NCBI RefSeq assembly: GCF_001650905.1
Contig: NZ_LXYG01000017.1
Span: forward strand, 310,001 to 374,000
From: Balneola sp. EhC07
Lineage (GTDB): Bacteria; Bacteroidota; Rhodothermia; Balneolales; Balneolaceae
DNA: 64,000 nucleotides
Reading direction: 5' to 3'
Shown here: piece after piece, positions 1-64,000 of the stretch
Layout: the number at the start of each line of letters is the position of its first letter
How positions within the stretch are numbered: position 1 is the first letter of the stretch
The notes under the pieces: generated by a model
The model's database searches: none
The model's input: the letters and a program-made list of their open reading frames with translations, nothing else
Told to the model about the DNA's origin: nothing
Translations under genes and position numbers: made by a program

Positions 1-414
1 GACAATGAACGCATGTTTGCAGCTGCTAAAGGCACTTTGCCTTGGCCGGTGAATAGTAAAACGGTTTCAAAAAACTTTGGGAGAACCAGAAACCCGGTTT
101 ATGGTACAGTAACTGAATATCTGGGAATCAATATTGTTACAGATCCTGCCGCTTCAGTTAAGGTTGTTTCAGATGGTTATGTATCTCAAATATCGCCTAT
201 CAGTGGTTTTGGAGATGTAGTATTTGTCAAGCACGGATCGTACTACACAGCATATGGAAATCTCAGTAGGATTGATGTACAAAAGAACCAGGTTTTAAAT
301 TCAGGGGATAGAATAGGACTTTCCGGAGTTGCTCAATCACCGCTGGGAGAGAACCTATTGTTTGTGGTTCGCCATAAAGATTATCAAAATCCGTTAAACT
401 GGCTTCAAAAATAG
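1..414 (+). CDS. EnvC/M23-like protein, degenerate LytM domain (5' partial)
   Basis: The reading frame is already open at base 1, so this is the C-terminal 137 residues of a longer protein. The segment beginning KGTLPWPV followed by a LytM fold and ending NPLNWLQK matches the C-terminus of EnvC-type murein hydrolase activators, which act in the periplasm on cell-separation amidases. The zinc ligands of active M23 peptidases are not there: the first HxxxD site reads YLGIN, the YGH site reads YGN, and the HLH site reads LLF. Known EnvC/NlpD activators are also catalytically dead, so an activator role is likely. The coiled-coil N-terminus expected of EnvC lies outside the window and cannot be checked. 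Confidence 0.8.
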   Translation, partial: DNERMFAAAKGTLPWPVNSKTVSKNFGRTRNPVYGTVTEYLGINIVTDPAASVKVVSDGYVSQISPISGFGDVVFVKHGSYYTAYGNLSRIDVQKNQVLNSGDRIGLSGVAQSPLGENLLFVVRHKDYQNPLNWLQK

Positions 415-474
415 ATTTTTCGCACAATATTCTGTACTCTCTTTTTTTAAGAACAGCTAAACTAACAACAGGCC

Positions 475-945
475 TTGAATAACCTCCCCCGATTTATTTT
501 TTACTTAACCGGAATACTTATTATTTCCGGAGCTTTTACGCTGATAACCTCCGATCTGCTAACTAAAGTGAACGATGGAACCACTTTAGGAACCATTCTA
601 TTTTTCTTTTTCGGATTGATTTACATGAATATGGTGACCATCACCAGCAGAAGATTTATGAGGCGCTTAGAAGGTCCAACAGTGGCACCATATGTGTTTG
701 CGATCTTTACTTTAATTCCACCTGCTGTTTGGGTAAATATTTATCAGGATGGAACTGCAACTTCGCCCGCAATTTATGTACCTATGCTTTTAGTGGCAGT
801 TGGTACAGGTGCATTTTTTGGTCATCGTATGGGGCTAAAAGCACAAATCAAATTTCAGGAGAACCTAAAAGCCTACTTTGACCAAGACAAACGCTTGCAT
901 AGCGATCCTCCTCAAGACGAGGACGAAAATTCAACTAAAAACTAA
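475..945 (+). CDS. Small four-helix membrane protein of unknown function
   Basis: A 156-residue protein with four hydrophobic segments at about residues 7-25, 38-56, 72-90 and 98-118, and an acidic, asparagine-rich cytoplasmic-looking tail. No family is recognised. The start is a TTG; there is no ATG nearby in frame. It lies 60 bp after the EnvC-like gene and 5 bp before the M28 peptidase gene, so the three may be co-transcribed. Function is unknown. Confidence 0.7.
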   Translation: MNNLPRFIFYLTGILIISGAFTLITSDLLTKVNDGTTLGTILFFFFGLIYMNMVTITSRRFMRRLEGPTVAPYVFAIFTLIPPAVWVNIYQDGTATSPAIYVPMLLVAVGTGAFFGHRMGLKAQIKFQENLKAYFDQDKRLHSDPPQDEDENSTKN

Positions 946-950
946 CTCTT

Positions 951-2324
951 ATGAAATCAATTAAATCTCTGATCATATTTTGCATAGCATTCTTTTTCTC
1001 TGCGGATATTGCAATTTCTCAGTCTGTAACACCTGAAGAGCTTCATAAGATTGGTGCGGCTCCATCAGCAGAACGTATTGAAAGAGATATTCAAACATTG
1101 GTAGATTTTGGAACCAGACATACACTTTCTGATACCGTCTCAAGCAAAAGAGGAATTGGTGCAGCCCGAAGATGGATCAAAGCAGAGTTTGAACGAATTT
1201 CAGCAGACTGTGGCGGTTGTCTAGAAGTCTTTTATGTGAGTGATGTGATTTCCGGCCAAAGAAGAATTCCTGATCCTGTTAATATTGTAAACGTTGTTGC
1301 GATCCAGAGAGGAACCGCAGATCCGAATCGATTTGTAATGATGAGTGGAGATATTGACTCCAGAGTTTCAGATCCATTAGATGGTGTTTCAGACTCACCG
1401 GGAGCTAATGACAACGCATCAGGAATGGCTGGAGTAATTGAATCTGCTCGAGTACTAACCAAATACGAGTTTCCGGGATCTATAATGTATGTTGGTTTGT
1501 CAGGAGAGGAGCAAGGGCTTTTCGGGGGGCAGATTTTAGCAGATCATGCACTCGAAAAAGGCTGGAGAATTAAAGCCGTTCTCAACAATGATATGATCGG
1601 AAACATCAAAGGAATTAACGGAGTGATCAATAATACCACAGCTCGTGTATTTTCGGAAGGAACAAGAGCAGTTGAAACAGAACAGGAGGCCAGAATTCGC
1701 AGATTTACCGGTGGTGAGGTTGATTCCCCTTCAAGAAATGTTGCACGTTACGTGGATAAAATGGCAGATTTGTATATCACGAATTTAGATGTAATGATGA
1801 TCTATCGTTTAGATCGTTTTGGAAGAGGTGGGCATCATCGTCCGTTTAATGCTGTTGGGTTTCCGGGAGTTAGAATCATGGAACCCAATGAAAATTATGT
1901 AATGCAACATCAGGACATAAGAACTGAGGATGGAATTAAGTACGGTGATACTATTGACGGTGTGGATTTTGATTATGCAGCTAAGTTAACCGGTTTAAAT
2001 GCTGTGACTATGGCAAGTATGGCATGGGCACCAAATCCTCCGGTTAATGTTCAGATCCAGGGAGCGGTGCGACCAAGTACAACATTAAAATGGGATGCTC
2101 TCAATGATGAGCAAAACCCACAATTAGCTGGTTATAAGATCTACTGGAGACTTACAGATTCCAATCAATGGGAAAAAAGTGTATTCGTTCCTGCAGGTAG
2201 CACATCGCATACGCTGGAAAATGTTGTGATCGATAATTATTTATTCGGAGTAGCTTCAGTTTCAAAAGAAGGGTTTGAAAGCCCTGTAGTTTTTCCGGGT
2301 GCAGCAGGATCTTTTGGGGAATAA
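951..2324 (+). CDS. Secreted M28-family metallopeptidase with C-terminal FN3 domain
   Basis: A 457-residue exported protein: signal peptide to about residue 24 (ending IAISQS), M28 zinc peptidase domain at about 100-350, and a fibronectin type III-like domain at about 365-455. Metal-site motifs seen are GANDNASG (Asp ligand), SGEEQGLFG (catalytic and ligand Glu), NNDMIG (Asp ligand) and a His in VMQHQD. The first ligand, normally His in a GHxDS motif, is Asp here (SGDIDS). M28 enzymes are aminopeptidases or carboxypeptidases; substrate is not predictable. It ends in a large hairpin shared with the convergent ppx gene. Confidence 0.88.
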   Translation: MKSIKSLIIFCIAFFFSADIAISQSVTPEELHKIGAAPSAERIERDIQTLVDFGTRHTLSDTVSSKRGIGAARRWIKAEFERISADCGGCLEVFYVSDVISGQRRIPDPVNIVNVVAIQRGTADPNRFVMMSGDIDSRVSDPLDGVSDSPGANDNASGMAGVIESARVLTKYEFPGSIMYVGLSGEEQGLFGGQILADHALEKGWRIKAVLNNDMIGNIKGINGVINNTTARVFSEGTRAVETEQEARIRRFTGGEVDSPSRNVARYVDKMADLYITNLDVMMIYRLDRFGRGGHHRPFNAVGFPGVRIMEPNENYVMQHQDIRTEDGIKYGDTIDGVDFDYAAKLTGLNAVTMASMAWAPNPPVNVQIQGAVRPSTTLKWDALNDEQNPQLAGYKIYWRLTDSNQWEKSVFVPAGSTSHTLENVVIDNYLFGVASVSKEGFESPVVFPGAAGSFGE

Positions 2325-2328
2325 TTGA

Positions 2329-2400
2329 AATTAAGAATGCAACAATGTTCAATGATCAATGTTGAGTGATCAAACATTGATCATTGAATAATTCTTAATT
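2329..2400. terminator. Bidirectional hairpin between convergent genes
   Basis: A 16-bp perfect inner stem (2348-2363 with 2373-2388, 9-nt loop) is flanked by a 10-bp outer stem (2329-2338 AATTAAGAAT with 2391-2400 ATTCTTAATT). It fills the gap between the M28 peptidase stop and the ppx stop codon, which lies in the right outer arm. Position and symmetry suggest a terminator working both ways, although T-runs are short; it may equally be a degenerate palindromic repeat. Confidence 0.6.
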
Positions 2401-3969
2401 GACAACTGAAAAACTAATCTTCTTTCCGGTTACTTCTCTGAGTAGATGAGCTTTTCTCTGAGCTCCCCAAATTTCCAATTGAGGGTCTGCCTGTACTTTT
2501 ATTTTGAAAGTGATCTCTTTGTCAGTAGAGTCTATGTCTAATTCCTGAACATTCTGATAGTGACTCCGATCGAGGCCGTCAGCAACTCTTAAAATACCCG
2601 AAAGCTTTTTAATCCTTTTACGGACAGCCGGCGCCAGTTTCCAATATTCTCCATGTCGCTTTTTTGGAGTGGATCGGCGATGGTACCTCGCTACATTTGC
2701 AATAACTTCAATTTCCTCTTCTCGAAAGCCTTTGAGTGTTGAGTTTCTGATAATATAAAGTGCGTGCTTATGGTGCTTTGAATGCGAAATATAGTAACCG
2801 ATATCATGGAGATAACTCGCATACTCGAGCAGTTCTTTATCCGGTGTTTCCAGTTTAAGTTCGTCTTTTAATTCATCAAATATTTTCAAAGCCATATTTG
2901 CGACGTGAGTTGAATGAGCTTCATGCCAATCACATTTTCTCAGCAGTTCAAACACACTTCTACGCCTTGGGTCAGACATGGCCCCCGACCAGGGCAATCC
3001 GATCATATCTTTTTTCAGGTGTCGAATGATAATGCCTTCTCTTAACGCCTGAGTAGAAATTTTAACTTTCTTGATGCCGTATTCCCTAAGAAGATAGTTA
3101 ACCAGAACTACTCCGGTGTTGATGAAATCTATACGCTTGGCATCCAATCCCTTTATTTTTTTCCGTTCGGCTCGGTTCAGTTTGATGAAATCCTTATAAA
3201 AAGAGAAAAAATCTTTGGCAGTATATTCCATTTCATTGAGGGTAACATCTACCGGAAGACCTTTTCGGGCGGCGATCATGGCTGCAATATTTTGCATGGT
3301 TCCGGATGAACCAATGATCATGTTTGTCCTGTTTGTTCGGAGAGCATTAGCTAGTTGTGAAGTCTGTTCCCGATAGTGAGCCTCCAGTTTCTCAATTTCT
3401 GTAGCCGTGATTGGATCGGATGGTTTAAAAATATCGGTCATTCTGGAAACGCCGATCTTCTTACTGGTCAGAAAATGGAATTCTTTAGCATTTCCCAGAA
3501 TAAACTCAACACTTCCACCACCTATATCAACCATTAAAACAGGGTTGTTACTTAATCGAACTCCATGCTGAACCGCGTAACCAATCAATTCAGCTTCAAC
3601 GGATCCCGGAATAGCATTTATCTTTATGTCGTAACGGTCGATGCTGTCCTGTATAAATTCCCCGCCATTTTCAGATTCCCGTATGGCACTGGTGGCATAA
3701 GCCAGAATCTGTTCTACATTATGGCTGTCACACAAAACTTTGATATTTTTGAGCGCTTTCATACCTCGAGAATAAGCTCCTTCAGCTAAGCGTGTACCCA
3801 ATCCACCTTTTGCAAGCTGTACCATTTCTTTAAAATCTTCAATCTTTCTGAAGCTTCCGTCAGAATACAAGTCTACAATAACAGCATGGAAGGAATTAGT
3901 TCCCAGATCAATTGCAGCTAATCGCTTAATAGGAACGGTGGTGTTGTTATTCTGTCCGCTTATAATCAA
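2395..3969 (-). CDS. ppx: Ppx/GppA exopolyphosphatase with C-terminal HD domain
   Basis: A 524-residue cytoplasmic phosphatase. The N-terminal ASKHA-fold Ppx/GppA domain (about 15-310) has the phosphate-1 motif DLGTNSFH and the phosphate-2 motif DIGGGSVEF; the C-terminal part (about 330-490) has an HD signature in YLHDIGYY, as in long Ppx/GppA proteins. The family removes terminal phosphate from polyphosphate or converts pppGpp to ppGpp; which activity dominates cannot be told from sequence. The start is a TTG at 3969 and no ATG is available before the first conserved strand. Transcribed divergently from the tetR-efflux operon. Confidence 0.9.
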   Translation of the reverse strand: MIISGQNNNTTVPIKRLAAIDLGTNSFHAVIVDLYSDGSFRKIEDFKEMVQLAKGGLGTRLAEGAYSRGMKALKNIKVLCDSHNVEQILAYATSAIRESENGGEFIQDSIDRYDIKINAIPGSVEAELIGYAVQHGVRLSNNPVLMVDIGGGSVEFILGNAKEFHFLTSKKIGVSRMTDIFKPSDPITATEIEKLEAHYREQTSQLANALRTNRTNMIIGSSGTMQNIAAMIAARKGLPVDVTLNEMEYTAKDFFSFYKDFIKLNRAERKKIKGLDAKRIDFINTGVVLVNYLLREYGIKKVKISTQALREGIIIRHLKKDMIGLPWSGAMSDPRRRSVFELLRKCDWHEAHSTHVANMALKIFDELKDELKLETPDKELLEYASYLHDIGYYISHSKHHKHALYIIRNSTLKGFREEEIEVIANVARYHRRSTPKKRHGEYWKLAPAVRKRIKKLSGILRVADGLDRSHYQNVQELDIDSTDKEITFKIKVQADPQLEIWGAQRKAHLLREVTGKKISFSVVN

Positions 3970-4100
3970 AAAAATACCTTTGTTTTAAGTGTGCTGAATC
4001 ATAACCAAAAGATGGAAGACTTGGAAGAGGAGAGTTTCTGTTTTATTTGCAATTAAATCGGCGGTCAATGTTATGATCATTATTTCTTAACAAAACATAG

Positions 4101-4131
4101 TTGGAATTAGATTAAAGTACCCGTACCTTTT
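4101..4131 (+). promoter_or_regulatory. Candidate promoter of the tetR-RND operon
   Basis: TTG at 4101-4103, a 20-bp spacer, then TACCTTTT at 4124-4131, one base from the Bacteroidota -7 consensus TAnnTTTG with the usual spacing. Transcription would begin near 4137-4140, downstream of the upstream TTG codon at 4131 and upstream of the operator-like palindrome, which supports the internal ATG start used for the regulator. Confidence 0.45.
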
Positions 4132-4149
4132 TGACCTTAATTCAAAAAA

Positions 4150-4162
4150 TGACCAGCGGTCA
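4150..4162. promoter_or_regulatory. Candidate TetR operator palindrome
   Basis: TGACC-AGC-GGTCA is a perfect 5-bp inverted repeat with a 3-bp centre, 4 bp before the chosen ATG of the TetR-family gene and just downstream of the predicted transcription start. Short GC-rich palindromes of this kind in the leader of a tetR gene are typical autoregulatory sites. Binding is inferred only from symmetry and position. Confidence 0.5.
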
Positions 4163-4166
4163 CAAA

Positions 4167-4874
4167 ATGGGAATTTCAGAACGTAAAGAACGGGAAAAGG
4201 AGCAGAAGAGATCTCTGATGTTAGAGGCAGCTGAAGCTTTGATTCTGGAAAAGGGTTTAGACAACCTTAATATGACGGAAGTAGCTGACCGCGCAGAAGT
4301 AAGTAAAGGTTCACTTTATCAGTATTTCGAAAGTAAAACAGATCTTGTTTTAGGTATTTGTGATAAAGCAACAGGATTGCTGACTAAAGAAATTCAGAAG
4401 GTGCTTACACAGGACAAACCCGGAATAGAGTTGGTTCATATGATAGGATCAACATTCATGAGTTTTGTAACGCAACATCCGGAATATTTCAGGGCAATGA
4501 AATTTCATGATAACCTGAAGGAGACAAGTGACTTAGAAGACAGTACATTTCTTGATTCCTGTTCCACAAATATGCAAAGTTCGTTTACCTGTATGGTGCG
4601 TGCAATTCAGATTGGAATGCAAGATGGAAGTATAAATTCAAGCTATGATCCGAAAGAATTGGCTTTGATACTATGGGCTACTTCTCACGGAATGGTAAGC
4701 ATGGCTTATCAGCATCAAAATACACAACATTTCAACCTGTTAAATGAGCTGGGTATAAATCTGAAATCTCTGTTTGAGAACTTCATGAAAATGATTGGGT
4801 GTGGGATTGCCACTGAAGCTCAGAAAGGGAATTATGACTCACAGTCATTTTTTGAAACTAATGGAACAAATTAA
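4167..4874 (+). CDS. TetR/AcrR-family transcriptional regulator of the efflux operon
   Basis: A 235-residue regulator: N-terminal TetR helix-turn-helix (about residues 10-60, motif VSKGSLYQYFESK) and a variable ligand-binding C-terminal domain. The start at 4167 (MGISERKERE) is preferred because the frame upstream (TTG 4131, ATG 4149) overlaps the predicted transcription start and operator. It is the first gene of a tetR-tolC-MFP-RND cluster on one strand, so it most likely represses the efflux pump and itself until an inducer binds. The inducer is unknown. Confidence 0.9.
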   Translation: MGISERKEREKEQKRSLMLEAAEALILEKGLDNLNMTEVADRAEVSKGSLYQYFESKTDLVLGICDKATGLLTKEIQKVLTQDKPGIELVHMIGSTFMSFVTQHPEYFRAMKFHDNLKETSDLEDSTFLDSCSTNMQSSFTCMVRAIQIGMQDGSINSSYDPKELALILWATSHGMVSMAYQHQNTQHFNLLNELGINLKSLFENFMKMIGCGIATEAQKGNYDSQSFFETNGTN

Positions 4875-4897
4875 CGTAATCGGCAACTGAATTTTTA

Positions 4898-6349
4898 ATG
4901 ATACTAACTAACGTAAATAGAATGGGTAACAGATTAGGGCTTCTGCTTATTTCACTAACCTTGCTTACATCAACTTTAAAAGCACAACCGGGGGATTTAA
5001 ACAGGGAAATAACTTTGGAGCAAGCCATTGAAATGGCTTTGGCTAATAATCCACAGATCAACAGAGCAATTCTTGCTATAGACGATGCCGACGAACTCTT
5101 AAATCTGGCAAGAGCGGAAGTGTATCCTGATATCACATCTTCAATAAATTATACCAGAAATATTGAAATACCTGTTCAGTTTCTTCCTGCTGAAATTTTT
5201 GGCGGACCAGCAGGCACATTAACACCTGTCCAGTTCGGTACAGATAATAATTGGCAAGGTGGGTTTTCGGTAGCTCAAAATTTGTTCAAAGGCGAAGCAA
5301 TAGTTGCATTAAAAAGTTCGGCAGTATTTAAAAAAGTCCAGGAAGAAAATTATAGGTCAGCCAGTCAGCAAATAATTACGCAAGCAAGAATTGCTTACTA
5401 TGCTGTACTTGCTGCTCAGGAACAGCTTAGACTAGCCAACGCACAAATTGAAAGACTGGAAACAAACCTGAAAGAAAACGAAGCCAGAGCAAAAGCAGGA
5501 ATTGTAGATGATTATGCAGTGCTTCAACTTAAAGTACAATTGAGTAATCAGAAACCTCAACAAATCGAAGCGAAATACGCTGTTGATGAAGCATACAGAA
5601 ACTTGAACATTGTTATGGGGCTTCCGGTAAAATTTTCTTACAAGGTTAAAGGCAGTCTTAACGAATTTGATATTTTATCAGAAACGGCTTCTCAACCAGA
5701 GAATACTCATCTGAAAAATATTGACAGAATGAATCCCTACAGCTTCTCTTCATCTACTATCGATTCCGCTTTACTAACAGAGAACAGAGGTGATATCAGA
5801 GTAGCTGAAGCAAACTTAAGATTACAAGACAAACAAATAAGAGCTGAGAAGAGCAGGTTTCTTCCAACGCTAACCGCATCTTACAATTTGCAATGGAGTG
5901 CAGCCGAGGCTGGAAGCCCTGACTTTTTTCAGGATGCTAAACGATTCCAGACTTTGGGTGTAAATTTAAGCCTACCTCTATTCCAGGGATTTTCAAGAAT
6001 GGCCAATTTGGAGAGAGCCCAAATCCAGTACAAAGACATCGAAGAGCAAAAGCGAATGGCAATCCTGATGGCGCAGAATGAAGTGGCGAGTGCGAGTGAA
6101 GAATTAGATAAGATTTTTGAAACAGCGTCAGCCAGAAAACAAGCACTGGAACAAGCAAGTATCGGTTATGACAGGGCTAAGAAAAGACTCGAAAACGGAT
6201 TGGGATCTCAGCTTGAACTAACAGAAGCAGAAATTCAGGTGCGTGAAGCTGAAGTAAATTATGCGATCATGGTATTTAATTATCTGACAGCAAAAGCAAA
6301 TTATGACATGGCAACCGGAATGGTGCCATTTGTAGACACAACTAACTAA
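4898..6349 (+). CDS. TolC-family outer membrane efflux protein
   Basis: A 483-residue outer-membrane channel of the TolC/OMF family with signal peptide (ending TSTLKAQ) and two OEP repeats of long helices, visible as EQAIEMALANNP at the start of repeat 1 and DIRVAEANLRLQDKQIRAEK at the start of repeat 2. The alternative ATG at 4922 gives a more compact signal peptide and may be the true start. It lies 23 bp after the regulator and 30 bp before the adaptor gene and would form the exit duct of the tripartite pump. Confidence 0.92.
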   Translation: MILTNVNRMGNRLGLLLISLTLLTSTLKAQPGDLNREITLEQAIEMALANNPQINRAILAIDDADELLNLARAEVYPDITSSINYTRNIEIPVQFLPAEIFGGPAGTLTPVQFGTDNNWQGGFSVAQNLFKGEAIVALKSSAVFKKVQEENYRSASQQIITQARIAYYAVLAAQEQLRLANAQIERLETNLKENEARAKAGIVDDYAVLQLKVQLSNQKPQQIEAKYAVDEAYRNLNIVMGLPVKFSYKVKGSLNEFDILSETASQPENTHLKNIDRMNPYSFSSSTIDSALLTENRGDIRVAEANLRLQDKQIRAEKSRFLPTLTASYNLQWSAAEAGSPDFFQDAKRFQTLGVNLSLPLFQGFSRMANLERAQIQYKDIEEQKRMAILMAQNEVASASEELDKIFETASARKQALEQASIGYDRAKKRLENGLGSQLELTEAEIQVREAEVNYAIMVFNYLTAKANYDMATGMVPFVDTTN

Positions 6350-6379
6350 CGAAATTATTCAACTATATAAATTTAAGAA

Positions 6380-7453
6380 ATGAAAGTTCAAAACTATTTA
6401 ACCATACTTATAGCGGGTACAGTACTTCTGGGTTGTGGAGGAGAAGCTCAAGAGGCGGAAACTCAGGAAGAGCTCGTAAAGACAGTAAATATTACAACTA
6501 AAACCGTAGCTCCAAGCACCTTTGCAAGTTATGTGAGAGTGGTAGGAAATGTGGAAACTTCAAATGATATCATGATCTCGGCTGAAGTTAACGGAAGAGT
6601 AATTGACTACAGAGTAGAAGAAGGCGCTCAGGTTAAAAAAGGGCAGACCATCGTAAAAATTGATGATTCAAAACTGAAGCAGGAAAAAGCACGGTTAGAA
6701 GCAATGACTTCCCAAACCAAGGAGCAATACGAGCGTCTCAAAAAAGTGTATGAGGAAGACGGAATCGGATCTGAATTAGATTACCTGAATGCGAAGTATG
6801 CTTATGAGCAAAGTAACTCGGCATTGGAATCAATAAAAATCGATCTTGAGAATACAAGTATCAAAGCGCCATTCAACGGAGAAGTTGAAGCAATTATGGT
6901 GGAAGAAGGTGAAATGGTTAGCCCGGGAATGCAGGTTATTCGATTGATCGGTTCTGATGCCTATAAAATAGTAGCCGGCGTTCCAGCCCGATATTCAGAT
7001 GCTGTTCAGATCGGAGATAAGGTAGATGTTTGGTTTGATACTCAGGTAAGGGATACGCTTAACTCTGCCATCAATTATGTTGGAGGCAGTATCAATCCCC
7101 AAAACAGAACATTCAGGATTGAGACCAGACTTCCAAAGAACAAAACATATAAAGTAGACATGATTGCTAACATGAAGTTAAAAACAGTTGAGCAAAGTAA
7201 TGTTTTAGTAATCAGTGAGGAGTTTGTGTATTCAAAAGACAACCGTTATGTAGTCTATGTACTTTCTGAAAATGAAGAAGGAAAGGCTGTGGCAAATGAA
7301 AGAGAAGTGAAGTTGGGCCTGTCATACCAAACAAATGTGATCATAGAAGAAGGACTTGCTGAAGGTGATAAACTGATCACATTAGGTTCTGCTTTTCTTG
7401 ATGATGGCATGCGTGTGACAGTGAAAGACGATAAAAAATTAGCAGCAAATTAA
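6380..7453 (+). CDS. RND efflux periplasmic adaptor (HlyD/MFP) lipoprotein
   Basis: A 357-residue membrane-fusion protein. The N-terminus has a lipobox (LLGC, Cys at about 20), so it is anchored in a membrane by lipid. Then follow a biotinyl-lipoyl half (ISAEVNGRVIDYRVEEGAQV), an alpha-helical hairpin (about 100-150), the second lipoyl half (IKAPFNGEVEAIMVEEGEMV) and beta-barrel/membrane-proximal domains. It bridges the inner-membrane RND pump and the TolC duct; gene order and 18-bp spacing to the RND gene support a single complex. Confidence 0.93.
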   Translation: MKVQNYLTILIAGTVLLGCGGEAQEAETQEELVKTVNITTKTVAPSTFASYVRVVGNVETSNDIMISAEVNGRVIDYRVEEGAQVKKGQTIVKIDDSKLKQEKARLEAMTSQTKEQYERLKKVYEEDGIGSELDYLNAKYAYEQSNSALESIKIDLENTSIKAPFNGEVEAIMVEEGEMVSPGMQVIRLIGSDAYKIVAGVPARYSDAVQIGDKVDVWFDTQVRDTLNSAINYVGGSINPQNRTFRIETRLPKNKTYKVDMIANMKLKTVEQSNVLVISEEFVYSKDNRYVVYVLSENEEGKAVANEREVKLGLSYQTNVIIEEGLAEGDKLITLGSAFLDDGMRVTVKDDKKLAAN

Positions 7454-7471
7454 TTTAACTCGGAAACTATT

Positions 7472-10400
7472 ATGAGTACCGAAAAAAATAACAACGGCGC
7501 ATCAACTAACGGGGCTTCTTTGCCTGAAGAAGGAAAGCGTAAAGAATTTGGGCTGTCGACGTTCTCGATAAACAACAGAATTAGTGTGCTGGTACTGTTG
7601 GTGCTGATAGCGATCATGGGGATTGTGTCATATTTGACCATTCCTAAAGAAAGCTTCCCAAGCATAAACATCCCGAATATATTTGTGGTTACAGTGTACC
7701 CCGGAGTTTCGCCGGAGGATATGGAGAGTCTGGTTACCAGAAAACTTGAAGATGAGCTGAGTAATATCTCTGATATTAAAAATATGACCTCATCATCAGC
7801 CGAGGGTTATTCGAATATCAATTTGGAGTTCGAACCAAGCGTAGATATTGAAGATGCACTCCAGAAAGTGCGGGAAAAAGTAGATCTGGCAAAGCCGGAG
7901 CTTCCCGAAGATGCAGAAGAGCCAACCGTTCAGGAAATCAACTTGTCAGAATTTCCGATCATGAACGTGAATCTTTCCGGAGAATATGATGAAGTCATTC
8001 TTAAGGAAATAGCGGAAGATCTTCAGGATAAAATTGAAGCAATTCCATCCGTGCTTGGTGTTGATCTGACCGGTGGAACTGAGCGTGAAGTTCAGGTGGA
8101 CGTCGATCTTGCCAAAATGAAATATTACAACATTGCTTTTGGTGATATTATTCAGGCAATTTCAAATGAAAACGTAACTATTCCGGGTGGAGATATATCA
8201 GTAGGTACCAAAAAGTTTTTACTTCGTATACCGGGACAATATGAAGACACTAAGCTACTCGAAGACATAGTAATTAAAGGCGAAAATCGTAGCCCGATCT
8301 ATGTTCGTGATGTTGCAAAAGTAACGTTCGGTTTCAAAGAAAGAGCAACGTATTCTGAACTGGACGATGCTCCTGTAATTACGCTGGGTATTAAGAAACG
8401 TACCGGAGAAAACATCCTGGATACCGGTAATGAAGTAAAAGCGATTCTGGACGAGGCAATTCCAACCCTTCCACCAACTACACGTTATGCGATCACTAAC
8501 GATCAAAGTGTGGATGTAATTAACATGGTTACAAATCTGGAAAACAATATTATATCCGGATTGATCTTGGTTGTTGGCGTATTGCTGTTCTTCCTTGGGG
8601 TAAGAAACTCATCATTTGTTGGGATTTCTATTCCAATGTCCATGTTCCTTTCTTTTATCATTTTATCTGCATTGGGAATAACTATGAACATGATCGTTCT
8701 GTTCTCGTTAATTCTATCTTTAGGGATGCTGGTGGATAACGCCATTGTGGTAGTAGAGAATATTTATCGATATCTGGAAGAAGGATATGAACGATTTGAA
8801 GCAGCAAAGAAAGGAACGGGCGAAGTCGCTGTTCCAATTATTGCCGGAACATTTACAACAATTGCAGCTTTTGCTCCAATGATATTTTGGCCGGGTATTG
8901 TAGGTCAGTTTATGAGCTATTTACCAAAAACATTGATCATTACACTGGCAAGTTCACTCTTTGTTGGATTGGTTATCAATCCCGTGATCTGCGCATTATT
9001 TATGACAGTTGAAGGCCAGGAAGCAGAAGCTAAATTAACTCCGAAAGGAAAAAAGATCCTGTATGGGGTAATAGGATTTATCTTACTTCTTTTCTTAGCA
9101 TCGAGTTTTATTACATGGACAATGCTGATTATTCTAGGTGTTATTTTTTGGGCGCTTAACAAATATGCATTAGAACCGGTTGGAAGATGGTGGCAGCGGG
9201 ACGGTCTTAATAAAGTGATAGCCAAATATGAAAACACTTTAGTATGGTCTTTAAACCACAGACTATCTGTATTGGGAATTTCTGCTGTAGTTCTTGTTTT
9301 GAGTTTTGTAGTATTAGGTGCTTTTAACCCCGGAACGGAGTTTTTTCCTGAAGACATCCCTCCACGTGATGTGTATGTACAGGTAGAAACGCCTATCGGT
9401 TCGGATGTGGAATACACCAAAACGATTATTGAAGAGGTTCAGCAACGTGTTAAAAATCTCCCAAATTTTGTAGATGTAAACAGCGTACTTGCAACATCCG
9501 GAGCGAGCATTACAGCAGATCCGGGTGCCGGAGGTGGAGGGAATACTCCAAATAAAGGAACGGTTGCTCTGAACTTTGTGGATTTCCAGGAACGTGAAGG
9601 TGATGTATTTGAAGCCATGGAATTCTTGAGAAATCACATGAGTGATAATATAGTTGGAGCAAAAGTAACGGTAGAACAACCACCAAATGGTCCTCCAACA
9701 GGAAAGCCGGTAAATCTTGAAATTTCCGGACCTAATATGGATCAGTTAAGCCTGCTCTCAGGAGATGTTTTATCTATTCTTGAAGAAGATTCTGTGTTCG
9801 CTAAAATGGATGGCTTGGAATCAAATCTGCCGGAAGCAAGACCGGAAATTAGAGTAGATGTGGATCGTGAAAAAGCGGCGCTTTACGAGCTTTCAACTAA
9901 CGTAATTGGGATGACCATTCGTCAGGCGATCAATGGTGTGGAAGCTTCAAAATTCCGTGATGGGAAAGAAGAATACGATATCATTGTTCGGTTAAATGAC
10001 GAATATCGTGATGACCTGAGCACATTGGGTGATCTGACTATTCCACATGAAGGAAATCAAATTCCATTGTCAGAAGTGGCAACATGGGAAGTTAAAGACG
10101 GACTTGGCGGAATCAACCACAAAGATTCAGAACGAGTGATCACAATCAGTGCCGATGTTCGTTCCGGATATCAGGCAAATGCAGTGTTGGCTGAAGTTCA
10201 GGGAGTCCTTTCAAATTATCTGGACGACATGCCTTCGGGATATGATTACAGCTGGACAGGGCAGCAACAAGAACAGGACGAATCGTTCGAGTTTCTGGGA
10301 ATTGCATTCCTGATCGCAGTATTTCTGATCGCCTTTATTTTGGTATCACAGTTTAACTCGATAGCAAAGCCGATCATTATTTTGAGTTCAGTAGTAATGT

Positions 10401-10963
10401 CGATGGCAGGTGTATTTTACGGATTGGTAACTTTCCAGATGGCTTTCGGATTGATGGCTTTCTTAGGGATTATTTCACTGGCAGGTATTGTAGTAAACAA
10501 CGCCATTGTATTGATCGATTACGTAGATATTCTCAGAACTCGTGATGGATTGAGTTTACGAGATGCTTTGGTACAAGGTGGTAAAGTGCGTTTTCGTCCG
10601 GTAATTCTTACAGCAATTACAACCACACTTGGTTTAGTACCATTAGCAATCGGATTCAATATTGATTTCATCGTTTTGGTAAATACACCGATCGAGTTTT
10701 TTGGAAACTTAGGCTCATATGTTTACATGGGTGGTGAACAAGCAACATGGTGGGGACCGATGGCAATCGCTGTGATTGTAGGTTTATTATTTGCTACAGC
10801 GCTTACATTGATCCTTGTTCCGGTACTTTATAGCTTAATTGAAAGAAGTCGCCGAGGCTTGAATAAAGTTATGTTTGGAAAAGAAGAGCCGGGCATCATC
10901 AAAGACCAAAGCGACTTGAATGGAAACGGCACAAGCACAAAACCAGAACCGGTCACTGCTTAG
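7472..10963 (+). CDS. RND-family efflux permease (AcrB-like)
   Basis: A 1163-residue inner-membrane pump, slightly longer than the usual 1030-1050 because of inserts near each membrane half. The two-fold repeated architecture is clear: TM1 near residue 35, a large periplasmic loop, TM2-6 (about 350-530), TM7 near 600, a second loop, and TM8-12. The TM4 motif GMLVDNAIVVVEN carries the acidic proton-relay residue, and the matching GIVVNNAIVLID is in the second half. Drug, dye or lipid export is the usual role; the substrate cannot be assigned. Last gene of the operon, followed by a clear terminator. Confidence 0.93.
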   Translation: MSTEKNNNGASTNGASLPEEGKRKEFGLSTFSINNRISVLVLLVLIAIMGIVSYLTIPKESFPSINIPNIFVVTVYPGVSPEDMESLVTRKLEDELSNISDIKNMTSSSAEGYSNINLEFEPSVDIEDALQKVREKVDLAKPELPEDAEEPTVQEINLSEFPIMNVNLSGEYDEVILKEIAEDLQDKIEAIPSVLGVDLTGGTEREVQVDVDLAKMKYYNIAFGDIIQAISNENVTIPGGDISVGTKKFLLRIPGQYEDTKLLEDIVIKGENRSPIYVRDVAKVTFGFKERATYSELDDAPVITLGIKKRTGENILDTGNEVKAILDEAIPTLPPTTRYAITNDQSVDVINMVTNLENNIISGLILVVGVLLFFLGVRNSSFVGISIPMSMFLSFIILSALGITMNMIVLFSLILSLGMLVDNAIVVVENIYRYLEEGYERFEAAKKGTGEVAVPIIAGTFTTIAAFAPMIFWPGIVGQFMSYLPKTLIITLASSLFVGLVINPVICALFMTVEGQEAEAKLTPKGKKILYGVIGFILLLFLASSFITWTMLIILGVIFWALNKYALEPVGRWWQRDGLNKVIAKYENTLVWSLNHRLSVLGISAVVLVLSFVVLGAFNPGTEFFPEDIPPRDVYVQVETPIGSDVEYTKTIIEEVQQRVKNLPNFVDVNSVLATSGASITADPGAGGGGNTPNKGTVALNFVDFQEREGDVFEAMEFLRNHMSDNIVGAKVTVEQPPNGPPTGKPVNLEISGPNMDQLSLLSGDVLSILEEDSVFAKMDGLESNLPEARPEIRVDVDREKAALYELSTNVIGMTIRQAINGVEASKFRDGKEEYDIIVRLNDEYRDDLSTLGDLTIPHEGNQIPLSEVATWEVKDGLGGINHKDSERVITISADVRSGYQANAVLAEVQGVLSNYLDDMPSGYDYSWTGQQQEQDESFEFLGIAFLIAVFLIAFILVSQFNSIAKPIIILSSVVMSMAGVFYGLVTFQMAFGLMAFLGIISLAGIVVNNAIVLIDYVDILRTRDGLSLRDALVQGGKVRFRPVILTAITTTLGLVPLAIGFNIDFIVLVNTPIEFFGNLGSYVYMGGEQATWWGPMAIAVIVGLLFATALTLILVPVLYSLIERSRRGLNKVMFGKEEPGIIKDQSDLNGNGTSTKPEPVTA

Positions 10964-10990
10964 CTGAATAAAACACAGCATTAAAGATTT

Positions 10991-11025
10991 AAAAGCCCGA
11001 TTCTGTTTTCCAGAGTCGGGCTTTT
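10991..11025 (+). terminator. Intrinsic terminator of the RND operon
   Basis: A 15-bp stem with one mismatch (10991-11005 with 11011-11025; core AAGCCCGA / TCGGGCTT), a 5-nt loop and terminal T-run, 28 bp after the RND stop codon. The A-rich left arm makes it potentially active on both strands. Confidence 0.85.
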
Positions 11026-11076
11026 CTGTATGTTCCTTAGTACAGGTATTCGAAACTAGAATGAAAGAAGAAAATG

Positions 11077-11132
11077 CCCACCTTGAGGGGAGGTAAATAT
11101 CTAAACAGTTACTTTGGATAATCCAAGGGGTG
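11077..11132. repeat. Degenerate intergenic repeat, copy 1
   Basis: The stretch beginning CCACCTTGAGGGGAGGT and ending CCAAGGGGTG matches the element at 26361-26413 base for base over much of its length (shared core CTAAACAGTTACTTTGGAT versus CCAAACAGTTCTTTGGAT). Both are about 55 bp, rich in short inverted pieces, and lie between genes. Confidence 0.55.
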
Positions 11133-11171
11133 TAAGTGAAGTTTGGGAACGTGTAAACTTCACTTACACCC
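11128..11171. repeat. Perfect 17-bp inverted repeat
   Basis: GGGTGTAAGTGAAGTTT (11128-11144) and its exact reverse complement (11155-11171) are separated by 10 nt. There is no T-run and no gene. It may be the second transcription barrier between the convergent neighbours or the remnant of a transposable palindrome. Confidence 0.7.
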
Positions 11172-11216
11172 TCCGCTTTTTCGGCATGCTTAAGCAATAA
11201 AATTGAAACAAAATCC

Positions 11217-11330
11217 GTCATCCTGAACTCGTTTCAGGATCTTATGAATATGCTTTGCTCTTTATAGTAGGCTTAAACTGTATTAAGATTCATAATCTCC
11301 ACAAAGATCCCGAAATAAATTCGGGACGAC
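11217..11330. repeat. Inverted pair of GTCATCC-type intergenic repeats
   Basis: The left unit starts GTCATCCTGAACTCGTTTC and continues AGGATCTTATGAAT; the right unit, read on the other strand, starts GTCGTCCCGAATTTATTTC and continues GGGATCTT. The two are diverged copies facing each other, each with its own small hairpin (ATCCTGAA/TTCAGGAT and TCCCGAA/TTCGGGA). Related copies lie at 23755-23846 and 24332-24360. Confidence 0.65.
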
Positions 11331-11348
11331 CCATTCACAGAAAAACCA

Positions 11349-12071
11349 CTACAAAACCTCAGAATTACTATTCAACACCTTCAAAGCTTCCCGTTTGTAC
11401 GTTCTGCCGATAGGAACCTGAATACCCGGAAGTTCGATCTCATTATTCGACCAGCTTTCTATCATTTTGGTATTGATAATAAACGATCGATGTACTCTTA
11501 AAAAGGAAGGACTTGGTAATCGTTCTTCCATATAAGTTAGAGTCTGATGAGTGACTACTTCTTTATTAAGTGTTTTAATGAGCACATAATCTCTTTTGCT
11601 TTCAATATAGATGATCTCATTCAGGCAGATCTTTACGTTTTTCTTATCCACAGGAACAAAAACAAAATGATTGGAATTGTTTTCACCTGCAGTTTTTGTT
11701 GAGTGTTCTGTAACAGAATGAAGTTCAAAGACCTTGTCTACAGCTTTTAAAAAGCGATTGAATGAAACTGGTTTCAGCAAGTAATCCACTACATCCAGCT
11801 CAAATCCTTCCAAAGCATATTCACGATAAGCAGTGGTAAAGATCACTTTCGGAGGGTTCTTCATCATTCTCAAGAACTCAATACCTGTAAGACGTGGCAT
11901 TTGAATATCCAGAAAGAGAATATCTACTTGGGATTCCCGGAGAGCCTGAAATGCTTTCACTGCATTTTGGAAAGTAGCTTTCACTTCCAGTCCATCAATT
12001 TTAGAAACATGAGATTCAATAACCTCAATGGCTAAGGGTTCATCATCTATTATGAAGCAGGAAAGATTCAA
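11349..12071 (-). CDS. LytTR-family response regulator
   Basis: A 240-residue two-component regulator: receiver domain (about 4-118; acidic pair DDE near residue 11, phospho-acceptor Asp in ILFLDIQMPR, Thr in FTTAY, conserved Lys in LLKPVS) and a C-terminal LytTR DNA-binding domain (about 140-236, RVHRSFIIN motif). The family binds direct repeats upstream of target genes. Its start overlaps the kinase stop by 4 bp (ATGA), so the pair is translationally coupled and surely works together. Confidence 0.93.
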   Translation of the reverse strand: MNLSCFIIDDEPLAIEVIESHVSKIDGLEVKATFQNAVKAFQALRESQVDILFLDIQMPRLTGIEFLRMMKNPPKVIFTTAYREYALEGFELDVVDYLLKPVSFNRFLKAVDKVFELHSVTEHSTKTAGENNSNHFVFVPVDKKNVKICLNEIIYIESKRDYVLIKTLNKEVVTHQTLTYMEERLPSPSFLRVHRSFIINTKMIESWSNNEIELPGIQVPIGRTYKREALKVLNSNSEVL

Positions 12072-13150
12072 ACGCTGTTGTGATCTAGAAGTTCATCAAG
12101 TTTAATGGTTAACGAAACGGAATACTGATCTTCGGTATCATTTGTTTCAAGGGTATAATGATCCTCATATAAAAGCTCTAAACGTCGGTGCACATTTTTA
12201 AGCCCGATTCCTTTTTGATAATCGAACTCATTCTTTTCAACCGTATCATAGCCATTGCTGTTTTTTACAGAAAGACTTAGTGACCTGCCTTCTACTTTTA
12301 TGTGGATATCAACCCATACTTCATCAATGGAATCACTGGTTCCGTGTTTGAAAGCATTTTCCACAAATGGAAGCAGTAACATGGGTGGTATCTGGTTTTT
12401 GGAAACATCACCTTCCGTTTCATAGGTAATGGTGAGTCGGTCATCGTACCGTATTTTTTCTAAAGCGATGTAATTTTCTATCAGCTTTAGTTCTTTGCTT
12501 AAGGGAACTGTTCTGGAATTGCACTCATACAGCATAAAGCTGAGGAGTTCAGATAATTTCAGAACAACTTCAGGGGAATTTTCAGATTTTTTCAGCGTAA
12601 GAGCATATAAGTTATTCAGTGTATTGAATAAAAAATGTGGGTGAATTTGTCCTTTCAGAAAATTGAGTTCAGCCTGTAGTTTCTCCTGACGCAGCTCTTT
12701 TGATTTACTCTCCTCACTATAAAAATGCTTAGTAATTTTGATGAAAGCACCAAGTGCTACCGCCGGATAAATACTTAATACATTCTTTAAGCTTTTAGGA
12801 ATATTAAAAGGACTACCTGCCATCCATTCATGACCATAAATAGGAGAAAAAACATGATAGTCCAGAAAGCGTTGTAAAAATCCGGCTAACAAAACAACTA
12901 GTACGGTTAGTACAGTTGCAGCAACATACTTTTTCTGAAGGAAATATCTGGGAATGATGAAATACATAGTAAAATAAGTAGCAACCACCTTAATGGGTAG
13001 ATAAGCCATCGCCCAGAAGAATTCAGCTCCATAGCTTTCTTCAAAATTCCCATATATGATGGTATACATAGCTATATAACACATCCAGAAGAGAATGTGC
13101 CAACCTATTCGGTTGCCTGTAGACTGATATTTGTGAACTATGTTTAACAT
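12068..13150 (-). CDS. LytS/YehU-type sensor histidine kinase
   Basis: A 360-residue membrane kinase: about four transmembrane segments in the first 140 residues, a short coiled coil, the His_kinase domain with phospho-acceptor His in QIHPHFLFNTLNNLY, and an HATPase domain (N-box VENAFKHG; GIGLKNVHRRL). There is no extracytoplasmic sensor domain, so the signal is probably sensed in or near the membrane. It is the partner of the overlapping LytTR regulator and is transcribed divergently from the DUF5916 gene, which is a plausible target. Confidence 0.93.
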   Translation of the reverse strand: MLNIVHKYQSTGNRIGWHILFWMCYIAMYTIIYGNFEESYGAEFFWAMAYLPIKVVATYFTMYFIIPRYFLQKKYVAATVLTVLVVLLAGFLQRFLDYHVFSPIYGHEWMAGSPFNIPKSLKNVLSIYPAVALGAFIKITKHFYSEESKSKELRQEKLQAELNFLKGQIHPHFLFNTLNNLYALTLKKSENSPEVVLKLSELLSFMLYECNSRTVPLSKELKLIENYIALEKIRYDDRLTITYETEGDVSKNQIPPMLLLPFVENAFKHGTSDSIDEVWVDIHIKVEGRSLSLSVKNSNGYDTVEKNEFDYQKGIGLKNVHRRLELLYEDHYTLETNDTEDQYSVSLTIKLDELLDHNSV

Positions 13151-13372
13151 AACGAAGCATGAATGTACGCATTGAACCTAAAGAAATTGTATAGGATTTT
13201 CTCATTTCTGCAAACAACGTCTATTTAGGGATAAACAACACTTTAGTTACGGCAGATGGCTAAAATCATTGAATAAACGTCTTCCGGCGTTAATAACCCG
13301 TTACGTATCTAAGCTATAAATAAGAGTATTTTTTACCCCGTATATCTGTTCCAACAAAAATGGGACAGAACT

Positions 13373-15583
13373 ATGAAATACTTTTTACTACTTGTATCGG
13401 CAATGCTATTTAATTCTAAACTTGTTGCGCAGGAGCAGTCTATTTACGAGAACTTTATACTCAACGCCGTAAAAATAAATGCCAAAGTAATTATTGACGG
13501 GGAACTTGAAGAATCCGAATGGGGTGAAGCATCCATTACTTCTGACTTTTTAAACAAAGCCCCCAGAGATACAGGATTAGCTGTTAATCAAACCAAAGCG
13601 TGGATCATGTATGATGATGAATTTTTGTACATCGGTGCGATCAATTATCAAAAAAAGGAAGATCTGGTTATCAAAACATTAAAGAGAGATAATTCATCGT
13701 ATCACTGGGATAGCGATGGATTTAGTGTAGTGCTGGATCCGATGAACAAGCAAACCAATGGATTTTTATTCGGAGTGAATGCTGCCGGAGCCAGGGTAGA
13801 TGGAATGGTGAGTATCGAAAATTCCAGAACCCGACCCGATGTTAATTGGGATAATGTGTGGTACAGTTCTGTGAAAGTTCACGACGATTATTGGGTTGCA
13901 GAGTTTGCCATTCCGTTTAAATCCATCAATTACGATACCAATGTGGAAGAATGGGGAATTAATTTTGTTCGAAATGATATGAAGCGAAACGAATATTCTA
14001 CCTGGAGCCATGTTCCGCTGGGCTTTCCCGGAATTGATATAGGCCATTTAGGAACCATGGTGATCAAAGATATCCCGCCAAAGAGAAAACAAGGAGCGAT
14101 CATCCAACCTTATGTACTGGGTTCATCAAACAAAGATTTTTTGGCAGCAAATAATGGACTGGAAAATGATATAGAAATAGGATTAGATGCCAAAATTCCT
14201 GTCGGACAAAACCTGAAACTAGATCTGACTGTAAATCCGGATTTCTCAACGGTTGATGTAGATCAGCAGGTAACAAATCTTTCGAGATTCAGCATTTTCT
14301 TTCCGGAAAAGCGAGCATTCTTTCTTGAAAACAGCGATCTGTTCGGAAGTTTTGGAACATGGGGATTGAAGCCGTTTTTCTCAAGAAGAATTGGTTTAAA
14401 TAATGGTGAAATAGTTCCAATTCTGTTTGGCGCAAGAGTTACAGGAAACCTAAGTGAAGATCTGAGAGTGGGTGTTTTGAATGCACATACGAGATCGGTC
14501 AATGATCTTTCAGCCAATAATTATACCGTTGCATCAGTTCAGCAAAACCTTATAGGGCGCACTAATGTTAAAGCACTATTCACAAACCGGTCTTCTTTTG
14601 ATGGAGCTTCACCAACGGGAGAGGATTACAATCGAACCATAGGAGCTGAATTCAATTATACTTCTGAAAACGGATACTGGAATGGAAACGCTAGATATCA
14701 TTGGTCGCAAACTGAAGATAAATTCGATGACGCTTATTTTGCAGGTGCAACCTTGATGTATGGCGATGGAGACAAATTCTTTGGAATTACTGCAGACCGA
14801 GTTGAAGACAATTATATAAATGAACTGGGTTTCTCAGATCGACTTTTTCAATATGATGCCGAAGCTGAGGAATTGAAGCGGGTAGGGTATAATTTTATCA
14901 ATCCGTGGGCAGGATTTACCATTCGTCCTAATGCTGACTGGATCAACAGTTATACATTTTCGGGCTGGATGGTTGGCTCCTCAAGAACAAACGGAGATTT
15001 TATCGACAGGATATTATCCGTTAATTTTGAAATGTACACAAAGGATTGGGGAGGGGTAAACCTGAGTGCCAGAAACAGTAAAGTTGCTCTCTTGTTTCCA
15101 ACAAACTTGATCAACGGAGATGAATTACTTCCGGTTGATACATATAATTTCAGCAGAATTGCATTCGATTATTATTCTGATACCAGAGGGATTATAAACG
15201 GAAGCTTGAATACTTCTTTCGGAGAATTCTATAACGGAACGAGAACTCAGTTTGGAGGTTCTTTGAATATGAGAGTTCAACCTTGGGGAAATTTCGGAGT
15301 TCGTTATATAGGAAACAAAGTAACTCTACCCGATAATTACGGAGAAGCAACACTGCACCTTATCGGTCCGCAGGCAGAAGTAAGTTTTTCAAATAATCTT
15401 AGTTGGACCAGCTTCTTGCAATACAACACCCAAGCAGAAAACTTTAATGTGAACAGCAGATTGCAGTGGAGGTTTGCTTCTATGTCGGATCTGTTTATTG
15501 TATACAACGACAATTATGCCACAGATAATTTTGCAGTTAAAAATCGAGGTGTGGTATTTAAAATGAATTATTGGTTTAATTAA
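13373..15583 (+). CDS. DUF5916-family outer-membrane protein with CBM9-like domain
   Basis: A 736-residue exported protein: signal peptide (ending KLVAQ), a carbohydrate-binding-module-9-like beta-sandwich at about 35-220 (IDGELEESEWGEAS, DEFLYIGA), and a long C-terminal DUF5916 region of alternating strands ending in an aromatic residue pattern (MNYWFN) typical of outer-membrane barrels. The molecular role of DUF5916 is not established; sugar or polymer handling at the surface is inferred only from the CBM9-like part. Divergent from the LytTR/LytS pair with a 222-bp shared upstream region. Confidence 0.88.
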   Translation: MKYFLLLVSAMLFNSKLVAQEQSIYENFILNAVKINAKVIIDGELEESEWGEASITSDFLNKAPRDTGLAVNQTKAWIMYDDEFLYIGAINYQKKEDLVIKTLKRDNSSYHWDSDGFSVVLDPMNKQTNGFLFGVNAAGARVDGMVSIENSRTRPDVNWDNVWYSSVKVHDDYWVAEFAIPFKSINYDTNVEEWGINFVRNDMKRNEYSTWSHVPLGFPGIDIGHLGTMVIKDIPPKRKQGAIIQPYVLGSSNKDFLAANNGLENDIEIGLDAKIPVGQNLKLDLTVNPDFSTVDVDQQVTNLSRFSIFFPEKRAFFLENSDLFGSFGTWGLKPFFSRRIGLNNGEIVPILFGARVTGNLSEDLRVGVLNAHTRSVNDLSANNYTVASVQQNLIGRTNVKALFTNRSSFDGASPTGEDYNRTIGAEFNYTSENGYWNGNARYHWSQTEDKFDDAYFAGATLMYGDGDKFFGITADRVEDNYINELGFSDRLFQYDAEAEELKRVGYNFINPWAGFTIRPNADWINSYTFSGWMVGSSRTNGDFIDRILSVNFEMYTKDWGGVNLSARNSKVALLFPTNLINGDELLPVDTYNFSRIAFDYYSDTRGIINGSLNTSFGEFYNGTRTQFGGSLNMRVQPWGNFGVRYIGNKVTLPDNYGEATLHLIGPQAEVSFSNNLSWTSFLQYNTQAENFNVNSRLQWRFASMSDLFIVYNDNYATDNFAVKNRGVVFKMNYWFN

Positions 15584-15695
15584 TCTCGTTAACTTTTATC
15601 GTTCTTTCAGATCACTTTAGTTTAATCTTATCTGTGAAAAAAAAGACGTTTGATTATATTGACTGGAACTCCAGAACAAACTCTATAATCATAAT

Positions 15696-16118
15696 ATGTC
15701 ACTTAATCTCAATTTCGATTCACTTAAAAAATACAAAGACGAAGGTTTACTGCTACTGAGAGTAGGAGTGGGCTTGAATTATCTGTTTTTTCATGGATGG
15801 GGAAAGCTGATGGGCGGTCACGAACGGTGGATTTCACTCGGGCAAGTAATGCCTCATTTCGGAGTTGATGAAATTGCTATGGTCTGGGGATTTTTGGGAG
15901 CGCTTATTGAAACACTGGGAGCTTTGCTCTTTGCAGTAGGCTATAAATTCAGATTTGTTGCGATGCTTTTAGGATCAATGATGCTGGTTGCAGTTTATGC
16001 ACACATAAGCGACGGAGATAGCTGGCGACAGGCTTCGCATGCATTTAAGATGATGTTCGTGTTTTTTGGAATGATGTTGATCGGATCCGGGAAATATGCG
16101 ATTCAAAAACCTAGCTAG
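15696..16118 (+). CDS. DoxX-family membrane protein
   Basis: A 140-residue protein with four transmembrane segments after a short soluble N-terminus. The first segment has the DoxX pattern LLLLRVGVGLNYLFFHGWGK, followed by a second segment rich in Gly/Leu (GALIETLGALLFAVG). DoxX proteins occur in sulfur, redox and respiratory contexts; no specific function can be assigned here. The gene stands alone, 112 bp after the DUF5916 gene. Confidence 0.85.
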   Translation: MSLNLNFDSLKKYKDEGLLLLRVGVGLNYLFFHGWGKLMGGHERWISLGQVMPHFGVDEIAMVWGFLGALIETLGALLFAVGYKFRFVAMLLGSMMLVAVYAHISDGDSWRQASHAFKMMFVFFGMMLIGSGKYAIQKPS

Positions 16119-16283
16119 CAGCAAAAAAAGAGAAGTCTTAACGTTAACTAGAAAAGAGTTTTGAAGCTATTAGCAGGAAATTTGAAACGAAAAGAAACTC
16201 TGAATGATAAATGAGAAGATGTAACCTGAGATAGAGGAAACAATTGGAGAGTTAGCAACTCAAAACTAATCACTCAAAACTCT

Positions 16284-17618
16284 TCAACCCTTCATCAAAT
16301 CCTCGATCTCACCCACCTCTTTAGGAACGTTCGTCATATTCTCCATTCCATCTTCCGTTACAATGATATCATCTTCTATGCGTACACCTCCAAAACCGAG
16401 CAGAGATTCTACTTTTTCAGTATTCAGAAATTGATTCTTTTCAGGATCAGCGATAGCAGGTTCCAGCACAGCAGGAACAAAATAAATTCCGGGCTCAATG
16501 GTAACAACCATTCCGGGTAGCAACTCACGACGAGCTCTTAAAAATTTAATTCCCGGCCGTTCAATTCTGTCTACTCCTTTTGGATAGCCTCCAACATCAT
16601 GAGTGTCTAACCCTAAAAAGTGACCCAAGCCGTGCGGGAAGAAAAGCGCAAAGATATTTTCTTCCATCATGTCATCAACATTGCCTTTAACAACACCCAT
16701 GTCTTTTAAGCCTTCCATCATAGTTCGGGCAGCAAGTAAATGCAGGTCTTCCATTTTAACTCCCGGTTTGATGGAATCAAGCACTTTATCCATCCCGGCT
16801 AAAACAGAGTTATAAATCCCTTTTTGAATATCGGTATATTTTCCATTTGCAGGAAAAGTTCTGGTGTAATCTGATGCGTATCCGTTGCATTCAAATCCGG
16901 AATCCATCAAAAACAGATCGCCATCTTTGATCTTGCTGTTATTGACTACATAATGAAGAATAGATGCATTAACACCCGAGGCAAAAATTCCGTTATAAGC
17001 ATCCTGCATTAACCCATTTTCGATCTGAACTTTGTTAAAGATCGCCTTCATTTCATACTCGTACATCCCCGGCTTAATTGATCTCATTACTTCCAGATAA
17101 GCCAGATCGTTTACCCTACAGGCTTCGCGCAATTGATCCAGTTCCCATTCGGTTTTCAGAACTCTGCAATAAGTGAGCGCATCAACTAACGCTTCTGTTT
17201 CTACATTAAAACCACGGTTCAGGTCTTCAACAAATTCTGCCTGTTCATCATCAATGCAATACACGGTTTCAGGTTTAAGTTCATTCAGAACTTTAAGGAT
17301 ATCATTTCTGTAATGAAGATGGTCAGGTTGGTATTCTTCCTGATATTGCTCTTTTGTTTTCACATATCCATGCCACACAGCATATTGAGCATCCCGTTCA
17401 GGTACAAAAAGATGATATTCTTCTTTCTTCAGGTCTAATACGAGCGAACATTCAGCTTCATTTACTCCTGTTAAGTACCAGAAATTGGATTCCTGACGAA
17501 ATGGAAATTCGTAATCAGTATCATAACGATACATAATTTCGGCTCCCTGAATAAATACAACTCCATTTTGGTTGTCATCAAATAATGAAAAAAGCTTTTC
17601 TCTGTGTTGGTTATGCAT
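16284..17618 (-). CDS. pepP: Xaa-Pro aminopeptidase (M24, aminopeptidase P)
   Basis: A 444-residue cytosolic metallopeptidase releasing N-terminal residues before proline. The N-terminal creatinase-like domain occupies about 1-165 and the pita-bread M24 domain 170-430. All five metal ligands are visible: two Asp in MDSGFECNGYASDYTR, His in FFPHGLGHFLG, Glu in VTIEPGIYF and Glu in VRIEDD. Length and domain order are normal for PepP. Single gene; the 165-bp gap to the convergent DoxX gene shows no clear hairpin. Confidence 0.95.
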   Translation of the reverse strand: MHNQHREKLFSLFDDNQNGVVFIQGAEIMYRYDTDYEFPFRQESNFWYLTGVNEAECSLVLDLKKEEYHLFVPERDAQYAVWHGYVKTKEQYQEEYQPDHLHYRNDILKVLNELKPETVYCIDDEQAEFVEDLNRGFNVETEALVDALTYCRVLKTEWELDQLREACRVNDLAYLEVMRSIKPGMYEYEMKAIFNKVQIENGLMQDAYNGIFASGVNASILHYVVNNSKIKDGDLFLMDSGFECNGYASDYTRTFPANGKYTDIQKGIYNSVLAGMDKVLDSIKPGVKMEDLHLLAARTMMEGLKDMGVVKGNVDDMMEENIFALFFPHGLGHFLGLDTHDVGGYPKGVDRIERPGIKFLRARRELLPGMVVTIEPGIYFVPAVLEPAIADPEKNQFLNTEKVESLLGFGGVRIEDDIIVTEDGMENMTNVPKEVGEIEDLMKG

Positions 17619-17762
17619 TTTTGTAGTGTATTAGATTTTATATCTGAGGATATGGATTTGAATCATCAATTTCGAACAAACCTTAACAAAAGAAGTGAAT
17701 TTAAAAATTGAATTCAATTTCTTAGATTCAATAAAATTTAAAAGGGCTAACAAGGGCACATA

Positions 17763-18449
17763 TTGTTTTTTAATAGAAAGAAACTATCCGGATATATATT
17801 TCAGATAGGATTTAATAGATGTGGAACAAGTTCCATTGCGTATTTTTTTGAGAAAAATGGGTATAGTGCAGCTCACTGGGAAAAAGGCACTATCGCTGTA
17901 GGGATGGAGCTCGCCAGATTAAAAAATAAACCGTTACTCACCTATTGCAAGGAATACGATATATATACAGATCTGGAAAAAGTGAATATGTGGCGTTTAC
18001 CAAAGCTTAAATGGAAATATCCTATTTTCAGAAAGTTTTTAAGGGAAACAGAGGTAAATGTAGAAGAAGCACCACCGGTTTACGCCTATAAACATTTTAA
18101 GCAGCTGGACAAACACTATCCGGAAAGTAAATTCATCTTTAATACAAGAGAAAAGGAAGATTGGATCAAAAGCCGATTAAAACTAAATAAGGATAATAAT
18201 CTGATCACTTACAGATCTTGCAGATGTGGAGATAACTATCACTCATCGGAACAGGAACTGATCCAATGTTGGGGAACAGAGTGGGACGAGCATCACCAAA
18301 ATGTATTGGATTACTTTGAGGACAAAGAAGACAAATTGCTTTATTTTGATATACAGAAGGATGGTGTGGACAAGCTAACAAACTTCTTTTCGGATCTGGA
18401 CCTGGATACTAAGCACTGGAAAAAGAGAAATAAGTCGAAAACTAAATAA
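17763..18449 (+). CDS. Sulfotransferase-like protein
   Basis: A 228-residue soluble protein. FQIGFNRCGTSSIAYFFEKN near the N-terminus has the shape of the PAPS 5'-phosphosulfate loop (GxxRxGTTxL) and KFIFNTREKEDWIKS near residue 130 resembles the 3'-phosphate-binding segment, so transfer of sulfate from PAPS to a sugar or protein is the best guess. The start is TTG because no ATG lies nearby in frame. It stands alone with no PAPS-synthesis genes nearby. Lysine-rich C-terminus. Confidence 0.65.
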   Translation: MFFNRKKLSGYIFQIGFNRCGTSSIAYFFEKNGYSAAHWEKGTIAVGMELARLKNKPLLTYCKEYDIYTDLEKVNMWRLPKLKWKYPIFRKFLRETEVNVEEAPPVYAYKHFKQLDKHYPESKFIFNTREKEDWIKSRLKLNKDNNLITYRSCRCGDNYHSSEQELIQCWGTEWDEHHQNVLDYFEDKEDKLLYFDIQKDGVDKLTNFFSDLDLDTKHWKKRNKSKTK

Positions 18450-18454
18450 CGAGC

Positions 18455-19306
18455 TTACATATATAACTCAACGGTAGACAATAACTGTTTTAGATCTTCT
18501 ACTTTCTCGAGTTGTTCCTTGCGTTCGTAGCTTTGAATAAGATTTCGAATGGTTCTGATGAGAATATCCATATCAGAAGCCATCTGAAAATATTCCGGTT
18601 TTGGCTCGATGTTATTCTTTTTCAAAAAGAAATAGCATTGATCGTAACTTACTACTGTCCCGTCATCATATGGATCAACCAGAAACTCTTCTCTTTCCCC
18701 GATATACGTAAGCATAAAATGAATAGGCATATTTACTCCAAAAACGGGTAGATCCAATCGTCGGGCAATGAACATAACTATCATACTTAAGGTAATAGGT
18801 AATCCTTTTCGACGATCAATAACGGTATCGAGAAAACAATTGGCAGGATTGTGATAGTCTTTTTGATCTCCGTTAAAATTCAGGTCTTCAAATACAAACT
18901 TGAATAAATGAGAAGCTTTTTTTTTCTCGTCAAGTTTATACCGAATACTTGGAGCAACCATTTCAGCGAAATAGTCCAGTTTGTCTTTGTAGCGTTTGGT
19001 ATCAATAGTTGGATTCCCAAACCGTGAAAGCATGAATATGATGGATTCCAGATCTTTCCTGTTTTTTATACCATTCTCCAATGCATCCACGAAATCAGTT
19101 TGTAATCCTTCAAAAGTCAGGGTATGGATAAGCTCATTAACTCGTGTCTTTTCCTCTCCTTGTTTCAGGTCAACCTGATACTGATCAAGCATAGGAACGG
19201 CATTTTCACCAAGCTCCACAAATCGACGATTCACAGATTCCTGAACAAATGGATCCGGGTCATCCATAAGAGTTAGCAATGATTGTATTTCAGATTTTGA
19301 GATCAT
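18455..19306 (-). CDS. SirB1/transglutaminase-like family protein
   Basis: About 283 residues. The N-terminal half is helical with HEAT-like character (MDDPDPFVQESVNRRFVELG), the second half is the SirB1 transglutaminase-like core (NCFLDTVIDRRKGLPITLS, then GVNMPIHFML and LVDPYDDG). These contain the Cys, His and Asp expected of a transglutaminase-like triad. The family's reaction is not established. The ATG at 19306 is chosen over an upstream TTG because a strong promoter motif ends only 5 bp before it. Confidence 0.85.
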   Translation of the reverse strand: MISKSEIQSLLTLMDDPDPFVQESVNRRFVELGENAVPMLDQYQVDLKQGEEKTRVNELIHTLTFEGLQTDFVDALENGIKNRKDLESIIFMLSRFGNPTIDTKRYKDKLDYFAEMVAPSIRYKLDEKKKASHLFKFVFEDLNFNGDQKDYHNPANCFLDTVIDRRKGLPITLSMIVMFIARRLDLPVFGVNMPIHFMLTYIGEREEFLVDPYDDGTVVSYDQCYFFLKKNNIEPKPEYFQMASDMDILIRTIRNLIQSYERKEQLEKVEDLKQLLSTVELYM

Positions 19307-19311
19307 AGAAT

Positions 19312-19343
19312 CAAAGGTAAGGATTGAAAAATACAACAACCAA
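19312..19343 (-). promoter_or_regulatory. Promoter abutting the SirB1-like start codon
   Basis: On the minus strand, TTG (19343-19341), 21-bp spacer and TACCTTTG (19319-19312), an exact TAnnTTTG -7 element. Another TTG gives a 17-bp spacer. Only 5 bp separate the element from the ATG, so transcription should start at or within a few bases of the initiation codon. Confidence 0.55.
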
Positions 19344-19456
19344 GAAAAGCTTCTAAGTCTCTGATTGAACTTAAATGCATAAAAAATTGCTGTTTATTGA
19401 AACTATTGATGTTTTTTGGGCTACCAATAAAATCAAAGATAAACCTGCATGGATAA

Positions 19457-20770
19457 ATGAAACACTGGATGAACGTAATTTCAAAGTACTATCAAAGGAT
19501 CGTAAACAGCATTGCGTTCTATCCCACGATCATTGCTTTGGCTTTCATGGTTTTTTCTATTTTTGTGATGAGGATCGAGTTCAATGATCTTGTAATAGAG
19601 CTTAAAAGTAATATTGAGCGGGTTCTCGTCCATGATTCCAACAATGCCCGATTGATCTTAGGCACCATTGTAGGGAGCCTTATTTCTTTAATGGTATTCA
19701 GCTTTTCGATGGTGATGATAGTGCTTAACAGAGCTACTTCTACTTTATCACCAAGAGTTATACCCGGATTGATATCAGACAAATTTCATCAAGTTGTTCT
19801 GGGCTTCTATTTGGGTAGTATTATTTACAGTTTGATCCTGATCGTAAATATCGATGCTCCCGGCGTTGATTTTTCGGTGCCATCTCTGGGCATCTTTGTA
19901 AGTATGATTCTGGCCATAGTTTGTATGGGTTTGTTCGTGTATTTCATTCATTCCATATCTCAAAAAATTCAGGTGGATTTCATTCTGAATGATATTTACA
20001 AGCTCACCAAAAAAGAACTCGAAGGAGTGGATCATGACAATGCTAAAAAAGAATTGCCGAATACTTCTGATTGGATAACATGCCTTGCAAAAGATTCCGG
20101 TTATCTGAAGAAAATCGATGGATCGGGATTAACGGAGTTTTGCAAAAAACATGACTTCAAGCTGAATGTGAAAGTTTCCATTGGGTCATTCGTAGTAAAA
20201 GAATATCCGTTTATTGAGATCAGCAAAGAACAGGATGAGGACGTGATCGATCAATTGAGTTCCTATTTTACACTTTATACAGAAGAGCGGGTTTCGGATC
20301 ATTATTTATTCGGTTTTAAACAGATATCTGAAATAGCGGTAAAAGCACTAAGTCCGGGAATCAATGATCCGGGAACAGCTGTAAAAGCCATCGATCTGTT
20401 ATCCGATCTGTTGACGAAATTGATGGAGGTTGATGAACAAAATTACATCCCGAATTCAGAAGACGAGCCGCTGGTATTTGTCCGACCAGTTCCTTTTAAG
20501 GATGTGATGTTTCAGATCATTGTGCCGATCAGAGAATATGGTAAGAAAGATGTTTCTGTATTAGTGCGATTGCTCGACTGCGTCAAACATATGATCTATT
20601 CTGATATAAACCGCAAACGTTTTACTTCTCTATTGATATCATATGTAGACAACTTTCTTACTTGTTCAGAGGAATTCATAGATAATAAATTGGACAAGGA
20701 AAGTATCAATGATCGCTTAAGAGAAATAAACGAATGTTTAGAAAAAGAACAGCAGTTTCAATTGCTGTAG
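19457..20770 (+). CDS. DUF2254 family membrane protein
   Basis: A 437-residue protein with four transmembrane segments in its first half (about 17-38, 65-90, 108-130, 140-165) and a soluble C-terminal half with the conserved segment AVKALSPGINDPGTA characteristic of DUF2254. The function of the family is unknown. It is transcribed divergently from the SirB1-like gene across a 150-bp gap and is followed by the arginine deiminase gene. Confidence 0.88.
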   Translation: MKHWMNVISKYYQRIVNSIAFYPTIIALAFMVFSIFVMRIEFNDLVIELKSNIERVLVHDSNNARLILGTIVGSLISLMVFSFSMVMIVLNRATSTLSPRVIPGLISDKFHQVVLGFYLGSIIYSLILIVNIDAPGVDFSVPSLGIFVSMILAIVCMGLFVYFIHSISQKIQVDFILNDIYKLTKKELEGVDHDNAKKELPNTSDWITCLAKDSGYLKKIDGSGLTEFCKKHDFKLNVKVSIGSFVVKEYPFIEISKEQDEDVIDQLSSYFTLYTEERVSDHYLFGFKQISEIAVKALSPGINDPGTAVKAIDLLSDLLTKLMEVDEQNYIPNSEDEPLVFVRPVPFKDVMFQIIVPIREYGKKDVSVLVRLLDCVKHMIYSDINRKRFTSLLISYVDNFLTCSEEFIDNKLDKESINDRLREINECLEKEQQFQLL

Positions 20771-20846
20771 ATACAAGAAAGAAATGCTCTCCAATTTGAT
20801 GATTTTATCATTAGCTTTATCTGAATTATAAAACTCAGTGTATAAA

Positions 20847-22076
20847 ATGAAAATCAACGTTTCTTCCGAAATCGGACATCTTAACGGAGTTATCGTTCAC
20901 ACTCCCGGTCATGAAGTATCATTGGTAAATCCCGAGCTTAAAGATGAGCTCCTTTTTGATGATATTATCTTTGAAGAAGACGCCAGAGAAGAGCATTTGG
21001 ATATGCTTGATCTTTTTAAAGCCGCTATGCCCAAAGATGGACAGGTTATAGAGATCGTAGACCTTTTCAAGGATTCCATCCAAAACGAAGAAGCCAGAGC
21101 ATTCTTTATTGAGCAGCTGATCAGAGAATTTCCGGAAGAGAATTTATCCGTGATCGAAAAGCAACTACATAAGTTGGACGCTCAACAATTACTGGAATTC
21201 AGCACACAGGGTGTTTTACCGGGTGGAAGCAAGTTTTCCCTTTTGCCTTCTCCGAATCTGCTATTTACGCGCGATCTTGCAGCAGTAGTTGATGACACCA
21301 TTTTGATTTCCAGAGCAGCAACTAAGACGCGCTTAAGGGAATCATTGATGATGGAGACGCTGGTAGAATTCAACCCACTTTTTGATTCTGTGCGGGACAG
21401 CGCTATTCGCATTTCCGGTAATCAGTCTATTGAAGGTGGGGATGTGTTGGTGGAGTCCAAAGACCTTGTATTGATCGGAATGAGTGAGCGTACTTCATTC
21501 ACAGGGTTGATGAAGGCGGCAGATGGACTGCTTAATCATGGAGTGAAAACGGTTTTGGCTGTTGATATTCCGAAACAACGTTCTTCCATGCATTTGGATA
21601 CTATTTTTACTTTTGCCAGCAATTCCGAATGTATAGCTTTTCCTCCGGCTATTATGGAGCAACAGGATAATGTGGTAGCGCTACAAAAAGTAAACGGAGC
21701 AATTCAGGCAGAATCCAGATCGTCATTACAATCTGCGTTGAACGAATTTTCTGCAAATACTTACGATTTTATCAAATGTGGAGGAGAAGACAGAACCAAT
21801 CAATTCCGCGAACAATGGACGGATGGAGCAAATGTATTTGCACTGGCCCCCGGAGTTATTGTTGGATATGAACGAAACACAAATACCTTCAATACACTGG
21901 TAGATCATGGCTATTCATACATGAATCAGTTTGAGTTTATCGAAGAGTTTGGAGAAAAAGGGCTCGATCTGAATCAAGACAACAAAATTGCCGTAAGTTT
22001 TCAGGGACATGAATTATGTCGGGGTCGTGGCGGCGCCCGATGTATGACGATGCCTATTTCAAGAGAAGAAATTTAA
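20847..22076 (+). CDS. arcA: Arginine deiminase
   Basis: A 409-residue guanidine-modifying enzyme converting L-arginine to citrulline and ammonia. Landmarks: NLLFTRDLAAVV, the GGDVLV loop, the catalytic His in SMHLDTIFTF, KCGGED, and the nucleophilic Cys in GGARCMTMP at the C-terminus. The ATG at 20847 is preferred to a GTG three codons upstream because the conserved N-terminal strand begins there. No ornithine transcarbamylase, carbamate kinase or antiporter gene is nearby, so it is not a standard ADI-pathway operon. Confidence 0.93.
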   Translation: MKINVSSEIGHLNGVIVHTPGHEVSLVNPELKDELLFDDIIFEEDAREEHLDMLDLFKAAMPKDGQVIEIVDLFKDSIQNEEARAFFIEQLIREFPEENLSVIEKQLHKLDAQQLLEFSTQGVLPGGSKFSLLPSPNLLFTRDLAAVVDDTILISRAATKTRLRESLMMETLVEFNPLFDSVRDSAIRISGNQSIEGGDVLVESKDLVLIGMSERTSFTGLMKAADGLLNHGVKTVLAVDIPKQRSSMHLDTIFTFASNSECIAFPPAIMEQQDNVVALQKVNGAIQAESRSSLQSALNEFSANTYDFIKCGGEDRTNQFREQWTDGANVFALAPGVIVGYERNTNTFNTLVDHGYSYMNQFEFIEEFGEKGLDLNQDNKIAVSFQGHELCRGRGGARCMTMPISREEI

Positions 22077-22087
22077 AGAGGAACTGA

Positions 22088-23314
22088 TTGAGTAACGACG
22101 AACATCCATCATCCATAGAAACAGATTTCGAAATTCTGTCAAGAAGCGAAGAATCGAAAAATAAGCCCGATACCAAAACGATCTTAAAACATCTGGCTTT
22201 GTTTGTGCTTACGTTTATTTCGGTTTCAGTTGTAAGTTCGATCTTTGTTGGATTGGGGAATGGAATTTCAACTATTGGTCCGTTGGTTTTACCGGGAACA
22301 GAAGATCTGTTGAGAGGAGTGCTGTTCGCGTCATTGCTTTTGAGTTTTCTTACTTTTCACGAGTTCGGACATTATTTTGCAGCGGTTTATCATAACATAA
22401 AAGTGAGCCTACCATATTACATTCCACTTCCTGTCGGCATTGGAACACTTGGTGCTGTTATTCGGATCAAAGAAAAGATCCATCAAACCAAAAAGTTGTT
22501 TGATGTAGGAGTAGCCGGACCAATCGCCGGTTTCGTTGTTTCTTTGATCGTATTGATCGTCGGATTTGCCACCCTTCCGGAACCAAGCCATGTACAGAGT
22601 TTTGGCGGACACGAAGAACTGAAAGCTTATGTAGCTCAAACAGGAGAGTATCCTACAGAGATCTTGTCAGAGGAGGAGGGAACGGTGCTTATTTTCGGAA
22701 ATACAATTCTCTATGGTTTTCTGGCCTCGTTGTTTGATAATGTTCCGCCACTATGGGAAATGTATCATTATCCGTGGTTGTTGGCAGGATGGTTTGGATT
22801 GTTTTTTACGGCACTGAATTTAATGCCTGTTGGTCAATTGGATGGCGGGCACATTCTCTATTCTTTGATCGGTTATAAAAATCACAAAATAGCAGCTCGA
22901 ATATTCTATTCATTTATCACAATTTTAGCCGGAATTGAGTTGGTTCCTTTTTTCCATGATTTACTTGGGAAATACGACACTTCATTCGGCGCACTTTCTT
23001 GGTTGATCTGGGGAATCATGTTGTTCTGTGTTATGCATATCGCTTTTCAAAAAGAATCGAAATGGGTAAGCACAATGTTTACCACTTCGCTCATTTGTTC
23101 GGCGCTTTATTTGTATGTGATCCAAGGCCCTCAGGAAGGTTCACCTACATTAATATGGGGTGTATGGACGCTATTCATCACTTTTGTAGTAAAAGTAGAG
23201 CATCCGCCGGTTACATTTTACACACCACTTTCTAAAGGAAGAAAAGTGATAGGCTGGTTAAGTATGCTTATATTTATACTCTGTATTAGTTTGAATCCAA
23301 TATTTACACAATAG
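22088..23314 (+). CDS. Site-2 protease-like M50 membrane metalloprotease
   Basis: A 408-residue multi-spanning protein. The zinc-binding HEFGH is at residues 91-95 in a membrane helix, and the third ligand lies in NLMPVGQLDGGHI near 245-257, the M50 signature. Such enzymes cut substrates within the membrane; this plant-EGY-like subtype lacks a PDZ domain. The start is TTG and lies 11 bp after the arginine deiminase stop; the lipoprotein gene follows by 5 bp, so co-transcription is likely. Confidence 0.9.
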   Translation: MSNDEHPSSIETDFEILSRSEESKNKPDTKTILKHLALFVLTFISVSVVSSIFVGLGNGISTIGPLVLPGTEDLLRGVLFASLLLSFLTFHEFGHYFAAVYHNIKVSLPYYIPLPVGIGTLGAVIRIKEKIHQTKKLFDVGVAGPIAGFVVSLIVLIVGFATLPEPSHVQSFGGHEELKAYVAQTGEYPTEILSEEEGTVLIFGNTILYGFLASLFDNVPPLWEMYHYPWLLAGWFGLFFTALNLMPVGQLDGGHILYSLIGYKNHKIAARIFYSFITILAGIELVPFFHDLLGKYDTSFGALSWLIWGIMLFCVMHIAFQKESKWVSTMFTTSLICSALYLYVIQGPQEGSPTLIWGVWTLFITFVVKVEHPPVTFYTPLSKGRKVIGWLSMLIFILCISLNPIFTQ

Positions 23315-23319
23315 AACCC

Positions 23320-23745
23320 ATGAAAAAATTATTCATCCTGTTTTTGATAGCCGGATTTACCGCATGTGCGGAAACCAAAAAAGAAGATATGTCAACCAAA
23401 TCAATGGCTGAAAAAGTAGAATTCTTTTTAGAGAATGATCAGTACACTGATGCGCTTACTTTACTGGAAACTCAGGAAGAGACTGAAGAAGTAATGACAT
23501 TGAGAGAAAAAACGCATCTGAACTACGGACTTTTTCTGGAATACCGCGATTCCGACGTAACCAACATGCGCGATAAAATGAATGGAGCTTTAGCTCAGTA
23601 TGTTGAAGTACTGAAGATCAATCCGGATAACGAAAAAGCGATCAGCGAGATAGAGCAGATTCTGGGAATTTACGCCACTTTTGATAACCGGAAACCGGAT
23701 GAAGAAGTAGCTGAAGATCTCCGCGAACTAGGATTTGAAGTTTAA
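23320..23745 (+). CDS. Small TPR-like lipoprotein
   Basis: A 141-residue lipoprotein: signal sequence with a Cys at residue 16 (GFTACAE), then about three helical hairpins of TPR type (DQYTDALTLLETQ; LAQYVEVLKINPDNEKAI). No specific function. It follows the M50 protease gene by 5 bp, suggesting co-expression. The 111 bp between it and smpB is almost wholly a palindromic repeat. Confidence 0.75.
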   Translation: MKKLFILFLIAGFTACAETKKEDMSTKSMAEKVEFFLENDQYTDALTLLETQEETEEVMTLREKTHLNYGLFLEYRDSDVTNMRDKMNGALAQYVEVLKINPDNEKAISEIEQILGIYATFDNRKPDEEVAEDLRELGFEV

Positions 23746-23754
23746 AGAAGAGAA

Positions 23755-23846
23755 GTCATCCTGAGGATACTTCCGAAGGATCTACACAAAGTATTTTCAG
23801 CTGAAAAGAAGACGTGAAGATTCTTCGCTATCGCTCTGAATGACAA
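23755..23846. repeat. GTCATCC-type inverted repeat in front of smpB
   Basis: The left arm begins GTCATCCTGAGGATACTTCC and continues GAAGGATCT; the right arm, read on the other strand, begins GTCATTCAGAGCGATAGCGA and continues AGAATCT. The two arms are diverged copies of one unit, with a perfect 14-bp palindrome (TTTTCAGCTGAAAA, 23794-23807) at the centre. The element ends 10 bp before the smpB ATG. Confidence 0.7.
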
Positions 23847-23856
23847 CAAAAATAAA

Positions 23857-24327
23857 ATGAGCAACAACAACACCCCTACCATACAAAACCGAAAGGCTCG
23901 GCACGATTATCAGGTTGAAGAAACCTTCGAGGCCGGCATCGTTCTGAAAGGAACAGAGGTGAAGTCTATTCGTCAGGGGAAAGCTTCGTTTACTGATTCC
24001 TTTGCATTTTTGAAAAACGGAGAAGTGTTTTTGAGGGAGTTGTACATCAAGCCCTATGAGCATGGTTCGTATTACAATCACGATCCGAGAAGAGAACGAA
24101 AGCTTTTGCTCAACAAAAAAGAAATTCGTCAGCTCGATAAATTTGTACAGCAAAAAGGATACACGCTTGTTCCGTTGAAATTGTACTTCAAGAGAGGAAA
24201 TGCCAAAATTCTGATCGGAGTAGCGAAAGGTAAAAAGAGCTTCGACAAAAGAGACAGCATCAAAGAAAAAGATCTGAAGCGACAACTAGACCGCAACGTG
24301 AAAGGGACGTATAAGGTTAATTTGTAA
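23857..24327 (+). CDS. smpB: SsrA-binding protein SmpB
   Basis: A 156-residue RNA-binding beta-barrel protein that delivers tmRNA to stalled ribosomes. Typical landmarks are ARHDYQVEETFEAGIVLKGT at the start, VKSIRQGKAS, a middle segment YEHGSYYNHDPRRERKLLL and the basic C-terminal tail KGKKSFDKRDSIKEKD that inserts in the ribosome. Length is normal. The tmRNA gene is not in this window. The leader is occupied by a palindromic repeat. Confidence 0.97.
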   Translation: MSNNNTPTIQNRKARHDYQVEETFEAGIVLKGTEVKSIRQGKASFTDSFAFLKNGEVFLRELYIKPYEHGSYYNHDPRRERKLLLNKKEIRQLDKFVQQKGYTLVPLKLYFKRGNAKILIGVAKGKKSFDKRDSIKEKDLKRQLDRNVKGTYKVNL

Positions 24328-24331
24328 CATT

Positions 24332-24360
24332 GTCATCCTGCACTTGTTTCAGGATCTTAT
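24332..24360. repeat. GTCATCC-type intergenic repeat, single unit
   Basis: Begins GTCATCCTGCACTTGTTTC and continues AGGATCTTAT, nearly identical to the left unit at 11217. It starts 4 bp after the smpB stop. The remaining 150 bp to the next gene holds an AAGCTT-flanked small hairpin near 24393-24411 and nothing else clear. Confidence 0.65.
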
Positions 24361-24507
24361 GCAAAGGCTTTGACGTAGAACCCTTGTTCTAAGCTTTATT
24401 TATAAGCTTCTTCAACTAACACAAGCGTCTCGCCTGTGTATTTCTTGGAAAACATTCGTGAACTAGAATGGGGTGATTAAGATAGGAACTCAAAATTTAA
24501 TCAAAAG

Positions 24508-25425
24508 CTATTTAATTAAAGTAAACTTCTTTGTCACTAATTGGTTGGAGGTTTTAAGTGTATAAAAGTAAGTGCCACTTGATAAATTACTACCATCAAA
24601 ATTTACAGAGTGTTTACCAGCTGATAAAATGTTGTTTTGTAAAATGGCTACTTCCTGACCGATCATGTTAAAAATGGAAAACCTAACTTTTTCTGTTTGC
24701 GCTAATTCAAATGAAAAAGTTGTGGTTGGATTGAATGGGTTGGGATAGTTTTGAAGCAAGCGAAAGCTATAATTTTGAATTCCTTCATTCTTAATATCTG
24801 TTGCTATGACAGAAGTTGGGCTTACAAGTCTTCTATTATAGACTTCAATATGCAGGACTCTAGAATCTTTGATTAGCTCATCCGCAAGTGAATCAATTTG
24901 AATCTCTGAAAATCCCCATTTAGAAAAACCATTTCGGAGTTCCAGTACTTCTGCATTTAAGCTGTCCGCCATAAAGCGAATGGTTGATGTGTCGACAGGA
25001 TTTTCAAAATATAGAACAATATTTCCACCTAAATATTGTTCTGAATTAAAACTAACAGAATCAATTATTCCTAAATAATCTACAACAATAGTTTGTTCGC
25101 CACTTTCTTTTGGAAGAAACAATGAAGACGTATTTAATTCCCAGGTTAATTCTCTTTTGTCGCCGATAAATAGTGTATCTCTATAATCATCTGTAAGGTA
25201 TTCATCTCCAAAAAGATTAATTCTAGAAAATACGAGACTAACTATCCAAGAGGATGATCCTCTATAAGTATGAATTGCATCTGAATCATTATAAAAAGTG
25301 GCTTTAAGGATGATTGTTTCCCCAACTCCATATTGTGTTTTATCTGTAGTGATTTCTGAAGAAACCTGCCCAAAAAGCGGATTGGCGAAAAATAAGAACA
25401 GTATTAGTATTAAAATATTTTTCAT
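24508..25425 (-). CDS. Secreted protein with type IX (NYPNPFNP) C-terminal sorting domain
   Basis: About 305 residues: signal peptide (MKNILILILFLFF to LFGQ), a beta-sandwich region at about 20-110 that resembles an intracellular-proteinase-inhibitor/BsuPI-type fold (TTDKTQYGVGETIILKATF), a middle region without a recognised family, and a C-terminal sorting domain of about 85 residues starting LLQNYPNPFNPTTTFSFEL and ending KKFTLIK. Such domains direct export by a type IX system. The ATG at 25425 is preferred to upstream starts, which lie in the RNase P RNA terminator. Confidence 0.82.
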   Translation of the reverse strand: MKNILILILFLFFANPLFGQVSSEITTDKTQYGVGETIILKATFYNDSDAIHTYRGSSSWIVSLVFSRINLFGDEYLTDDYRDTLFIGDKRELTWELNTSSLFLPKESGEQTIVVDYLGIIDSVSFNSEQYLGGNIVLYFENPVDTSTIRFMADSLNAEVLELRNGFSKWGFSEIQIDSLADELIKDSRVLHIEVYNRRLVSPTSVIATDIKNEGIQNYSFRLLQNYPNPFNPTTTFSFELAQTEKVRFSIFNMIGQEVAILQNNILSAGKHSVNFDGSNLSSGTYFYTLKTSNQLVTKKFTLIK

Positions 25426-25451
25426 AGTTAATATTAATAAAGTTAGCCTCA

Positions 25452-25485
25452 TAAAACAAAACCCCGCCCTTTCGGACGAGGTTTT
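25452..25485 (-). terminator. Intrinsic terminator of rnpB
   Basis: On the minus strand, AAAACCTCGTCC-GAAA-GGGCGGGGTTTT (12-bp stem with two G-U pairs, GAAA tetraloop) followed by further Ts. It starts about 10 bp after helix P1 of the RNase P RNA and ends before the next gene. Confidence 0.9.
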
Positions 25486-25694
25486 CATATTCAACAGGAA
25501 AGTCTATAAGCCGGATTTTGTTCCTCCGCCAATTGGCAGATTCGGTAATCATTTATCTGGTGCACTCCACCCGATGGCGTCACGACAAGTGGCGTATACC
25601 ATCTTACATGAGCTTGCACCCCGCGAGGTTTACCGTGCCTCTTCGGTCACCCTAAGAGCGGTGAGCTCTTACCTCACCTTTTCACCATCACCTT

Positions 25695-25828
25695 CAACGC
25701 GGAGCGTTGGAAATTCCAATGTTTAAAGCTCAAATTTCAAACAAGCACCAATGTTTTAATATTTAAACATTGTGATTTGTTTGTGTTTTGGAGCTTGTTA
25801 TTTGAAATTTAACCAGCGCTCCGCGCTG
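25695..25828 (-). repeat. Palindromic insertion in helix P12 of rnpB
   Basis: Minus strand: CAGCGCGGAGCGCTGG (25828-25813) pairs with CCAACGCTCCGCGTTG (25710-25695), 16 bp with one mismatch and one wobble. The 102-nt AT-rich cap holds nested palindromes: AAATTTCAAATAACAAGC (25810-25793) with GCTTGTTTGAAATTT (25746-25732), and CAATGTTT/AAACATTG (25749-25756, 25765-25772). P12 is variable in length, but this cap resembles an inserted palindromic repeat. Confidence 0.75.
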
Positions 25829-25943
25829 GAGGCAGTTTGTTTTCTGTTGCACTGTCTGTCTCAGTATCATTCCTGATAAAGAGCCTCTGCTACGCCCGAA
25901 GGATCGCAGAGCGCGGTACTTGTCGGTGTCCGGACTTTCCTCC

Positions 25944-26247
25944 CCCCGCACATAACATTTAACGATCAATGCTTTTTTCTAACCTTTCTTTCAACCTTCT
26001 AATACCTTGTCCGTGATGTTTCAGCTTTCTTTCTCTGGCTAAAGCATCACTTTTATTTTTGAAGCCCTCAAAATATACCAACTCATAAGGCATTCCACTT
26101 TTGGTGGATTTGACCTCTCCATTATTATGTTGGGCTAATCTTTTCTTAAGATTACTTGTGTACCCAACATAAAACTTATTATTGGTTTTACTTTGAAGGA
26201 GGTAAACATAGAAATACATAAAAGAGCATTAAATGTTATGTGCGGGG
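25944..26247 (-). mobile_element. Putative intervening sequence in the P3 arm of rnpB
   Basis: CCCCGCACATAACATTTAA at 25944-25962 and its exact reverse complement at 26229-26247 form a 19-bp stem that merges with the P2/P3 pairing (CTCC with GGAG outside it). The 266-nt loop holds one intact GIY-YIG gene. An ordinary P3 helix is capped by a short loop, so the loop contents look inserted. The boundaries of the original insertion cannot be fixed without an uninterrupted relative. Organisation is like 23S rRNA intervening sequences. Confidence 0.65.
25959..26219 (-). CDS. GIY-YIG nuclease-domain protein encoded inside rnpB
   Basis: An 86-residue single-domain protein of the UPF0213/YhbQ-like GIY-YIG type. 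The GIY motif reads YVYLLQS, the YIG motif FYVGYTSNLKKRL with the catalytic Arg, then a His in AQHNNG and the metal-binding Glu in ALARERKLK, so the nuclease residues look intact. A basic C-terminus (GIRRLKERLEKS) could bind nucleic acid. It is on the rnpB strand, starts 9 nt after one stem arm, and its stop codon lies in the other arm. Target unknown; cleavage of an rnpB allele lacking the insert (homing) or of RNA are possible. Confidence 0.88.
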   Translation of the reverse strand: MYFYVYLLQSKTNNKFYVGYTSNLKKRLAQHNNGEVKSTKSGMPYELVYFEGFKNKSDALARERKLKHHGQGIRRLKERLEKSIDR

Positions 26248-26360
26248 AGCGATTACCCGACTTTCCTGAATCAAAATACGGTTTTGACCAAGATTATAAA
26301 AGAACGAACAAAGGGATTAGTTAATAAGTAGATAAGTAAGAATCATAAGCATATAATTCT

Positions 26361-26413
26361 CCCTTCGAAGGGAGATGAACATCCAAACAGTTCTTTGGAT
26401 GTTCCGAGGGATG
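26361..26413. repeat. Degenerate intergenic repeat, copy 2
   Basis: Begins CCCTTCGAAGGGAGATGAAC and ends GAGGGATG; internal CATCC-AAACAGTTC-TTTGGATG pairs form a hairpin. It matches the element at 11077-11132 in order and spacing of its blocks. It lies between rnpB and the thiamine pyrophosphokinase gene. Confidence 0.55.
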
Positions 26414-26436
26414 CCAGAATCTTTGCTAATATTTAA

Positions 26437-27066
26437 TCACTTTATCTTACTCCCATCCCCAATAAACACCGCTAATTTCCCGGAAGAAAACTCAAGCGTA
26501 ACCGGAGAAGCAGTAACGGTATTAGAAGTAGCATCCTGAACGCCGGGTTCTAAACGCACATTATTCAGAGGATACAGAACTCCGGAAGAGATGAAATTCT
26601 CCACAAACCCGGAAACAGGGAAAAAAGAAATAGGTGTATTCATCGGGATATCTTTTTCAAAAGGAGAATCAGCTAAAAAAGTTTTCCCGTAATCATCTTC
26701 AAAAACCAAAGACTCAAACCGGTCATGAAATTCCACCAACGAGGAAAGATTCTTTTGCTGATGGTCGATGCGTTTTCCCAAAGCCCCCAGAACAGAACAG
26801 CTTGTCGCGCCCTTTTTAAGTGCATAATTCAACGCTTTATCCAGATCGGTGCTGTTTTGGTCGTCGAGTTTTAATACTTCAATATTTTCATGATTGGTGT
26901 ATTTGAAACTGTCCAGATCTCCGAGAACGATATCAGGAGTAAAACCATATCCGAGAAACACGTGCCCACCGCTATCGGCGCCAATTTGGAGATCGGCTTT
27001 TTTGATATGGGTTTCTAATAAAGCTTTGGTTGGAGGCGTGCCTCCGCAAATAATAAGTACGTGCAT
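26437..27066 (-). CDS. thiN: Thiamine pyrophosphokinase
   Basis: A 209-residue enzyme transferring pyrophosphate from ATP to thiamine to make TPP. Motifs of the family: GADSG near the N-terminus, PDIVLGDLDSF (metal-binding Asp residues), NSTDLDKAL, and LGALGKRIDHQ, followed by a C-terminal beta-sandwich thiamine-binding domain. The ATG at 27066 begins the first strand (MHVLIICGG) and is preferred to a frame extension of 27 residues that crosses the promoter region shared with the divergent nrnA-like gene. Confidence 0.93.
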   Translation of the reverse strand: MHVLIICGGTPPTKALLETHIKKADLQIGADSGGHVFLGYGFTPDIVLGDLDSFKYTNHENIEVLKLDDQNSTDLDKALNYALKKGATSCSVLGALGKRIDHQQKNLSSLVEFHDRFESLVFEDDYGKTFLADSPFEKDIPMNTPISFFPVSGFVENFISSGVLYPLNNVRLEPGVQDATSNTVTASPVTLEFSSGKLAVFIGDGSKIK

Positions 27067-27159
27067 ATATTTTTGATGTAAAACTCGAAAAAAATCACCC
27101 CAAAAAGAAATGGAATTCTGGCTATATACATCTATTTTGGCGGTCAAAAAGAAAACTCT

Positions 27160-28131
27160 ATGTTTGAAAAGCTAATTCCGGAATTGTTATCTCACAAAAA
27201 GATCGGAGTTTTTTCACATGTGCGTCCTGATGGAGATTGTTTGGGCTCACAAGTTGCACTTTGCCTGTGGTTGCAGAAAAACGGCGTTGATTCATCCGCA
27301 TTTAATGAAGATGAAGTAAATAAGAACCTCGAATGGCTAACCGAATTTAAAAAGATCGAAAAACCCGATTTCTCTGATCTGAAAGGATTTGATGCCTTTG
27401 TTTTTGTAGATGGGAATGCGCTTCATCGTTTTGGTGATACTGCAGAAAAAATCACCGAACTTGGAAAGCCGTTATATATGATAGACCATCATCCACAACC
27501 GGATGAAGTTTTTAAAGAGTTTGTGTCAAAAACGGACGCTTCATCTACTTGTGAGTTAGTTTATAATTTGTTTGCAGAGCATGATATCACTCAAATTGAT
27601 GAACAATCAGCTAAAGCCATGTATGTTGGAATAGTAACCGATACCGGTTCTTTTCAGTTTGACAGCGTGAAACCCGGCACTATGAAAGCGGCTTCAACTT
27701 TGTTGGAATATGGAAATTTTACTCCTGATGAAGTTGTACAAAAAGTATATTCTTCGAAACCCATGAAGCAGATCAAGTTACTGGGTTTGGCACTGGATAC
27801 CATATCTTTGCATGAGAACCAACAAATTGCGACTATGTACGTTACAAAAGCGATGTTTCAGAAAACGGCTACTTCCAATGAAGACACGGAAGGATTTGTA
27901 GCTTATCCGCTAAGTATAGAAGGAGTAAAAGCATGCATTTTCTTACGAGAAGACGAAGATAGAATTAAATTAAGCCTGCGTTCTCAAAGCGACATTGATG
28001 TAAATGAATGGGCAAGAGAACTCAATGGCGGAGGTCATAAAAAAGCAGCAGGAGCCTGGTATAAAGGCAATATGGAAGAAGCAATCGAAGACGTCATCAG
28101 TATTGGAAGAAAACAATGGATTAACGATTAG
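27160..28131 (+). CDS. nrnA: DHH/DHHA1 phosphoesterase (NrnA-like)
   Basis: A 323-residue phosphoesterase of the NrnA family, which degrades short oligonucleotides and often dephosphorylates pAp. The DHH domain (1-190) has HVRPDGDCLGS, a metal Asp in FVDGNA and the DHH motif in MIDHHPQP; the DHHA1 domain has GGGHKKAAGA near the C-terminus. Length is normal. It begins a likely operon with the HtrA-like protease (4 bp downstream) and the REC-GAF gene. Confidence 0.92.
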   Translation: MFEKLIPELLSHKKIGVFSHVRPDGDCLGSQVALCLWLQKNGVDSSAFNEDEVNKNLEWLTEFKKIEKPDFSDLKGFDAFVFVDGNALHRFGDTAEKITELGKPLYMIDHHPQPDEVFKEFVSKTDASSTCELVYNLFAEHDITQIDEQSAKAMYVGIVTDTGSFQFDSVKPGTMKAASTLLEYGNFTPDEVVQKVYSSKPMKQIKLLGLALDTISLHENQQIATMYVTKAMFQKTATSNEDTEGFVAYPLSIEGVKACIFLREDEDRIKLSLRSQSDIDVNEWARELNGGGHKKAAGAWYKGNMEEAIEDVISIGRKQWIND

Positions 28132-28134
28132 GGA

Positions 28135-29334
28135 ATGAAGAGAACAGTTACTACCGTAAGTTTACTGGGTTTAATTTTTTGGACAGGTTGTTTAAAAAAA
28201 GATAAACCGGAAGTTATACCGACTATTTCTCCTTTAGAATATGAATCCTCACCGGCAAGTTTTGAGCCGGAGGAAGAAAAGGAAGAGGTAAAGACAAATC
28301 AGGTTTCTATTTCTGAGAGCAGAAGTAACGCTATTACCAAAGCAGTTGAAAAAGCCAGTCCTGCAATTGTGAGTATTACAGTAACAGAAGTTGAAAGAGG
28401 ATATAATCGTGTGATGGATCCTTTTTTCTCCCGTTTTTTTCAAATGCCATCAGAGCGTGAAGTTAAAAGTATTGGTTCGGGATTTATTATCAGAGAAGAC
28501 GGTTTGATCGTTACCAATGAGCATGTAGCAAGTAAAAGCGCCAAAAAGATCATGGTGGCGCTTTCAAATGGAGATACTTATGAGGCTGAACTACTTGGAT
28601 CAGATGAATTAGCAGATCTGGCTTTATTGAAAATAAAAGAACCGAAAGGAAAAATGCCTTTTGTGAAATTTAGTAATTCCGAAACAGCGATGGTTGGTGA
28701 GTGGGCCATAGCGATGGGAAATCCATTTGGTTTATTTGATGATGGGCAGGCTTCGGTAACAGTTGGAGTGATAAGTGCTACAAAAAGAGATTTTCGCCCC
28801 GACCCTAAAGACCCCCGAGTGTATATCGATATGATCCAAACGGATGCAGCTATTAACAGAGGGAATTCAGGCGGACCGTTAGTAAACAGTGATGGAGAAG
28901 TAATTGGTGTGAATACCTTTATTTTCACAGGAGGAACCAGTAATGGATTTGTGGGCCTTGGATTCGCGATTCCTGCGAACAGAGTAAAGAAGATCATTAA
29001 ACAGCTGGAGGAATCCGGCGAAGTGGCTCTGGATTTTGATCCGGGGATGGAATTTACTAGAATGACTACTCAGATCGTTTATCAATATGGAGTGCCGTCT
29101 ATTCATGGACTTTTTGTAACAAGCGTAAACAAGAATGGACCTGCTTATGAGAGTGGTATTATGCCCGGAGATATCATTACAAAAATCGGAGATGAAAGAG
29201 TGAGTAGCGAAATGCATGCCTGGGCTTTGATGAGGGAATTTGAAGAGGGAGAAAAAATGTCGATAACATTAGCAAGAGGCCAAAACCAATATGAAGCAGT
29301 TTTGACATTGCGAAAACGAGTAAAAGGGAAATGA
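28135..29334 (+). CDS. HtrA/Deg-family serine protease, lipid-anchored
   Basis: A 399-residue envelope protease. Signal sequence with lipobox WTGC (Cys about 19), an acidic linker, trypsin-like domain with catalytic triad His130 (TNEHVAS), Asp161 (DLALLKI) and Ser245 (GNSGGPL), then one PDZ domain (about 300-395, GLFVTSVNKNGPAYESGI). It degrades misfolded envelope proteins. Its last four bases overlap the start of the REC-GAF gene (ATGA), so protease and regulator are co-translated. Confidence 0.94.
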   Translation: MKRTVTTVSLLGLIFWTGCLKKDKPEVIPTISPLEYESSPASFEPEEEKEEVKTNQVSISESRSNAITKAVEKASPAIVSITVTEVERGYNRVMDPFFSRFFQMPSEREVKSIGSGFIIREDGLIVTNEHVASKSAKKIMVALSNGDTYEAELLGSDELADLALLKIKEPKGKMPFVKFSNSETAMVGEWAIAMGNPFGLFDDGQASVTVGVISATKRDFRPDPKDPRVYIDMIQTDAAINRGNSGGPLVNSDGEVIGVNTFIFTGGTSNGFVGLGFAIPANRVKKIIKQLEESGEVALDFDPGMEFTRMTTQIVYQYGVPSIHGLFVTSVNKNGPAYESGIMPGDIITKIGDERVSSEMHAWALMREFEEGEKMSITLARGQNQYEAVLTLRKRVKGK

Positions 29335-30275
29335 GTACACCAGAAACAAATTATACTATTTTGGTTGTAGATGATGATAAAGCTTCGCATATCATTGTCA
29401 AAAATCTGATTGGCAAAAAATATGAGCTTGTTCACGTAAAAGAGCCACAACAAGCTATAAATATCCTTTCAGAAAAGAGGATAAACCTGATATTATGTGA
29501 TATTCATATGCCGGGAATGACGGGTCTGGAGTTTCTGGAAGCCATCAAAAAAGATATAGATAAAAAAGATATTCCGATTTTATTGATGACCAGTTTGCCT
29601 ACTGTTGAAAAAGAGCAAAAGGCGATGGATTTGGGGGCCAAAGACTTTATTAATAAAGAGTTGTTTCATTTAAGCCCAATCGAAGTTGCTCAACGCATCG
29701 AAATGAAGTTAGTTAGTAATTTCAGAATTCCAGACTTGTCTAAGAAACTGGCAGCCAATCAAAAAGAGATTGTACAGGATATGATGGTGCGTATGGAAAC
29801 CATGGATTTCCTGAATGTATCACAAGAATTTTGCCACCAGATAGCAAAACTTTTTGAGTTAGAGCATCTTTCCTTTTGGAAATTATCTAAAGAAAAGCCA
29901 AATCTTTTGGTAACGGTTGGGTCAAAAACCCCAAGAGACTACAATCCGCAAGATCTTTATACCGAATTAGTTTTTCGCAGAATGATAAAAAACCGGAAAC
30001 CATATTATACCAACAATATTTACAACAGCAAGTTGGGAGTATTTATTGAAGGTTCTCGAGAGGAAGGAATGCCGGCAGAAATAGGTGTTCCCATGTTTGC
30101 GATAACAGAATCCGATCTGATCAAAAACCAAATGAAAATACCCGGCAACGCACCAATATTTGGTTATATGTTGATGAAGCGAAGTAAGGTTTTTTCTACC
30201 AAAGAATACGCCGTTCTTTCTAAGCTCATCATTCGTTGCAGCACCATGATCTGGCGATTGTATAAACAGATGTAG
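29331..30275 (+). CDS. Response regulator with REC and GAF-like domains
   Basis: A 314-residue protein. The receiver domain (about 8-125) is intact: VVDDDK acidic pocket, phospho-acceptor Asp57 in LILCDIHMPG, MTS and a Lys in DFINKE. A helical linker (about 130-160) leads to a GAF-like domain (about 160-310). There is no DNA-binding or enzymatic output motif, so it may act by protein contact. It overlaps the HtrA gene by 4 bp; a link to envelope stress is an inference from this coupling. Confidence 0.85.
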   Translation: MSTPETNYTILVVDDDKASHIIVKNLIGKKYELVHVKEPQQAINILSEKRINLILCDIHMPGMTGLEFLEAIKKDIDKKDIPILLMTSLPTVEKEQKAMDLGAKDFINKELFHLSPIEVAQRIEMKLVSNFRIPDLSKKLAANQKEIVQDMMVRMETMDFLNVSQEFCHQIAKLFELEHLSFWKLSKEKPNLLVTVGSKTPRDYNPQDLYTELVFRRMIKNRKPYYTNNIYNSKLGVFIEGSREEGMPAEIGVPMFAITESDLIKNQMKIPGNAPIFGYMLMKRSKVFSTKEYAVLSKLIIRCSTMIWRLYKQM

Positions 30276-30283
30276 ATTTAAAT

Positions 30284-30943
30284 CTAATTTACTTTCGTTG
30301 CAATCGTATCATTATGCCCCACCAAAAACTTTCTTAGATATAACCCAATCGTTGCTCGGGATTCGAATCCGGCTTTTAATGCAGCATCTTCAAACTCTTT
30401 ATCCGTCAGATCAGGATCGGTAGCGAAATCGATCATGTCTTTGTAAAAGCCAAGAGTGAAATTATCGACATCGCTTCCGAATTTGGTTACGAAGATAACG
30501 TTTCCATCCCTATTAGTTTCGTTGTAGTAAATATTTTCCATAGCTCTTTGCTTGAGCAGTTCATCATGCAAACCCCGGGCAGCATTAAACATCTCGATAT
30601 GATATAAGCCCGCTTCAGAATCTTTTTCTAATAATTCTTTCCAGCTGACTTCTGATTCGGCTAAAAAGTCATGCTGAAAATCCACCCATTCACTGTAATC
30701 ATGCATCTCAGGTTTCGAAAATGGAGTCATAAGCATTAGATCCCAGTGATCACCCTGACTGTGACGCATGATCATCATATTGCCATCGGCATCCGATTTT
30801 TGCTTTTTAACATATTCGATGAGGTCGCCCAGTTCACCCGGCGCTGCTCTCAGAAGCGTTACCTGATAATTATTTTGAGCAAATAACGGGACGCACAAAA
30901 GTAAAAACAGAGCAGCGAAAATAGCTTGACGGAATTTTATCAT
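30284..30943 (-). CDS. Secreted protein of unknown function
   Basis: A 219-residue protein with a clear signal peptide (ending CVPLFAQ) and no recognised family. The body alternates short strands and helices (YQVTLLRAAPGELGDLIEYVKKQK; HWDLMLMTP), suggestive of a dimeric alpha-beta-barrel-like fold as in small stress or monooxygenase-like domains, but this is weak. Lies 9 bp downstream of the crotonase-family gene on the same strand. Confidence 0.65.
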   Translation of the reverse strand: MIKFRQAIFAALFLLLCVPLFAQNNYQVTLLRAAPGELGDLIEYVKKQKSDADGNMMIMRHSQGDHWDLMLMTPFSKPEMHDYSEWVDFQHDFLAESEVSWKELLEKDSEAGLYHIEMFNAARGLHDELLKQRAMENIYYNETNRDGNVIFVTKFGSDVDNFTLGFYKDMIDFATDPDLTDKEFEDAALKAGFESRATIGLYLRKFLVGHNDTIATKVN

Positions 30944-30952
30944 AATGGGATC

Positions 30953-31705
30953 CTAGTTTTCTTTTTTATTCTTTTGGATAAATTTTTCAACTCTGGAAGT
31001 ATGGTTTTCATCCACCCACAGATCAGCAAAGGGTTCGATCTCGGCTTTCATCTTCTTAAATCTTTCAGGCGATTTGATACCGCTGTTTTGTTTAAGCGTT
31101 TTAATAAAGTCCCTTCCGTTTTTTAAAAGTGGGTCAGTCCATTCCACAACATTCTGCTCTTCAACAATGGCATTAATGAAATTATGGTGTAGCAGCTGTT
31201 GAGCAGTTTTAATTTCTGCTTTTCCCTGCCATTCCAATGCTTTAGATCTGCCAACTCTTTCGATTAGTCGAGTTAGACCACCCCACCCGGGAGTCAAATA
31301 GAACCTTCCCTGAGTAAATCCGAATTTGGAATGAGATGCCGAAAGAATAAAGTCGAAAGCCATCATACACTCAATGCCGCCCCCGTATGCATCACCGTTT
31401 ATATAAGCGATATTCCAGCAAGGTAATTCTTCAACTCGTCTGAACAACTTTTGCATTCGCTCTGAGACATTTATGGCTTCACTTTTTTGAGTAATAGTAT
31501 GAAACTCCTTTAGATCGCCACCGGCAATAAAACTTGTTTTTCCTGCTCCGGAAAAAATAAAAACTTTTATAGAATCATCTGTTTCTAATTCAGAAACCAA
31601 ATCTTCTAACTGATCAATTACTTTAAAGTTAATTGCGTTTCGGGCTTGAGGGCGATCAATTTTTGCCCACAAAATATGGTCGGATACTCTTTGTGATCGA
31701 ATCAT
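30953..31705 (-). CDS. Enoyl-CoA hydratase/isomerase (crotonase) family protein
   Basis: A 250-residue crotonase-fold enzyme. The oxyanion-hole segment FIAGGDLKEF and the second helix YGGGIECMMAFDF are clear. Of the two hydratase glutamates, the first (in GGGIE) is present, but the second, normally PE in FGQPE, reads FGFTQGRF. The TPGWGGLTRL segment is closer to acyl-CoA decarboxylase-like crotonases than to true hydratases. It overlaps the cutA stop by one base and so is probably co-translated with it. Confidence 0.85.
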   Translation of the reverse strand: MIRSQRVSDHILWAKIDRPQARNAINFKVIDQLEDLVSELETDDSIKVFIFSGAGKTSFIAGGDLKEFHTITQKSEAINVSERMQKLFRRVEELPCWNIAYINGDAYGGGIECMMAFDFILSASHSKFGFTQGRFYLTPGWGGLTRLIERVGRSKALEWQGKAEIKTAQQLLHHNFINAIVEEQNVVEWTDPLLKNGRDFIKTLKQNSGIKSPERFKKMKAEIEPFADLWVDENHTSRVEKFIQKNKKEN

Positions 31706-32037
31706 TATCTTTCTGCGGACTCCTCAAACAACCATTGTAAATACTCCGGATTTCCTTCGTCCTCTGCAATGTTAAGGCTGATAATACAGGGACAATCGTA
31801 AGAATGGTTTTCTAAAATAAAGCGAGTTACCGGTTGTACTTTAGAAATGTGTGTTTTTACGAGCAGGATGGTTTCAGAAGCTTCCTCAATTACATTATTC
31901 CATTTATAGATAGATTCCATCCCGGGAATAATATTAACGCAGGCAGCCAAATCTGCTTCAATGATCTTTTTTCCCAAGTCAGAAGCTTGTGCTTTAGTTT
32001 CGGTTGTAACGTAGAGTAGTCGCAGGTTTTTATGCAT
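31705..32037 (-). CDS. cutA: CutA1 divalent-cation tolerance protein
   Basis: A 110-residue trimeric ferredoxin-like protein. Family landmarks: ADLAACVNIIPGMESIYKW, then ETILLVKTHISK and a Pro/Glu-Tyr-rich end (YLQWLFEE). CutA is linked to copper and other metal tolerance, but its precise role remains unclear. The ATG at 32037 is preferred to one ten codons upstream because the first strand starts there (LRLLYVTTET). Confidence 0.93.
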   Translation of the reverse strand: MHKNLRLLYVTTETKAQASDLGKKIIEADLAACVNIIPGMESIYKWNNVIEEASETILLVKTHISKVQPVTRFILENHSYDCPCIISLNIAEDEGNPEYLQWLFEESAER

Positions 32038-32138
32038 GGTACCAGAATTTCTGCAAAGCAAAGCCAAAACCCAAATTTTTTACTTTTTATGTGTCTGATA
32101 GAGCAAGAGTTTTAGTTTTAAATTTTCATTCCAGAAAG

Positions 32139-32170
32139 TTGGAATTTGTTTGTTTTTACTCCTATCTTTG
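32139..32170 (+). promoter_or_regulatory. Promoter of tRNA-Leu and tig
   Basis: TTG at 32139-32141, a 21-bp spacer and TATCTTTG at 32163-32170, an exact match to the TTG/TAnnTTTG promoter of Bacteroidota, 15 bp before the tRNA-Leu. No terminator is visible between the tRNA and tig 63 bp downstream, so this promoter may also serve trigger factor. Confidence 0.65.
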
Positions 32171-32185
32171 TGAGCTCTAAACTAT

Positions 32186-32269
32186 GCGAAAGTGGTGGAA
32201 TTGGTAGACACGCTAGATTTAGGATCTAGTGCCTTAACCGGCGTGGGGGTTCGAGTCCCCCCTTTCGTA
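32186..32269 (+). tRNA. tRNA-Leu (anticodon TAG)
   Basis: Class II tRNA of 84 nt: acceptor GCGAAAG with CTTTCGT (one G-U pair), D-arm region GGTGGAATTGGTAGACACG, anticodon stem CTAGA/TCTAG with loop TTTAGGA-type sequence giving TAG, a long variable arm (TGCCTTAACCGGCG) and T-arm GGGGGTTCGAGTCCCCC. CCA is not encoded. Reads CUA and related leucine codons. Confidence 0.96.
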
Positions 32270-32332
32270 CTTTCCTATCTAAATAATACCTGTTTATAAC
32301 AGCTGAATTGCACATAACAAAGCGGAGAAAAA

Positions 32333-33622
32333 GTGAACATTTCTGTTAAAGAATTAACAAAAGTTGATAAAGAACTTACCCTGACAGCAAAACGAGAAGA
32401 TCTTCAGGAAACATTCAACGAAGCTTACAAAAAGTATAAAGGTCAGATCGCGCTTCCGGGATTCAGACCCGGAAAAGTTCCAATGGGAATGATCAAAAAG
32501 AGATTTGGTACTGAAATCGAGTACGAAGAGATCAATAAGTATGTACAAAAAGTATTCGAAAAGGATGTAGTTCCTGAATACAATCCGGTTGGCGAGACTG
32601 AAATGGTTGACATGACTTGGGAAAACGACGAGCTGGAAGTGATCTTTAAGATCGGAACCAAGCCTGAAGTAGAGTTAAAAGATCTCAGTAAGATCAAAGT
32701 GAACAAAATGGTTCATGATGTTACTGACGAAGAAGTATCAGAAGAAATTGAAAGAACTTTAGAGCGTGAAGGCAACTGGGAAGATGTTGACGGAAAAGCA
32801 ACCAAAGACTCCAAGCTTATCGTAGATGTAATTTCTCTGGATAAAGACGGAAATCCTGTTGACGGTGAAGAAGATGTTGATCAGGTTATTGACCTGAGAC
32901 AAGATGGTGCTAAGGATTTCCTAAAGTCGCTTAAAGGAAAATCCGCCGGCGATGTTGTTGATATGGAACTAGGTGAAGGTGATGAAAAAGATCGCTTCAG
33001 AGTAACCATCAAAAAAGTGCAAAAGCTGAACAAAGCAGAGATGAGTGAAGAATTCATTTCTAAAAACAGCAATGGTGAAGCAAAAACTGAAGATGAGTTT
33101 AAGAGCTACATCAAAAGCCAGATGCAAAAGTACTACGATCAAACTTCAGAAGACTTATTCAAAAATGAAGTTGTAGAAGCGTTGGTTGATGCTCATAAAG
33201 TAGATGTTCCTGAAGTGTTTTTAGAGCAGGTACTGAATTCTTATGTGGAACAACAAAAGCAACAGCAAGGGGGTACTCTTCCGGAAAACTTTGATGAAGT
33301 TGTTTATAAAGAAGAAATGAGAGAGCGTGGCCTAAGAGAAGGTCAGTGGTATTTCATTAGCCAAAAATTGCAAGAAACATTTGAAGATATCGAAATAAAA
33401 CCCGAAGATATCGACGAGTTCATTTCTGTGGAAGCAGCGCGTTACGGTGCTTCTCCGGATCAGCTTAAACAATACTACGCTCAGAACCCGAATTTACTGG
33501 AGCAATTGAGAAGCAGTATTCGTGAGAATAAAGTATTTGTTAAGCTTGAAGATGAAGTCAAAATCACGGAACTTGACAAAGAAAAGTACCGTAAGTTTCA
33601 GGAGAAGAAATCTAAAAAATAA
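32333..33622 (+). CDS. tig: Trigger factor
   Basis: A 429-residue ribosome-associated chaperone that shields nascent chains. The N-terminal ribosome-binding domain has the signature LPGFRPGKVP near residue 45; a middle FKBP-like domain (about 150-240) is followed by the helical chaperone domain to the acidic/basic C-terminus. The start is GTG with an AGCGGAG ribosome-binding sequence 3 to 9 bp upstream, unusually strong for this region. Begins the classical tig-clpP-clpX order. Confidence 0.96.
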   Translation: MNISVKELTKVDKELTLTAKREDLQETFNEAYKKYKGQIALPGFRPGKVPMGMIKKRFGTEIEYEEINKYVQKVFEKDVVPEYNPVGETEMVDMTWENDELEVIFKIGTKPEVELKDLSKIKVNKMVHDVTDEEVSEEIERTLEREGNWEDVDGKATKDSKLIVDVISLDKDGNPVDGEEDVDQVIDLRQDGAKDFLKSLKGKSAGDVVDMELGEGDEKDRFRVTIKKVQKLNKAEMSEEFISKNSNGEAKTEDEFKSYIKSQMQKYYDQTSEDLFKNEVVEALVDAHKVDVPEVFLEQVLNSYVEQQKQQQGGTLPENFDEVVYKEEMRERGLREGQWYFISQKLQETFEDIEIKPEDIDEFISVEAARYGASPDQLKQYYAQNPNLLEQLRSSIRENKVFVKLEDEVKITELDKEKYRKFQEKKSKK

Positions 33623-33640
33623 AAAATTTACTTAACGGCT

Positions 33641-34291
33641 ATGTTTTATAACTCACTTTCATCACAACCTAAGAATAGTTCTATTGAACCTATAGAGAGC
33701 AACCTTGTACCAATGGTTGTTGAAACAACAAGCCGTGGAGAACGTGCCTACGATATTTATTCTCGTCTGCTTAAAGACAGGATCATAATGCTGGGCAGTG
33801 GAGTAAATGATGCGGTAGCAAGCTCTTTAGTTGCTCAAATGCTGTTTTTGGAATCAGAAGACCCTGAAAAGGACATAAATTTTTATATAAACAGCCCGGG
33901 TGGTTCTGTATCAGCCGGTTTAGCTATTTATGACACCATGCAGCACATTAAATGCGACGTTGCTACAACGTGTATGGGAATGGCGGCAAGTATGGGTGCT
34001 GTTTTGCTTACTGCCGGCGCAGAAGGCAAGAGAAGTTGTCTTCCGCATGCCAGAGTAATGATCCATCAGCCATTAGGTGGAGTTCAGGGACAAGCAAGTG
34101 ATATTGAGATCGAAGCCAGAGAGATTCTGAGAGTTAAAAAAGAATTAAGCCAGATTATTGCTGATCATAGTGGTAAGTCGATAGAAGATATCATGAATGA
34201 TTCTGACAGAAATAACTGGATGACTGCAGACGAAGCAAAAAAATATGGTTTGGTAGACAACGTTGTTTCAAGAGCTAAATCTGCTAAATAA
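33641..34291 (+). CDS. clpP: ATP-dependent Clp protease proteolytic subunit
   Basis: A 216-residue serine protease that forms the Clp barrel. Nucleophile Ser117 in [10 protein letters not shown] and His142 in MIHQPLGG are present. The catalytic Asp (the D of TERDR in E. coli) aligns with Asn191 in DSDRNNW. Asn at this place is known in Listeria ClpP1 and alters stability and activation of the barrel. Flanked 18 bp after tig and 26 bp before clpX, so partners and regulation are conventional. Confidence 0.96.
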
Positions 34292-34317
34292 ATATTTTTT
34301 GATTAGATTTAAGTGCT

Positions 34318-35571
34318 ATGAGCGATAAAAAGGAAAACAACGATATTGTAAATTGTTCATTCTGTGGCCGTTCAAGCCTTGAAGTGAACAGCATGGTTGC
34401 AGGACCGGGAGTTTATGTTTGTGACCGTTGCGTTGAAGATGCATCAAGCATTATCAAAAGTGATCTGGCTTCTTTAGCTCGACGAAGAGATAAACCGGTA
34501 AAACCACTTTTGAAGCCGGTTGAGGTAAAAACAAAGCTGGATGAATATGTAATAGGACAGGAGCAGGCCAAGAAAACCCTTTCCGTTGCAGTCTATAATC
34601 ACTATAAACGTGTCAATAACAATCATAAAGAGATTGATGATACTCAGATAGAGAAAAGTAATATTGTACTTCTTGGACCTACGGGAAGCGGTAAAACATT
34701 ACTGGCACGTACGTTGGCAAAGATCATTGATGTGCCTTTTACAATTGCTGATGCCACTGTGCTTACTGAAGCCGGTTATGTAGGCGAAGATGTGGAAAGC
34801 ATTTTAAGTAATTTATTACAAGCTGCAGATTATGATGTAGATCGCGCCAAACAAGGAATTGTCTACATTGATGAAGTGGATAAAGTAGCTCGTAAAAGTG
34901 ATAACCCTTCAATTACGCGCGACGTTAGTGGAGAAGGTGTTCAGCAGGCTCTACTTAAAATTTTGGAAGGTACAGTTGCAAATATTCCGCCAAAAGGAGG
35001 AAGAAAGCATCCCGAACAAAGCTTTATTCAATTAGATACTTCTGATATTCTGTTTATTTGTGGTGGTGCGTTCTCTGGTTTAGAAGATATTATTTCAAGA
35101 CGTATGTCTACCGGATCTCTGGGATTCCACAATGCTGATAGTGTAAAGTTTGATAAGAATCAGCCTGATATTTTTACACATGTTGAACCTGAAGATCTGC
35201 AAAGATTCGGATTGATTCCTGAATTGATTGGTCGTTTACCAATGATCTGCGGTTTGCATGAACTTTCTGATGAGGCGTTGCTGGACATCCTTCAGAATCC
35301 TAAGAATGCTCTTTGCAAACAGTACAAAAAACTCTTCAAGATGGAAGATGTTGAACTGGAGTTTGAAAAGGAAGCTTTAGAAGCTATAGTTGAACAAGCT
35401 AAGAAGAGAAAAACGGGAGCGAGAGGTTTGCGCTCTATTATGGAAGCAGCCATGATGGATATCATGTTTACATTACCTTCCATGAAGGATATTTCCAGAT
35501 GTGTGATTACGGCTGAAACCATTGTAAAGAATGCTCCTCCGGTTTACGAAAAGCAAAAAGCTTCTGCATAA
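34318..35571 (+). CDS. clpX: ATP-dependent Clp protease ATP-binding subunit ClpX
   Basis: A 417-residue AAA+ unfoldase feeding ClpP. N-terminal C4 zinc finger (CSFCGRSS and CDRC, residues about 12-38), Walker A GPTGSGKT, Walker [10 protein letters not shown], pore loop GYVGED, and the [10 protein letters not shown] (RKH-like) and sensor-2 GARGLRS regions. Complete length. Followed by a strong terminator that ends the tig-clpP-clpX unit. Confidence 0.97.
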
Positions 35572-35578
35572 ACAGATT

Positions 35579-35614
35579 AAAAGCCCTGTACAGAAAAAAT
35601 GTGCAGGGCTTTTT
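35579..35614 (+). terminator. Intrinsic terminator after clpX
   Basis: AAAAGCCCTGTACA pairs with TGTGCAGGGCTTTT (35579-35592 with 35600-35613; one G-U pair) around a 7-nt A-rich loop, with a run of five Ts. It starts 8 bp after the clpX stop. Confidence 0.9.
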
Positions 35615-35659
35615 CATTTCATAAAGATTCATACATTAAGTGAATTCTAGATTTTTGAT

Positions 35660-37000
35660 ATGAAACTCTTTGTTCCTTCAAATAGGATAAAAATTGTACT
35701 GGTGATCCTGTTGGTATTTCTGGGTGCCGGTTCTGTAGTATATAATCAATACTTAGTAAGTAAGATCTTAGAGCAAGAACGTTCAAGTGTTGAATTGTGG
35801 GCAAAAGGAATAGAGTTCAACAGTCTTCCGGTAAATGAGCAAGCCAGTACAAAGCTTCTTAAAGTGGCACAAATGCTTGAACGATATCCCAGTGTCCCGG
35901 ATAGTGTAATTGAACTTATCTATGACGCTGAAAATGCCAAAAGCTCAATTGATTTTGTTACCGAAGAAATCATTTTAAGTCAGGAAAGATTTAAAGTTCC
36001 ATCTATTGTAGTTGGAGAAGGAAACTTTTTGGCAGCTTCAAAAAATATTGACTCTACACGTTTAAGTACTGCTAGAGAACGAGAAAAACTGATCCGTGAA
36101 TACCGAAGTTTGAACCCTCCGGTCCGAATCATTTTTGGGGATGAAAAAAAACAATTTGAACAGTTAGTGTATTACGGAGAAAGCCCCACCGTTCAAATGT
36201 TACGCTATTTTCCATTCATTCAAATTCTTCTTTTAGCATTGCTTTTAGGAATCGGATATACATCATATAGAAGTATTACACGTTCTGAACAATCTAATTT
36301 ATGGGTTGGTATGGCTAAAGAGGCTGCCCACCAACTGGGTACTCCTATATCAAGTTTATATGGTTGGCTTCAACTCATGAAGGATGAATACCGACATGAT
36401 GAAACAGCTATTAATATTACCAATGAGATAGAGAAAGATGTTCAACGACTTGCCGGAGTGGCCGAAAGGTTTGGAAAAATTGGTTCTGAGCCTGAACTGA
36501 AATTAATGAATATTGAGCCCATCCTTGATCAGGTAATGGTATATATGGAGAGAAGATTGCCAAGACTTGGAAAAGCAGTTAAAGTCGAAAAAAATCTTAA
36601 AGCAAAAGGTTTTGTGATGATAAACCCAGACCTTTTTCAATGGGCCATTGAAAACTTGGTTAAGAACGCAATGGATTCTCTGCCTTCTGCCCAAAAGAAT
36701 TCTTTTATCAAAGTTTCATCTTCAATAGATGGGGAAGAGATATTGATAGATATTGAGGATTCGGGAGCAGGAATTGATATAAAGCATGTAAGAAATGTAT
36801 TCAGGCCGGGATTTAGTACCAAAAAAAGAGGATGGGGTTTAGGGCTGAGTCTTACAAAGAGAATTATTGAAGACTATCACAAGGGTTCTGTTTACGTTCT
36901 CCGCTCTGAATTGAATGAGGGAACTACAATGAGAGTAACATTAGGGTTAAAAGAAAGATCTGATAACATGAATCCAATACTGGATCAATCTCCTCTGTAG
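35660..37000 (+). CDS. Membrane sensor histidine kinase
   Basis: A 446-residue kinase: TM1 at about 9-30, an extracytoplasmic region of about 150 residues, TM2 at about 187-208 (FPFIQILLLALLLGIGY), a phospho-acceptor His in AKEAAHQLGTPISSL, and an HATPase domain with NLVKNAMDSL, DSGAGID and GWGLGLSLTKRI. No response regulator gene is adjacent, so the partner is elsewhere. Its last 16 bp overlap the end of the convergent sigma-factor gene. Confidence 0.93.
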   Translation: MKLFVPSNRIKIVLVILLVFLGAGSVVYNQYLVSKILEQERSSVELWAKGIEFNSLPVNEQASTKLLKVAQMLERYPSVPDSVIELIYDAENAKSSIDFVTEEIILSQERFKVPSIVVGEGNFLAASKNIDSTRLSTAREREKLIREYRSLNPPVRIIFGDEKKQFEQLVYYGESPTVQMLRYFPFIQILLLALLLGIGYTSYRSITRSEQSNLWVGMAKEAAHQLGTPISSLYGWLQLMKDEYRHDETAINITNEIEKDVQRLAGVAERFGKIGSEPELKLMNIEPILDQVMVYMERRLPRLGKAVKVEKNLKAKGFVMINPDLFQWAIENLVKNAMDSLPSAQKNSFIKVSSSIDGEEILIDIEDSGAGIDIKHVRNVFRPGFSTKKRGWGLGLSLTKRIIEDYHKGSVYVLRSELNEGTTMRVTLGLKERSDNMNPILDQSPL

Positions 37001-37548
37001 CCTCTTTTCTTAGCGTAATCTATTAATTCAGTTTTAAGAAGATTTCTGCCACGGTGAAGTCTGGATCTAATTGTACCAATAGGGACATCCAGCATGTTGG
37101 CAATCTCTTCATAGGTGTAGCCCTCTACATCACAAAGCAGAACAACTGTTCTGAAGTCCTCAGGAAGTTGTTTCAATGCTATAGACATCTCATCATCCAT
37201 TAACTCTCTGAACATTAGATTTTCAAGATCAGAAGTTTCTGTTCGCTCAGCTCTTACGGACTCGTAATAGGAGGAAACTTCGTCATAGTCTACCTGTTGA
37301 GGTTTTTTTGATGTTTTTCGGTAATTATTGATGAAGGAGTTTTTGAGAATCCTGAAAAGCCAGGCTTTTGCATTAGTACCATTTTCATAGCTGCTAAAGA
37401 AACGATAAGCTTTAACGATCGTGTCCTGAACCAGGTCTTCAGCATCAACGGGATCTGTAGTCAAACGAAGCGCAAAGTTATACATAACATCCAGATGTGG
37501 AATGATCTCCTTATTAAACTCTTGTTGCTTTTTTTTGTTATCCCTCAT
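36985..37548 (-). CDS. ECF-type sigma-70 family RNA polymerase sigma factor
   Basis: A 187-residue sigma factor with only regions 2 and 4. Region 2: DAEDLVQDTIVKAYRFFSSY and AWLFRILKNSFINNYRK; region 4: FRTVVLLCDVEGYTYEEIAN, then LDVPIGTIRSRLHRGR helix-turn-helix. No anti-sigma gene is adjacent; a charged C-terminus follows. It resembles the SigR/SigE-type ECF group. Convergent overlap of 16 bp with the histidine kinase gene means the two transcripts collide. Confidence 0.92.
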   Translation of the reverse strand: MRDNKKKQQEFNKEIIPHLDVMYNFALRLTTDPVDAEDLVQDTIVKAYRFFSSYENGTNAKAWLFRILKNSFINNYRKTSKKPQQVDYDEVSSYYESVRAERTETSDLENLMFRELMDDEMSIALKQLPEDFRTVVLLCDVEGYTYEEIANMLDVPIGTIRSRLHRGRNLLKTELIDYAKKRGYRGD

Positions 37549-37703
37549 TGAATGTCCTAATTTCCTGAAATCAATGTAGTCTTCTAAGTTGTTATATACA
37601 AGAAGCTTACATGAATTTTCTATTCTTTTAACACTCTCTCAATGTAGTAATTACATCCTAAAGAGGTAAATAGATAAACACTATTAACGAGTTAGTGAAA
37701 CCC

Positions 37704-38429
37704 TTATAGCACAAAAAGTACCATTAAATCATAAAGAGCATGTGTCCAGGCGGCAATTCCAAAACCTCTCCACACATATATACCGTTCAGAATCAATCCA
37801 AACACAAACCTGTAAGTAAAAGATGACAGTGTGAATGGATCTCCCATGGATCCAACATAATGAACCATGCTGAATAGAAAAGCAGATAAAACGACCGCAG
37901 CTGTAATAGCTGCCCAGTTCTTGTTATTAAATACCTTTTGAAAGACCAAAATAAGTACTGAAACCAAGATCACTCTAAAAAAAAGTTCTTCATAAAGACC
38001 GGCTCCCAAAGATAAGGCGAATTTTTGTAAGCCAGTGAGTGAGGAGATAGGATCATTAGCTGAAATCGCAAAAACCATGGATACAAAAAACGTAGCAACT
38101 AAAGTAACCAGAACGGCATAAATAGTAGATTCTCCGATCATAAGAGGGAAATATTTAAATCTTAACTCGCGTAGTTGTTCACGTTCTTTATAAAGAATAA
38201 ACATTCCGAATAAGGCTACGATCAAAAGAGTAATAGAAACAGTATTAACACCGAATAAAGAAAAAATAGATTTGAACCAGGAATCAACACTGATTCGAAC
38301 TATTTGAGAGGAGTCGGGTTGCGAGATAAGAATCAGTAATTCGTAAGCAAGAAAAAGTGGTAGACTTATAAGAAAACTGTAAAGTAGATTTTTTGTATCT
38401 GAAAAATATGTCTTTAAGGTGTTTTCCAT
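37704..38429 (-). CDS. CPBP-family intramembrane metalloprotease
   Basis: A 241-residue protein with about seven hydrophobic segments. The Abi/CPBP motifs are intact: GLYEELFFRV (EExxxR), FSMVHYVG (His) and a further His in WTHALYDL. Related proteins process CaaX-type or other membrane substrates, or act in self-protection. It is the last gene of a minus-strand run beginning at aroC; the ATG shares a base with the LysM-RlpA stop. Confidence 0.9.
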   Translation of the reverse strand: MENTLKTYFSDTKNLLYSFLISLPLFLAYELLILISQPDSSQIVRISVDSWFKSIFSLFGVNTVSITLLIVALFGMFILYKEREQLRELRFKYFPLMIGESTIYAVLVTLVATFFVSMVFAISANDPISSLTGLQKFALSLGAGLYEELFFRVILVSVLILVFQKVFNNKNWAAITAAVVLSAFLFSMVHYVGSMGDPFTLSSFTYRFVFGLILNGIYVWRGFGIAAWTHALYDLMVLFVL

Positions 38430-39412
38430 TAACTGTCGGTATAGATCGAAACTGATTGTGGTTGATTAAGAATCAAGTCCAATATTCGAAAAGCGGAGTG
38501 AGAAAGTTTCAATCCTGCATTAGTAATTCGATCATTGATACGAACATAAATTCCCTTTCCATTTATAGGATTTTCAACAAAAATTACCGAACCTATTGAA
38601 ATATTTGAGTGAGCAGCAGTCAATTTTTCCGGATTATAGAGTTCACCATTAGTTGTGGCATTCCCTTTATCAGAATCCGAATATACCATAACAGGAACGG
38701 ATCCAAGATCTTGAAGGTCAGCTTTCTCCAAATAAGGGTTATCAAAAGTTTTTGATGGAGGCAAAAGAACGGTAATGTTCTTTGCAAGATTTAAATTATT
38801 TACGTCGATCTGAGGGTTTAGTGCTTGTAGCTCTGTTTCCGTCATTTCAAATTTATTCAAGACAGAATTAAGATTATCAGAACCTGAAAGAGTGTAAAGT
38901 GCGAACTTGCCCTGCGGGGATGACTCGTTAGAAAACTCAGAAACGACCGGTGCAATACTCACTGATTTAACCGCTAATCGCTGCCCAATTCTTAAATTGT
39001 TACTGGTTAAATTATTCAGGTCTTTTAGCTCCTGAACCGTCATATCATTTTCCTGAGCAATTTTATACAAACTGTCACCACTTTTTACAAGATAATATGT
39101 GTTTGGCGTACCGGATGAAGTGCTAATTAGAGTTGTCGTGTCTTCAGGGGGTAGTGAATCTGAAACTGCTTGTGGGGTGGATTGAATATAGTAGATTAGT
39201 TCCTGATCGATTTCAATAGCGTTACTGGTGATGCCGTTCCATTCTTTCAATTCCGCTACTGTAACATCCAGAGCTTTTGATATACTGTAAAAAGTATCTC
39301 CCTTTTTAACCTGATAGGTCTTCTGTTCCTGGGCGTTGATCGAATTAGAAAAAAAGACCACAAACAGGCTAAGTAAAACTGCTTTAATGGTTTTATTTAA
39401 TATAGACTTCAT
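38429..39412 (-). CDS. LysM and RlpA-like double-psi barrel cell-wall protein
   Basis: A 327-residue exported protein: signal peptide (ending NSINAQ), LysM 1 (YQVKKGDTFYSISKAL, about 32-75), LysM 2 (YYLVKSGDSLYKIAQEN, about 104-148), a diverged third LysM (about 170-215), and a C-terminal RlpA-like barrel with TNGELYNPEKLTAAH and VRINDR, holding the Asp used by RlpA transglycosylases. The architecture points to peptidoglycan binding and trimming. Overlaps the TPR gene start by 4 bp. Confidence 0.88.
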   Translation of the reverse strand: MKSILNKTIKAVLLSLFVVFFSNSINAQEQKTYQVKKGDTFYSISKALDVTVAELKEWNGITSNAIEIDQELIYYIQSTPQAVSDSLPPEDTTTLISTSSGTPNTYYLVKSGDSLYKIAQENDMTVQELKDLNNLTSNNLRIGQRLAVKSVSIAPVVSEFSNESSPQGKFALYTLSGSDNLNSVLNKFEMTETELQALNPQIDVNNLNLAKNITVLLPPSKTFDNPYLEKADLQDLGSVPVMVYSDSDKGNATTNGELYNPEKLTAAHSNISIGSVIFVENPINGKGIYVRINDRITNAGLKLSHSAFRILDLILNQPQSVSIYTDS

Positions 39413-39741
39413 AAACTGTCCTCAATTTCCATCTCTAAATTAATTAGTGCTCCCTGCAATTCAGATCGTGAATGTTGATCCTTTAGCTTGGTTGTAACGG
39501 TAATACCATCTTTATAGCATTTCAATGCCAAATTGTTCTCTCCTAATTCTTCATATAATTTTCCCAAATGATAATACACTCCCACATAATCAGGGTCATT
39601 ATTACGAATATTTTTAAAAAGTGATAACGCTTTTTCGTGTTGATCAATTTTTAATAATTCCAAGGCCAAAGCAAACTTTAAAAATGAATCATTTGGACTC
39701 TCCTTTAATTTACTAGCTAGCTTTGAAATTTTTGATTCCAA
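39409..39741 (-). CDS. Small TPR protein
   Basis: A 110-residue soluble protein of three TPR-like hairpins: KFALALELLKIDQHEKALSL, YVGVYYHLGKLYEELGENN and ALKCYKDGI. No signal peptide is evident. It probably serves as an adaptor; partner unknown. It sits 3 bp after aroC and overlaps the LysM-RlpA gene by 4 bp, so the genes are co-translated. Confidence 0.85.
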   Translation of the reverse strand: MESKISKLASKLKESPNDSFLKFALALELLKIDQHEKALSLFKNIRNNDPDYVGVYYHLGKLYEELGENNLALKCYKDGITVTTKLKDQHSRSELQGALINLEMEIEDSL

Positions 39742-39744
39742 AAT

Positions 39745-40923
39745 TTATATGGATTTAAATCTTTCTTCAATTTCAGCGATAGAATCTCCGCCAAACTTTT
39801 CAAGAAATGCATTGGCAATTACAGGGGCAATAACACTTTCAGCTACTACAACCGCTCTTGGCAATGCGCAAACATCAGATCGTTCATATCTGGTTTCAGT
39901 TTCCTTGAGAGTATGCATATCCACCGTTCCTAAAGGATTTAACATGGTAGGAATAGGTTTCATTGCTCCGCGAATAATAATTGGCATACCATTGCTCATT
40001 CCTCCTTCAATACCTCCTGAGTGATTGGTTCTTCTATTAAACTTAGAACCATCATGAGTAATCTCATCATGAACATTTTGCCCATCTCTTTTAGCTGCTT
40101 CGAATCCAAGACCGATTTCAACACCTTTCATGGCTTGGGTGCCCATTATTGCCTGTGCAATTTTTCCGTCCAGTTTTTGATCCCAATGTGTGAAACTTCC
40201 CAGACCTACTGGAACTCCGGTAATTATGATCTCATAAATTCCACCAAGAGAAGATCCCGCTTTTCTCTGAATTTTGATCTCCTCTCGCATTTGTTCAGAA
40301 AGCTGTTTATCAAGACAGCGTACGTCGGATTCGTCGGCAGTTTTGTAAACGTTTTCAGCACCCTTTTCATAGAGAGGGTCAACGGTTTTCCGGACCGAGT
40401 CCCAGTCTTTATAACCTATTTTTCCAATTTGGATGACATGTCCGCCGATTTCAATTCCAAAGTGTTTCAAAAACTGTCTGGCAATTCCACAGCAGGCAAC
40501 ACGCATTGCGGTTTCACGTGCACTTGATCGCTCTATGACAGGACGGATATCATCAAAACGGTATTTTTGAGTACCAACAAGATCTGCATGACCGGGACGG
40601 GGTAGTGTGATCTTTTCGATGCCATCAGCTTCAGTTTCTTTGTTCATTACTGTTGGCCAGCCGGCTTCATCTTTTTGAAAAGCACGGTTTTCCATAATCA
40701 TGGAAACAGGACCGCCCATTGTTTTACCGAAACGAACACCGGAATTAAAAATAGCACGATCTTTTTCGAAAGCCATTCTTCCACCTCTGCCATAGCCTTT
40801 TTGGCGGCGGGCTAAATGTTGTGCTAAATCGTCTTCTGTGAGTGGAAGACCGGCAGGCACTCCTTCAACAATTCCCGTAAGTGCGGGGCCATGAGATTCG
40901 CCTGCTGTTAAATATCTGATCAT
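39745..40923 (-). CDS. aroC: Chorismate synthase
   Basis: A 392-residue enzyme making chorismate from EPSP, using reduced FMN. Family signatures: GESHGPALTGIVEGVPAG at the start, ARRQKGYGRGGRM, a region GHADLVGTQKYRFDDIRPVIERSSARETAMRVACCGIARQ-type (at about residues 100-140) and the late segment SVCALPRA-like (here SDVCALPRAVVVAE). Length is normal for the short-N-terminus type. Another shikimate gene, aroQ, is at 57.8 kb. Overlaps the K+ channel gene by 4 bp. Confidence 0.97.
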   Translation of the reverse strand: MIRYLTAGESHGPALTGIVEGVPAGLPLTEDDLAQHLARRQKGYGRGGRMAFEKDRAIFNSGVRFGKTMGGPVSMIMENRAFQKDEAGWPTVMNKETEADGIEKITLPRPGHADLVGTQKYRFDDIRPVIERSSARETAMRVACCGIARQFLKHFGIEIGGHVIQIGKIGYKDWDSVRKTVDPLYEKGAENVYKTADESDVRCLDKQLSEQMREEIKIQRKAGSSLGGIYEIIITGVPVGLGSFTHWDQKLDGKIAQAIMGTQAMKGVEIGLGFEAAKRDGQNVHDEITHDGSKFNRRTNHSGGIEGGMSNGMPIIIRGAMKPIPTMLNPLGTVDMHTLKETETRYERSDVCALPRAVVVAESVIAPVIANAFLEKFGGDSIAEIEERFKSI

Positions 40924-41987
40924 AAATGTAAAGTTTCGGTATTACGTGTGCGTTCAGCAAGCGGTCTGGAATCGTTACAAACTTCTTTTCTGAACTTGTC
41001 AATTTGATTTAAGTCACCGATCAAAATTAAGGAATCTCCCACATTAATTTGAGAAGAACTATCAGGGTTAAATTGTATGCTTTCCCCTTTTGGAATAATA
41101 GCAATGATCAAAACGCCATATTGTGTTCTGAGGTTTATTTCAGCGAGTGACTTTCCATCCAAAACAGAGCCTTCTGCAACCAAAGCTTCGTCGAATGTGT
41201 GATCTTGCATCGTGTATTTCGTAATAGAATCAACAAATTGATCTACATGTGGTCGGAGAATTACATTTGCCATTCTGTCTGCGCCAATTTCATAAGGTGA
41301 AATTACTTTGTCAGCTCCTGCTCGCAATACGCGATTTTTGTTCGTGGTTTCATTTGTTCTGACTAGAATGAACAATTTGGGATTCAGGTCTCTTGCAAGC
41401 AGCGTAGTAAACACGTTATCCTGATCGCTGGAAAGAGTGCATATCAAAGATTGAGCTTTATCTATTCCTGCTTCCAGCAATGTGTCTTCGTCTTCAGCAT
41501 CTCCTTCTACAAAAGGTATTTTGTCTTCTTTTAGTTGTTCAATACCGGACTTTCTGTTCTCAACAATAACCAGGGGCAATCCGGCATCTTTGAGAACAGC
41601 TGCAATTCTGTGCCCGATTCTCCCATAACCGCAAATAATGTAGTGGTTTTCCATCTTCTCAAGTCGTTTTTTCATAGCGCGTTTATAAAAAAGTTCACCC
41701 TCGAACAATAATTGAGTTGTCTGTGAGGCGATATAGGATATAACACCAATACCGGTTACAAAGATCAACATTGTGAATACCCGTCCTTGATTAGAAAGAG
41801 TATGAAGTTCTGTAAATCCAATTGTGGAAATTGTAATGAAGGTCATATAAAGGCCTTCAAACCATGTCATGTTTTCAAGAAAATGATATCCAGCTGATCC
41901 TACGGAAAATATAATCACCATAATGAATGACGCTGTGACTATATTTTTTAATCCGGGATTTTCAACAAGGGTCTTAAAAGCATTCAT
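40920..41987 (-). CDS. Potassium channel with RCK/TrkA-N and TrkA-C domains
   Basis: A 355-residue protein: two transmembrane helices flanking a pore with selectivity filter TISTIGFTE (about residues 50-60), a linker, an RCK domain with Rossmann motif IICGYGRIGHR (about 112-230), and a TrkA-C domain (about 255-335). The pattern is that of MthK/Kch-like ligand-gated K+ channels. The filter ends in TE rather than the usual GD/GE after GF, a common bacterial variation. Overlaps aroC by 4 bp. Confidence 0.9.
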   Translation of the reverse strand: MNAFKTLVENPGLKNIVTASFIMVIIFSVGSAGYHFLENMTWFEGLYMTFITISTIGFTELHTLSNQGRVFTMLIFVTGIGVISYIASQTTQLLFEGELFYKRAMKKRLEKMENHYIICGYGRIGHRIAAVLKDAGLPLVIVENRKSGIEQLKEDKIPFVEGDAEDEDTLLEAGIDKAQSLICTLSSDQDNVFTTLLARDLNPKLFILVRTNETTNKNRVLRAGADKVISPYEIGADRMANVILRPHVDQFVDSITKYTMQDHTFDEALVAEGSVLDGKSLAEINLRTQYGVLIIAIIPKGESIQFNPDSSSQINVGDSLILIGDLNQIDKFRKEVCNDSRPLAERTRNTETLHL

Positions 41988-41989
41988 TC

Positions 41990-42973
41990 CTATAATGTAG
42001 TTTTAACACTTAACTGAACCACACCGCCGGTTTCGCTGTAAGAATTCCGGCTGATGTCAATGATCAGGTCTTTAACAATAAACCCTACACCAAAACCAAC
42101 ACCTGCAAAGTCAAAATTTTCCTTTGTCTTGTTTAGTTCATGTAAATAACGGTTGTAACCCAACCTGACATGAAAGTCTTCCCCAAAATCAAATTTACCT
42201 CCGAAGATCACATGTCTGAAAGCATTATCGAAAAACTCCGGTGATTTTGTCTCACCAACAATGCGCATATCCCAGTCATTAAGTCGGCGTAAAGTAAAGC
42301 TAAGTTCGGCCGGAAAATTTTCAGGCTTTTTTGAAACTCCAACAGAGACATCAAGAGGTAAAGGTTCTCTTACGCCGGCATAAGTAGAAAGCTGTGTTCC
42401 CAAATTTCTTACTGATGCTCCAAAACTAAAATGCTCCTCAATATTTTTATAATAGATACCACCCGACACCGCAAGAGCACTGGATTTATACTGTTCATAA
42501 GAAGAATGGATCAAATCCAGAGCAACACCGCCGCTCCAGTTTGTTGCGATCTTTGTTGCATAACCACCGGAAACAGCAATATCAATGGCGTTAAAATCTC
42601 CTAGCTCATTTCCATCTTTGTCCAGCGTTTTAAAATCTCCATACCCGAGAAACCTGATACCCAACCCAATTTGATTATTCTCATTTATTTGAAAAGTTCC
42701 ATTGGTAAAACCCATCTTGGAATCAGCAAGTAAATTGACAAAAGTAGCAGAAACCTGCCCGTTAACCGAGCCATACAAGTAAGCCGGATTGATGTGAAAT
42801 GAAGAGTAATCTCCCTCAAAAAGCCCGGTATGATTTCCTCCTAAAGCAGATGCATTAGCATTGGGAGTTACATCCAGAAATCTGAATATGGTAGAAACAT
42901 CCGATTGTGCAGATAAAGAAATTCCCCATAAGCAGAAAAGGCTAAGAAATAATAAAGATTTCGATTCTTTCAA
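41990..42973 (-). CDS. porQ: PorQ-like type IX secretion system protein
   Basis: A 327-residue outer-membrane beta-barrel of the PorV/PorQ/OmpP1 type with a signal peptide (ending GISLSAQ), followed by the PorQ-like start FRFLDVTPNANASALGG and HINPAYLYG. PorQ takes part in the attachment step of type IX-exported proteins. Start is TTG. Two sorting-domain cargo proteins are encoded elsewhere in the window (24.5 and 61.5 kb). Two bp separate it from the K+ channel gene. Confidence 0.85.
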   Translation of the reverse strand: MKESKSLLFLSLFCLWGISLSAQSDVSTIFRFLDVTPNANASALGGNHTGLFEGDYSSFHINPAYLYGSVNGQVSATFVNLLADSKMGFTNGTFQINENNQIGLGIRFLGYGDFKTLDKDGNELGDFNAIDIAVSGGYATKIATNWSGGVALDLIHSSYEQYKSSALAVSGGIYYKNIEEHFSFGASVRNLGTQLSTYAGVREPLPLDVSVGVSKKPENFPAELSFTLRRLNDWDMRIVGETKSPEFFDNAFRHVIFGGKFDFGEDFHVRLGYNRYLHELNKTKENFDFAGVGFGVGFIVKDLIIDISRNSYSETGGVVQLSVKTTL

Positions 42974-43072
42974 TTTGAAAATGACAATTAGGTAAAATGT
43001 TTTGTAATATAATCAATTGAATAAGCAAAGCCCGAAAATGGTTATCACAAACATGAATTTTCTCTATAGTTG

Positions 43073-43810
43073 ATGGAAGCACTAAAGCAACTCGGACAAT
43101 ATACCTTACTACTATACCAAGCTTTACGTTCTGTAACTGAATTTAGTACTTATAGAGAGAATCTATTTAATGAGTTCGTAAAAATAGGATATCAGTCAAT
43201 TCCGATCATTATTTTGGTGGGTGTATTTACGGGAGCTGTACTAACGCTTCAAACTGCATATCAATTAGATACTGATCTTTATCCTGCTTACATAGTTGGA
43301 TCTATCGTAGCTCAATCAGTGATTATAGAACTGGCAGCTGTAATTAGTGGGTTGGTTCTGGCCGGAAAAGTGGGAGCAAGAATTTCAACTGAACTCGGCA
43401 CAATGAGGGTAAGTGAGCAAATTGATGCTTTAGAATCCATGGGGTTCAATTCGGTGGCTTTCTTAGTTTTACCTAGAATTTTTGCCGGAGTTTTGATGTT
43501 CCCTGTTTTATATATAATCGCATCAACACTGGGTATTATTGGCGGTGTTGTGGCAGGGGCGGCTGATGGGATTTTACCTGCGGCAGAATTTATGAAAGGC
43601 GGAAGATTATTCTTTTTTCCTGAAGATGTAGTATTCGGAATTTTGAAATCATTTGTTTTCGGTTTTGTAATAACCTCGATCTCCTGTTTTAAGGGATACT
43701 TTGCTTATGGTGGTGCTGAGGGAGTAGGGAATGCTACAACTCAAGCAACAGTTTTAAGTTGTATCTATATTCTTTTAGCAGATTTTGTATTAGCAGCCAT
43801 ACTTTTGTAA
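43073..43810 (+). CDS. mlaE: MlaE-family ABC transporter permease
   Basis: A 245-residue inner-membrane permease of the Mla lipid-transport system, with five or six helices and the family signatures VGVFTGAVLTLQTAYQL, ISTELGTMRVSEQIDALESM and the FGFVITSISCFKGY end motif. It works with the ATPase and MCE protein encoded next to it. Start ATG 43073, preferred to TTG three bases upstream. Divergent from porQ across about 100 bp. Confidence 0.94.
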   Translation: MEALKQLGQYTLLLYQALRSVTEFSTYRENLFNEFVKIGYQSIPIIILVGVFTGAVLTLQTAYQLDTDLYPAYIVGSIVAQSVIIELAAVISGLVLAGKVGARISTELGTMRVSEQIDALESMGFNSVAFLVLPRIFAGVLMFPVLYIIASTLGIIGGVVAGAADGILPAAEFMKGGRLFFFPEDVVFGILKSFVFGFVITSISCFKGYFAYGGAEGVGNATTQATVLSCIYILLADFVLAAILL

Positions 43811-43812
43811 TC

Positions 43813-44553
43813 ATGATAGAAATAAATAATCTCACAAAAAGTTTTGGTAAAAACCTGATCTGGAAAGATGTTTCTTTTCAAATAGAAGACGGAGAAACAT
43901 TGGCTGTAATTGGCAAGTCAGGTTGCGGGAAGTCAGTTCTTTTAAAGCATCTGAATGCGCTTATGTATCCTGATTCCGGTGATGTGATAATAGACGGGCA
44001 ATGTGTGTTCGATCTAAATTACTCCGAACTCAGATTAATGAGGCAAAGGTTTGGAATTTTATTTCAAGGGGGAGCGTTATTCGATTCAATTAATACCTTT
44101 GAAAATATTGCATTTCCATTACGGTATTTCACCAACAAAACAGAAGGTGAGATAAAGAAAGAAGTTGAGGAAGCATTGGATATGGTAAATCTGAAGGAAG
44201 CGGGTAATAAAGCGACTTCAGAATTATCAGGTGGAATGCGTAAAAGGGTAGGTTTAGCAAGAGCAATTATCTTGAAACCAGATTATTTGCTTTATGATGA
44301 ACCCACATCAGGACTGGATCCTCAGACTTCAGAAGAAATTAATGAATTAATTGTAAGTATGGCTGATAGCTTCGATCTTACGTCGATCGTAATTACACAC
44401 GATATGCATAGTGTGTTGTCAATTGCAGAGAAAGTAGCTTTTCTGGATTCACAAAAGTTAAGCTGGTTCGGAAGTATCGATGAAATGAAAAAGAGTGAAC
44501 ATCCGCCACTTGTAGAATTTACAACAGCAAGTGAGTATAAAATAAAGGCATAG
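43813..44553 (+). CDS. mlaF: MlaF-family ABC transporter ATP-binding protein
   Basis: A 246-residue ABC ATPase. Walker A GKSGCGKS, Q-loop RFGILFQGGALFD, ABC signature LSGGMRKR, Walker B YLLYDEPTSGLDP and H-loop IVITHDMHS are all present; the GGALFD segment and LSGGMRKRVGLAR are typical for MlaF. The ATG at 43813 follows the mlaE stop by 2 bp; a longer frame reading back into mlaE is not credible. Confidence 0.95.
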   Translation: MIEINNLTKSFGKNLIWKDVSFQIEDGETLAVIGKSGCGKSVLLKHLNALMYPDSGDVIIDGQCVFDLNYSELRLMRQRFGILFQGGALFDSINTFENIAFPLRYFTNKTEGEIKKEVEEALDMVNLKEAGNKATSELSGGMRKRVGLARAIILKPDYLLYDEPTSGLDPQTSEEINELIVSMADSFDLTSIVITHDMHSVLSIAEKVAFLDSQKLSWFGSIDEMKKSEHPPLVEFTTASEYKIKA

Positions 44554-44556
44554 AAA

Positions 44557-45504
44557 TTGGAAAAATCGAAATTCAATCTAAGTAACGAGATGAAAATCGG
44601 TCTCGTAGTAATTGCAGCAATCATTGTGGCTTTTGTCGGTTTCAGAATCATGAAAGATCAACCGGTGTTTAGACAGTCTAATGTGCTTTACACCACTTTT
44701 GACAGAGTAGATGCGTTACTTCCGGGAAGCGTAGTTCATGTTAAGGGTTTGAAAATAGGGACTGTAAAGGGAATTGAATATCAGGTAGATTCTGATAATA
44801 TGTTGATCACGCTGAATATCACAAGCACAATCCCTATACCTGTTGGCTCTAAAGCTAAGCTTGTATCACCTGAAGTTTTTGGATCTGTTACAGTTGAAAT
44901 TGTGAGATCGAATAGTGCTGAACAGGCTGAATGGGAATCTTTTTTAGAAGGTGTTACTGAGCAAGGATTGATAGATAAATTTTCAGAGAAAGGTGATGAA
45001 GCTATAGACAAGCTCAATGTTTCTTTAACAAGGCTAAACGGATTGATGGGTAAACTTGATTCCTCTCTATACTCTGACAATAGAGATAAAATAGGGAATA
45101 CTCTCAGTAGCTTCGAAAAAACAGGTAAAGATGTTCAACAACTGATTGAAAGACGAAAGAGCGATATTGATTCCATGATCATCAGTATGAGTAATGCGGC
45201 TCAAAATTTCGATGAGCTCTCCGAAGGAAATAAAGCTGAAGTTGATTCTATGCTCACAAGTTTAAAGAATGCCAGTATGGAATTAGAGACACTGAGCAAA
45301 GGGCTGAACAAAACTACTTTGTCATTAAATGATATTCTTGGAAAGATAAATGAAGGAACAGGAACATTTGGGAAGATGGTCAACGATGAGTCGTTGTACA
45401 CCAATTTAGACAGCCTTTCCTTCAATTTGAACGAGTTAGTAAAGAACATTCAGAAGGATCCGAAAAAATATCTCAAGCATATGAGGCTTGTAGAGGTCTT
45501 TTAA
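44557..45504 (+). CDS. mlaD: MlaD/MCE-domain lipid-binding protein
   Basis: A 315-residue protein with one N-terminal membrane anchor (IGLVVIAAIIVAFVGF), an MCE domain at about 40-120 (TFDRVDALLPGSVVHVKGLKIG), and a long helical C-terminal part (about 150-310). It presents lipids to the MlaEF complex from the periplasm. Start is TTG 3 bp after mlaF; an ATG at 44590 just before the membrane helix is an alternative. Orthodox E-F-D gene order. Confidence 0.92.
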   Translation: MEKSKFNLSNEMKIGLVVIAAIIVAFVGFRIMKDQPVFRQSNVLYTTFDRVDALLPGSVVHVKGLKIGTVKGIEYQVDSDNMLITLNITSTIPIPVGSKAKLVSPEVFGSVTVEIVRSNSAEQAEWESFLEGVTEQGLIDKFSEKGDEAIDKLNVSLTRLNGLMGKLDSSLYSDNRDKIGNTLSSFEKTGKDVQQLIERRKSDIDSMIISMSNAAQNFDELSEGNKAEVDSMLTSLKNASMELETLSKGLNKTTLSLNDILGKINEGTGTFGKMVNDESLYTNLDSLSFNLNELVKNIQKDPKKYLKHMRLVEVF

Positions 45505-45548
45505 TGAAGAAAGCTCTTCTTAGACTTTCAATTTCCTGCTTATTCCGT

Positions 45549-45556
45549 TATATTTG
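45549..45556 (+). promoter_or_regulatory. Candidate -7 element of the ppiD-like gene
   Basis: TATATTTG, an exact TAnnTTTG match, 70 bp before the ATG. No clean TTG lies at the correct distance upstream, so confidence is limited. The predicted leader carries a small hairpin, TTGATGC-TTT-GCATCAA (45567-45583), without a T-run. Confidence 0.4.
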
Positions 45557-45626
45557 CAAGCTGTTTTTGATGCTTTGCATCAAGAGATAATCAAAAATTT
45601 AAGAACTGTTTTAGAGGACACCTGCT

Positions 45627-47402
45627 ATGGGTTTAATGGAAACGTTGAGAAACGGTACCAAATATATTGTAATCATACTTATTGTTTCATTTGGTTTGAT
45701 TTGGGTACTGGCTGATGTAGACTTTTTTGGAGCAATGCAAGCCGGACCGAATAACTTGGGTCAAGTAAACGGAGATGACATCTCTCTTCAGGAATATAAT
45801 CAGAGAGTACAGTACTACAATAATTTGTATGTACAACAAACCGGAAACAGTATGACTCCGGAGATCACTGCAATTTATGAGCAGCAAGTTTGGGATGAAC
45901 TTGTGAACTCGCGCTTGATCGAACAGAAAATGGATGAGCTCGGCATTACTGTTACGGATGCAGAACTTTTAGATATGGTGTACGGAGACAATCCGGATCC
46001 TATCATTGTTCAAAACTTCAGCCGTGCAGATGGTACTATTGACAGAGCTGCTATTGATCAGGTATTGACAAATACTGAATTTTCTCAGCAAGCAATTTCT
46101 CTTGATCTGCAATTGCGTCAAAAAAGAAGACAAGAAAAACTAACGAATTATATCGCAGCGGGTGTTCAGGTAACAAACGAGCAGGTTGAACAAGAATATT
46201 TAAAGCAGAATACTTTTGCTGACCTTTCTTATGTACGCTTTCCGTTTGCTGATATCAGTGACGAAGAAATCTCTGTAACAGATGCAGATTTAAAAGACTA
46301 TTACAATGCTAATAAAGAGCAGTACAAAAGAGAAGAAAACTACAGAGCCAGCGTAGTTAAGTTTAGTTATCTACCAACAGCTGATGATACTGCTGCGATC
46401 TTTAAAGAAGTAACAGACCTGAGAAGCAGCTTTGCAGAAGCTGAAAGTGATTCTCTATTCCTAAACAGACGACAATCAACTACTCCATATTCAGCAACCT
46501 TTATTGATAAAGATGATGTGCGTGAAGAGTATAGTGCAGTGTTGGATATTGAGGAAGGCGAAGTTACAGAGCCGTTCTTAAACGCAGGACAGGTAAGCAT
46601 TATCAAAAATGTTGAAGAAAACGGAAATGAGATCAAGTTTGTAGTTTTCTCAAAACAAATTGAAGCACTGCAAGGTACTATCAGAGATGCTAATGAAGAA
46701 GCCAGAGAGTTTCAATACTATGCAGATGAAGAAACAGATTTCGCATCAGAAGCGGAGCGAGTAGACACAGAGATCCAGTCAATTTTTGCAACCAAAGGTA
46801 GCTCTTTTATCTCAGGCTTAGGGAATAGTCAGCAGGTTCTTACATTCTTGGAAAGAGCTGATGAAGGAGATATTTCCAATGTTATCGAGCTTGGTACTGA
46901 TTTTGTAGTAGTTCAGCTTGATGAAAAAACAAAGGAAGGTTACCGCTCATTAGAAGATGTAAAAGCTCAAATTCAAACTCAGGTAAAGCTAGAGAAGAAA
47001 AAAGCTTTGGCGGTAGAAAATGCTAAACAAGCATTGGCTTCAAACCCAACGGTAGAAGCTTTAGCTGCAGCTACCGAAAAAGAAATTATTACCGCTGAAG
47101 GTCTTGCTGAAAGTTCAGCAGTTTTAACCCGTGCAGGCCGTGAGCCCAAAGTAATTGGAGCGATCTTCGAATTGGAAGAAGGAGAAACATCAGGTGTAAT
47201 TGAAGGAAACAGTGCGGCTTATATAGTTAACGTTACTTCTAAACAAACTCCAAGCATTGATAATTTGGATGAAGCAACAAGACAACAAATCAGAACCAGA
47301 CTGGAAGGAGAGATCAACCAGAAGTTTGGCGCTATTTGGTTAGAGCAACTTAAAAAAGAAGCTGAGATCGTTGATAATCGCAGCCGCTTAATTCAAAGCT
47401 GA
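45627..47402 (+). CDS. PpiD/SurA-type periplasmic chaperone
   Basis: A 591-residue protein: membrane anchor at about 13-33 (YIVIILIVSFGLIWVLA), a SurA_N-like chaperone domain (GQVNGDDISLQEYNQRV, to about 200), and parvulin-like regions thereafter (about 225-350 and 380-480), at least one probably inactive. It likely helps outer-membrane proteins fold. Single transcription unit ended by an excellent terminator. Confidence 0.88.
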   Translation: MGLMETLRNGTKYIVIILIVSFGLIWVLADVDFFGAMQAGPNNLGQVNGDDISLQEYNQRVQYYNNLYVQQTGNSMTPEITAIYEQQVWDELVNSRLIEQKMDELGITVTDAELLDMVYGDNPDPIIVQNFSRADGTIDRAAIDQVLTNTEFSQQAISLDLQLRQKRRQEKLTNYIAAGVQVTNEQVEQEYLKQNTFADLSYVRFPFADISDEEISVTDADLKDYYNANKEQYKREENYRASVVKFSYLPTADDTAAIFKEVTDLRSSFAEAESDSLFLNRRQSTTPYSATFIDKDDVREEYSAVLDIEEGEVTEPFLNAGQVSIIKNVEENGNEIKFVVFSKQIEALQGTIRDANEEAREFQYYADEETDFASEAERVDTEIQSIFATKGSSFISGLGNSQQVLTFLERADEGDISNVIELGTDFVVVQLDEKTKEGYRSLEDVKAQIQTQVKLEKKKALAVENAKQALASNPTVEALAAATEKEIITAEGLAESSAVLTRAGREPKVIGAIFELEEGETSGVIEGNSAAYIVNVTSKQTPSIDNLDEATRQQIRTRLEGEINQKFGAIWLEQLKKEAEIVDNRSRLIQS

Positions 47403-47428
47403 TTTTTTAAGAAATTATTTCAGAATTT

Positions 47429-47462
47429 AAAAAGGCGTGAAGATTACTTCTCGCCTTTTTTT
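47429..47462 (+). terminator. Intrinsic terminator after the ppiD-like gene
   Basis: AAAAAGGCGTGAAG (47429-47442) pairs with CTTCTCGCCTTTTT (47447-47460), one mismatch, 4-nt loop, followed by more Ts. It separates the ppiD-like gene from the ribD promoter. Confidence 0.9.
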
Positions 47463-47466
47463 GTTT

Positions 47467-47495
47467 TTGATGCATTCTAACACTCCGTACCTTTA
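47467..47495 (+). promoter_or_regulatory. Promoter directly in front of ribD
   Basis: TTG at 47467-47469, an 18-bp spacer and TACCTTTA at 47488-47495 (one base from TAnnTTTG), only 3 bp before the ribD ATG. There is no room for an FMN riboswitch between this and the gene. Confidence 0.5.
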
Positions 47496-47498
47496 AAT

Positions 47499-48623
47499 AT
47501 GGCAACTCTGCAAGAAATACATGAATTCTGGATGAAAGAAGCTTTAGAACTGGCTTCAGAAGGGAAGGGGAATGTTTCTCCAAATCCAATGGTAGGGTGT
47601 ATAATCATTGATGGTGACGGAAATAAAATTGGTCAGGGATATCACAAAAAGTTTGGTGAAGCCCATGCGGAAGTAAATGCCATTGCATCGGTAAAAGATA
47701 AGAGAAAGCTCAATGGCGCCACTGTTTATGTTACTTTAGAGCCATGCTCACATACAGGGAAAACGCCTCCATGTGCTGACATGCTTACTGAATATCCGCT
47801 CAAAAAAGTAGTTGTTGCAATGAAGGATCCTAATCCGAAAGTGAACGGATCAGGAATACGAATTTTGAAAAATGCGGAGATTGAAGTAGAAGTTGGCGTT
47901 CTTGAAAAAGAAGCAGAACAATTAAATGAGTTTTTTATCCACCATCAAAACTTTGGAAGACCATTTATCACTCTCAAAATTGCGCAAACAGTGGATGGGT
48001 TTTTAGCCGCTGCTGATGGAGACTCTCAATGGATCTCGGGCAAGCAATCCAGAAAGAAAGTTCACGAGTGGAGAGCAGAATACGACGCTGTGATGGTTGG
48101 AAGAACAACTGCAATGGCAGACAATCCCGGTTTAACAGTTCGTCATGTTAAAGGAAGGCAACCAAAGCGTATAGTTATTGACGGGCCATTTGAATTGCCC
48201 CGATCTTTAAATCTGTTTTCTGATAAGCATGAAAAAAAGACTATTATTTTAACCTGGAATAAAGAAGCGTCACAGGACGAAGCCGACCCAATGCTAAAAG
48301 TTCTGGCACAGAATTATTTTCGGGGTGAGATCATTCAAACTCCAAAACTCGACGGTCATGTTGACCTTAGAGAGGCTTTTAAGATGCTAGGCCAAAAAGG
48401 CATTTCTTCTATTTTGGTAGAGGGTGGTCAGCAGTTATCTTCAGCTCTGATTAAGCAGGGATTGGTAGATAAACTTTGTGTGTTTATAGCACCAAAATTA
48501 CTAGGAGCCGGAACCAGATCTGTGTTGAATATTGGAATCAATAAAATGAATGAAATAGCAGAACTGAAAGAGGTTGGTTGGGAAAAAGTAGGTGATGATA
48601 TGTTATTAACCGGATATTTTTAG
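47499..48623 (+). CDS. ribD: Bifunctional riboflavin biosynthesis deaminase/reductase
   Basis: A 374-residue bifunctional enzyme for steps 2 and 3 of riboflavin synthesis. N-terminal deaminase (about 1-145) with zinc motifs GEAHAEVNAI and EPCSHTGKTPPC; C-terminal reductase (about 150-370) with ITLKIAQTVDG and VEGGQQLSSAL. The promoter lies so close to this ATG that an internal start at the next ATG (47532, MKEALELASEGKG) remains possible. Followed by ribE after 4 bp. Confidence 0.96.
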   Translation: MATLQEIHEFWMKEALELASEGKGNVSPNPMVGCIIIDGDGNKIGQGYHKKFGEAHAEVNAIASVKDKRKLNGATVYVTLEPCSHTGKTPPCADMLTEYPLKKVVVAMKDPNPKVNGSGIRILKNAEIEVEVGVLEKEAEQLNEFFIHHQNFGRPFITLKIAQTVDGFLAAADGDSQWISGKQSRKKVHEWRAEYDAVMVGRTTAMADNPGLTVRHVKGRQPKRIVIDGPFELPRSLNLFSDKHEKKTIILTWNKEASQDEADPMLKVLAQNYFRGEIIQTPKLDGHVDLREAFKMLGQKGISSILVEGGQQLSSALIKQGLVDKLCVFIAPKLLGAGTRSVLNIGINKMNEIAELKEVGWEKVGDDMLLTGYF

Positions 48624-48627
48624 AATT

Positions 48628-49233
48628 ATGTTCACAGGAATTATACAAGAAGTAGGAACCATAAGATCTGCTGAAAGTCTGAATGGCGGAGGAATGGAAT
48701 TTACCATCGAATGCAGTTTTTCAGAGACCTGTCATGAGGATGAAAGCATTTCCATAAACGGGGCTTGCCACACTGTTACGGCGTTTGACGACAAAACTTT
48801 TACCGTGCAAAGCGTGGAAGAAACATTGAGGAAAACTTCAATGGGAGAATTAACGGAAGGATCATTGGTTAACCTTGAACGCTCACTTACTTTACAAAAA
48901 GGAATTGAAGGTCATTTGGTTCAGGGGCATGTGGATACAGTTGGAACTATTAAAAAAATCGAAAAGGAAGAAACAGGCTGGCTGATTACGGTTGAATACC
49001 CTGAGGAAAATCAAAATATGATCGTAGGGCGTGGAAGTATTACGATGGAAGGAATCAGCCTTACAATTGCCAGAGAGAAAGCGAATGAATTCACCGTTGC
49101 GATTATTCCATACACTTGGGAGCATACCAATCTTAAAAACAAGAGATCGGGCGACAAGCTAAATCTGGAATTTGATATTATTGGAAAATACGTGGTAAAG
49201 TATTTGGCGTCTATCGGACGGGATTCAATCTGA
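48628..49233 (+). CDS. ribE: Riboflavin synthase subunit alpha
   Basis: A 201-residue riboflavin synthase joining two lumazine molecules to give riboflavin. Two lumazine-binding barrel repeats begin with MFTGIIQEVGTI and EGHLVQGHVDTVGTI, each with its conserved core (SINGACHTVT and TMEGISLTIA). It follows ribD by 4 bp. The other riboflavin genes (ribA/B, ribH) are not in the window. Convergent with lptD with 3 bp between. Confidence 0.97.
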   Translation: MFTGIIQEVGTIRSAESLNGGGMEFTIECSFSETCHEDESISINGACHTVTAFDDKTFTVQSVEETLRKTSMGELTEGSLVNLERSLTLQKGIEGHLVQGHVDTVGTIKKIEKEETGWLITVEYPEENQNMIVGRGSITMEGISLTIAREKANEFTVAIIPYTWEHTNLKNKRSGDKLNLEFDIIGKYVVKYLASIGRDSI

Positions 49234-49236
49234 TCA

Positions 49237-51906
49237 TTAGTACCTGTTATAGCCTCTTCCAGTAGGCGAAGAACTTCTCTCCAGATTTTTCAGGATCGGT
49301 AATTTTTGGAACAAGCTTTGTACCTGAGCACTGTTTAGTGTTAGCTTAAAAAAGTAGTACTGATTTTCTCCAAAAGGATTGATCTGAAAAGTCAGATCCC
49401 AACATTCCAGATTACGGGTTAAACCAAATTGTGAGGGAGTTAGTTTTTCCTGAATAAAGTCATACCCTATCCTTGTATTAAAGCGCCACTTTGGGGTGAG
49501 TTTGAACGAAATGTTATCTGCATTTAATACGGCAGATCTGGTCGGGCTTTGATCGAATCTATACTGCCAGCGATAACTGAATTTAAGCGAGAAGCTCCAG
49601 GGAGAATTCAGAGGTGCTACCGGCTCTTCATTAAAGTGAGTATCTATTGGAGAGAACCTGCTTTGATCATACGGATCATAAGTTCTTCTGTAAATTGGAG
49701 TATATGCTTCAGGGCCATTTTTTCCGCCCCGGAAGGAATAACTTGCGGAAACATTAAAATTCTGAAGTTGGGCTATTTTTTCCCCGCTGTTAATAAGAAA
49801 ACGATCAATTTCTCTTCCTGAACTGTCAACCTGATATAAAGAAAAATTAGCCCCGGCTGTCAACCGTATTCCTTTCAATGCATTGGAAGAAAGAGAAGTG
49901 TTTATATCACTAAAGTTTAAGCTGTCGGCGGCAAAATTATAGGAAGCACTGGCGCTTAAATTATCAATTAATTTTAGTTTTCTTTCATGCACTTCTCCGG
50001 TCGTGTCTCTGCTTACGATCTTGGTTTCAAAAGAATTGCTGATAGAGAAGGTGATCGCCTGCTGTTCTCCGGCCCCGGGACCACCGAGTATTTCATTTGA
50101 AAATATTGAGTAACGTCGAAAATTATTACCGGTAGTATCAGTTTGGACACTGCGATAAAATCCCCAACTTTCATCGCTGAAATCAGGACGATAATTATAA
50201 GAAAGGTTAGGAGTCACTGTATGCCTGAATCCTTCCAGTTTCCCGATCTTCTGATTTGATACGCCATAAAAAGTGGTTGAAAAGGACAATCCCAGATTGA
50301 AATCACGAGCAGATGTAAAGCCACGAACTATTTCAGTTTTAACAGGGTTTGGGTCTGATGTTGAGTCAGGGCTGAAATATTGCCGGGTAGAAGTTGGATA
50401 CCAGTATTCATTGAAGTTTGCACTGGCAGAAAGATTTAGAAAAGGGCTTGAGAGCAATCTGCTTATCCCGACGCTTGCCGTTTGTCGGAAACCATATTTA
50501 AAATGATCTTCATCACCCGTTGCTTCTTCATATTTAGAGGGATCAAATAGAGCGTCTATGAAAGTTACTTCAGCAGAATCACCATCAATTGGTGCGTAAC
50601 TGAATCTGGAATTAAAGGTGTTCCTGTAGTTTAAGGTTACGTTATTGTACCATTTTGAATCGTTGCTTACTTCTCCTTTGAATGGTGTAATAGTTGCAAG
50701 AGAAAAAGTACTATTTGGTCCGGTTAATGTGGTTGTATTATTGTTGAAATTCTGAGCAAGCTGAGAGTTAATACTAAAGTTAAAATCATTTTCAGGATGT
50801 CTGTAAGTATAAGCTAACTTAGAAGTAGAGGTTGTAGTAGCATTGTCATCAATATCATAAGAGTTTAGCTTGTAGAAGTCTTGAGTACGTAAATTTATTC
50901 CGGCATTGATAGTGGAATAAGGTGAAAAATCCTGATTATGGTTGATCACTAATGATTTTTGGACAGTCCGTGTAAAATCTGGATCTGTTTCTTCTAAACC
51001 TTGATCCCGGGAATACCCTATTTGCACATTGCCGGAAAACTTATCTCTTTTGCGGTATTGAAAATTACTATTCGCGAAAAAAGTACCCGAAGTGTATACA
51101 TCACTGCTGACCTGAGCAGTAAAGTAATCGTTGAAGTATTGAAACCAACCTAAATTCTGCAATCCTAATCCACGTGAAGACTGAGCGTCAAAAGCATATG
51201 TAGGAGTTAAAAGACCGGATCGCCTCTTTTCAAAAGAAGACGGCACATAACCAAAAGGGAAGACAATTGGATAAGGAATATCAAGAATATAAAGCCTTGC
51301 ATTGGCAAAGAATACTTCCTCCTGATCCACAACTTTCATTTTTTTAGCCTTTATATAGTAATACAAATAATCAGGCGGACAGGTAGAGTAAATACCGTCT
51401 TCAATAAAAACTTCGTCCTGATTTACATTCTTTACTTTAGAACCGATCAGGTAACCATCGGGGACCTGAATTTTGGCTTCTTCAAATTTCCCTCGCTGAG
51501 TTTTATAGTTAAATAAAATCCGTGTGCTTTTGATCTCATCAGTTTCTCTTTTTAATACAGGATAAGATAGAGTATCGGTTTGAGATTCAGCTTTGGCTTC
51601 CACCTGATTTTTCTGAATATCCATTTCTATTTTACCGGCAGTGAGTTCTCCGGCAGAATGAGAAACTTTTGCCTGACCAAAAAGGAAGGCCTTGCGACCA
51701 TCTTTTAAATTTATAACTAAGGAGTCGCTCGACTGAAATTCAACTGCATCTTTTACATTGCTTTTCTTAACGGCAGGGCTTTTTTGATTTGCAGAAGAAG
51801 TTGAATCAGATTTAGTTTGAGCAATCGAAAATGTTGAAATACACAAAACTATTACACAAGCAAAGAGCAAGCGGGCACATGCATGTACGTAGTTTTTGAG
51901 ATCCAT
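49237..51906 (-). CDS. lptD: LPS-assembly protein LptD-like
   Basis: An 889-residue outer-membrane protein that inserts lipopolysaccharide into the outer leaflet. Signal peptide (ending TFSIAQ), OstA/LptA-like beta-jellyroll at about 55-200 (GRKAFLFGQAKVSH), then a large LptD barrel, with YILDIPYPIVFPFGYVPSSF and RRSGLLTPTY in the family's conserved junction. The conserved Cys pairs of E. coli LptD are not present; only one Cys is visible in the junction (YSTCPPDY). Usual for Bacteroidota. Ends 3 bp from ribE on the other strand. Confidence 0.9.
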   Translation of the reverse strand: MDLKNYVHACARLLFACVIVLCISTFSIAQTKSDSTSSANQKSPAVKKSNVKDAVEFQSSDSLVINLKDGRKAFLFGQAKVSHSAGELTAGKIEMDIQKNQVEAKAESQTDTLSYPVLKRETDEIKSTRILFNYKTQRGKFEEAKIQVPDGYLIGSKVKNVNQDEVFIEDGIYSTCPPDYLYYYIKAKKMKVVDQEEVFFANARLYILDIPYPIVFPFGYVPSSFEKRRSGLLTPTYAFDAQSSRGLGLQNLGWFQYFNDYFTAQVSSDVYTSGTFFANSNFQYRKRDKFSGNVQIGYSRDQGLEETDPDFTRTVQKSLVINHNQDFSPYSTINAGINLRTQDFYKLNSYDIDDNATTTSTSKLAYTYRHPENDFNFSINSQLAQNFNNNTTTLTGPNSTFSLATITPFKGEVSNDSKWYNNVTLNYRNTFNSRFSYAPIDGDSAEVTFIDALFDPSKYEEATGDEDHFKYGFRQTASVGISRLLSSPFLNLSASANFNEYWYPTSTRQYFSPDSTSDPNPVKTEIVRGFTSARDFNLGLSFSTTFYGVSNQKIGKLEGFRHTVTPNLSYNYRPDFSDESWGFYRSVQTDTTGNNFRRYSIFSNEILGGPGAGEQQAITFSISNSFETKIVSRDTTGEVHERKLKLIDNLSASASYNFAADSLNFSDINTSLSSNALKGIRLTAGANFSLYQVDSSGREIDRFLINSGEKIAQLQNFNVSASYSFRGGKNGPEAYTPIYRRTYDPYDQSRFSPIDTHFNEEPVAPLNSPWSFSLKFSYRWQYRFDQSPTRSAVLNADNISFKLTPKWRFNTRIGYDFIQEKLTPSQFGLTRNLECWDLTFQINPFGENQYYFFKLTLNSAQVQSLFQKLPILKNLERSSSPTGRGYNRY

Positions 51907-51918
51907 TAAAAGCGTTTT

Positions 51919-52863
51919 TTATGCAAAAGAATCGAAGGCCAGCCCGGCTGCTCCCAGTAAAGCACTGTCATTTCCAAGGTCTTCATATACAAGCTCAAGA
52001 CCTTCTTGAAACGGCAACATCATATGCTTTTTAATTATTTCTCTTGCAGGTTCAAATAACCAATTACCTGCACGTGAAACGCCCCCGCTGAGTACATATT
52101 TTCGAATATCCAGCATATGAGTGTAATTAATGATGGCATATCCAAGACGTTCCCCGCTTTTTCTCAGAATTTCGATAGCGAGTTCATTGCCTTCGTCCGC
52201 TTCCATAGTAAGATCAACCGGCTCAAGTTTATCAAAATCTTTGTGAAATTTACTATAAAGTGGATTGCTGGTTTGTTGCATGATCAAATCGGTAGCAAAT
52301 CGACTTAAAAACTTTTGTCCTAAATAAGCTTCAACAGTGCCCCTTGTAACGCTGTTTGATAGTGGGCCATGATAATCCAGGATCACGTGCCCGAGCTCTC
52401 CTGCCATTCCATTAGTGCCCTTATATAATTTCTTATTAATAATGATGCCGCCACCAACGCCTGTACCAAGTGTGATGATAATAAAATCGTTGTACTGTTG
52501 TCCTACTCCAAAATGAAGTGAACCAAGAGCAGCAATATTAGCATCATTTTCTATTCTGCAGGAAAGATTGGTGCGTTTGGATATTTCCTCAGCGGCATGT
52601 ACTCTATCCCATCCCGGAAGATTTGGGGGATTCCTGACTATAGTTTGTTCAAGATTCACCATTCCCGGCAATCCCATTCCAACACCAATGACTTCGTGTC
52701 TTGAAACAAGATCTCTTATAGTAGCGCTAATTCTATCTAAAAGATGATCTCGACCTAATTCAGCGTGGGTTGGAGTAGATGTTTGTTCAATAATTCCTTT
52801 TTCTTTATCTACAATAGCGGCCTTAATATTGGTGCCACCCAGATCTACAGCAACTGCTTTCAT
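51919..52863 (-). CDS. ROK-family sugar kinase (glucokinase-like)
   Basis: A 314-residue ROK protein: phosphate-binding VDLGGTNIKAAIVD, the catalytic loop RIENDANIAALGSL and the GTGVGGGIIIN motif are intact. The usual zinc segment CxCGxxGCxE is changed: the His of ELGHVI is kept but the cysteine stretch reads GPLSNSVTRGTVEAY. Substrate is probably glucose or a related sugar; not certain. Sits 12 bp upstream of the lptD gene and downstream of the FtsB-like gene on the same strand. Confidence 0.9.
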   Translation of the reverse strand: MKAVAVDLGGTNIKAAIVDKEKGIIEQTSTPTHAELGRDHLLDRISATIRDLVSRHEVIGVGMGLPGMVNLEQTIVRNPPNLPGWDRVHAAEEISKRTNLSCRIENDANIAALGSLHFGVGQQYNDFIIITLGTGVGGGIIINKKLYKGTNGMAGELGHVILDYHGPLSNSVTRGTVEAYLGQKFLSRFATDLIMQQTSNPLYSKFHKDFDKLEPVDLTMEADEGNELAIEILRKSGERLGYAIINYTHMLDIRKYVLSGGVSRAGNWLFEPAREIIKKHMMLPFQEGLELVYEDLGNDSALLGAAGLAFDSFA

Positions 52864-52877
52864 TTAAAATATCCCGG

Positions 52878-53183
52878 TTATTCTGTTCGTCGGATTTTAT
52901 ATACAGTCTCGCCCGGTTTTCTCATGCCGTATTCTTCCCGTGCAATTTTTTCGAGGAGTTGAGCGTCCTGATGCAAATGATCGATTTTAGTTTTTAAAAC
53001 TTCAGTAGAAGCATTTAGCTCCTCAATCTTTTCTTTAAGATCAGCTTTTTGATTATTCAAACCTATTCTGGTAAGCAAGCTATAGCTGTCTACAAAACCA
53101 AACCAAATCAGCACAAATGTAGAAAGTATTACTACCAGAACAGATTTTTTCCAATGAATCGGATTTAAAAATTCGGTTTTCAT
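52878..53183 (-). CDS. FtsB/DivIC-family septum formation protein
   Basis: A 101-residue protein with a short cytoplasmic N-terminus, one transmembrane helix at about 15-33 (VLVVILSTFVLIWFGFV), a coiled coil (about 40-75, NQKADLKEKIEELNAS) and the family end motif KIAREEYGMRKPGETVYKI. FtsB-type proteins link early and late divisome components. It is likely the first gene of the ftsB-ROK-lptD run. Confidence 0.9.
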   Translation of the reverse strand: MKTEFLNPIHWKKSVLVVILSTFVLIWFGFVDSYSLLTRIGLNNQKADLKEKIEELNASTEVLKTKIDHLHQDAQLLEKIAREEYGMRKPGETVYKIRRTE

Positions 53184-53264
53184 AAGCTGAAAAGTTGAAG
53201 TTTTACAATGAGGTATTCGAAAATACGTTAATTTACATATTAATGGTAATGCTAAAAGTATTCT

Positions 53265-55196
53265 ATGAAAGTTAAGTTTCTTCTTATTACAGTTCTAACT
53301 CTGCTTTTTTCGATTTCAGTTTTAGCTCAGGAAAATAGAAACAGCGAATGGATCAGGGTCTATTTTAATATGCCAAGCGATACTTCGGTTATGGCAGAGG
53401 GAAACAAAGCTAATGATTCGTGGGATCTTATCTCCACTCTTGAAAACCTTATTGATTCAGCTAAGTTCAGTATAGATCTATCTATTTATGATATTGAAGA
53501 CGAGAGAATAGCTCATGCATTGGTAGGCGCAAAAAAAAGAGGCGTGCGAGTTCGTGTGGTAACTGATAATCATAACAGAACGGACGGGGGGATTCTGGAC
53601 GAAAGGATATGGGAGATCTTCAGAAAAGGGGGCATTACCTCTATTGATGACGATGGAGATATTTATTTTCCAAACGGAGAGATCTCAGATAATGATCTGA
53701 TCAACGACGGAGCCGATATGCACAATAAATTTGCGGTAATTGATGCTTTGTCTGAGGATAAAAATGATGATTATGTTTGGACTGGTTCTACAAATCTGAC
53801 TTATACCGGAGCATATAACACAAACAATACGATTGTTATAAAAGATCATGAAGTAGCGGCGGTGTATTTGCAGGAATTTGAACAAATGTGGGGTTCAACT
53901 GGTGATACACCCGATCCGTACCGGGCCGTATTTCATAAAGATAAAAAAGATGTATCCGAGCATATTTTTGATGTCGGCGGAACAAAAATTGAGGTTTACT
54001 TCGCACCCATCAACAGAGATGATACAAAGCCAAGTGTAAGTGACCGAATTGTAGAGGTGATAAATACGGAGACGCAGTCAGATATAAGATTTCAGGCTTT
54101 TGCAATTACTCCAACTATTCCGATCAGCAAAGCAATTTGGAGCAAAAGTATTAATACTGACATTCAGTTAGAAGGAGTTATAGATCCCGGTTTTTTTAGT
54201 AGATACCGAAACACAGGAGCAATCTGGGGCAGCCCGGAAGCACAGCTAGGCAACAGAACTATACTTCCGGCTCGTGAAACAAGAAAGTTGCACAGTAAGC
54301 TAATCATTATTGACGTCAATGAACCCTCACCTGAGGATGAAGCAGTGGTCATTGCCGGCTCCTATAATTTCTCCAATAATGCAGAACTCAGTAACGATGA
54401 AAATACACTTATTATCTATTCTGATGAGATTGCAAACCAGTATTACCAAAACTTTAAAGAAGTAATGAACAGGGCTCAAGGAAAAAGTTATGGACCTTCT
54501 CCAAAAACAGATCCGGAAAAATGGTACGATGTATTTGCAATTCGGGACGGAGCAGAGTTTGAGATCGAAATAGTACCGGGTTTCGGATATCCTGTACAAC
54601 TTTTGGGAGTTGAGGTTCCATCTATTTATGCTGGTGGAGATTCCGCAGATTACTTTTCAGGAGCATCTGCCGGTTATTTAAAGAATTTGCTGGAAGGAAG
54701 AAAAGTGAGAATTTATGACTACGACGGGGGCGAGGCATACTCAGCTTATAACCGACTTTTCGCTTACGTAATTGTTGATAAAGAGGGGGAGAAAAATTCA
54801 CTAAACAGAGAAATGCTGATCAATGGTTTTGGAACTTATTCCGGAGATTTCAAACAGAATAAAGATTCAGTTGAGGCTTTTAAGAAATATGAAGCGATTG
54901 CCAGAGAAAATAACAGAGCAATTTGGAAAAGTGAGTCGAAGATCGGTACGAAAGTCTTAAGAGCAAAAGAACTTGAGGCGGGTTCGGCAATTGAGGTTGT
55001 CTACCCAATTAATATAAATACAGCTGATCAAGCTACATTGCAACTATTGCCTGGTATCGGGAAAACATACGCTTCAAGAATAATTGATTATAGATTAGCT
55101 AACGATGGGTTTTCAAGTATAGAAGAACTGATGCAGATAAAAGGAATAGGAACAAAGAGATTAGCTAGAATCCGTCCACTGATCACTGTTTATTAG
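53265..55196 (+). CDS. Secreted nuclease: two PLD motifs, SNase-like domain, HhH domain
   Basis: A 643-residue exported protein with signal peptide (ending SVLAQE). PLD-type nuclease domain with two intact HKD motifs, HNKFAVID and HSKLIIID, each followed by GSTNLT and GSYNFS; a staphylococcal-nuclease-like region at about 425-560 (EIEIVPGFGYPVQLLGV); and a C-terminal ComEA-like pair of helix-hairpin-helix motifs (NINTADQATLQLLPGIGKTYASRI and IKGIGTKRL). DNA degradation or DNA handling outside the cytoplasm is likely. Converges on the sigma-28-type gene with a 4-bp overlap. Confidence 0.9.
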   Translation: MKVKFLLITVLTLLFSISVLAQENRNSEWIRVYFNMPSDTSVMAEGNKANDSWDLISTLENLIDSAKFSIDLSIYDIEDERIAHALVGAKKRGVRVRVVTDNHNRTDGGILDERIWEIFRKGGITSIDDDGDIYFPNGEISDNDLINDGADMHNKFAVIDALSEDKNDDYVWTGSTNLTYTGAYNTNNTIVIKDHEVAAVYLQEFEQMWGSTGDTPDPYRAVFHKDKKDVSEHIFDVGGTKIEVYFAPINRDDTKPSVSDRIVEVINTETQSDIRFQAFAITPTIPISKAIWSKSINTDIQLEGVIDPGFFSRYRNTGAIWGSPEAQLGNRTILPARETRKLHSKLIIIDVNEPSPEDEAVVIAGSYNFSNNAELSNDENTLIIYSDEIANQYYQNFKEVMNRAQGKSYGPSPKTDPEKWYDVFAIRDGAEFEIEIVPGFGYPVQLLGVEVPSIYAGGDSADYFSGASAGYLKNLLEGRKVRIYDYDGGEAYSAYNRLFAYVIVDKEGEKNSLNREMLINGFGTYSGDFKQNKDSVEAFKKYEAIARENNRAIWKSESKIGTKVLRAKELEAGSAIEVVYPININTADQATLQLLPGIGKTYASRIIDYRLANDGFSSIEELMQIKGIGTKRLARIRPLITVY

Positions 55197-55942
55197 ACAA
55201 GCACCAATTCTTTAAGAGTCGCTTTTAAGGTGACTAACATTTTGCCAATTATTTGTGAAATACGAGCCTCACTTAAATTTAAGGATTCAGCAATTTCTCT
55301 TAAAGTACACTCCTCGTAATAATAAAGAGCTAAGATTATTTGCTCTCTTTCCGTTAAGGATTTAATTGCGCGTTTTAACTCTTGAGCATCTTCTTCATTA
55401 ATAATTGATTGATCAGGTAATTCAAAGTTAAGATCTTCAATTCTTTCTGAAAGAGAGCTTTCTGAATCAGAACTAATACTTACGTCTAGTGAAAGAGCAA
55501 CACGCTGTTGAACTTTAGAAAGAAGCTTGTGGTAGTCGTTTAGTTCGAGTTCCATTTCTTCAGCAACTTCGTGATCCAAAGGATTTCGTCCCAATTTTTG
55601 TTGTAGGTAACAAGTAGTCTCTTGTGCAGAGCCGTAGCGAGCTCGGTTTGTTCTTGATAGTTCATCAACTGAGCGCAGATAATCGATAATACTACCTCTG
55701 ATTCTATAATAGGCAAACGTATTAAATTTCACTTCCTTATCAAGAGTATAGTTATCCAACGCTTGTAAAAGACCTGTTGCTCCGATATTAATTAAATCAT
55801 CTTTACCGCATAATGGCGAGTTGGGACTATTCACTTTACCAACTATGCTTTTAATAAGAGGAATGGACTCTTTTACGATATGATTCTTAAGGGAAGAAGT
55901 AGGGTTTGCCTTGTATTCCGAAACTAGATTCTGAAGATCCAT
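55193..55942 (-). CDS. fliA: Sigma-28 (FliA/WhiG)-type RNA polymerase sigma factor
   Basis: A 249-residue sigma factor with regions 2, 3 and 4 of the FliA/WhiG group: region 2 CGKDDLINIGATGLLQALDNY and FNTFAYYRIRGSIIDYLRS, region 3 ATTCYLQQ/AEEMELELN-type middle part, region 4 LTEREQIILALYYYEECTLREIAESLNLSEARISQI-type helix-turn-helix at about 195-240. FliA normally runs flagellar or related regulons, but no flagellar or FlgM-like gene is seen here. Divergent across 222 AT-rich bp from two unknown small genes. Confidence 0.92.
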   Translation of the reverse strand: MDLQNLVSEYKANPTSSLKNHIVKESIPLIKSIVGKVNSPNSPLCGKDDLINIGATGLLQALDNYTLDKEVKFNTFAYYRIRGSIIDYLRSVDELSRTNRARYGSAQETTCYLQQKLGRNPLDHEVAEEMELELNDYHKLLSKVQQRVALSLDVSISSDSESSLSERIEDLNFELPDQSIINEEDAQELKRAIKSLTEREQIILALYYYEECTLREIAESLNLSEARISQIIGKMLVTLKATLKELVLV

Positions 55943-56164
55943 AGTATTGTACCACCAATTATTGATTATTATCTCCGCATAAATAATATTAAAAAGTTTT
56001 AATTATTAAAAAATCTTAATATTAAATTTTATTAATACAGAATGATGCGCTTAGAGCTTTTGTGGATCAATAATTTGGATTTGCAGACTAATAAGTCTCG
56101 TTGTATTTAAATTTTTTTTAAAAGAATTAAGGATTTTCTGAGAGTAACCGATAATAGGGGTAGA

Positions 56165-56473
56165 ATGAAATTCAAAAATCTCCATACCATAAGTAGTAAA
56201 ACTCGTTCTTTTGAAAAGCTTATTGAGTTATGCGACTCAGAAAACGAAACGGTTATTCTAGAGTATATAAAAAATGTGCTGCAGGGATTGGATTGCCGTT
56301 ATGTTGCTTCAGCAAATCTGTCAGAATTTTTTCAATACTGTCTAAATTTGATTGAGGATGGAGAATACGAGGAGCTAAAAAGAATATTAACCGGGAAAGT
56401 GAAAAAGAGTGTTTCTGAGTCAGATAAAAGAGCTAAGGTTATCGACATGCACTCATTTAAAAAAGCAATATAA
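56165..56473 (+). CDS. Unknown 102-residue protein, divergent from fliA-like gene
   Basis: A soluble protein rich in charged residues, mainly helical by eye (KNLHTISSKTRSFEKLIELC; FFQYCLNLIEDGEYEELKRI), with no recognised family. Its stop overlaps the start of the next small gene by one base (taATG), so the two are translationally coupled. Placement across from a sigma-28-type gene makes a regulatory role attractive, but no FlgM-like anti-sigma motif is evident. Confidence 0.6.
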   Translation: MKFKNLHTISSKTRSFEKLIELCDSENETVILEYIKNVLQGLDCRYVASANLSEFFQYCLNLIEDGEYEELKRILTGKVKKSVSESDKRAKVIDMHSFKKAI

Positions 56474-56628
56474 TGACTAACGATGAAGAGCGATCTGTAA
56501 TTAAAGAGCTGCTGGAAGTAAAAAATACTGTAAAGCTTACAGATGAAAAAAAGAAATTTCTACTGGGAGATGAAGGAGTGTTGGAAGCAATCATCGCCGG
56601 GCTTATCAGGGATTTTAAATACGTGTAA
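56473..56628 (+). CDS. Unknown 51-residue protein coupled to the upstream gene
   Basis: ATG at 56473 overlapping the preceding TAA, stop TAA at 56626. The product starts MTNDEERSVIKELLEVKNTV and ends IIAGLIRDFKYV; it is acidic to neutral and helical by eye. No family recognised. Support comes from translational coupling, intact frame and codon use like its neighbour. Easily missed because of its length. Confidence 0.5.
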   Translation: MTNDEERSVIKELLEVKNTVKLTDEKKKFLLGDEGVLEAIIAGLIRDFKYV

Positions 56629-56629
56629 C

Positions 56630-56661
56630 AAAAAACCCCTTCCGAGATCAATCGTAAGGGG
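56630..56661 (-). terminator. Intrinsic terminator of tRNA-Lys
   Basis: On the minus strand CCCCTT (56661-56656), a 14-nt loop and AAGGGG (56641-56636), followed by TTTTTT. It is about 36 bp beyond the tRNA 3' end and touches the stop of the small plus-strand gene. Confidence 0.7.
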
Positions 56662-56696
56662 CTGGTCAAGAGAGATTCTTGTAAACTATAAAACTG

Positions 56697-56769
56697 TGAT
56701 CCGGGAGGGACTCGAACCCTCGACCCACGGCTTAAAAGGCAGTTGCTCTACCAACTGAGCTACCGGATC
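56697..56769 (-). tRNA. tRNA-Lys (anticodon TTT)
   Basis: A 73-nt tRNA: acceptor GATCCGG with CCGGATC, D-arm GCTCAGTTGGTAGAGC, anticodon arm ACTGCCTTTTAAGCCGT-type with TTT, T-arm GAGGGTTCGAGTCCCTC, discriminator A. CCA is not encoded. Followed on its own strand by a short terminator. Confidence 0.97.
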
Positions 56770-56855
56770 TTCCATCGCAATCGCGAAAGGCTCCAAAGAT
56801 ACGGGTTTATATACTTTATGACAATCTTAAATCGAGTAATATTCAGACTTTTTCA

Positions 56856-57326
56856 TTATTCTTTAATAATTATCTCATATAAGTCGGATTCCACGCTCAC
56901 TTCCACCTCTTCAATGATTCTGCCAACTTCTTTTCCGTTCTTATAAATAATGAAAGTGGGCGTTCTTTTAATGTTATTCTCTTTGATTATATCTTTTGGG
57001 CCACTTCTTCGGTATTCCAGAGCAGTATAATTAGCAGTTATCAATGGATTATCAATTGACTCCATAATTTTAAAAAAAGCCGGAATTTCCCTTTTACTGT
57101 CATGGCACCACATTCCCATAAATACATCAACTAAAACAGAATCCTGAATTGTATTAAGCTTAGCGATAATTTCCGAATCCGGTTTGTAACGCTCAGTATA
57201 TAAATCAAAGATTTTTACTTCTCTGATCTGTTGTTCTGTAACCGGACCGCTTAAATAATCATTCTGTGCTTGCGCGGGAAAACATAATACAACTGCTAAT
57301 AAAAAAAAGAGTGGATAAAATTTCAT
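56856..57326 (-). CDS. Exported thioredoxin-like protein with CxxS site
   Basis: A 156-residue protein with a signal peptide (ending FPAQAQ) and a thioredoxin fold. The active-site region reads MGMWCHDSKRE, so the usual CxxC is CxxS with one Cys, and the cis-Pro loop is KRTPTFIIYKNGKEVGRI. A single-Cys thioredoxin could act in isomerisation, mixed-disulfide formation or peroxide defence, but not ordinary disulfide reduction. Short spacing to the tRNA-Lys. Confidence 0.82.
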   Translation of the reverse strand: MKFYPLFFLLAVVLCFPAQAQNDYLSGPVTEQQIREVKIFDLYTERYKPDSEIIAKLNTIQDSVLVDVFMGMWCHDSKREIPAFFKIMESIDNPLITANYTALEYRRSGPKDIIKENNIKRTPTFIIYKNGKEVGRIIEEVEVSVESDLYEIIIKE

Positions 57327-57393
57327 TGAGAGCTTTTATAAGTTCAGTACATTACATTGAATATCATAAGCATTCAAAAGATTAAGTAAAAGT

Positions 57394-57792
57394 ATGGCAA
57401 GTATTTTCTCTAAAATTATAAATGGTGAAATTCCATGTTACAAAATTGCAGAAGACGAAGACTACTTTTCGTTTCTGGATATTAATCCAATTGCTGAGGG
57501 ACATACATTAGTAATTCCTAAAAAAGAAGTAGACTATGTCTTTGATCTTCCTGATGAGACGTTACATGGGTTGATCAGTTTTTCCAAAAAAATAGCAAGA
57601 GGTATAGATAGTGCACTAGGAACAATAAGAACTGGCGTAATAGTTGAAGGGCTTGAAGTGCCTCATGCTCATATACATTTAATTCCTATCTATTTTGAAG
57701 GACAACCGGTAAGTTTGGGCAGAAAATCTGAGATTCAGGAATCAAGAATGAAAGAAATTGCGTCACTAATAAGTAAAGCTGTTGAATTATGA
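57394..57792 (+). CDS. HIT-family nucleotide hydrolase
   Basis: A 132-residue Hint/HIT-type protein. The family landmarks KIINGEIPCYKIAEDEDYFSF, EGHTLVIPKKEVD and the histidine triad VPHAHIHLIPI are all intact. HIT proteins hydrolyse AMP-lysine, AMP-amide or adenylated substrates. Its last four bases overlap the aroQ ATG, so the two are co-translated. Confidence 0.95.
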   Translation: MASIFSKIINGEIPCYKIAEDEDYFSFLDINPIAEGHTLVIPKKEVDYVFDLPDETLHGLISFSKKIARGIDSALGTIRTGVIVEGLEVPHAHIHLIPIYFEGQPVSLGRKSEIQESRMKEIASLISKAVEL

Positions 57793-58220
57793 AAATATTA
57801 ATCATTAATGGCCCGAACTTAAATCTTTTAGGCACAAGAGATACAGGAATTTATGGGACAGGAACTTTGGAAGAATTGCAGAGTTTTATTTCTAAAAGCT
57901 TTAAAGAGCACAAAATTTCATTTTTTCAAAGTAATGTTGAAGGAGAAATTATTAATAAGCTACAGGAAGCAATGGTTGACGGTACTCAGGGAATAGTTAC
58001 CAATCTGGGAGCATATACTCACACTTCTGTAGCTTTAAGAGATGCACTGGAACCGATTAGCTTTCCAAAAGTAGAAGTTCATATTTCAAATATACATGCG
58101 CGGGAAAAATTCAGAGAAAAGTCTTTAACAGGAGAAGTTATGGATGGAATAATTACAGGTTTTGGCAAGTATAGCTACATATTAGGTGTGCAGGCTATTG
58201 AACATCTTTCAAATCAATAA
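57789..58220 (+). CDS. aroQ: Type II 3-dehydroquinate dehydratase
   Basis: A 143-residue dodecameric shikimate-pathway enzyme. IINGPNLNLLGTRDTGIYG carries the catalytic Tyr, the loop FFQSNVEGEIIN, the TNLGAYTHTSVALRDAL segment (usually NPGAYTH) and the catalytic His in KVEVHISNIHAREKFR. The third-step enzyme; chorismate synthase is at 39.7 kb. ATG overlaps the HIT gene stop by 4 bp. Confidence 0.95.
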   Translation: MKILIINGPNLNLLGTRDTGIYGTGTLEELQSFISKSFKEHKISFFQSNVEGEIINKLQEAMVDGTQGIVTNLGAYTHTSVALRDALEPISFPKVEVHISNIHAREKFREKSLTGEVMDGIITGFGKYSYILGVQAIEHLSNQ

Positions 58221-58223
58221 CTT

Positions 58224-59711
58224 TTGAAGCAGCTCAAAGAACTTCTTTCAGATACTCTTATTTATGGGGTGAGTCATGTATTTACCAGATTCATGAACTA
58301 CCTGCTGGTTCCATTTTACACCGGAGTTTTCAAGCCCGGTGAATATGGGGTTATAAGCCTGATTTATGTAGTAGTAGCATTTCTCAATGTGGTTTTTACT
58401 TATGGGATGGAGTCGAGTTACTTCAGATATGCCAAAGATAGGGAGAAATCAAAAGACATCTTCAAGACTATTCAGATAAGTTTGTTACTGACCTCAGTAG
58501 TTTTGGTAACTATAGTTTGGTTTCTGAATCCTTTGATCAATCCGATTATTGGTCTGGTTGAGCCGTTCCCTTTATTAACTTTGATGCTGGGTATTTTGAT
58601 CTTTGACACAATCCAGGTTATTCCCTTTGCAGAGTTAAGATTAAAAGGAAAGCCGTGGCATTTCGCACTTCTTAAAATGTTTGGTGTATTCATAAATCTG
58701 GGACTTAATCTGTACCTGATCTTAAAACTACATCTGGGAATCGAAGCAGTATTGATAAGTAATATTATTGCGTCATTCATTACTGCATTTTTTGTATGGA
58801 TCATCACTCGGGATATGCTGAGCGGAAGCTGGGATATAAAATTCTTAAAAAAAGCATTGCGTTTTGGTTTGCCATTTGTACCTGCCGGGATTGGATATGT
58901 GATCAATGAAATGTTAGACCGGATTTTTTTAAAACGGATGAGTCCCGAATCAATCGAAGCAATTTATGGAGTAAATGCAGATGGAAGTATTTATTCAGGA
59001 GAGGATATCGTAGGATTATATTCTGCAGCTTATAAATTAGCAGTTGTTATGCTTTTGTTTGTTACCGTATACAGATATGCCTGGCAGCCCTTTTTTATGA
59101 AAAAATCTGATGATCAGGAGGCTCCGGTTATATTCTCAGAAGCCTTTCGGTACTTTAACTTAGGAGCGGCACTTATTTTTATATTCTTTTCACTGTTCAT
59201 TGAGCAAATAGTTCAAGTCACTATTCCCTTTACGGACGCTACCTTGATTGGTAGAGAATATTGGTTAGGGCTTAATGTTGTTTCGCCTCTGTTATTAGCT
59301 TATTGGTTTCAGGGTTGGTACGTAAATTTTTCAGCTGGAATCTTCATCGGTGAAAAAACCAAAGTATTAGCATATATAACGCTTATTGGTTCAATAATTA
59401 CAGTAACCGGAAACCTCTTATTTGTTCCATATTTTGGAATGTTGGCTTCTGCTTATACAACATTGGCAAGTTATGCAGTAATGGCGATGATCATTTACTA
59501 TCATTCTAAAAAAGCTCTTGATGTGCCTTATAAGCTCTGGCAGGGATTTTTTGTGATTGCTATAGCACAGTTTAGCTTGGCATTAAAACCAACTTTTAAA
59601 AACCTAATTGGCTCTGAATTCTGGGCTTCGGTCTTATTGTTTATTATAGCAATGGGGGTTTTAGCTATAATGACAATGAAGAATTTCTTTTTAAAGGAAA
59701 ACGAAAGCTAG
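58224..59711 (+). CDS. Wzx-like lipopolysaccharide/polysaccharide flippase
   Basis: A 495-residue membrane protein of the MATE/MVF/Wzx group with 12 to 14 hydrophobic segments. The N-terminus (DTLIYGVSHVFTRFMNYLLVPF) is typical for Wzx flippases, which move undecaprenyl-linked oligosaccharides. No glycosyltransferase genes are nearby. Start is TTG, 3 bp after aroQ, so it is probably read with the HIT-aroQ pair. Confidence 0.88.
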   Translation: MKQLKELLSDTLIYGVSHVFTRFMNYLLVPFYTGVFKPGEYGVISLIYVVVAFLNVVFTYGMESSYFRYAKDREKSKDIFKTIQISLLLTSVVLVTIVWFLNPLINPIIGLVEPFPLLTLMLGILIFDTIQVIPFAELRLKGKPWHFALLKMFGVFINLGLNLYLILKLHLGIEAVLISNIIASFITAFFVWIITRDMLSGSWDIKFLKKALRFGLPFVPAGIGYVINEMLDRIFLKRMSPESIEAIYGVNADGSIYSGEDIVGLYSAAYKLAVVMLLFVTVYRYAWQPFFMKKSDDQEAPVIFSEAFRYFNLGAALIFIFFSLFIEQIVQVTIPFTDATLIGREYWLGLNVVSPLLLAYWFQGWYVNFSAGIFIGEKTKVLAYITLIGSIITVTGNLLFVPYFGMLASAYTTLASYAVMAMIIYYHSKKALDVPYKLWQGFFVIAIAQFSLALKPTFKNLIGSEFWASVLLFIIAMGVLAIMTMKNFFLKENES

Positions 59712-59786
59712 ATTATAACTGTTTAACTGTCTTTAAGAGACTATTTTTTTACAACTCGTAAATGCATCTTTAACTATACTTCAATT

Positions 59787-60890
59787 ATGAAAAAAACTGT
59801 ATTTCTCTTTCTGAATTTGATGATGTCGAGCTGGATGTTACAAGCTCAGGACGCCGATACTACCATGACTTTTGAGGAGTATGATCCTGTTTCTACTTTA
59901 GTGGTTCCCGGAGAGAAGATTACCAAAGCAAAATTTCCTTTCATCGATGTACACAGCCATCACTGGCGAATGGCAACGCAAGATCTTAAACAACTTGCTT
60001 CCGAAATGGAAGATCTGAATATGAAAGTGATCGTGAATTTGAGTGGTCGATCGGGTGATCAATTAAAAGCTATTACGGATAACATTGAAAAAAGTGGTTT
60101 AAATAGGTTTATCGTATTCGCTAACATCAACTTTAATGGAATAGATGAAGAAGGATGGACCGAAAGAGCAGTTGCACAACTTCAGGAAGATTATGACAAT
60201 GGAGCTCGTGGTGTAAAGATATTCAAAAATTTAGGGCTCACTGTTCTGGACTCTGAAGGAAATCGTGTGCAAACTGATGATCCCCGGATCGATCCTGTAT
60301 GGGCAAAAGCTGGTGAACTTGGAATTCCTGTATTGATCCACACCGGAGAACCGGAGGTATTTTGGGCGCCTATTGATGAGAAAAACGAACGTTGGTTGGA
60401 AATGAAAAACTTTCCAAGCCGGCACAGAGGTGATACATCAAGGTTTCCAAGTTGGGAAGTAGTAATGGCTGAACAGTGGAATGTATTCAGAAAACATCCT
60501 GAAACGAATTTTATAAATGCCCATTTAGGCTGGATGGCAAATGACCTCGAAAGACTAGGAAGACATCTTGATGAATTCCCAAATGTGTATACCGAAATAG
60601 CTGCGGTAATTGCTGAACTGGGAAGACAACCTCGTTTCGCAAAAGAATTTTTTATTAAATATCAGGATCGGTTATTGTTTGGAAAAGATACTTATCGCCC
60701 TGAAGAATACTACACCTACTTCAGAGTTTTGGAAAGTGATGATGAGTATTTCGATTATTTTAGAAAAAGGCACGCTTTTTGGAAAATGTATGGATTGAAT
60801 CTTCCTGATAATGTGTTGAAAAAAATGTATTACAAAAATGCTTTAAAAATAATACCGGGTATTGATAAGAGTTTATTCCCGGATAACTAA
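59787..60890 (+). CDS. Exported amidohydrolase-2 family protein
   Basis: A 367-residue protein with signal peptide (ending MLQAQ) and a TIM-barrel amidohydrolase domain. Metal-site motifs FIDVHSHHW, the GVKIFKNLG strand, PVLIHTGEP, FINAHLGW and LLFGKDTY are in the right order; the last is usually FGSD. Related enzymes decarboxylate or hydrolyse small acids; the substrate is not predictable. It is followed 24 bp later by the DUF2911 gene. Confidence 0.88.
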   Translation: MKKTVFLFLNLMMSSWMLQAQDADTTMTFEEYDPVSTLVVPGEKITKAKFPFIDVHSHHWRMATQDLKQLASEMEDLNMKVIVNLSGRSGDQLKAITDNIEKSGLNRFIVFANINFNGIDEEGWTERAVAQLQEDYDNGARGVKIFKNLGLTVLDSEGNRVQTDDPRIDPVWAKAGELGIPVLIHTGEPEVFWAPIDEKNERWLEMKNFPSRHRGDTSRFPSWEVVMAEQWNVFRKHPETNFINAHLGWMANDLERLGRHLDEFPNVYTEIAAVIAELGRQPRFAKEFFIKYQDRLLFGKDTYRPEEYYTYFRVLESDDEYFDYFRKRHAFWKMYGLNLPDNVLKKMYYKNALKIIPGIDKSLFPDN

Positions 60891-60914
60891 TCCCTCAACT
60901 TAAATAGAATTGAA

Positions 60915-61481
60915 ATGAAAGCTTTATTAAAAATGGGAGCCCTTGCTGTTTTTGCTGTTCTCCTTTCATCAGAATTAACATTTGCACAGGAAAGAGGAAA
61001 AGGAAATCGTCCAAGTCCGAACGCCTCAGTAAGTCAGGATATTGGATCAACTACAGTTTCAATTACATATGGACGTCCGGCGCTTAAGGGGAGAAGTTTA
61101 GCATCTCTTGCAAAGCCTGGTCAGGTTTGGAGAACCGGTGCTAATGAATCCGCTTTCATCACTTTTAGTAACGATGTAAATTTCGGAGGTCAACCCGTAC
61201 CTGCCGGTACTTATACTTTATTCACTATTCCCGGTGACAACTGGACGTTTATTATCAACAGAAAGCTTATCCGAAGTGAAGAAGATCCAAGAGTATCATG
61301 GGGAGCATTTACCTACGATGAATCTCAAGATGTGGCGCGTGTACCCGCTGCAGTAACAACAGAAGGCGCTTCAAGCTTCGAAAGATTCACGATCTATTTT
61401 GATACCCTTTCAGATACAAAAGCTCATTTGAATCTCCAATGGGGAAAAACAATGACAGCAATCCCTATCACAACTAAGTAA
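60915..61481 (+). CDS. DUF2911 family secreted protein
   Basis: A 188-residue exported protein (signal peptide ending ELTFAQ). The conserved DUF2911 core is clear: SPNASVSQDIGSTTVSITYG, GRPALKGRSL, VWRTGANESAFITFS and PAGTYTLFTIP. Function of the family is unknown. Probably co-transcribed with the amidohydrolase upstream and ended by a terminator 20 bp after the stop. Confidence 0.93.
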   Translation: MKALLKMGALAVFAVLLSSELTFAQERGKGNRPSPNASVSQDIGSTTVSITYGRPALKGRSLASLAKPGQVWRTGANESAFITFSNDVNFGGQPVPAGTYTLFTIPGDNWTFIINRKLIRSEEDPRVSWGAFTYDESQDVARVPAAVTTEGASSFERFTIYFDTLSDTKAHLNLQWGKTMTAIPITTK

Positions 61482-61501
61482 TTAATTTTTTTTATTACTT
61501 T

Positions 61502-61527
61502 AAGGAGCTCATTTGAGCTCCTTTTTT
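61502..61527 (+). terminator. Intrinsic terminator after the DUF2911 gene
   Basis: AAGGAGCTC-ATT-GAGCTCCTT, a 9-bp perfect stem with a short loop, followed by a run of Ts. It starts about 20 bp after the DUF2911 stop and lies 15 bp before the CotH-family ATG. Confidence 0.88.
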
Positions 61528-61541
61528 ATGCAATACATTTT

Positions 61542-63875
61542 ATGAAACAGCTACTGACAGTTCTAAGTTTTTCTATTTTATGTTCAACGGCATTATTGAG
61601 CCAATCGGGTTCTAAATGGCTTTTTGATGATTCAACCTTGCCGGAAGTAAGAATTACTATCGATTCGAATTATCTCGATGAAATTTTAGATGATGAAAAC
61701 CAGCAAAGTGATCATGAATTCCATGCGATGTTCAGCATTACTAAAAATGGAGTTACAGAAACAGTTGACAGTGTAGGTTTCAGGTTGAGAGGGAACACGT
61801 CAAGAGCATCCGAGAAAAAATCATTCAAAGTTTCATTTGATACATTTATCGATGGAAGAGAATATCGTGGTTTAGATAAAATGAATCTGAACGGTGAGCA
61901 CAACGACCCAACGATAATGAGAGCCAAATTAAGTTGGGATATTTTTGAGAAGATGGGCGTCAAAGCTCCCAGGTCTAATCATGTTTCGTTATTTATAAAT
62001 GATGTTTTTTATGGATTATATTTGAATGTAGAACACATCGATAATGAATTTCTGAAAAAAGAATTTGATGGTGACTCCGGCAACTTATATAAGTGCCTTT
62101 ATCCGGCAGATCTTAGCTATCGGGGACCCAATTCAGATGATTATAGTGGTTACGAAGAATACGGAAGAAGGCCTTATGATCTCAAAACTAATGAAACCGA
62201 AAATGATTATTCCGGATTGGCTTCATTTATTGAATTCTTAAACAATTCAAGTGATCAGGTTTTTGAAGAACAGATCCATGACTATTTGGACGTGGATGCG
62301 ACACTGAGATGGATGGCAATTGATGTACTAACAGGTAATTGGGATAACTACCGGTACAACAAGAATAATTTTTATTTATACAACGACCCGGTAAAGAATA
62401 GTTTTACTGTAATTCCATATGATTATGATAATACATTAGGGATTGATTTTATAAATAGAGATTGGGCAACCAGAAACTTATATACTTGGGACAGAACAGG
62501 GGAGCCAAGACCCCTCACCAAAAGATTGCTGGAAGTTCAGAAGTTTAAGGATTGGTACAGCTACTATCTTAACGAAACCATAGAAACTGTTTTTAATCAA
62601 GATAGTTTATTTCCTGAAATCGATCGTTTAAAGGCTATGGTTCAGACATCAGCTGAATCAGATACTTTCAGAGTGAAAGACTGGCCAGCTTTAGATTTTG
62701 AGGATTATGACAAATCTTTTACTCAAGCTCTAGGCGGACATGTTCCATATGGATTGAAGCCATTTATAACTCAACGAACAAATTCAGCGCTCAGTCAACT
62801 CGAACTAAATAATATATATCCGATTATACACACCACTTCTTCAAAGCTTCTTACTGATAATGGGAGTAAAACAATTGTTGTTGAAGCTGAAGTAAATGAT
62901 GACGACCTGAATGTTGTGAGTGCCAAATTGGATATTTTAGAATTTTTAAATCCGTTTGAACTTAAAGATGATGGAGAAGGATTTGATGAAACAGCAGGAG
63001 ACGGGATTTTTACAGGCGCAAAGGATATTGGAACATACTCAGATGATGTGAACTTTTTTGTATTGGCTCAGGATCAGGAGGGGAAATCAAGTCGGTATCC
63101 ACAAAATCCTGCAAAAAATTTAGTACAGGAAAATTCTGATGTCACCGCTGAACTTGTTATCAATGAGTTAATGGCAAGCAACAGTTCAACCATTCAGGAT
63201 GAAAGCGGTTCATATCCGGATTGGGTTGAAATTTATAATACGACCGATACTGAAATTTCAATGAGCGGATATTTTCTTACGGATGACTTGTCGAATCCTG
63301 ATAAGTGGGCATTCCCGGATACAACGATTCCTGGGAAAGGATTTTTATTGATTTGGACAGATGATGACGAAAAAGAAGGTCCAATGCATGCCTCATTTAA
63401 CCTGAGTAAAGCAGGAGAAGATGCCGGCCTATACAAACAAAATGGAAGTGATTTTGAAGCAGTGAATACACTTACATTTGGTGCACAAACAACAGATGTT
63501 TCATATGGGAGAGATAAGGACGGTAGTACAGAGTTTGTGTTCATCGATAATCCAACTCCGGGAGAATCAAACGGTATGCCGGTAAGCAATGAAGAACTTG
63601 GCTCAACCCCAAAAACAGTTCAATTGTATCAAAATTACCCGAATCCATTTAACCCAAGCACAACAATTTCTTTCGAGCTGGATAAGCAGGATAAAGTGAA
63701 ACTGGAAATTTTCAATATTACGGGACAGTTAGTAGAGACTATTCAAAATGAGGTGTTTAGTGCCGGGAAGCATTCAGTAAAATTTCGTGCTGATAATCTT
63801 TCAAGCGGAGTTTATTTTTACAGACTTAGAACTTCCGCCTCAACACAGACAAAGAAATTTACTTTAATCAAGTAG
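61542..63875 (+). CDS. CotH-kinase family protein with LTD and type IX sorting domain
   Basis: A 777-residue exported protein: signal peptide (ending TALLSQ), CotH domain at about 30-430 with YGLYLNVEHIDNEFLKKEF, FNDP... and the active-site-like PYDYDNTLGIDF, a beta-sandwich at about 430-520, a lamin-tail domain at about 520-670 (LVINELMASNSS, DWVEIYNTT), and the C-terminal sorting domain beginning LYQNYPNPFNPSTTISFEL and ending KKFTLIK. CotH kinases phosphorylate spore-coat or surface proteins in other phyla. Export by a type IX system is expected. Confidence 0.9.
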   Translation: MKQLLTVLSFSILCSTALLSQSGSKWLFDDSTLPEVRITIDSNYLDEILDDENQQSDHEFHAMFSITKNGVTETVDSVGFRLRGNTSRASEKKSFKVSFDTFIDGREYRGLDKMNLNGEHNDPTIMRAKLSWDIFEKMGVKAPRSNHVSLFINDVFYGLYLNVEHIDNEFLKKEFDGDSGNLYKCLYPADLSYRGPNSDDYSGYEEYGRRPYDLKTNETENDYSGLASFIEFLNNSSDQVFEEQIHDYLDVDATLRWMAIDVLTGNWDNYRYNKNNFYLYNDPVKNSFTVIPYDYDNTLGIDFINRDWATRNLYTWDRTGEPRPLTKRLLEVQKFKDWYSYYLNETIETVFNQDSLFPEIDRLKAMVQTSAESDTFRVKDWPALDFEDYDKSFTQALGGHVPYGLKPFITQRTNSALSQLELNNIYPIIHTTSSKLLTDNGSKTIVVEAEVNDDDLNVVSAKLDILEFLNPFELKDDGEGFDETAGDGIFTGAKDIGTYSDDVNFFVLAQDQEGKSSRYPQNPAKNLVQENSDVTAELVINELMASNSSTIQDESGSYPDWVEIYNTTDTEISMSGYFLTDDLSNPDKWAFPDTTIPGKGFLLIWTDDDEKEGPMHASFNLSKAGEDAGLYKQNGSDFEAVNTLTFGAQTTDVSYGRDKDGSTEFVFIDNPTPGESNGMPVSNEELGSTPKTVQLYQNYPNPFNPSTTISFELDKQDKVKLEIFNITGQLVETIQNEVFSAGKHSVKFRADNLSSGVYFYRLRTSASTQTKKFTLIK

Positions 63876-63882
63876 TTTAGAT

Positions 63883-64000
63883 ATGAAGCCATTTAATATA
63901 GAAATCACAAGTATTGAAAAAGGGCCTGAAGAGCTGGAACTTCAGCTACCAATAAAAGCCAAAGCTATAAAAGAGCTTCCGGGAAAAGACAGGCCAGATT
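63883..64000 (+). CDS. 3'-truncated unknown protein at the window end
   Basis: ATG at 63883, 7 bp after the CotH-family stop, opens a frame of at least 39 codons (MKPFNIEITSIEKGPEEL, then KAKAIKELPGKDRPD) still open at the last base. No family can be assigned from so little. Probably co-transcribed with the CotH-family gene or the start of the next unit. Confidence 0.55.
   Translation, partial: MKPFNIEITSIEKGPEELELQLPIKAKAIKELPGKDRPD

Follow-up and report, generated by a model that had tools for sequence, protein, structure and literature searches.

A GIY-YIG nuclease gene in the P3 helix of a Balneola RNase P RNA gene, a candidate minimal mobile element

An RNase P RNA gene in two parts

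The gene for class A RNase P RNA (rnpB) of Balneola sp. EhC07 lies at positions 25495–26268 of the reverse strand of a 64,000-nt stretch of contig NZ_LXYG01000017.1 (hereafter, the window) and is 774 nt long, including an insert in its P3 helix. A covariance search matches positions 25491–25990 (−) to RF00010 with 162.9 bits (gathering score 100). P1 is misplaced in this match, since its true 5′ strand lies on the far side of the insert. There, the P1 5′ strand (CAGGAAAGTC, 26259–26268, −) forms a 10-bp match with the P1 3′ strand (GACTTTCCTG, 25495–25504, −), and the P2 5′ strand (GGTAATCG, 26250–26257, −) pairs over 8 bp with the P2 3′ strand (TGATTACC, 25544–25551, −). A hairpin with a T-run resembling an intrinsic terminator can be read from the sequence after the gene (25451–25485, −). 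The predicted fold of an 801-nt segment unites P1, P2 and the P3 stem and is far more stable than expected from shuffled sequences (z = −12.75; 0 of 20 shuffles as stable). Without the net 284 nt contributed by the insert, the gene would shrink from 774 to approximately 490 nt; the preliminary description of this DNA had given approximately 406 nt for an RNA trimmed of this insert and of one in P12.

The preliminary description of this DNA had proposed one rnpB gene joined across the insert, and at the level of sequence the pairing of P1 and P2 confirms that both parts belong to one class A RNase P RNA gene. It had also named two findings that would speak against this proposal, namely parts that fail to join and a second, uninterrupted rnpB elsewhere. 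P1 and P2 do join the parts, and the genome (3.62 Mb, 98.56% complete) has a single RF00010 match, with no second class A rnpB found by this search. The genes for the RNase P protein (rnpA) and RNase III are both present. It is very improbable that the interrupted gene is dead or displaced and that another RNase P serves the cell: the single RF00010 match and the presence of rnpA argue against this, as does the rnpB core, which is 96–98% identical to that of four sister genomes, and P1 is kept across the insert in all 7 interrupted genes for which the 5′ end can be read (8–15 bp). What could still accommodate a replacement is the approximately 1.4% of the genome that may be missing, or a class B or protein-only RNase P, as the genome-wide search was for class A. 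P2 was paired by script in five of the insert-bearing genes (7–9 bp).

Two other parts of the locus vary or persist independently of the insert. A long arm in the P12 region, with approximate ends at 25703 and 25826 (−) set by the covariance match and an alignment of sisters, is common to G000 (the window genome), G001, G003, G004 and G006, whether P3 is occupied or not. The 5′ leader of rnpB (approximately 26269–26363 in the window, and the corresponding sister loci) occurs as two types in these five sisters, one in G000, G003 and G004 and the other in G001 and G006, with no match to the presence of the insert; this distribution suggests local recombination.

The P3 insert, its stem and its protein

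The insert comprises 302 nt (25945–26246, −) in place of an 18-nt P3 tip, as delimited by the empty alleles of sisters G001, G004 and G006, whose immediate flanks are the same, and by an identical copy in G003. Two 19-nt arms, at 26229–26247 (−) on the 5′ side and 25944–25962 (−) on the 3′ side, are perfect complements and extend P3 as an inverted repeat that encloses 266 nt with one open reading frame (ORF) of 86 codons (25959–26219, −). Relatives carry compensatory changes in the 3′ arm. As this arm overlaps the stop codon of the ORF, the stem is maintained together with the protein. A similar arrangement of P3 recurs in other species with arms that have diverged yet remain complementary, which makes it more than a chance pairing.

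Covariation in the arms was assessed on four sequences only, and all of the following values are to be read with that number in mind: 73 of 76 cells are paired, whereas slid controls reach at most 52.8%; 7 of 20 pairs are changed on both sides; and the covariation score is reached by 0 of 500 shuffles, the count of pairs changed on both sides by 14 of 500 and the count of pair types by 54 of 500. The P3 stem is kept by compensatory changes. Together with the perfect 19-bp stem, this covariation bears out the earlier view of a helix-borne insert in P3.

The encoded protein matches the Pfam GIY-YIG family (PF01541, 69.7 bits). By profile, its nearest solved chains are UPF0213 (1zg2, 1.3e-15) and Slx1 (5e-7), with a weak match to I-TevI (0.0047), and the predicted structure, which has a mean pLDDT of 84.9 and is less confident in its final 20 residues, is likewise closest to UPF0213 and Slx1 chains. 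Residues Y6, G19, T21, R27, H31, A59, E63 and K67 are invariant in 16 aligned rows; of these, the glutamate E63 is given a catalytic role by analogy. Among four distinct copies, dN is 0.15–0.21 while dS is saturated and hence undefined, so no dN/dS ratio is given; judged from these sequences, the protein is under purifying selection, in keeping with the intact GIY-YIG gene that the preliminary description had placed in P3. Its 86 residues amount to little beyond a catalytic domain, which would favour recognition of a structure rather than of a long sequence. Carriage by phages or plasmids found no support: one phage record (37%) and three plasmid records (37–44%) were matched, none of which covers 80% of the protein.

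Several other identities for the insert were considered and set aside. Group I and II introns are rejected, as the ORF fills the loop and Rfam introns gave no match at E ≤ 1 in 24500–27500 and none at the gathering score in the whole window. No recognised transposase is present in the insert, whose loop is filled by the GIY-YIG frame, and the boundaries of the element are ambiguous by a few bases, with no clear target-site duplication. The arms are not a genome-wide repeat: the exact sequence GCACATAACATTTAA occurs only as the two rnpB arms, and with up to 2 mismatches it has 9 matches, as many as its reversed control. Similarly, across 7 genomes TTTCTAACGGGGT has 5 occurrences, confined to 2 of the genomes, and 4 of the 5 are arms of the element.

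Where the element ends and the host helix begins is less sharply drawn. One short P3, in L003, looks like two fused arms, and its reading as an excision scar is weakened by the empty P3 loops of L121, L134 and L136, which, like that of L003, read GCAC..GTGC. The base of the stem may thus be that of the host P3, which speaks against taking the rnpB arms for the ends of the element itself.

Distribution of the insert in Balneolaceae and beyond

The preliminary description had suggested a search of relatives for P3 inserts and empty sites, and both exist. Of 92 genomes in the family set, 88 have an RF00010 match; all 88 loci were taken, and one (G088) is cut and unreadable, which leaves 87 readable P3 loops. 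Five hold an intact GIY-YIG frame (G000, G002, G003, G028 and G033, from three genera), one is decayed, five are long for other reasons and 76 are short, at approximately 12–54 nt. The short loops were all read individually, since script patterns had missed 21 of them. In the decayed copy (G074, locus L133), which adds a fourth genus, the frame is truncated and the 19-bp stem is still perfect. For G033, whose contig begins within the 5′ arm, the 3′ junction alone can be read. The genome of G002 is one contig, so the arrangement is no assembly artefact. Among the five long loops without an ORF (L018, L050, L052, L059 and L062), those of L059 and L062 contain perfect inverted repeats, 18 and 17 bp long, and some of the five inserts resemble dispersed repeats of the GTCATCC type.

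Across the order (128 genomes), the five best matches to the P3 proteins, at 173–179 bits, are without exception in rnpB P3, and the next scores 95; searches of the class (244 genomes) and of an evenly drawn sample of the phylum (394 genomes) added no match at the 173–179-bit level. By these scores, the rnpB P3 proteins are a discrete subfamily within the order.

The inserts of G000 and G003 are identical (0 of 302 positions differ), whereas the two genomes differ at 12 of 448 positions in the rnpB core, 68 of 1,350 upstream and 23 of 450 in a stretch farther downstream, most of the sequence in between not being alignable. If sites are equal and independent, the chance of finding no change in 302 positions is 1.7e-7 at a divergence of 5.0% and 2.7e-4 at 2.7%. 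The identical tract spans 456 bp and includes conserved core. In the core rnpB tree, G000 groups with G001 (0.944 support) and G003 stands apart. These comparisons make a recent sharing of the insert between G000 and G003 likely, and the occurrence of one identical insert in two species, between flanks that have diverged by approximately 5%, fits the spread among rnpB alleles that had been proposed from the window alone. Ordinary recombination or assembly mixing of bins could also produce this identity, given that G003 is a metagenome bin close to G000.

A protein tree gives a further view of these copies. The first version, with 49 rows, was poorly resolved, and the tree used here drops 18 of them. 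In it, G003 groups with the Gracilimonas copy of G028 (96/80) and not with its congener G002, and the clade of Balneolaceae rnpB copies is weakly supported (84/18).

The same helix is occupied in another phylum. Among 20 loci of a named genome collection, two carry a GIY-YIG frame in rnpB P3: L068, from Ca. Moraniibacteriota (genome G541), and L067, from an uncultured bin (G540) that falls in the order of G541. Parts of these rnpB genes score 77.8 and 59.9 bits with RF00010, for which the gathering score is 100; in both genes the P1 strands pair on either side of the insert, and P2 is found by eye as 7 bp with one G–U pair each, the script having picked another stretch. These two loci alone exceed 180 bits for the protein among 128 genomes of their order, with the next at 93. 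In the tree, a starred branch (98/97) divides these two from the copies in Balneolaceae, and uniting all rnpB inserts in one clade costs 16.5 log units relative to the free tree (p-AU 0.06), so that a single clade is disfavoured and not formally rejected. We therefore favour two separate entries into the P3 helix of rnpB, as judged from the tree.

In the rnpB genes of L067 and L068, further hairpins with CAGCCCTTTTGG arms are present (approximately 1770–2200), two in L067 and one in L068, and these arms resemble those of the P3 GIY-YIG insert. As a candidate repeat, CCAAAAGGGC was not convincing, with 10 matches against 5 for the control in G540 (4 of the 10 in rnpB), 4 against 8 in G541 and 8 against 16 in G542.

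This distribution bears on whether the insert is simply a passive intervening sequence, in which a GIY-YIG gene entered once along with a palindromic repeat and has since persisted only by ordinary recombination among relatives or by vertical descent with losses, its nuclease serving host repair or lying idle. The five long P3 loops without an ORF indicate that P3 tolerates extra hairpins in general, and the protein is nearest to the UPF0213/Slx1 group; both would suit a passive insert. Such an insert, however, would not readily account for a protein conserved despite saturated dS and found at one site in three genera, for the restriction of homologues above 100 bits to this site among the 128 genomes examined in the order, or for a related lineage in the same P3 tip of another phylum, and we consider this reading improbable.

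Related inserts and a possible route of spread

GIY-YIG frames related to the P3 protein also lie inside inverted repeats in 16S rRNA (L071, L074) and 23S rRNA (L181, L182), and others interrupt protein genes. One divides a SLFN_AlbA_2/HATPase_c_4 gene (L065) and another an IS91 Y2_Tnp gene (L069), in which the profile is matched over positions 1–114 and then 118–178. Phage-type integrases are interrupted near a conserved site in L090 and L091, as recognised by Pfam from their left pieces (Phage_integrase matched up to positions 158 and 157 of 172), and in L089, as judged by eye; the right-hand pieces of L090 and L091 (23 and 26 aa) have no Pfam match. With copies in both rRNA and protein genes, those in rnpB look like a branch of a wider family. 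We know of no mechanism that would remove hairpin-borne GIY-YIG copies from within protein genes.

When 4 duplicates are removed from the 56 loci listed, 52 remain, and at 30 of these a tight inverted repeat scoring at least 15 surrounds the ORF, whereas 239 random placements reach a maximum of 15.1, with 7 reaching 13. Many arms open with a run of C (CCCCG, CCCAG, TCCCG or CCCCC), similar and not one sequence. The other 22 loci score below 15, several of them adjoining tRNAs, and the inverted repeats of L073 and L076 are terminator-like.

Some neighbouring observations concern these related genes. Thirteen lie beside a tRNA gene (L066, L072, L073, L078, L080, L093, L097, L180, L187–L189, L191 and L195), and in L180 an arm of the inverted repeat (1738–1763) overlaps the tRNA start (1760). 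The frame in L101 (1319–1972) sits inside another that resembles, by eye, a four-helix-bundle 23S intervening-sequence protein, neither piece of which has a Pfam match. L110 and L111 apparently carry a GIY-YIG frame in a Y1-type transposase gene, with WQR and HDHIIR recognised by eye. The window genome itself contains a different GIY-YIG gene of approximately 107 aa at L034, L035, L037, L040 and L042, and in diverged form at L036. Its copies are approximately 88–96% identical in DNA, and those of L040 and L042 contain stop codons; inverted repeats of 28–36 bp, mostly of the GGTCATCCCGAACTTGTTTCGGGATCTT type and some with a further inverted repeat outside them, enclose L035, L036, L037, L040 and L042.

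The spread of sites raises the alternative of transposition by a hairpin-specific nuclease, with the repeats as true ends, P3 as one of many sites and no allele-specific homing. The C-rich outer ends shared by inverted repeats of rnpB, 16S, 23S, coding and intergenic copies are in line with this, as are the interrupted integrase, IS91-transposase and ATPase genes and a Slx1-like fold that suggests specificity for branched DNA. Yet there is neither a transposase nor a clear target duplication, the close subfamily in the order occurs only at rnpB P3 (5 of 5), the exact arm sequence is found nowhere else in the genome and some empty native P3 loops carry the GCAC/GTGC base, all of which leave transposition rather unlikely.

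Our preferred explanation, which we consider probable, takes the insert for a minimal mobile element of approximately 300 nt that sits in P3 as a folded-out stem and spreads by homing-like transfer of DNA. The element would consist of an inverted repeat of approximately 20 bp and, occupying the loop, one gene for a Slx1-like GIY-YIG nuclease. In the RNA, the inverted repeat would prolong P3 and place the extra 300 nt outside the catalytic core, and this folding-out of the element as an extension of the helix would explain why rnpB tolerates it. Translation of the ORF presumably uses the rnpB transcript. By analogy with 23S intervening sequences (PMC11270868), RNase III may cut the perfect stem, removing the loop without ligation, the most likely outcome by a small margin, as we give nearly even odds to the stem staying uncut; cleavage would yield a two-piece RNase P RNA held together by P1, P2 and the base of P3. 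RNase P activity is presumably retained despite the insert. In the DNA, the nuclease would cut insert-free rnpB in or close to the P3 hairpin, and the recipient gene would acquire the element when the break is repaired with an occupied copy as template. Against this explanation, 86 aa leave no space for a separate DNA-binding domain, and a long history of vertical inheritance in which many lineages lost the insert could also produce the deep divergence among genera.

More tentatively, and short of what we would call probable, these copies may represent an undescribed class of minimal element, an inverted repeat of approximately 20–25 bp with a Slx1-like GIY-YIG gene, that acts on the hairpin formed by its own ends. 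Such a class would have colonised rnpB at least twice, as well as 16S and 23S helices and conserved coding sites in integrase, transposase and ATPase genes of several phyla, and would split essential ribozymes into pieces that still work.

The insert shares features with several known systems. Homing introns with GIY-YIG enzymes of the I-TevI type have the same type of catalytic domain and both occupied and empty alleles, whereas the insert described here has no Rfam intron match and its protein lacks the separate DNA-binding domain that I-TevI has. UPF0213 and Slx1 nucleases are closest by solved structure, in sequence and predicted fold; unlike them, the present gene lies inside an inverted repeat inside an RNA gene.

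Closer parallels come from rRNA. A study of Patescibacteria describes rRNA inserts that encode GIY-YIG proteins, are unlike group I or II introns and were judged by its authors to fall outside homing; it also places rRNA inserts of all kinds mostly at the top or base of stem-loops and reports that 23S intervening sequences are excised by RNase III (PMC11270868). The GIY-YIG ORF and the lack of a group I or II intron are thus shared with those Patescibacteria/CPR inserts, whereas here the host is RNase P RNA, and the documentation extends to covariation in the stem and to alleles with an intact, a decayed or no insert; ‘RNase P’ does not occur in the text of PMC11270868. Intervening sequences of 23S rRNA, as in Coxiella (PMC4990558), likewise sit in a helix of a structured RNA, contain a small ORF and are patchily spread, and differ in that their ORF encodes an S23 protein rather than a GIY-YIG protein and their host is rRNA rather than rnpB; excision of the P3 insert is presumed. 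On these comparisons, we place the rnpB insert with the helix-borne intervening sequences, a known general type. No GIY-YIG insert in a bacterial RNase P RNA was found among the literature matches listed, in which subscription journals are thinly covered.

RNase P is an essential enzyme that trims tRNAs, and its RNA is an essential ribozyme, usually encoded by a single gene. A nuclease-encoding insert in this gene, with empty sites in sister genomes, is a natural experiment on whether a split or enlarged RNase P RNA can work, and it poses the problem of target finding by an 86-residue nuclease that has no separate DNA-binding domain. The insert also connects the GIY-YIG inserts of Patescibacteria rRNA, themselves poorly understood, with hairpin-borne GIY-YIG genes at a broader range of sites, protein genes among them.
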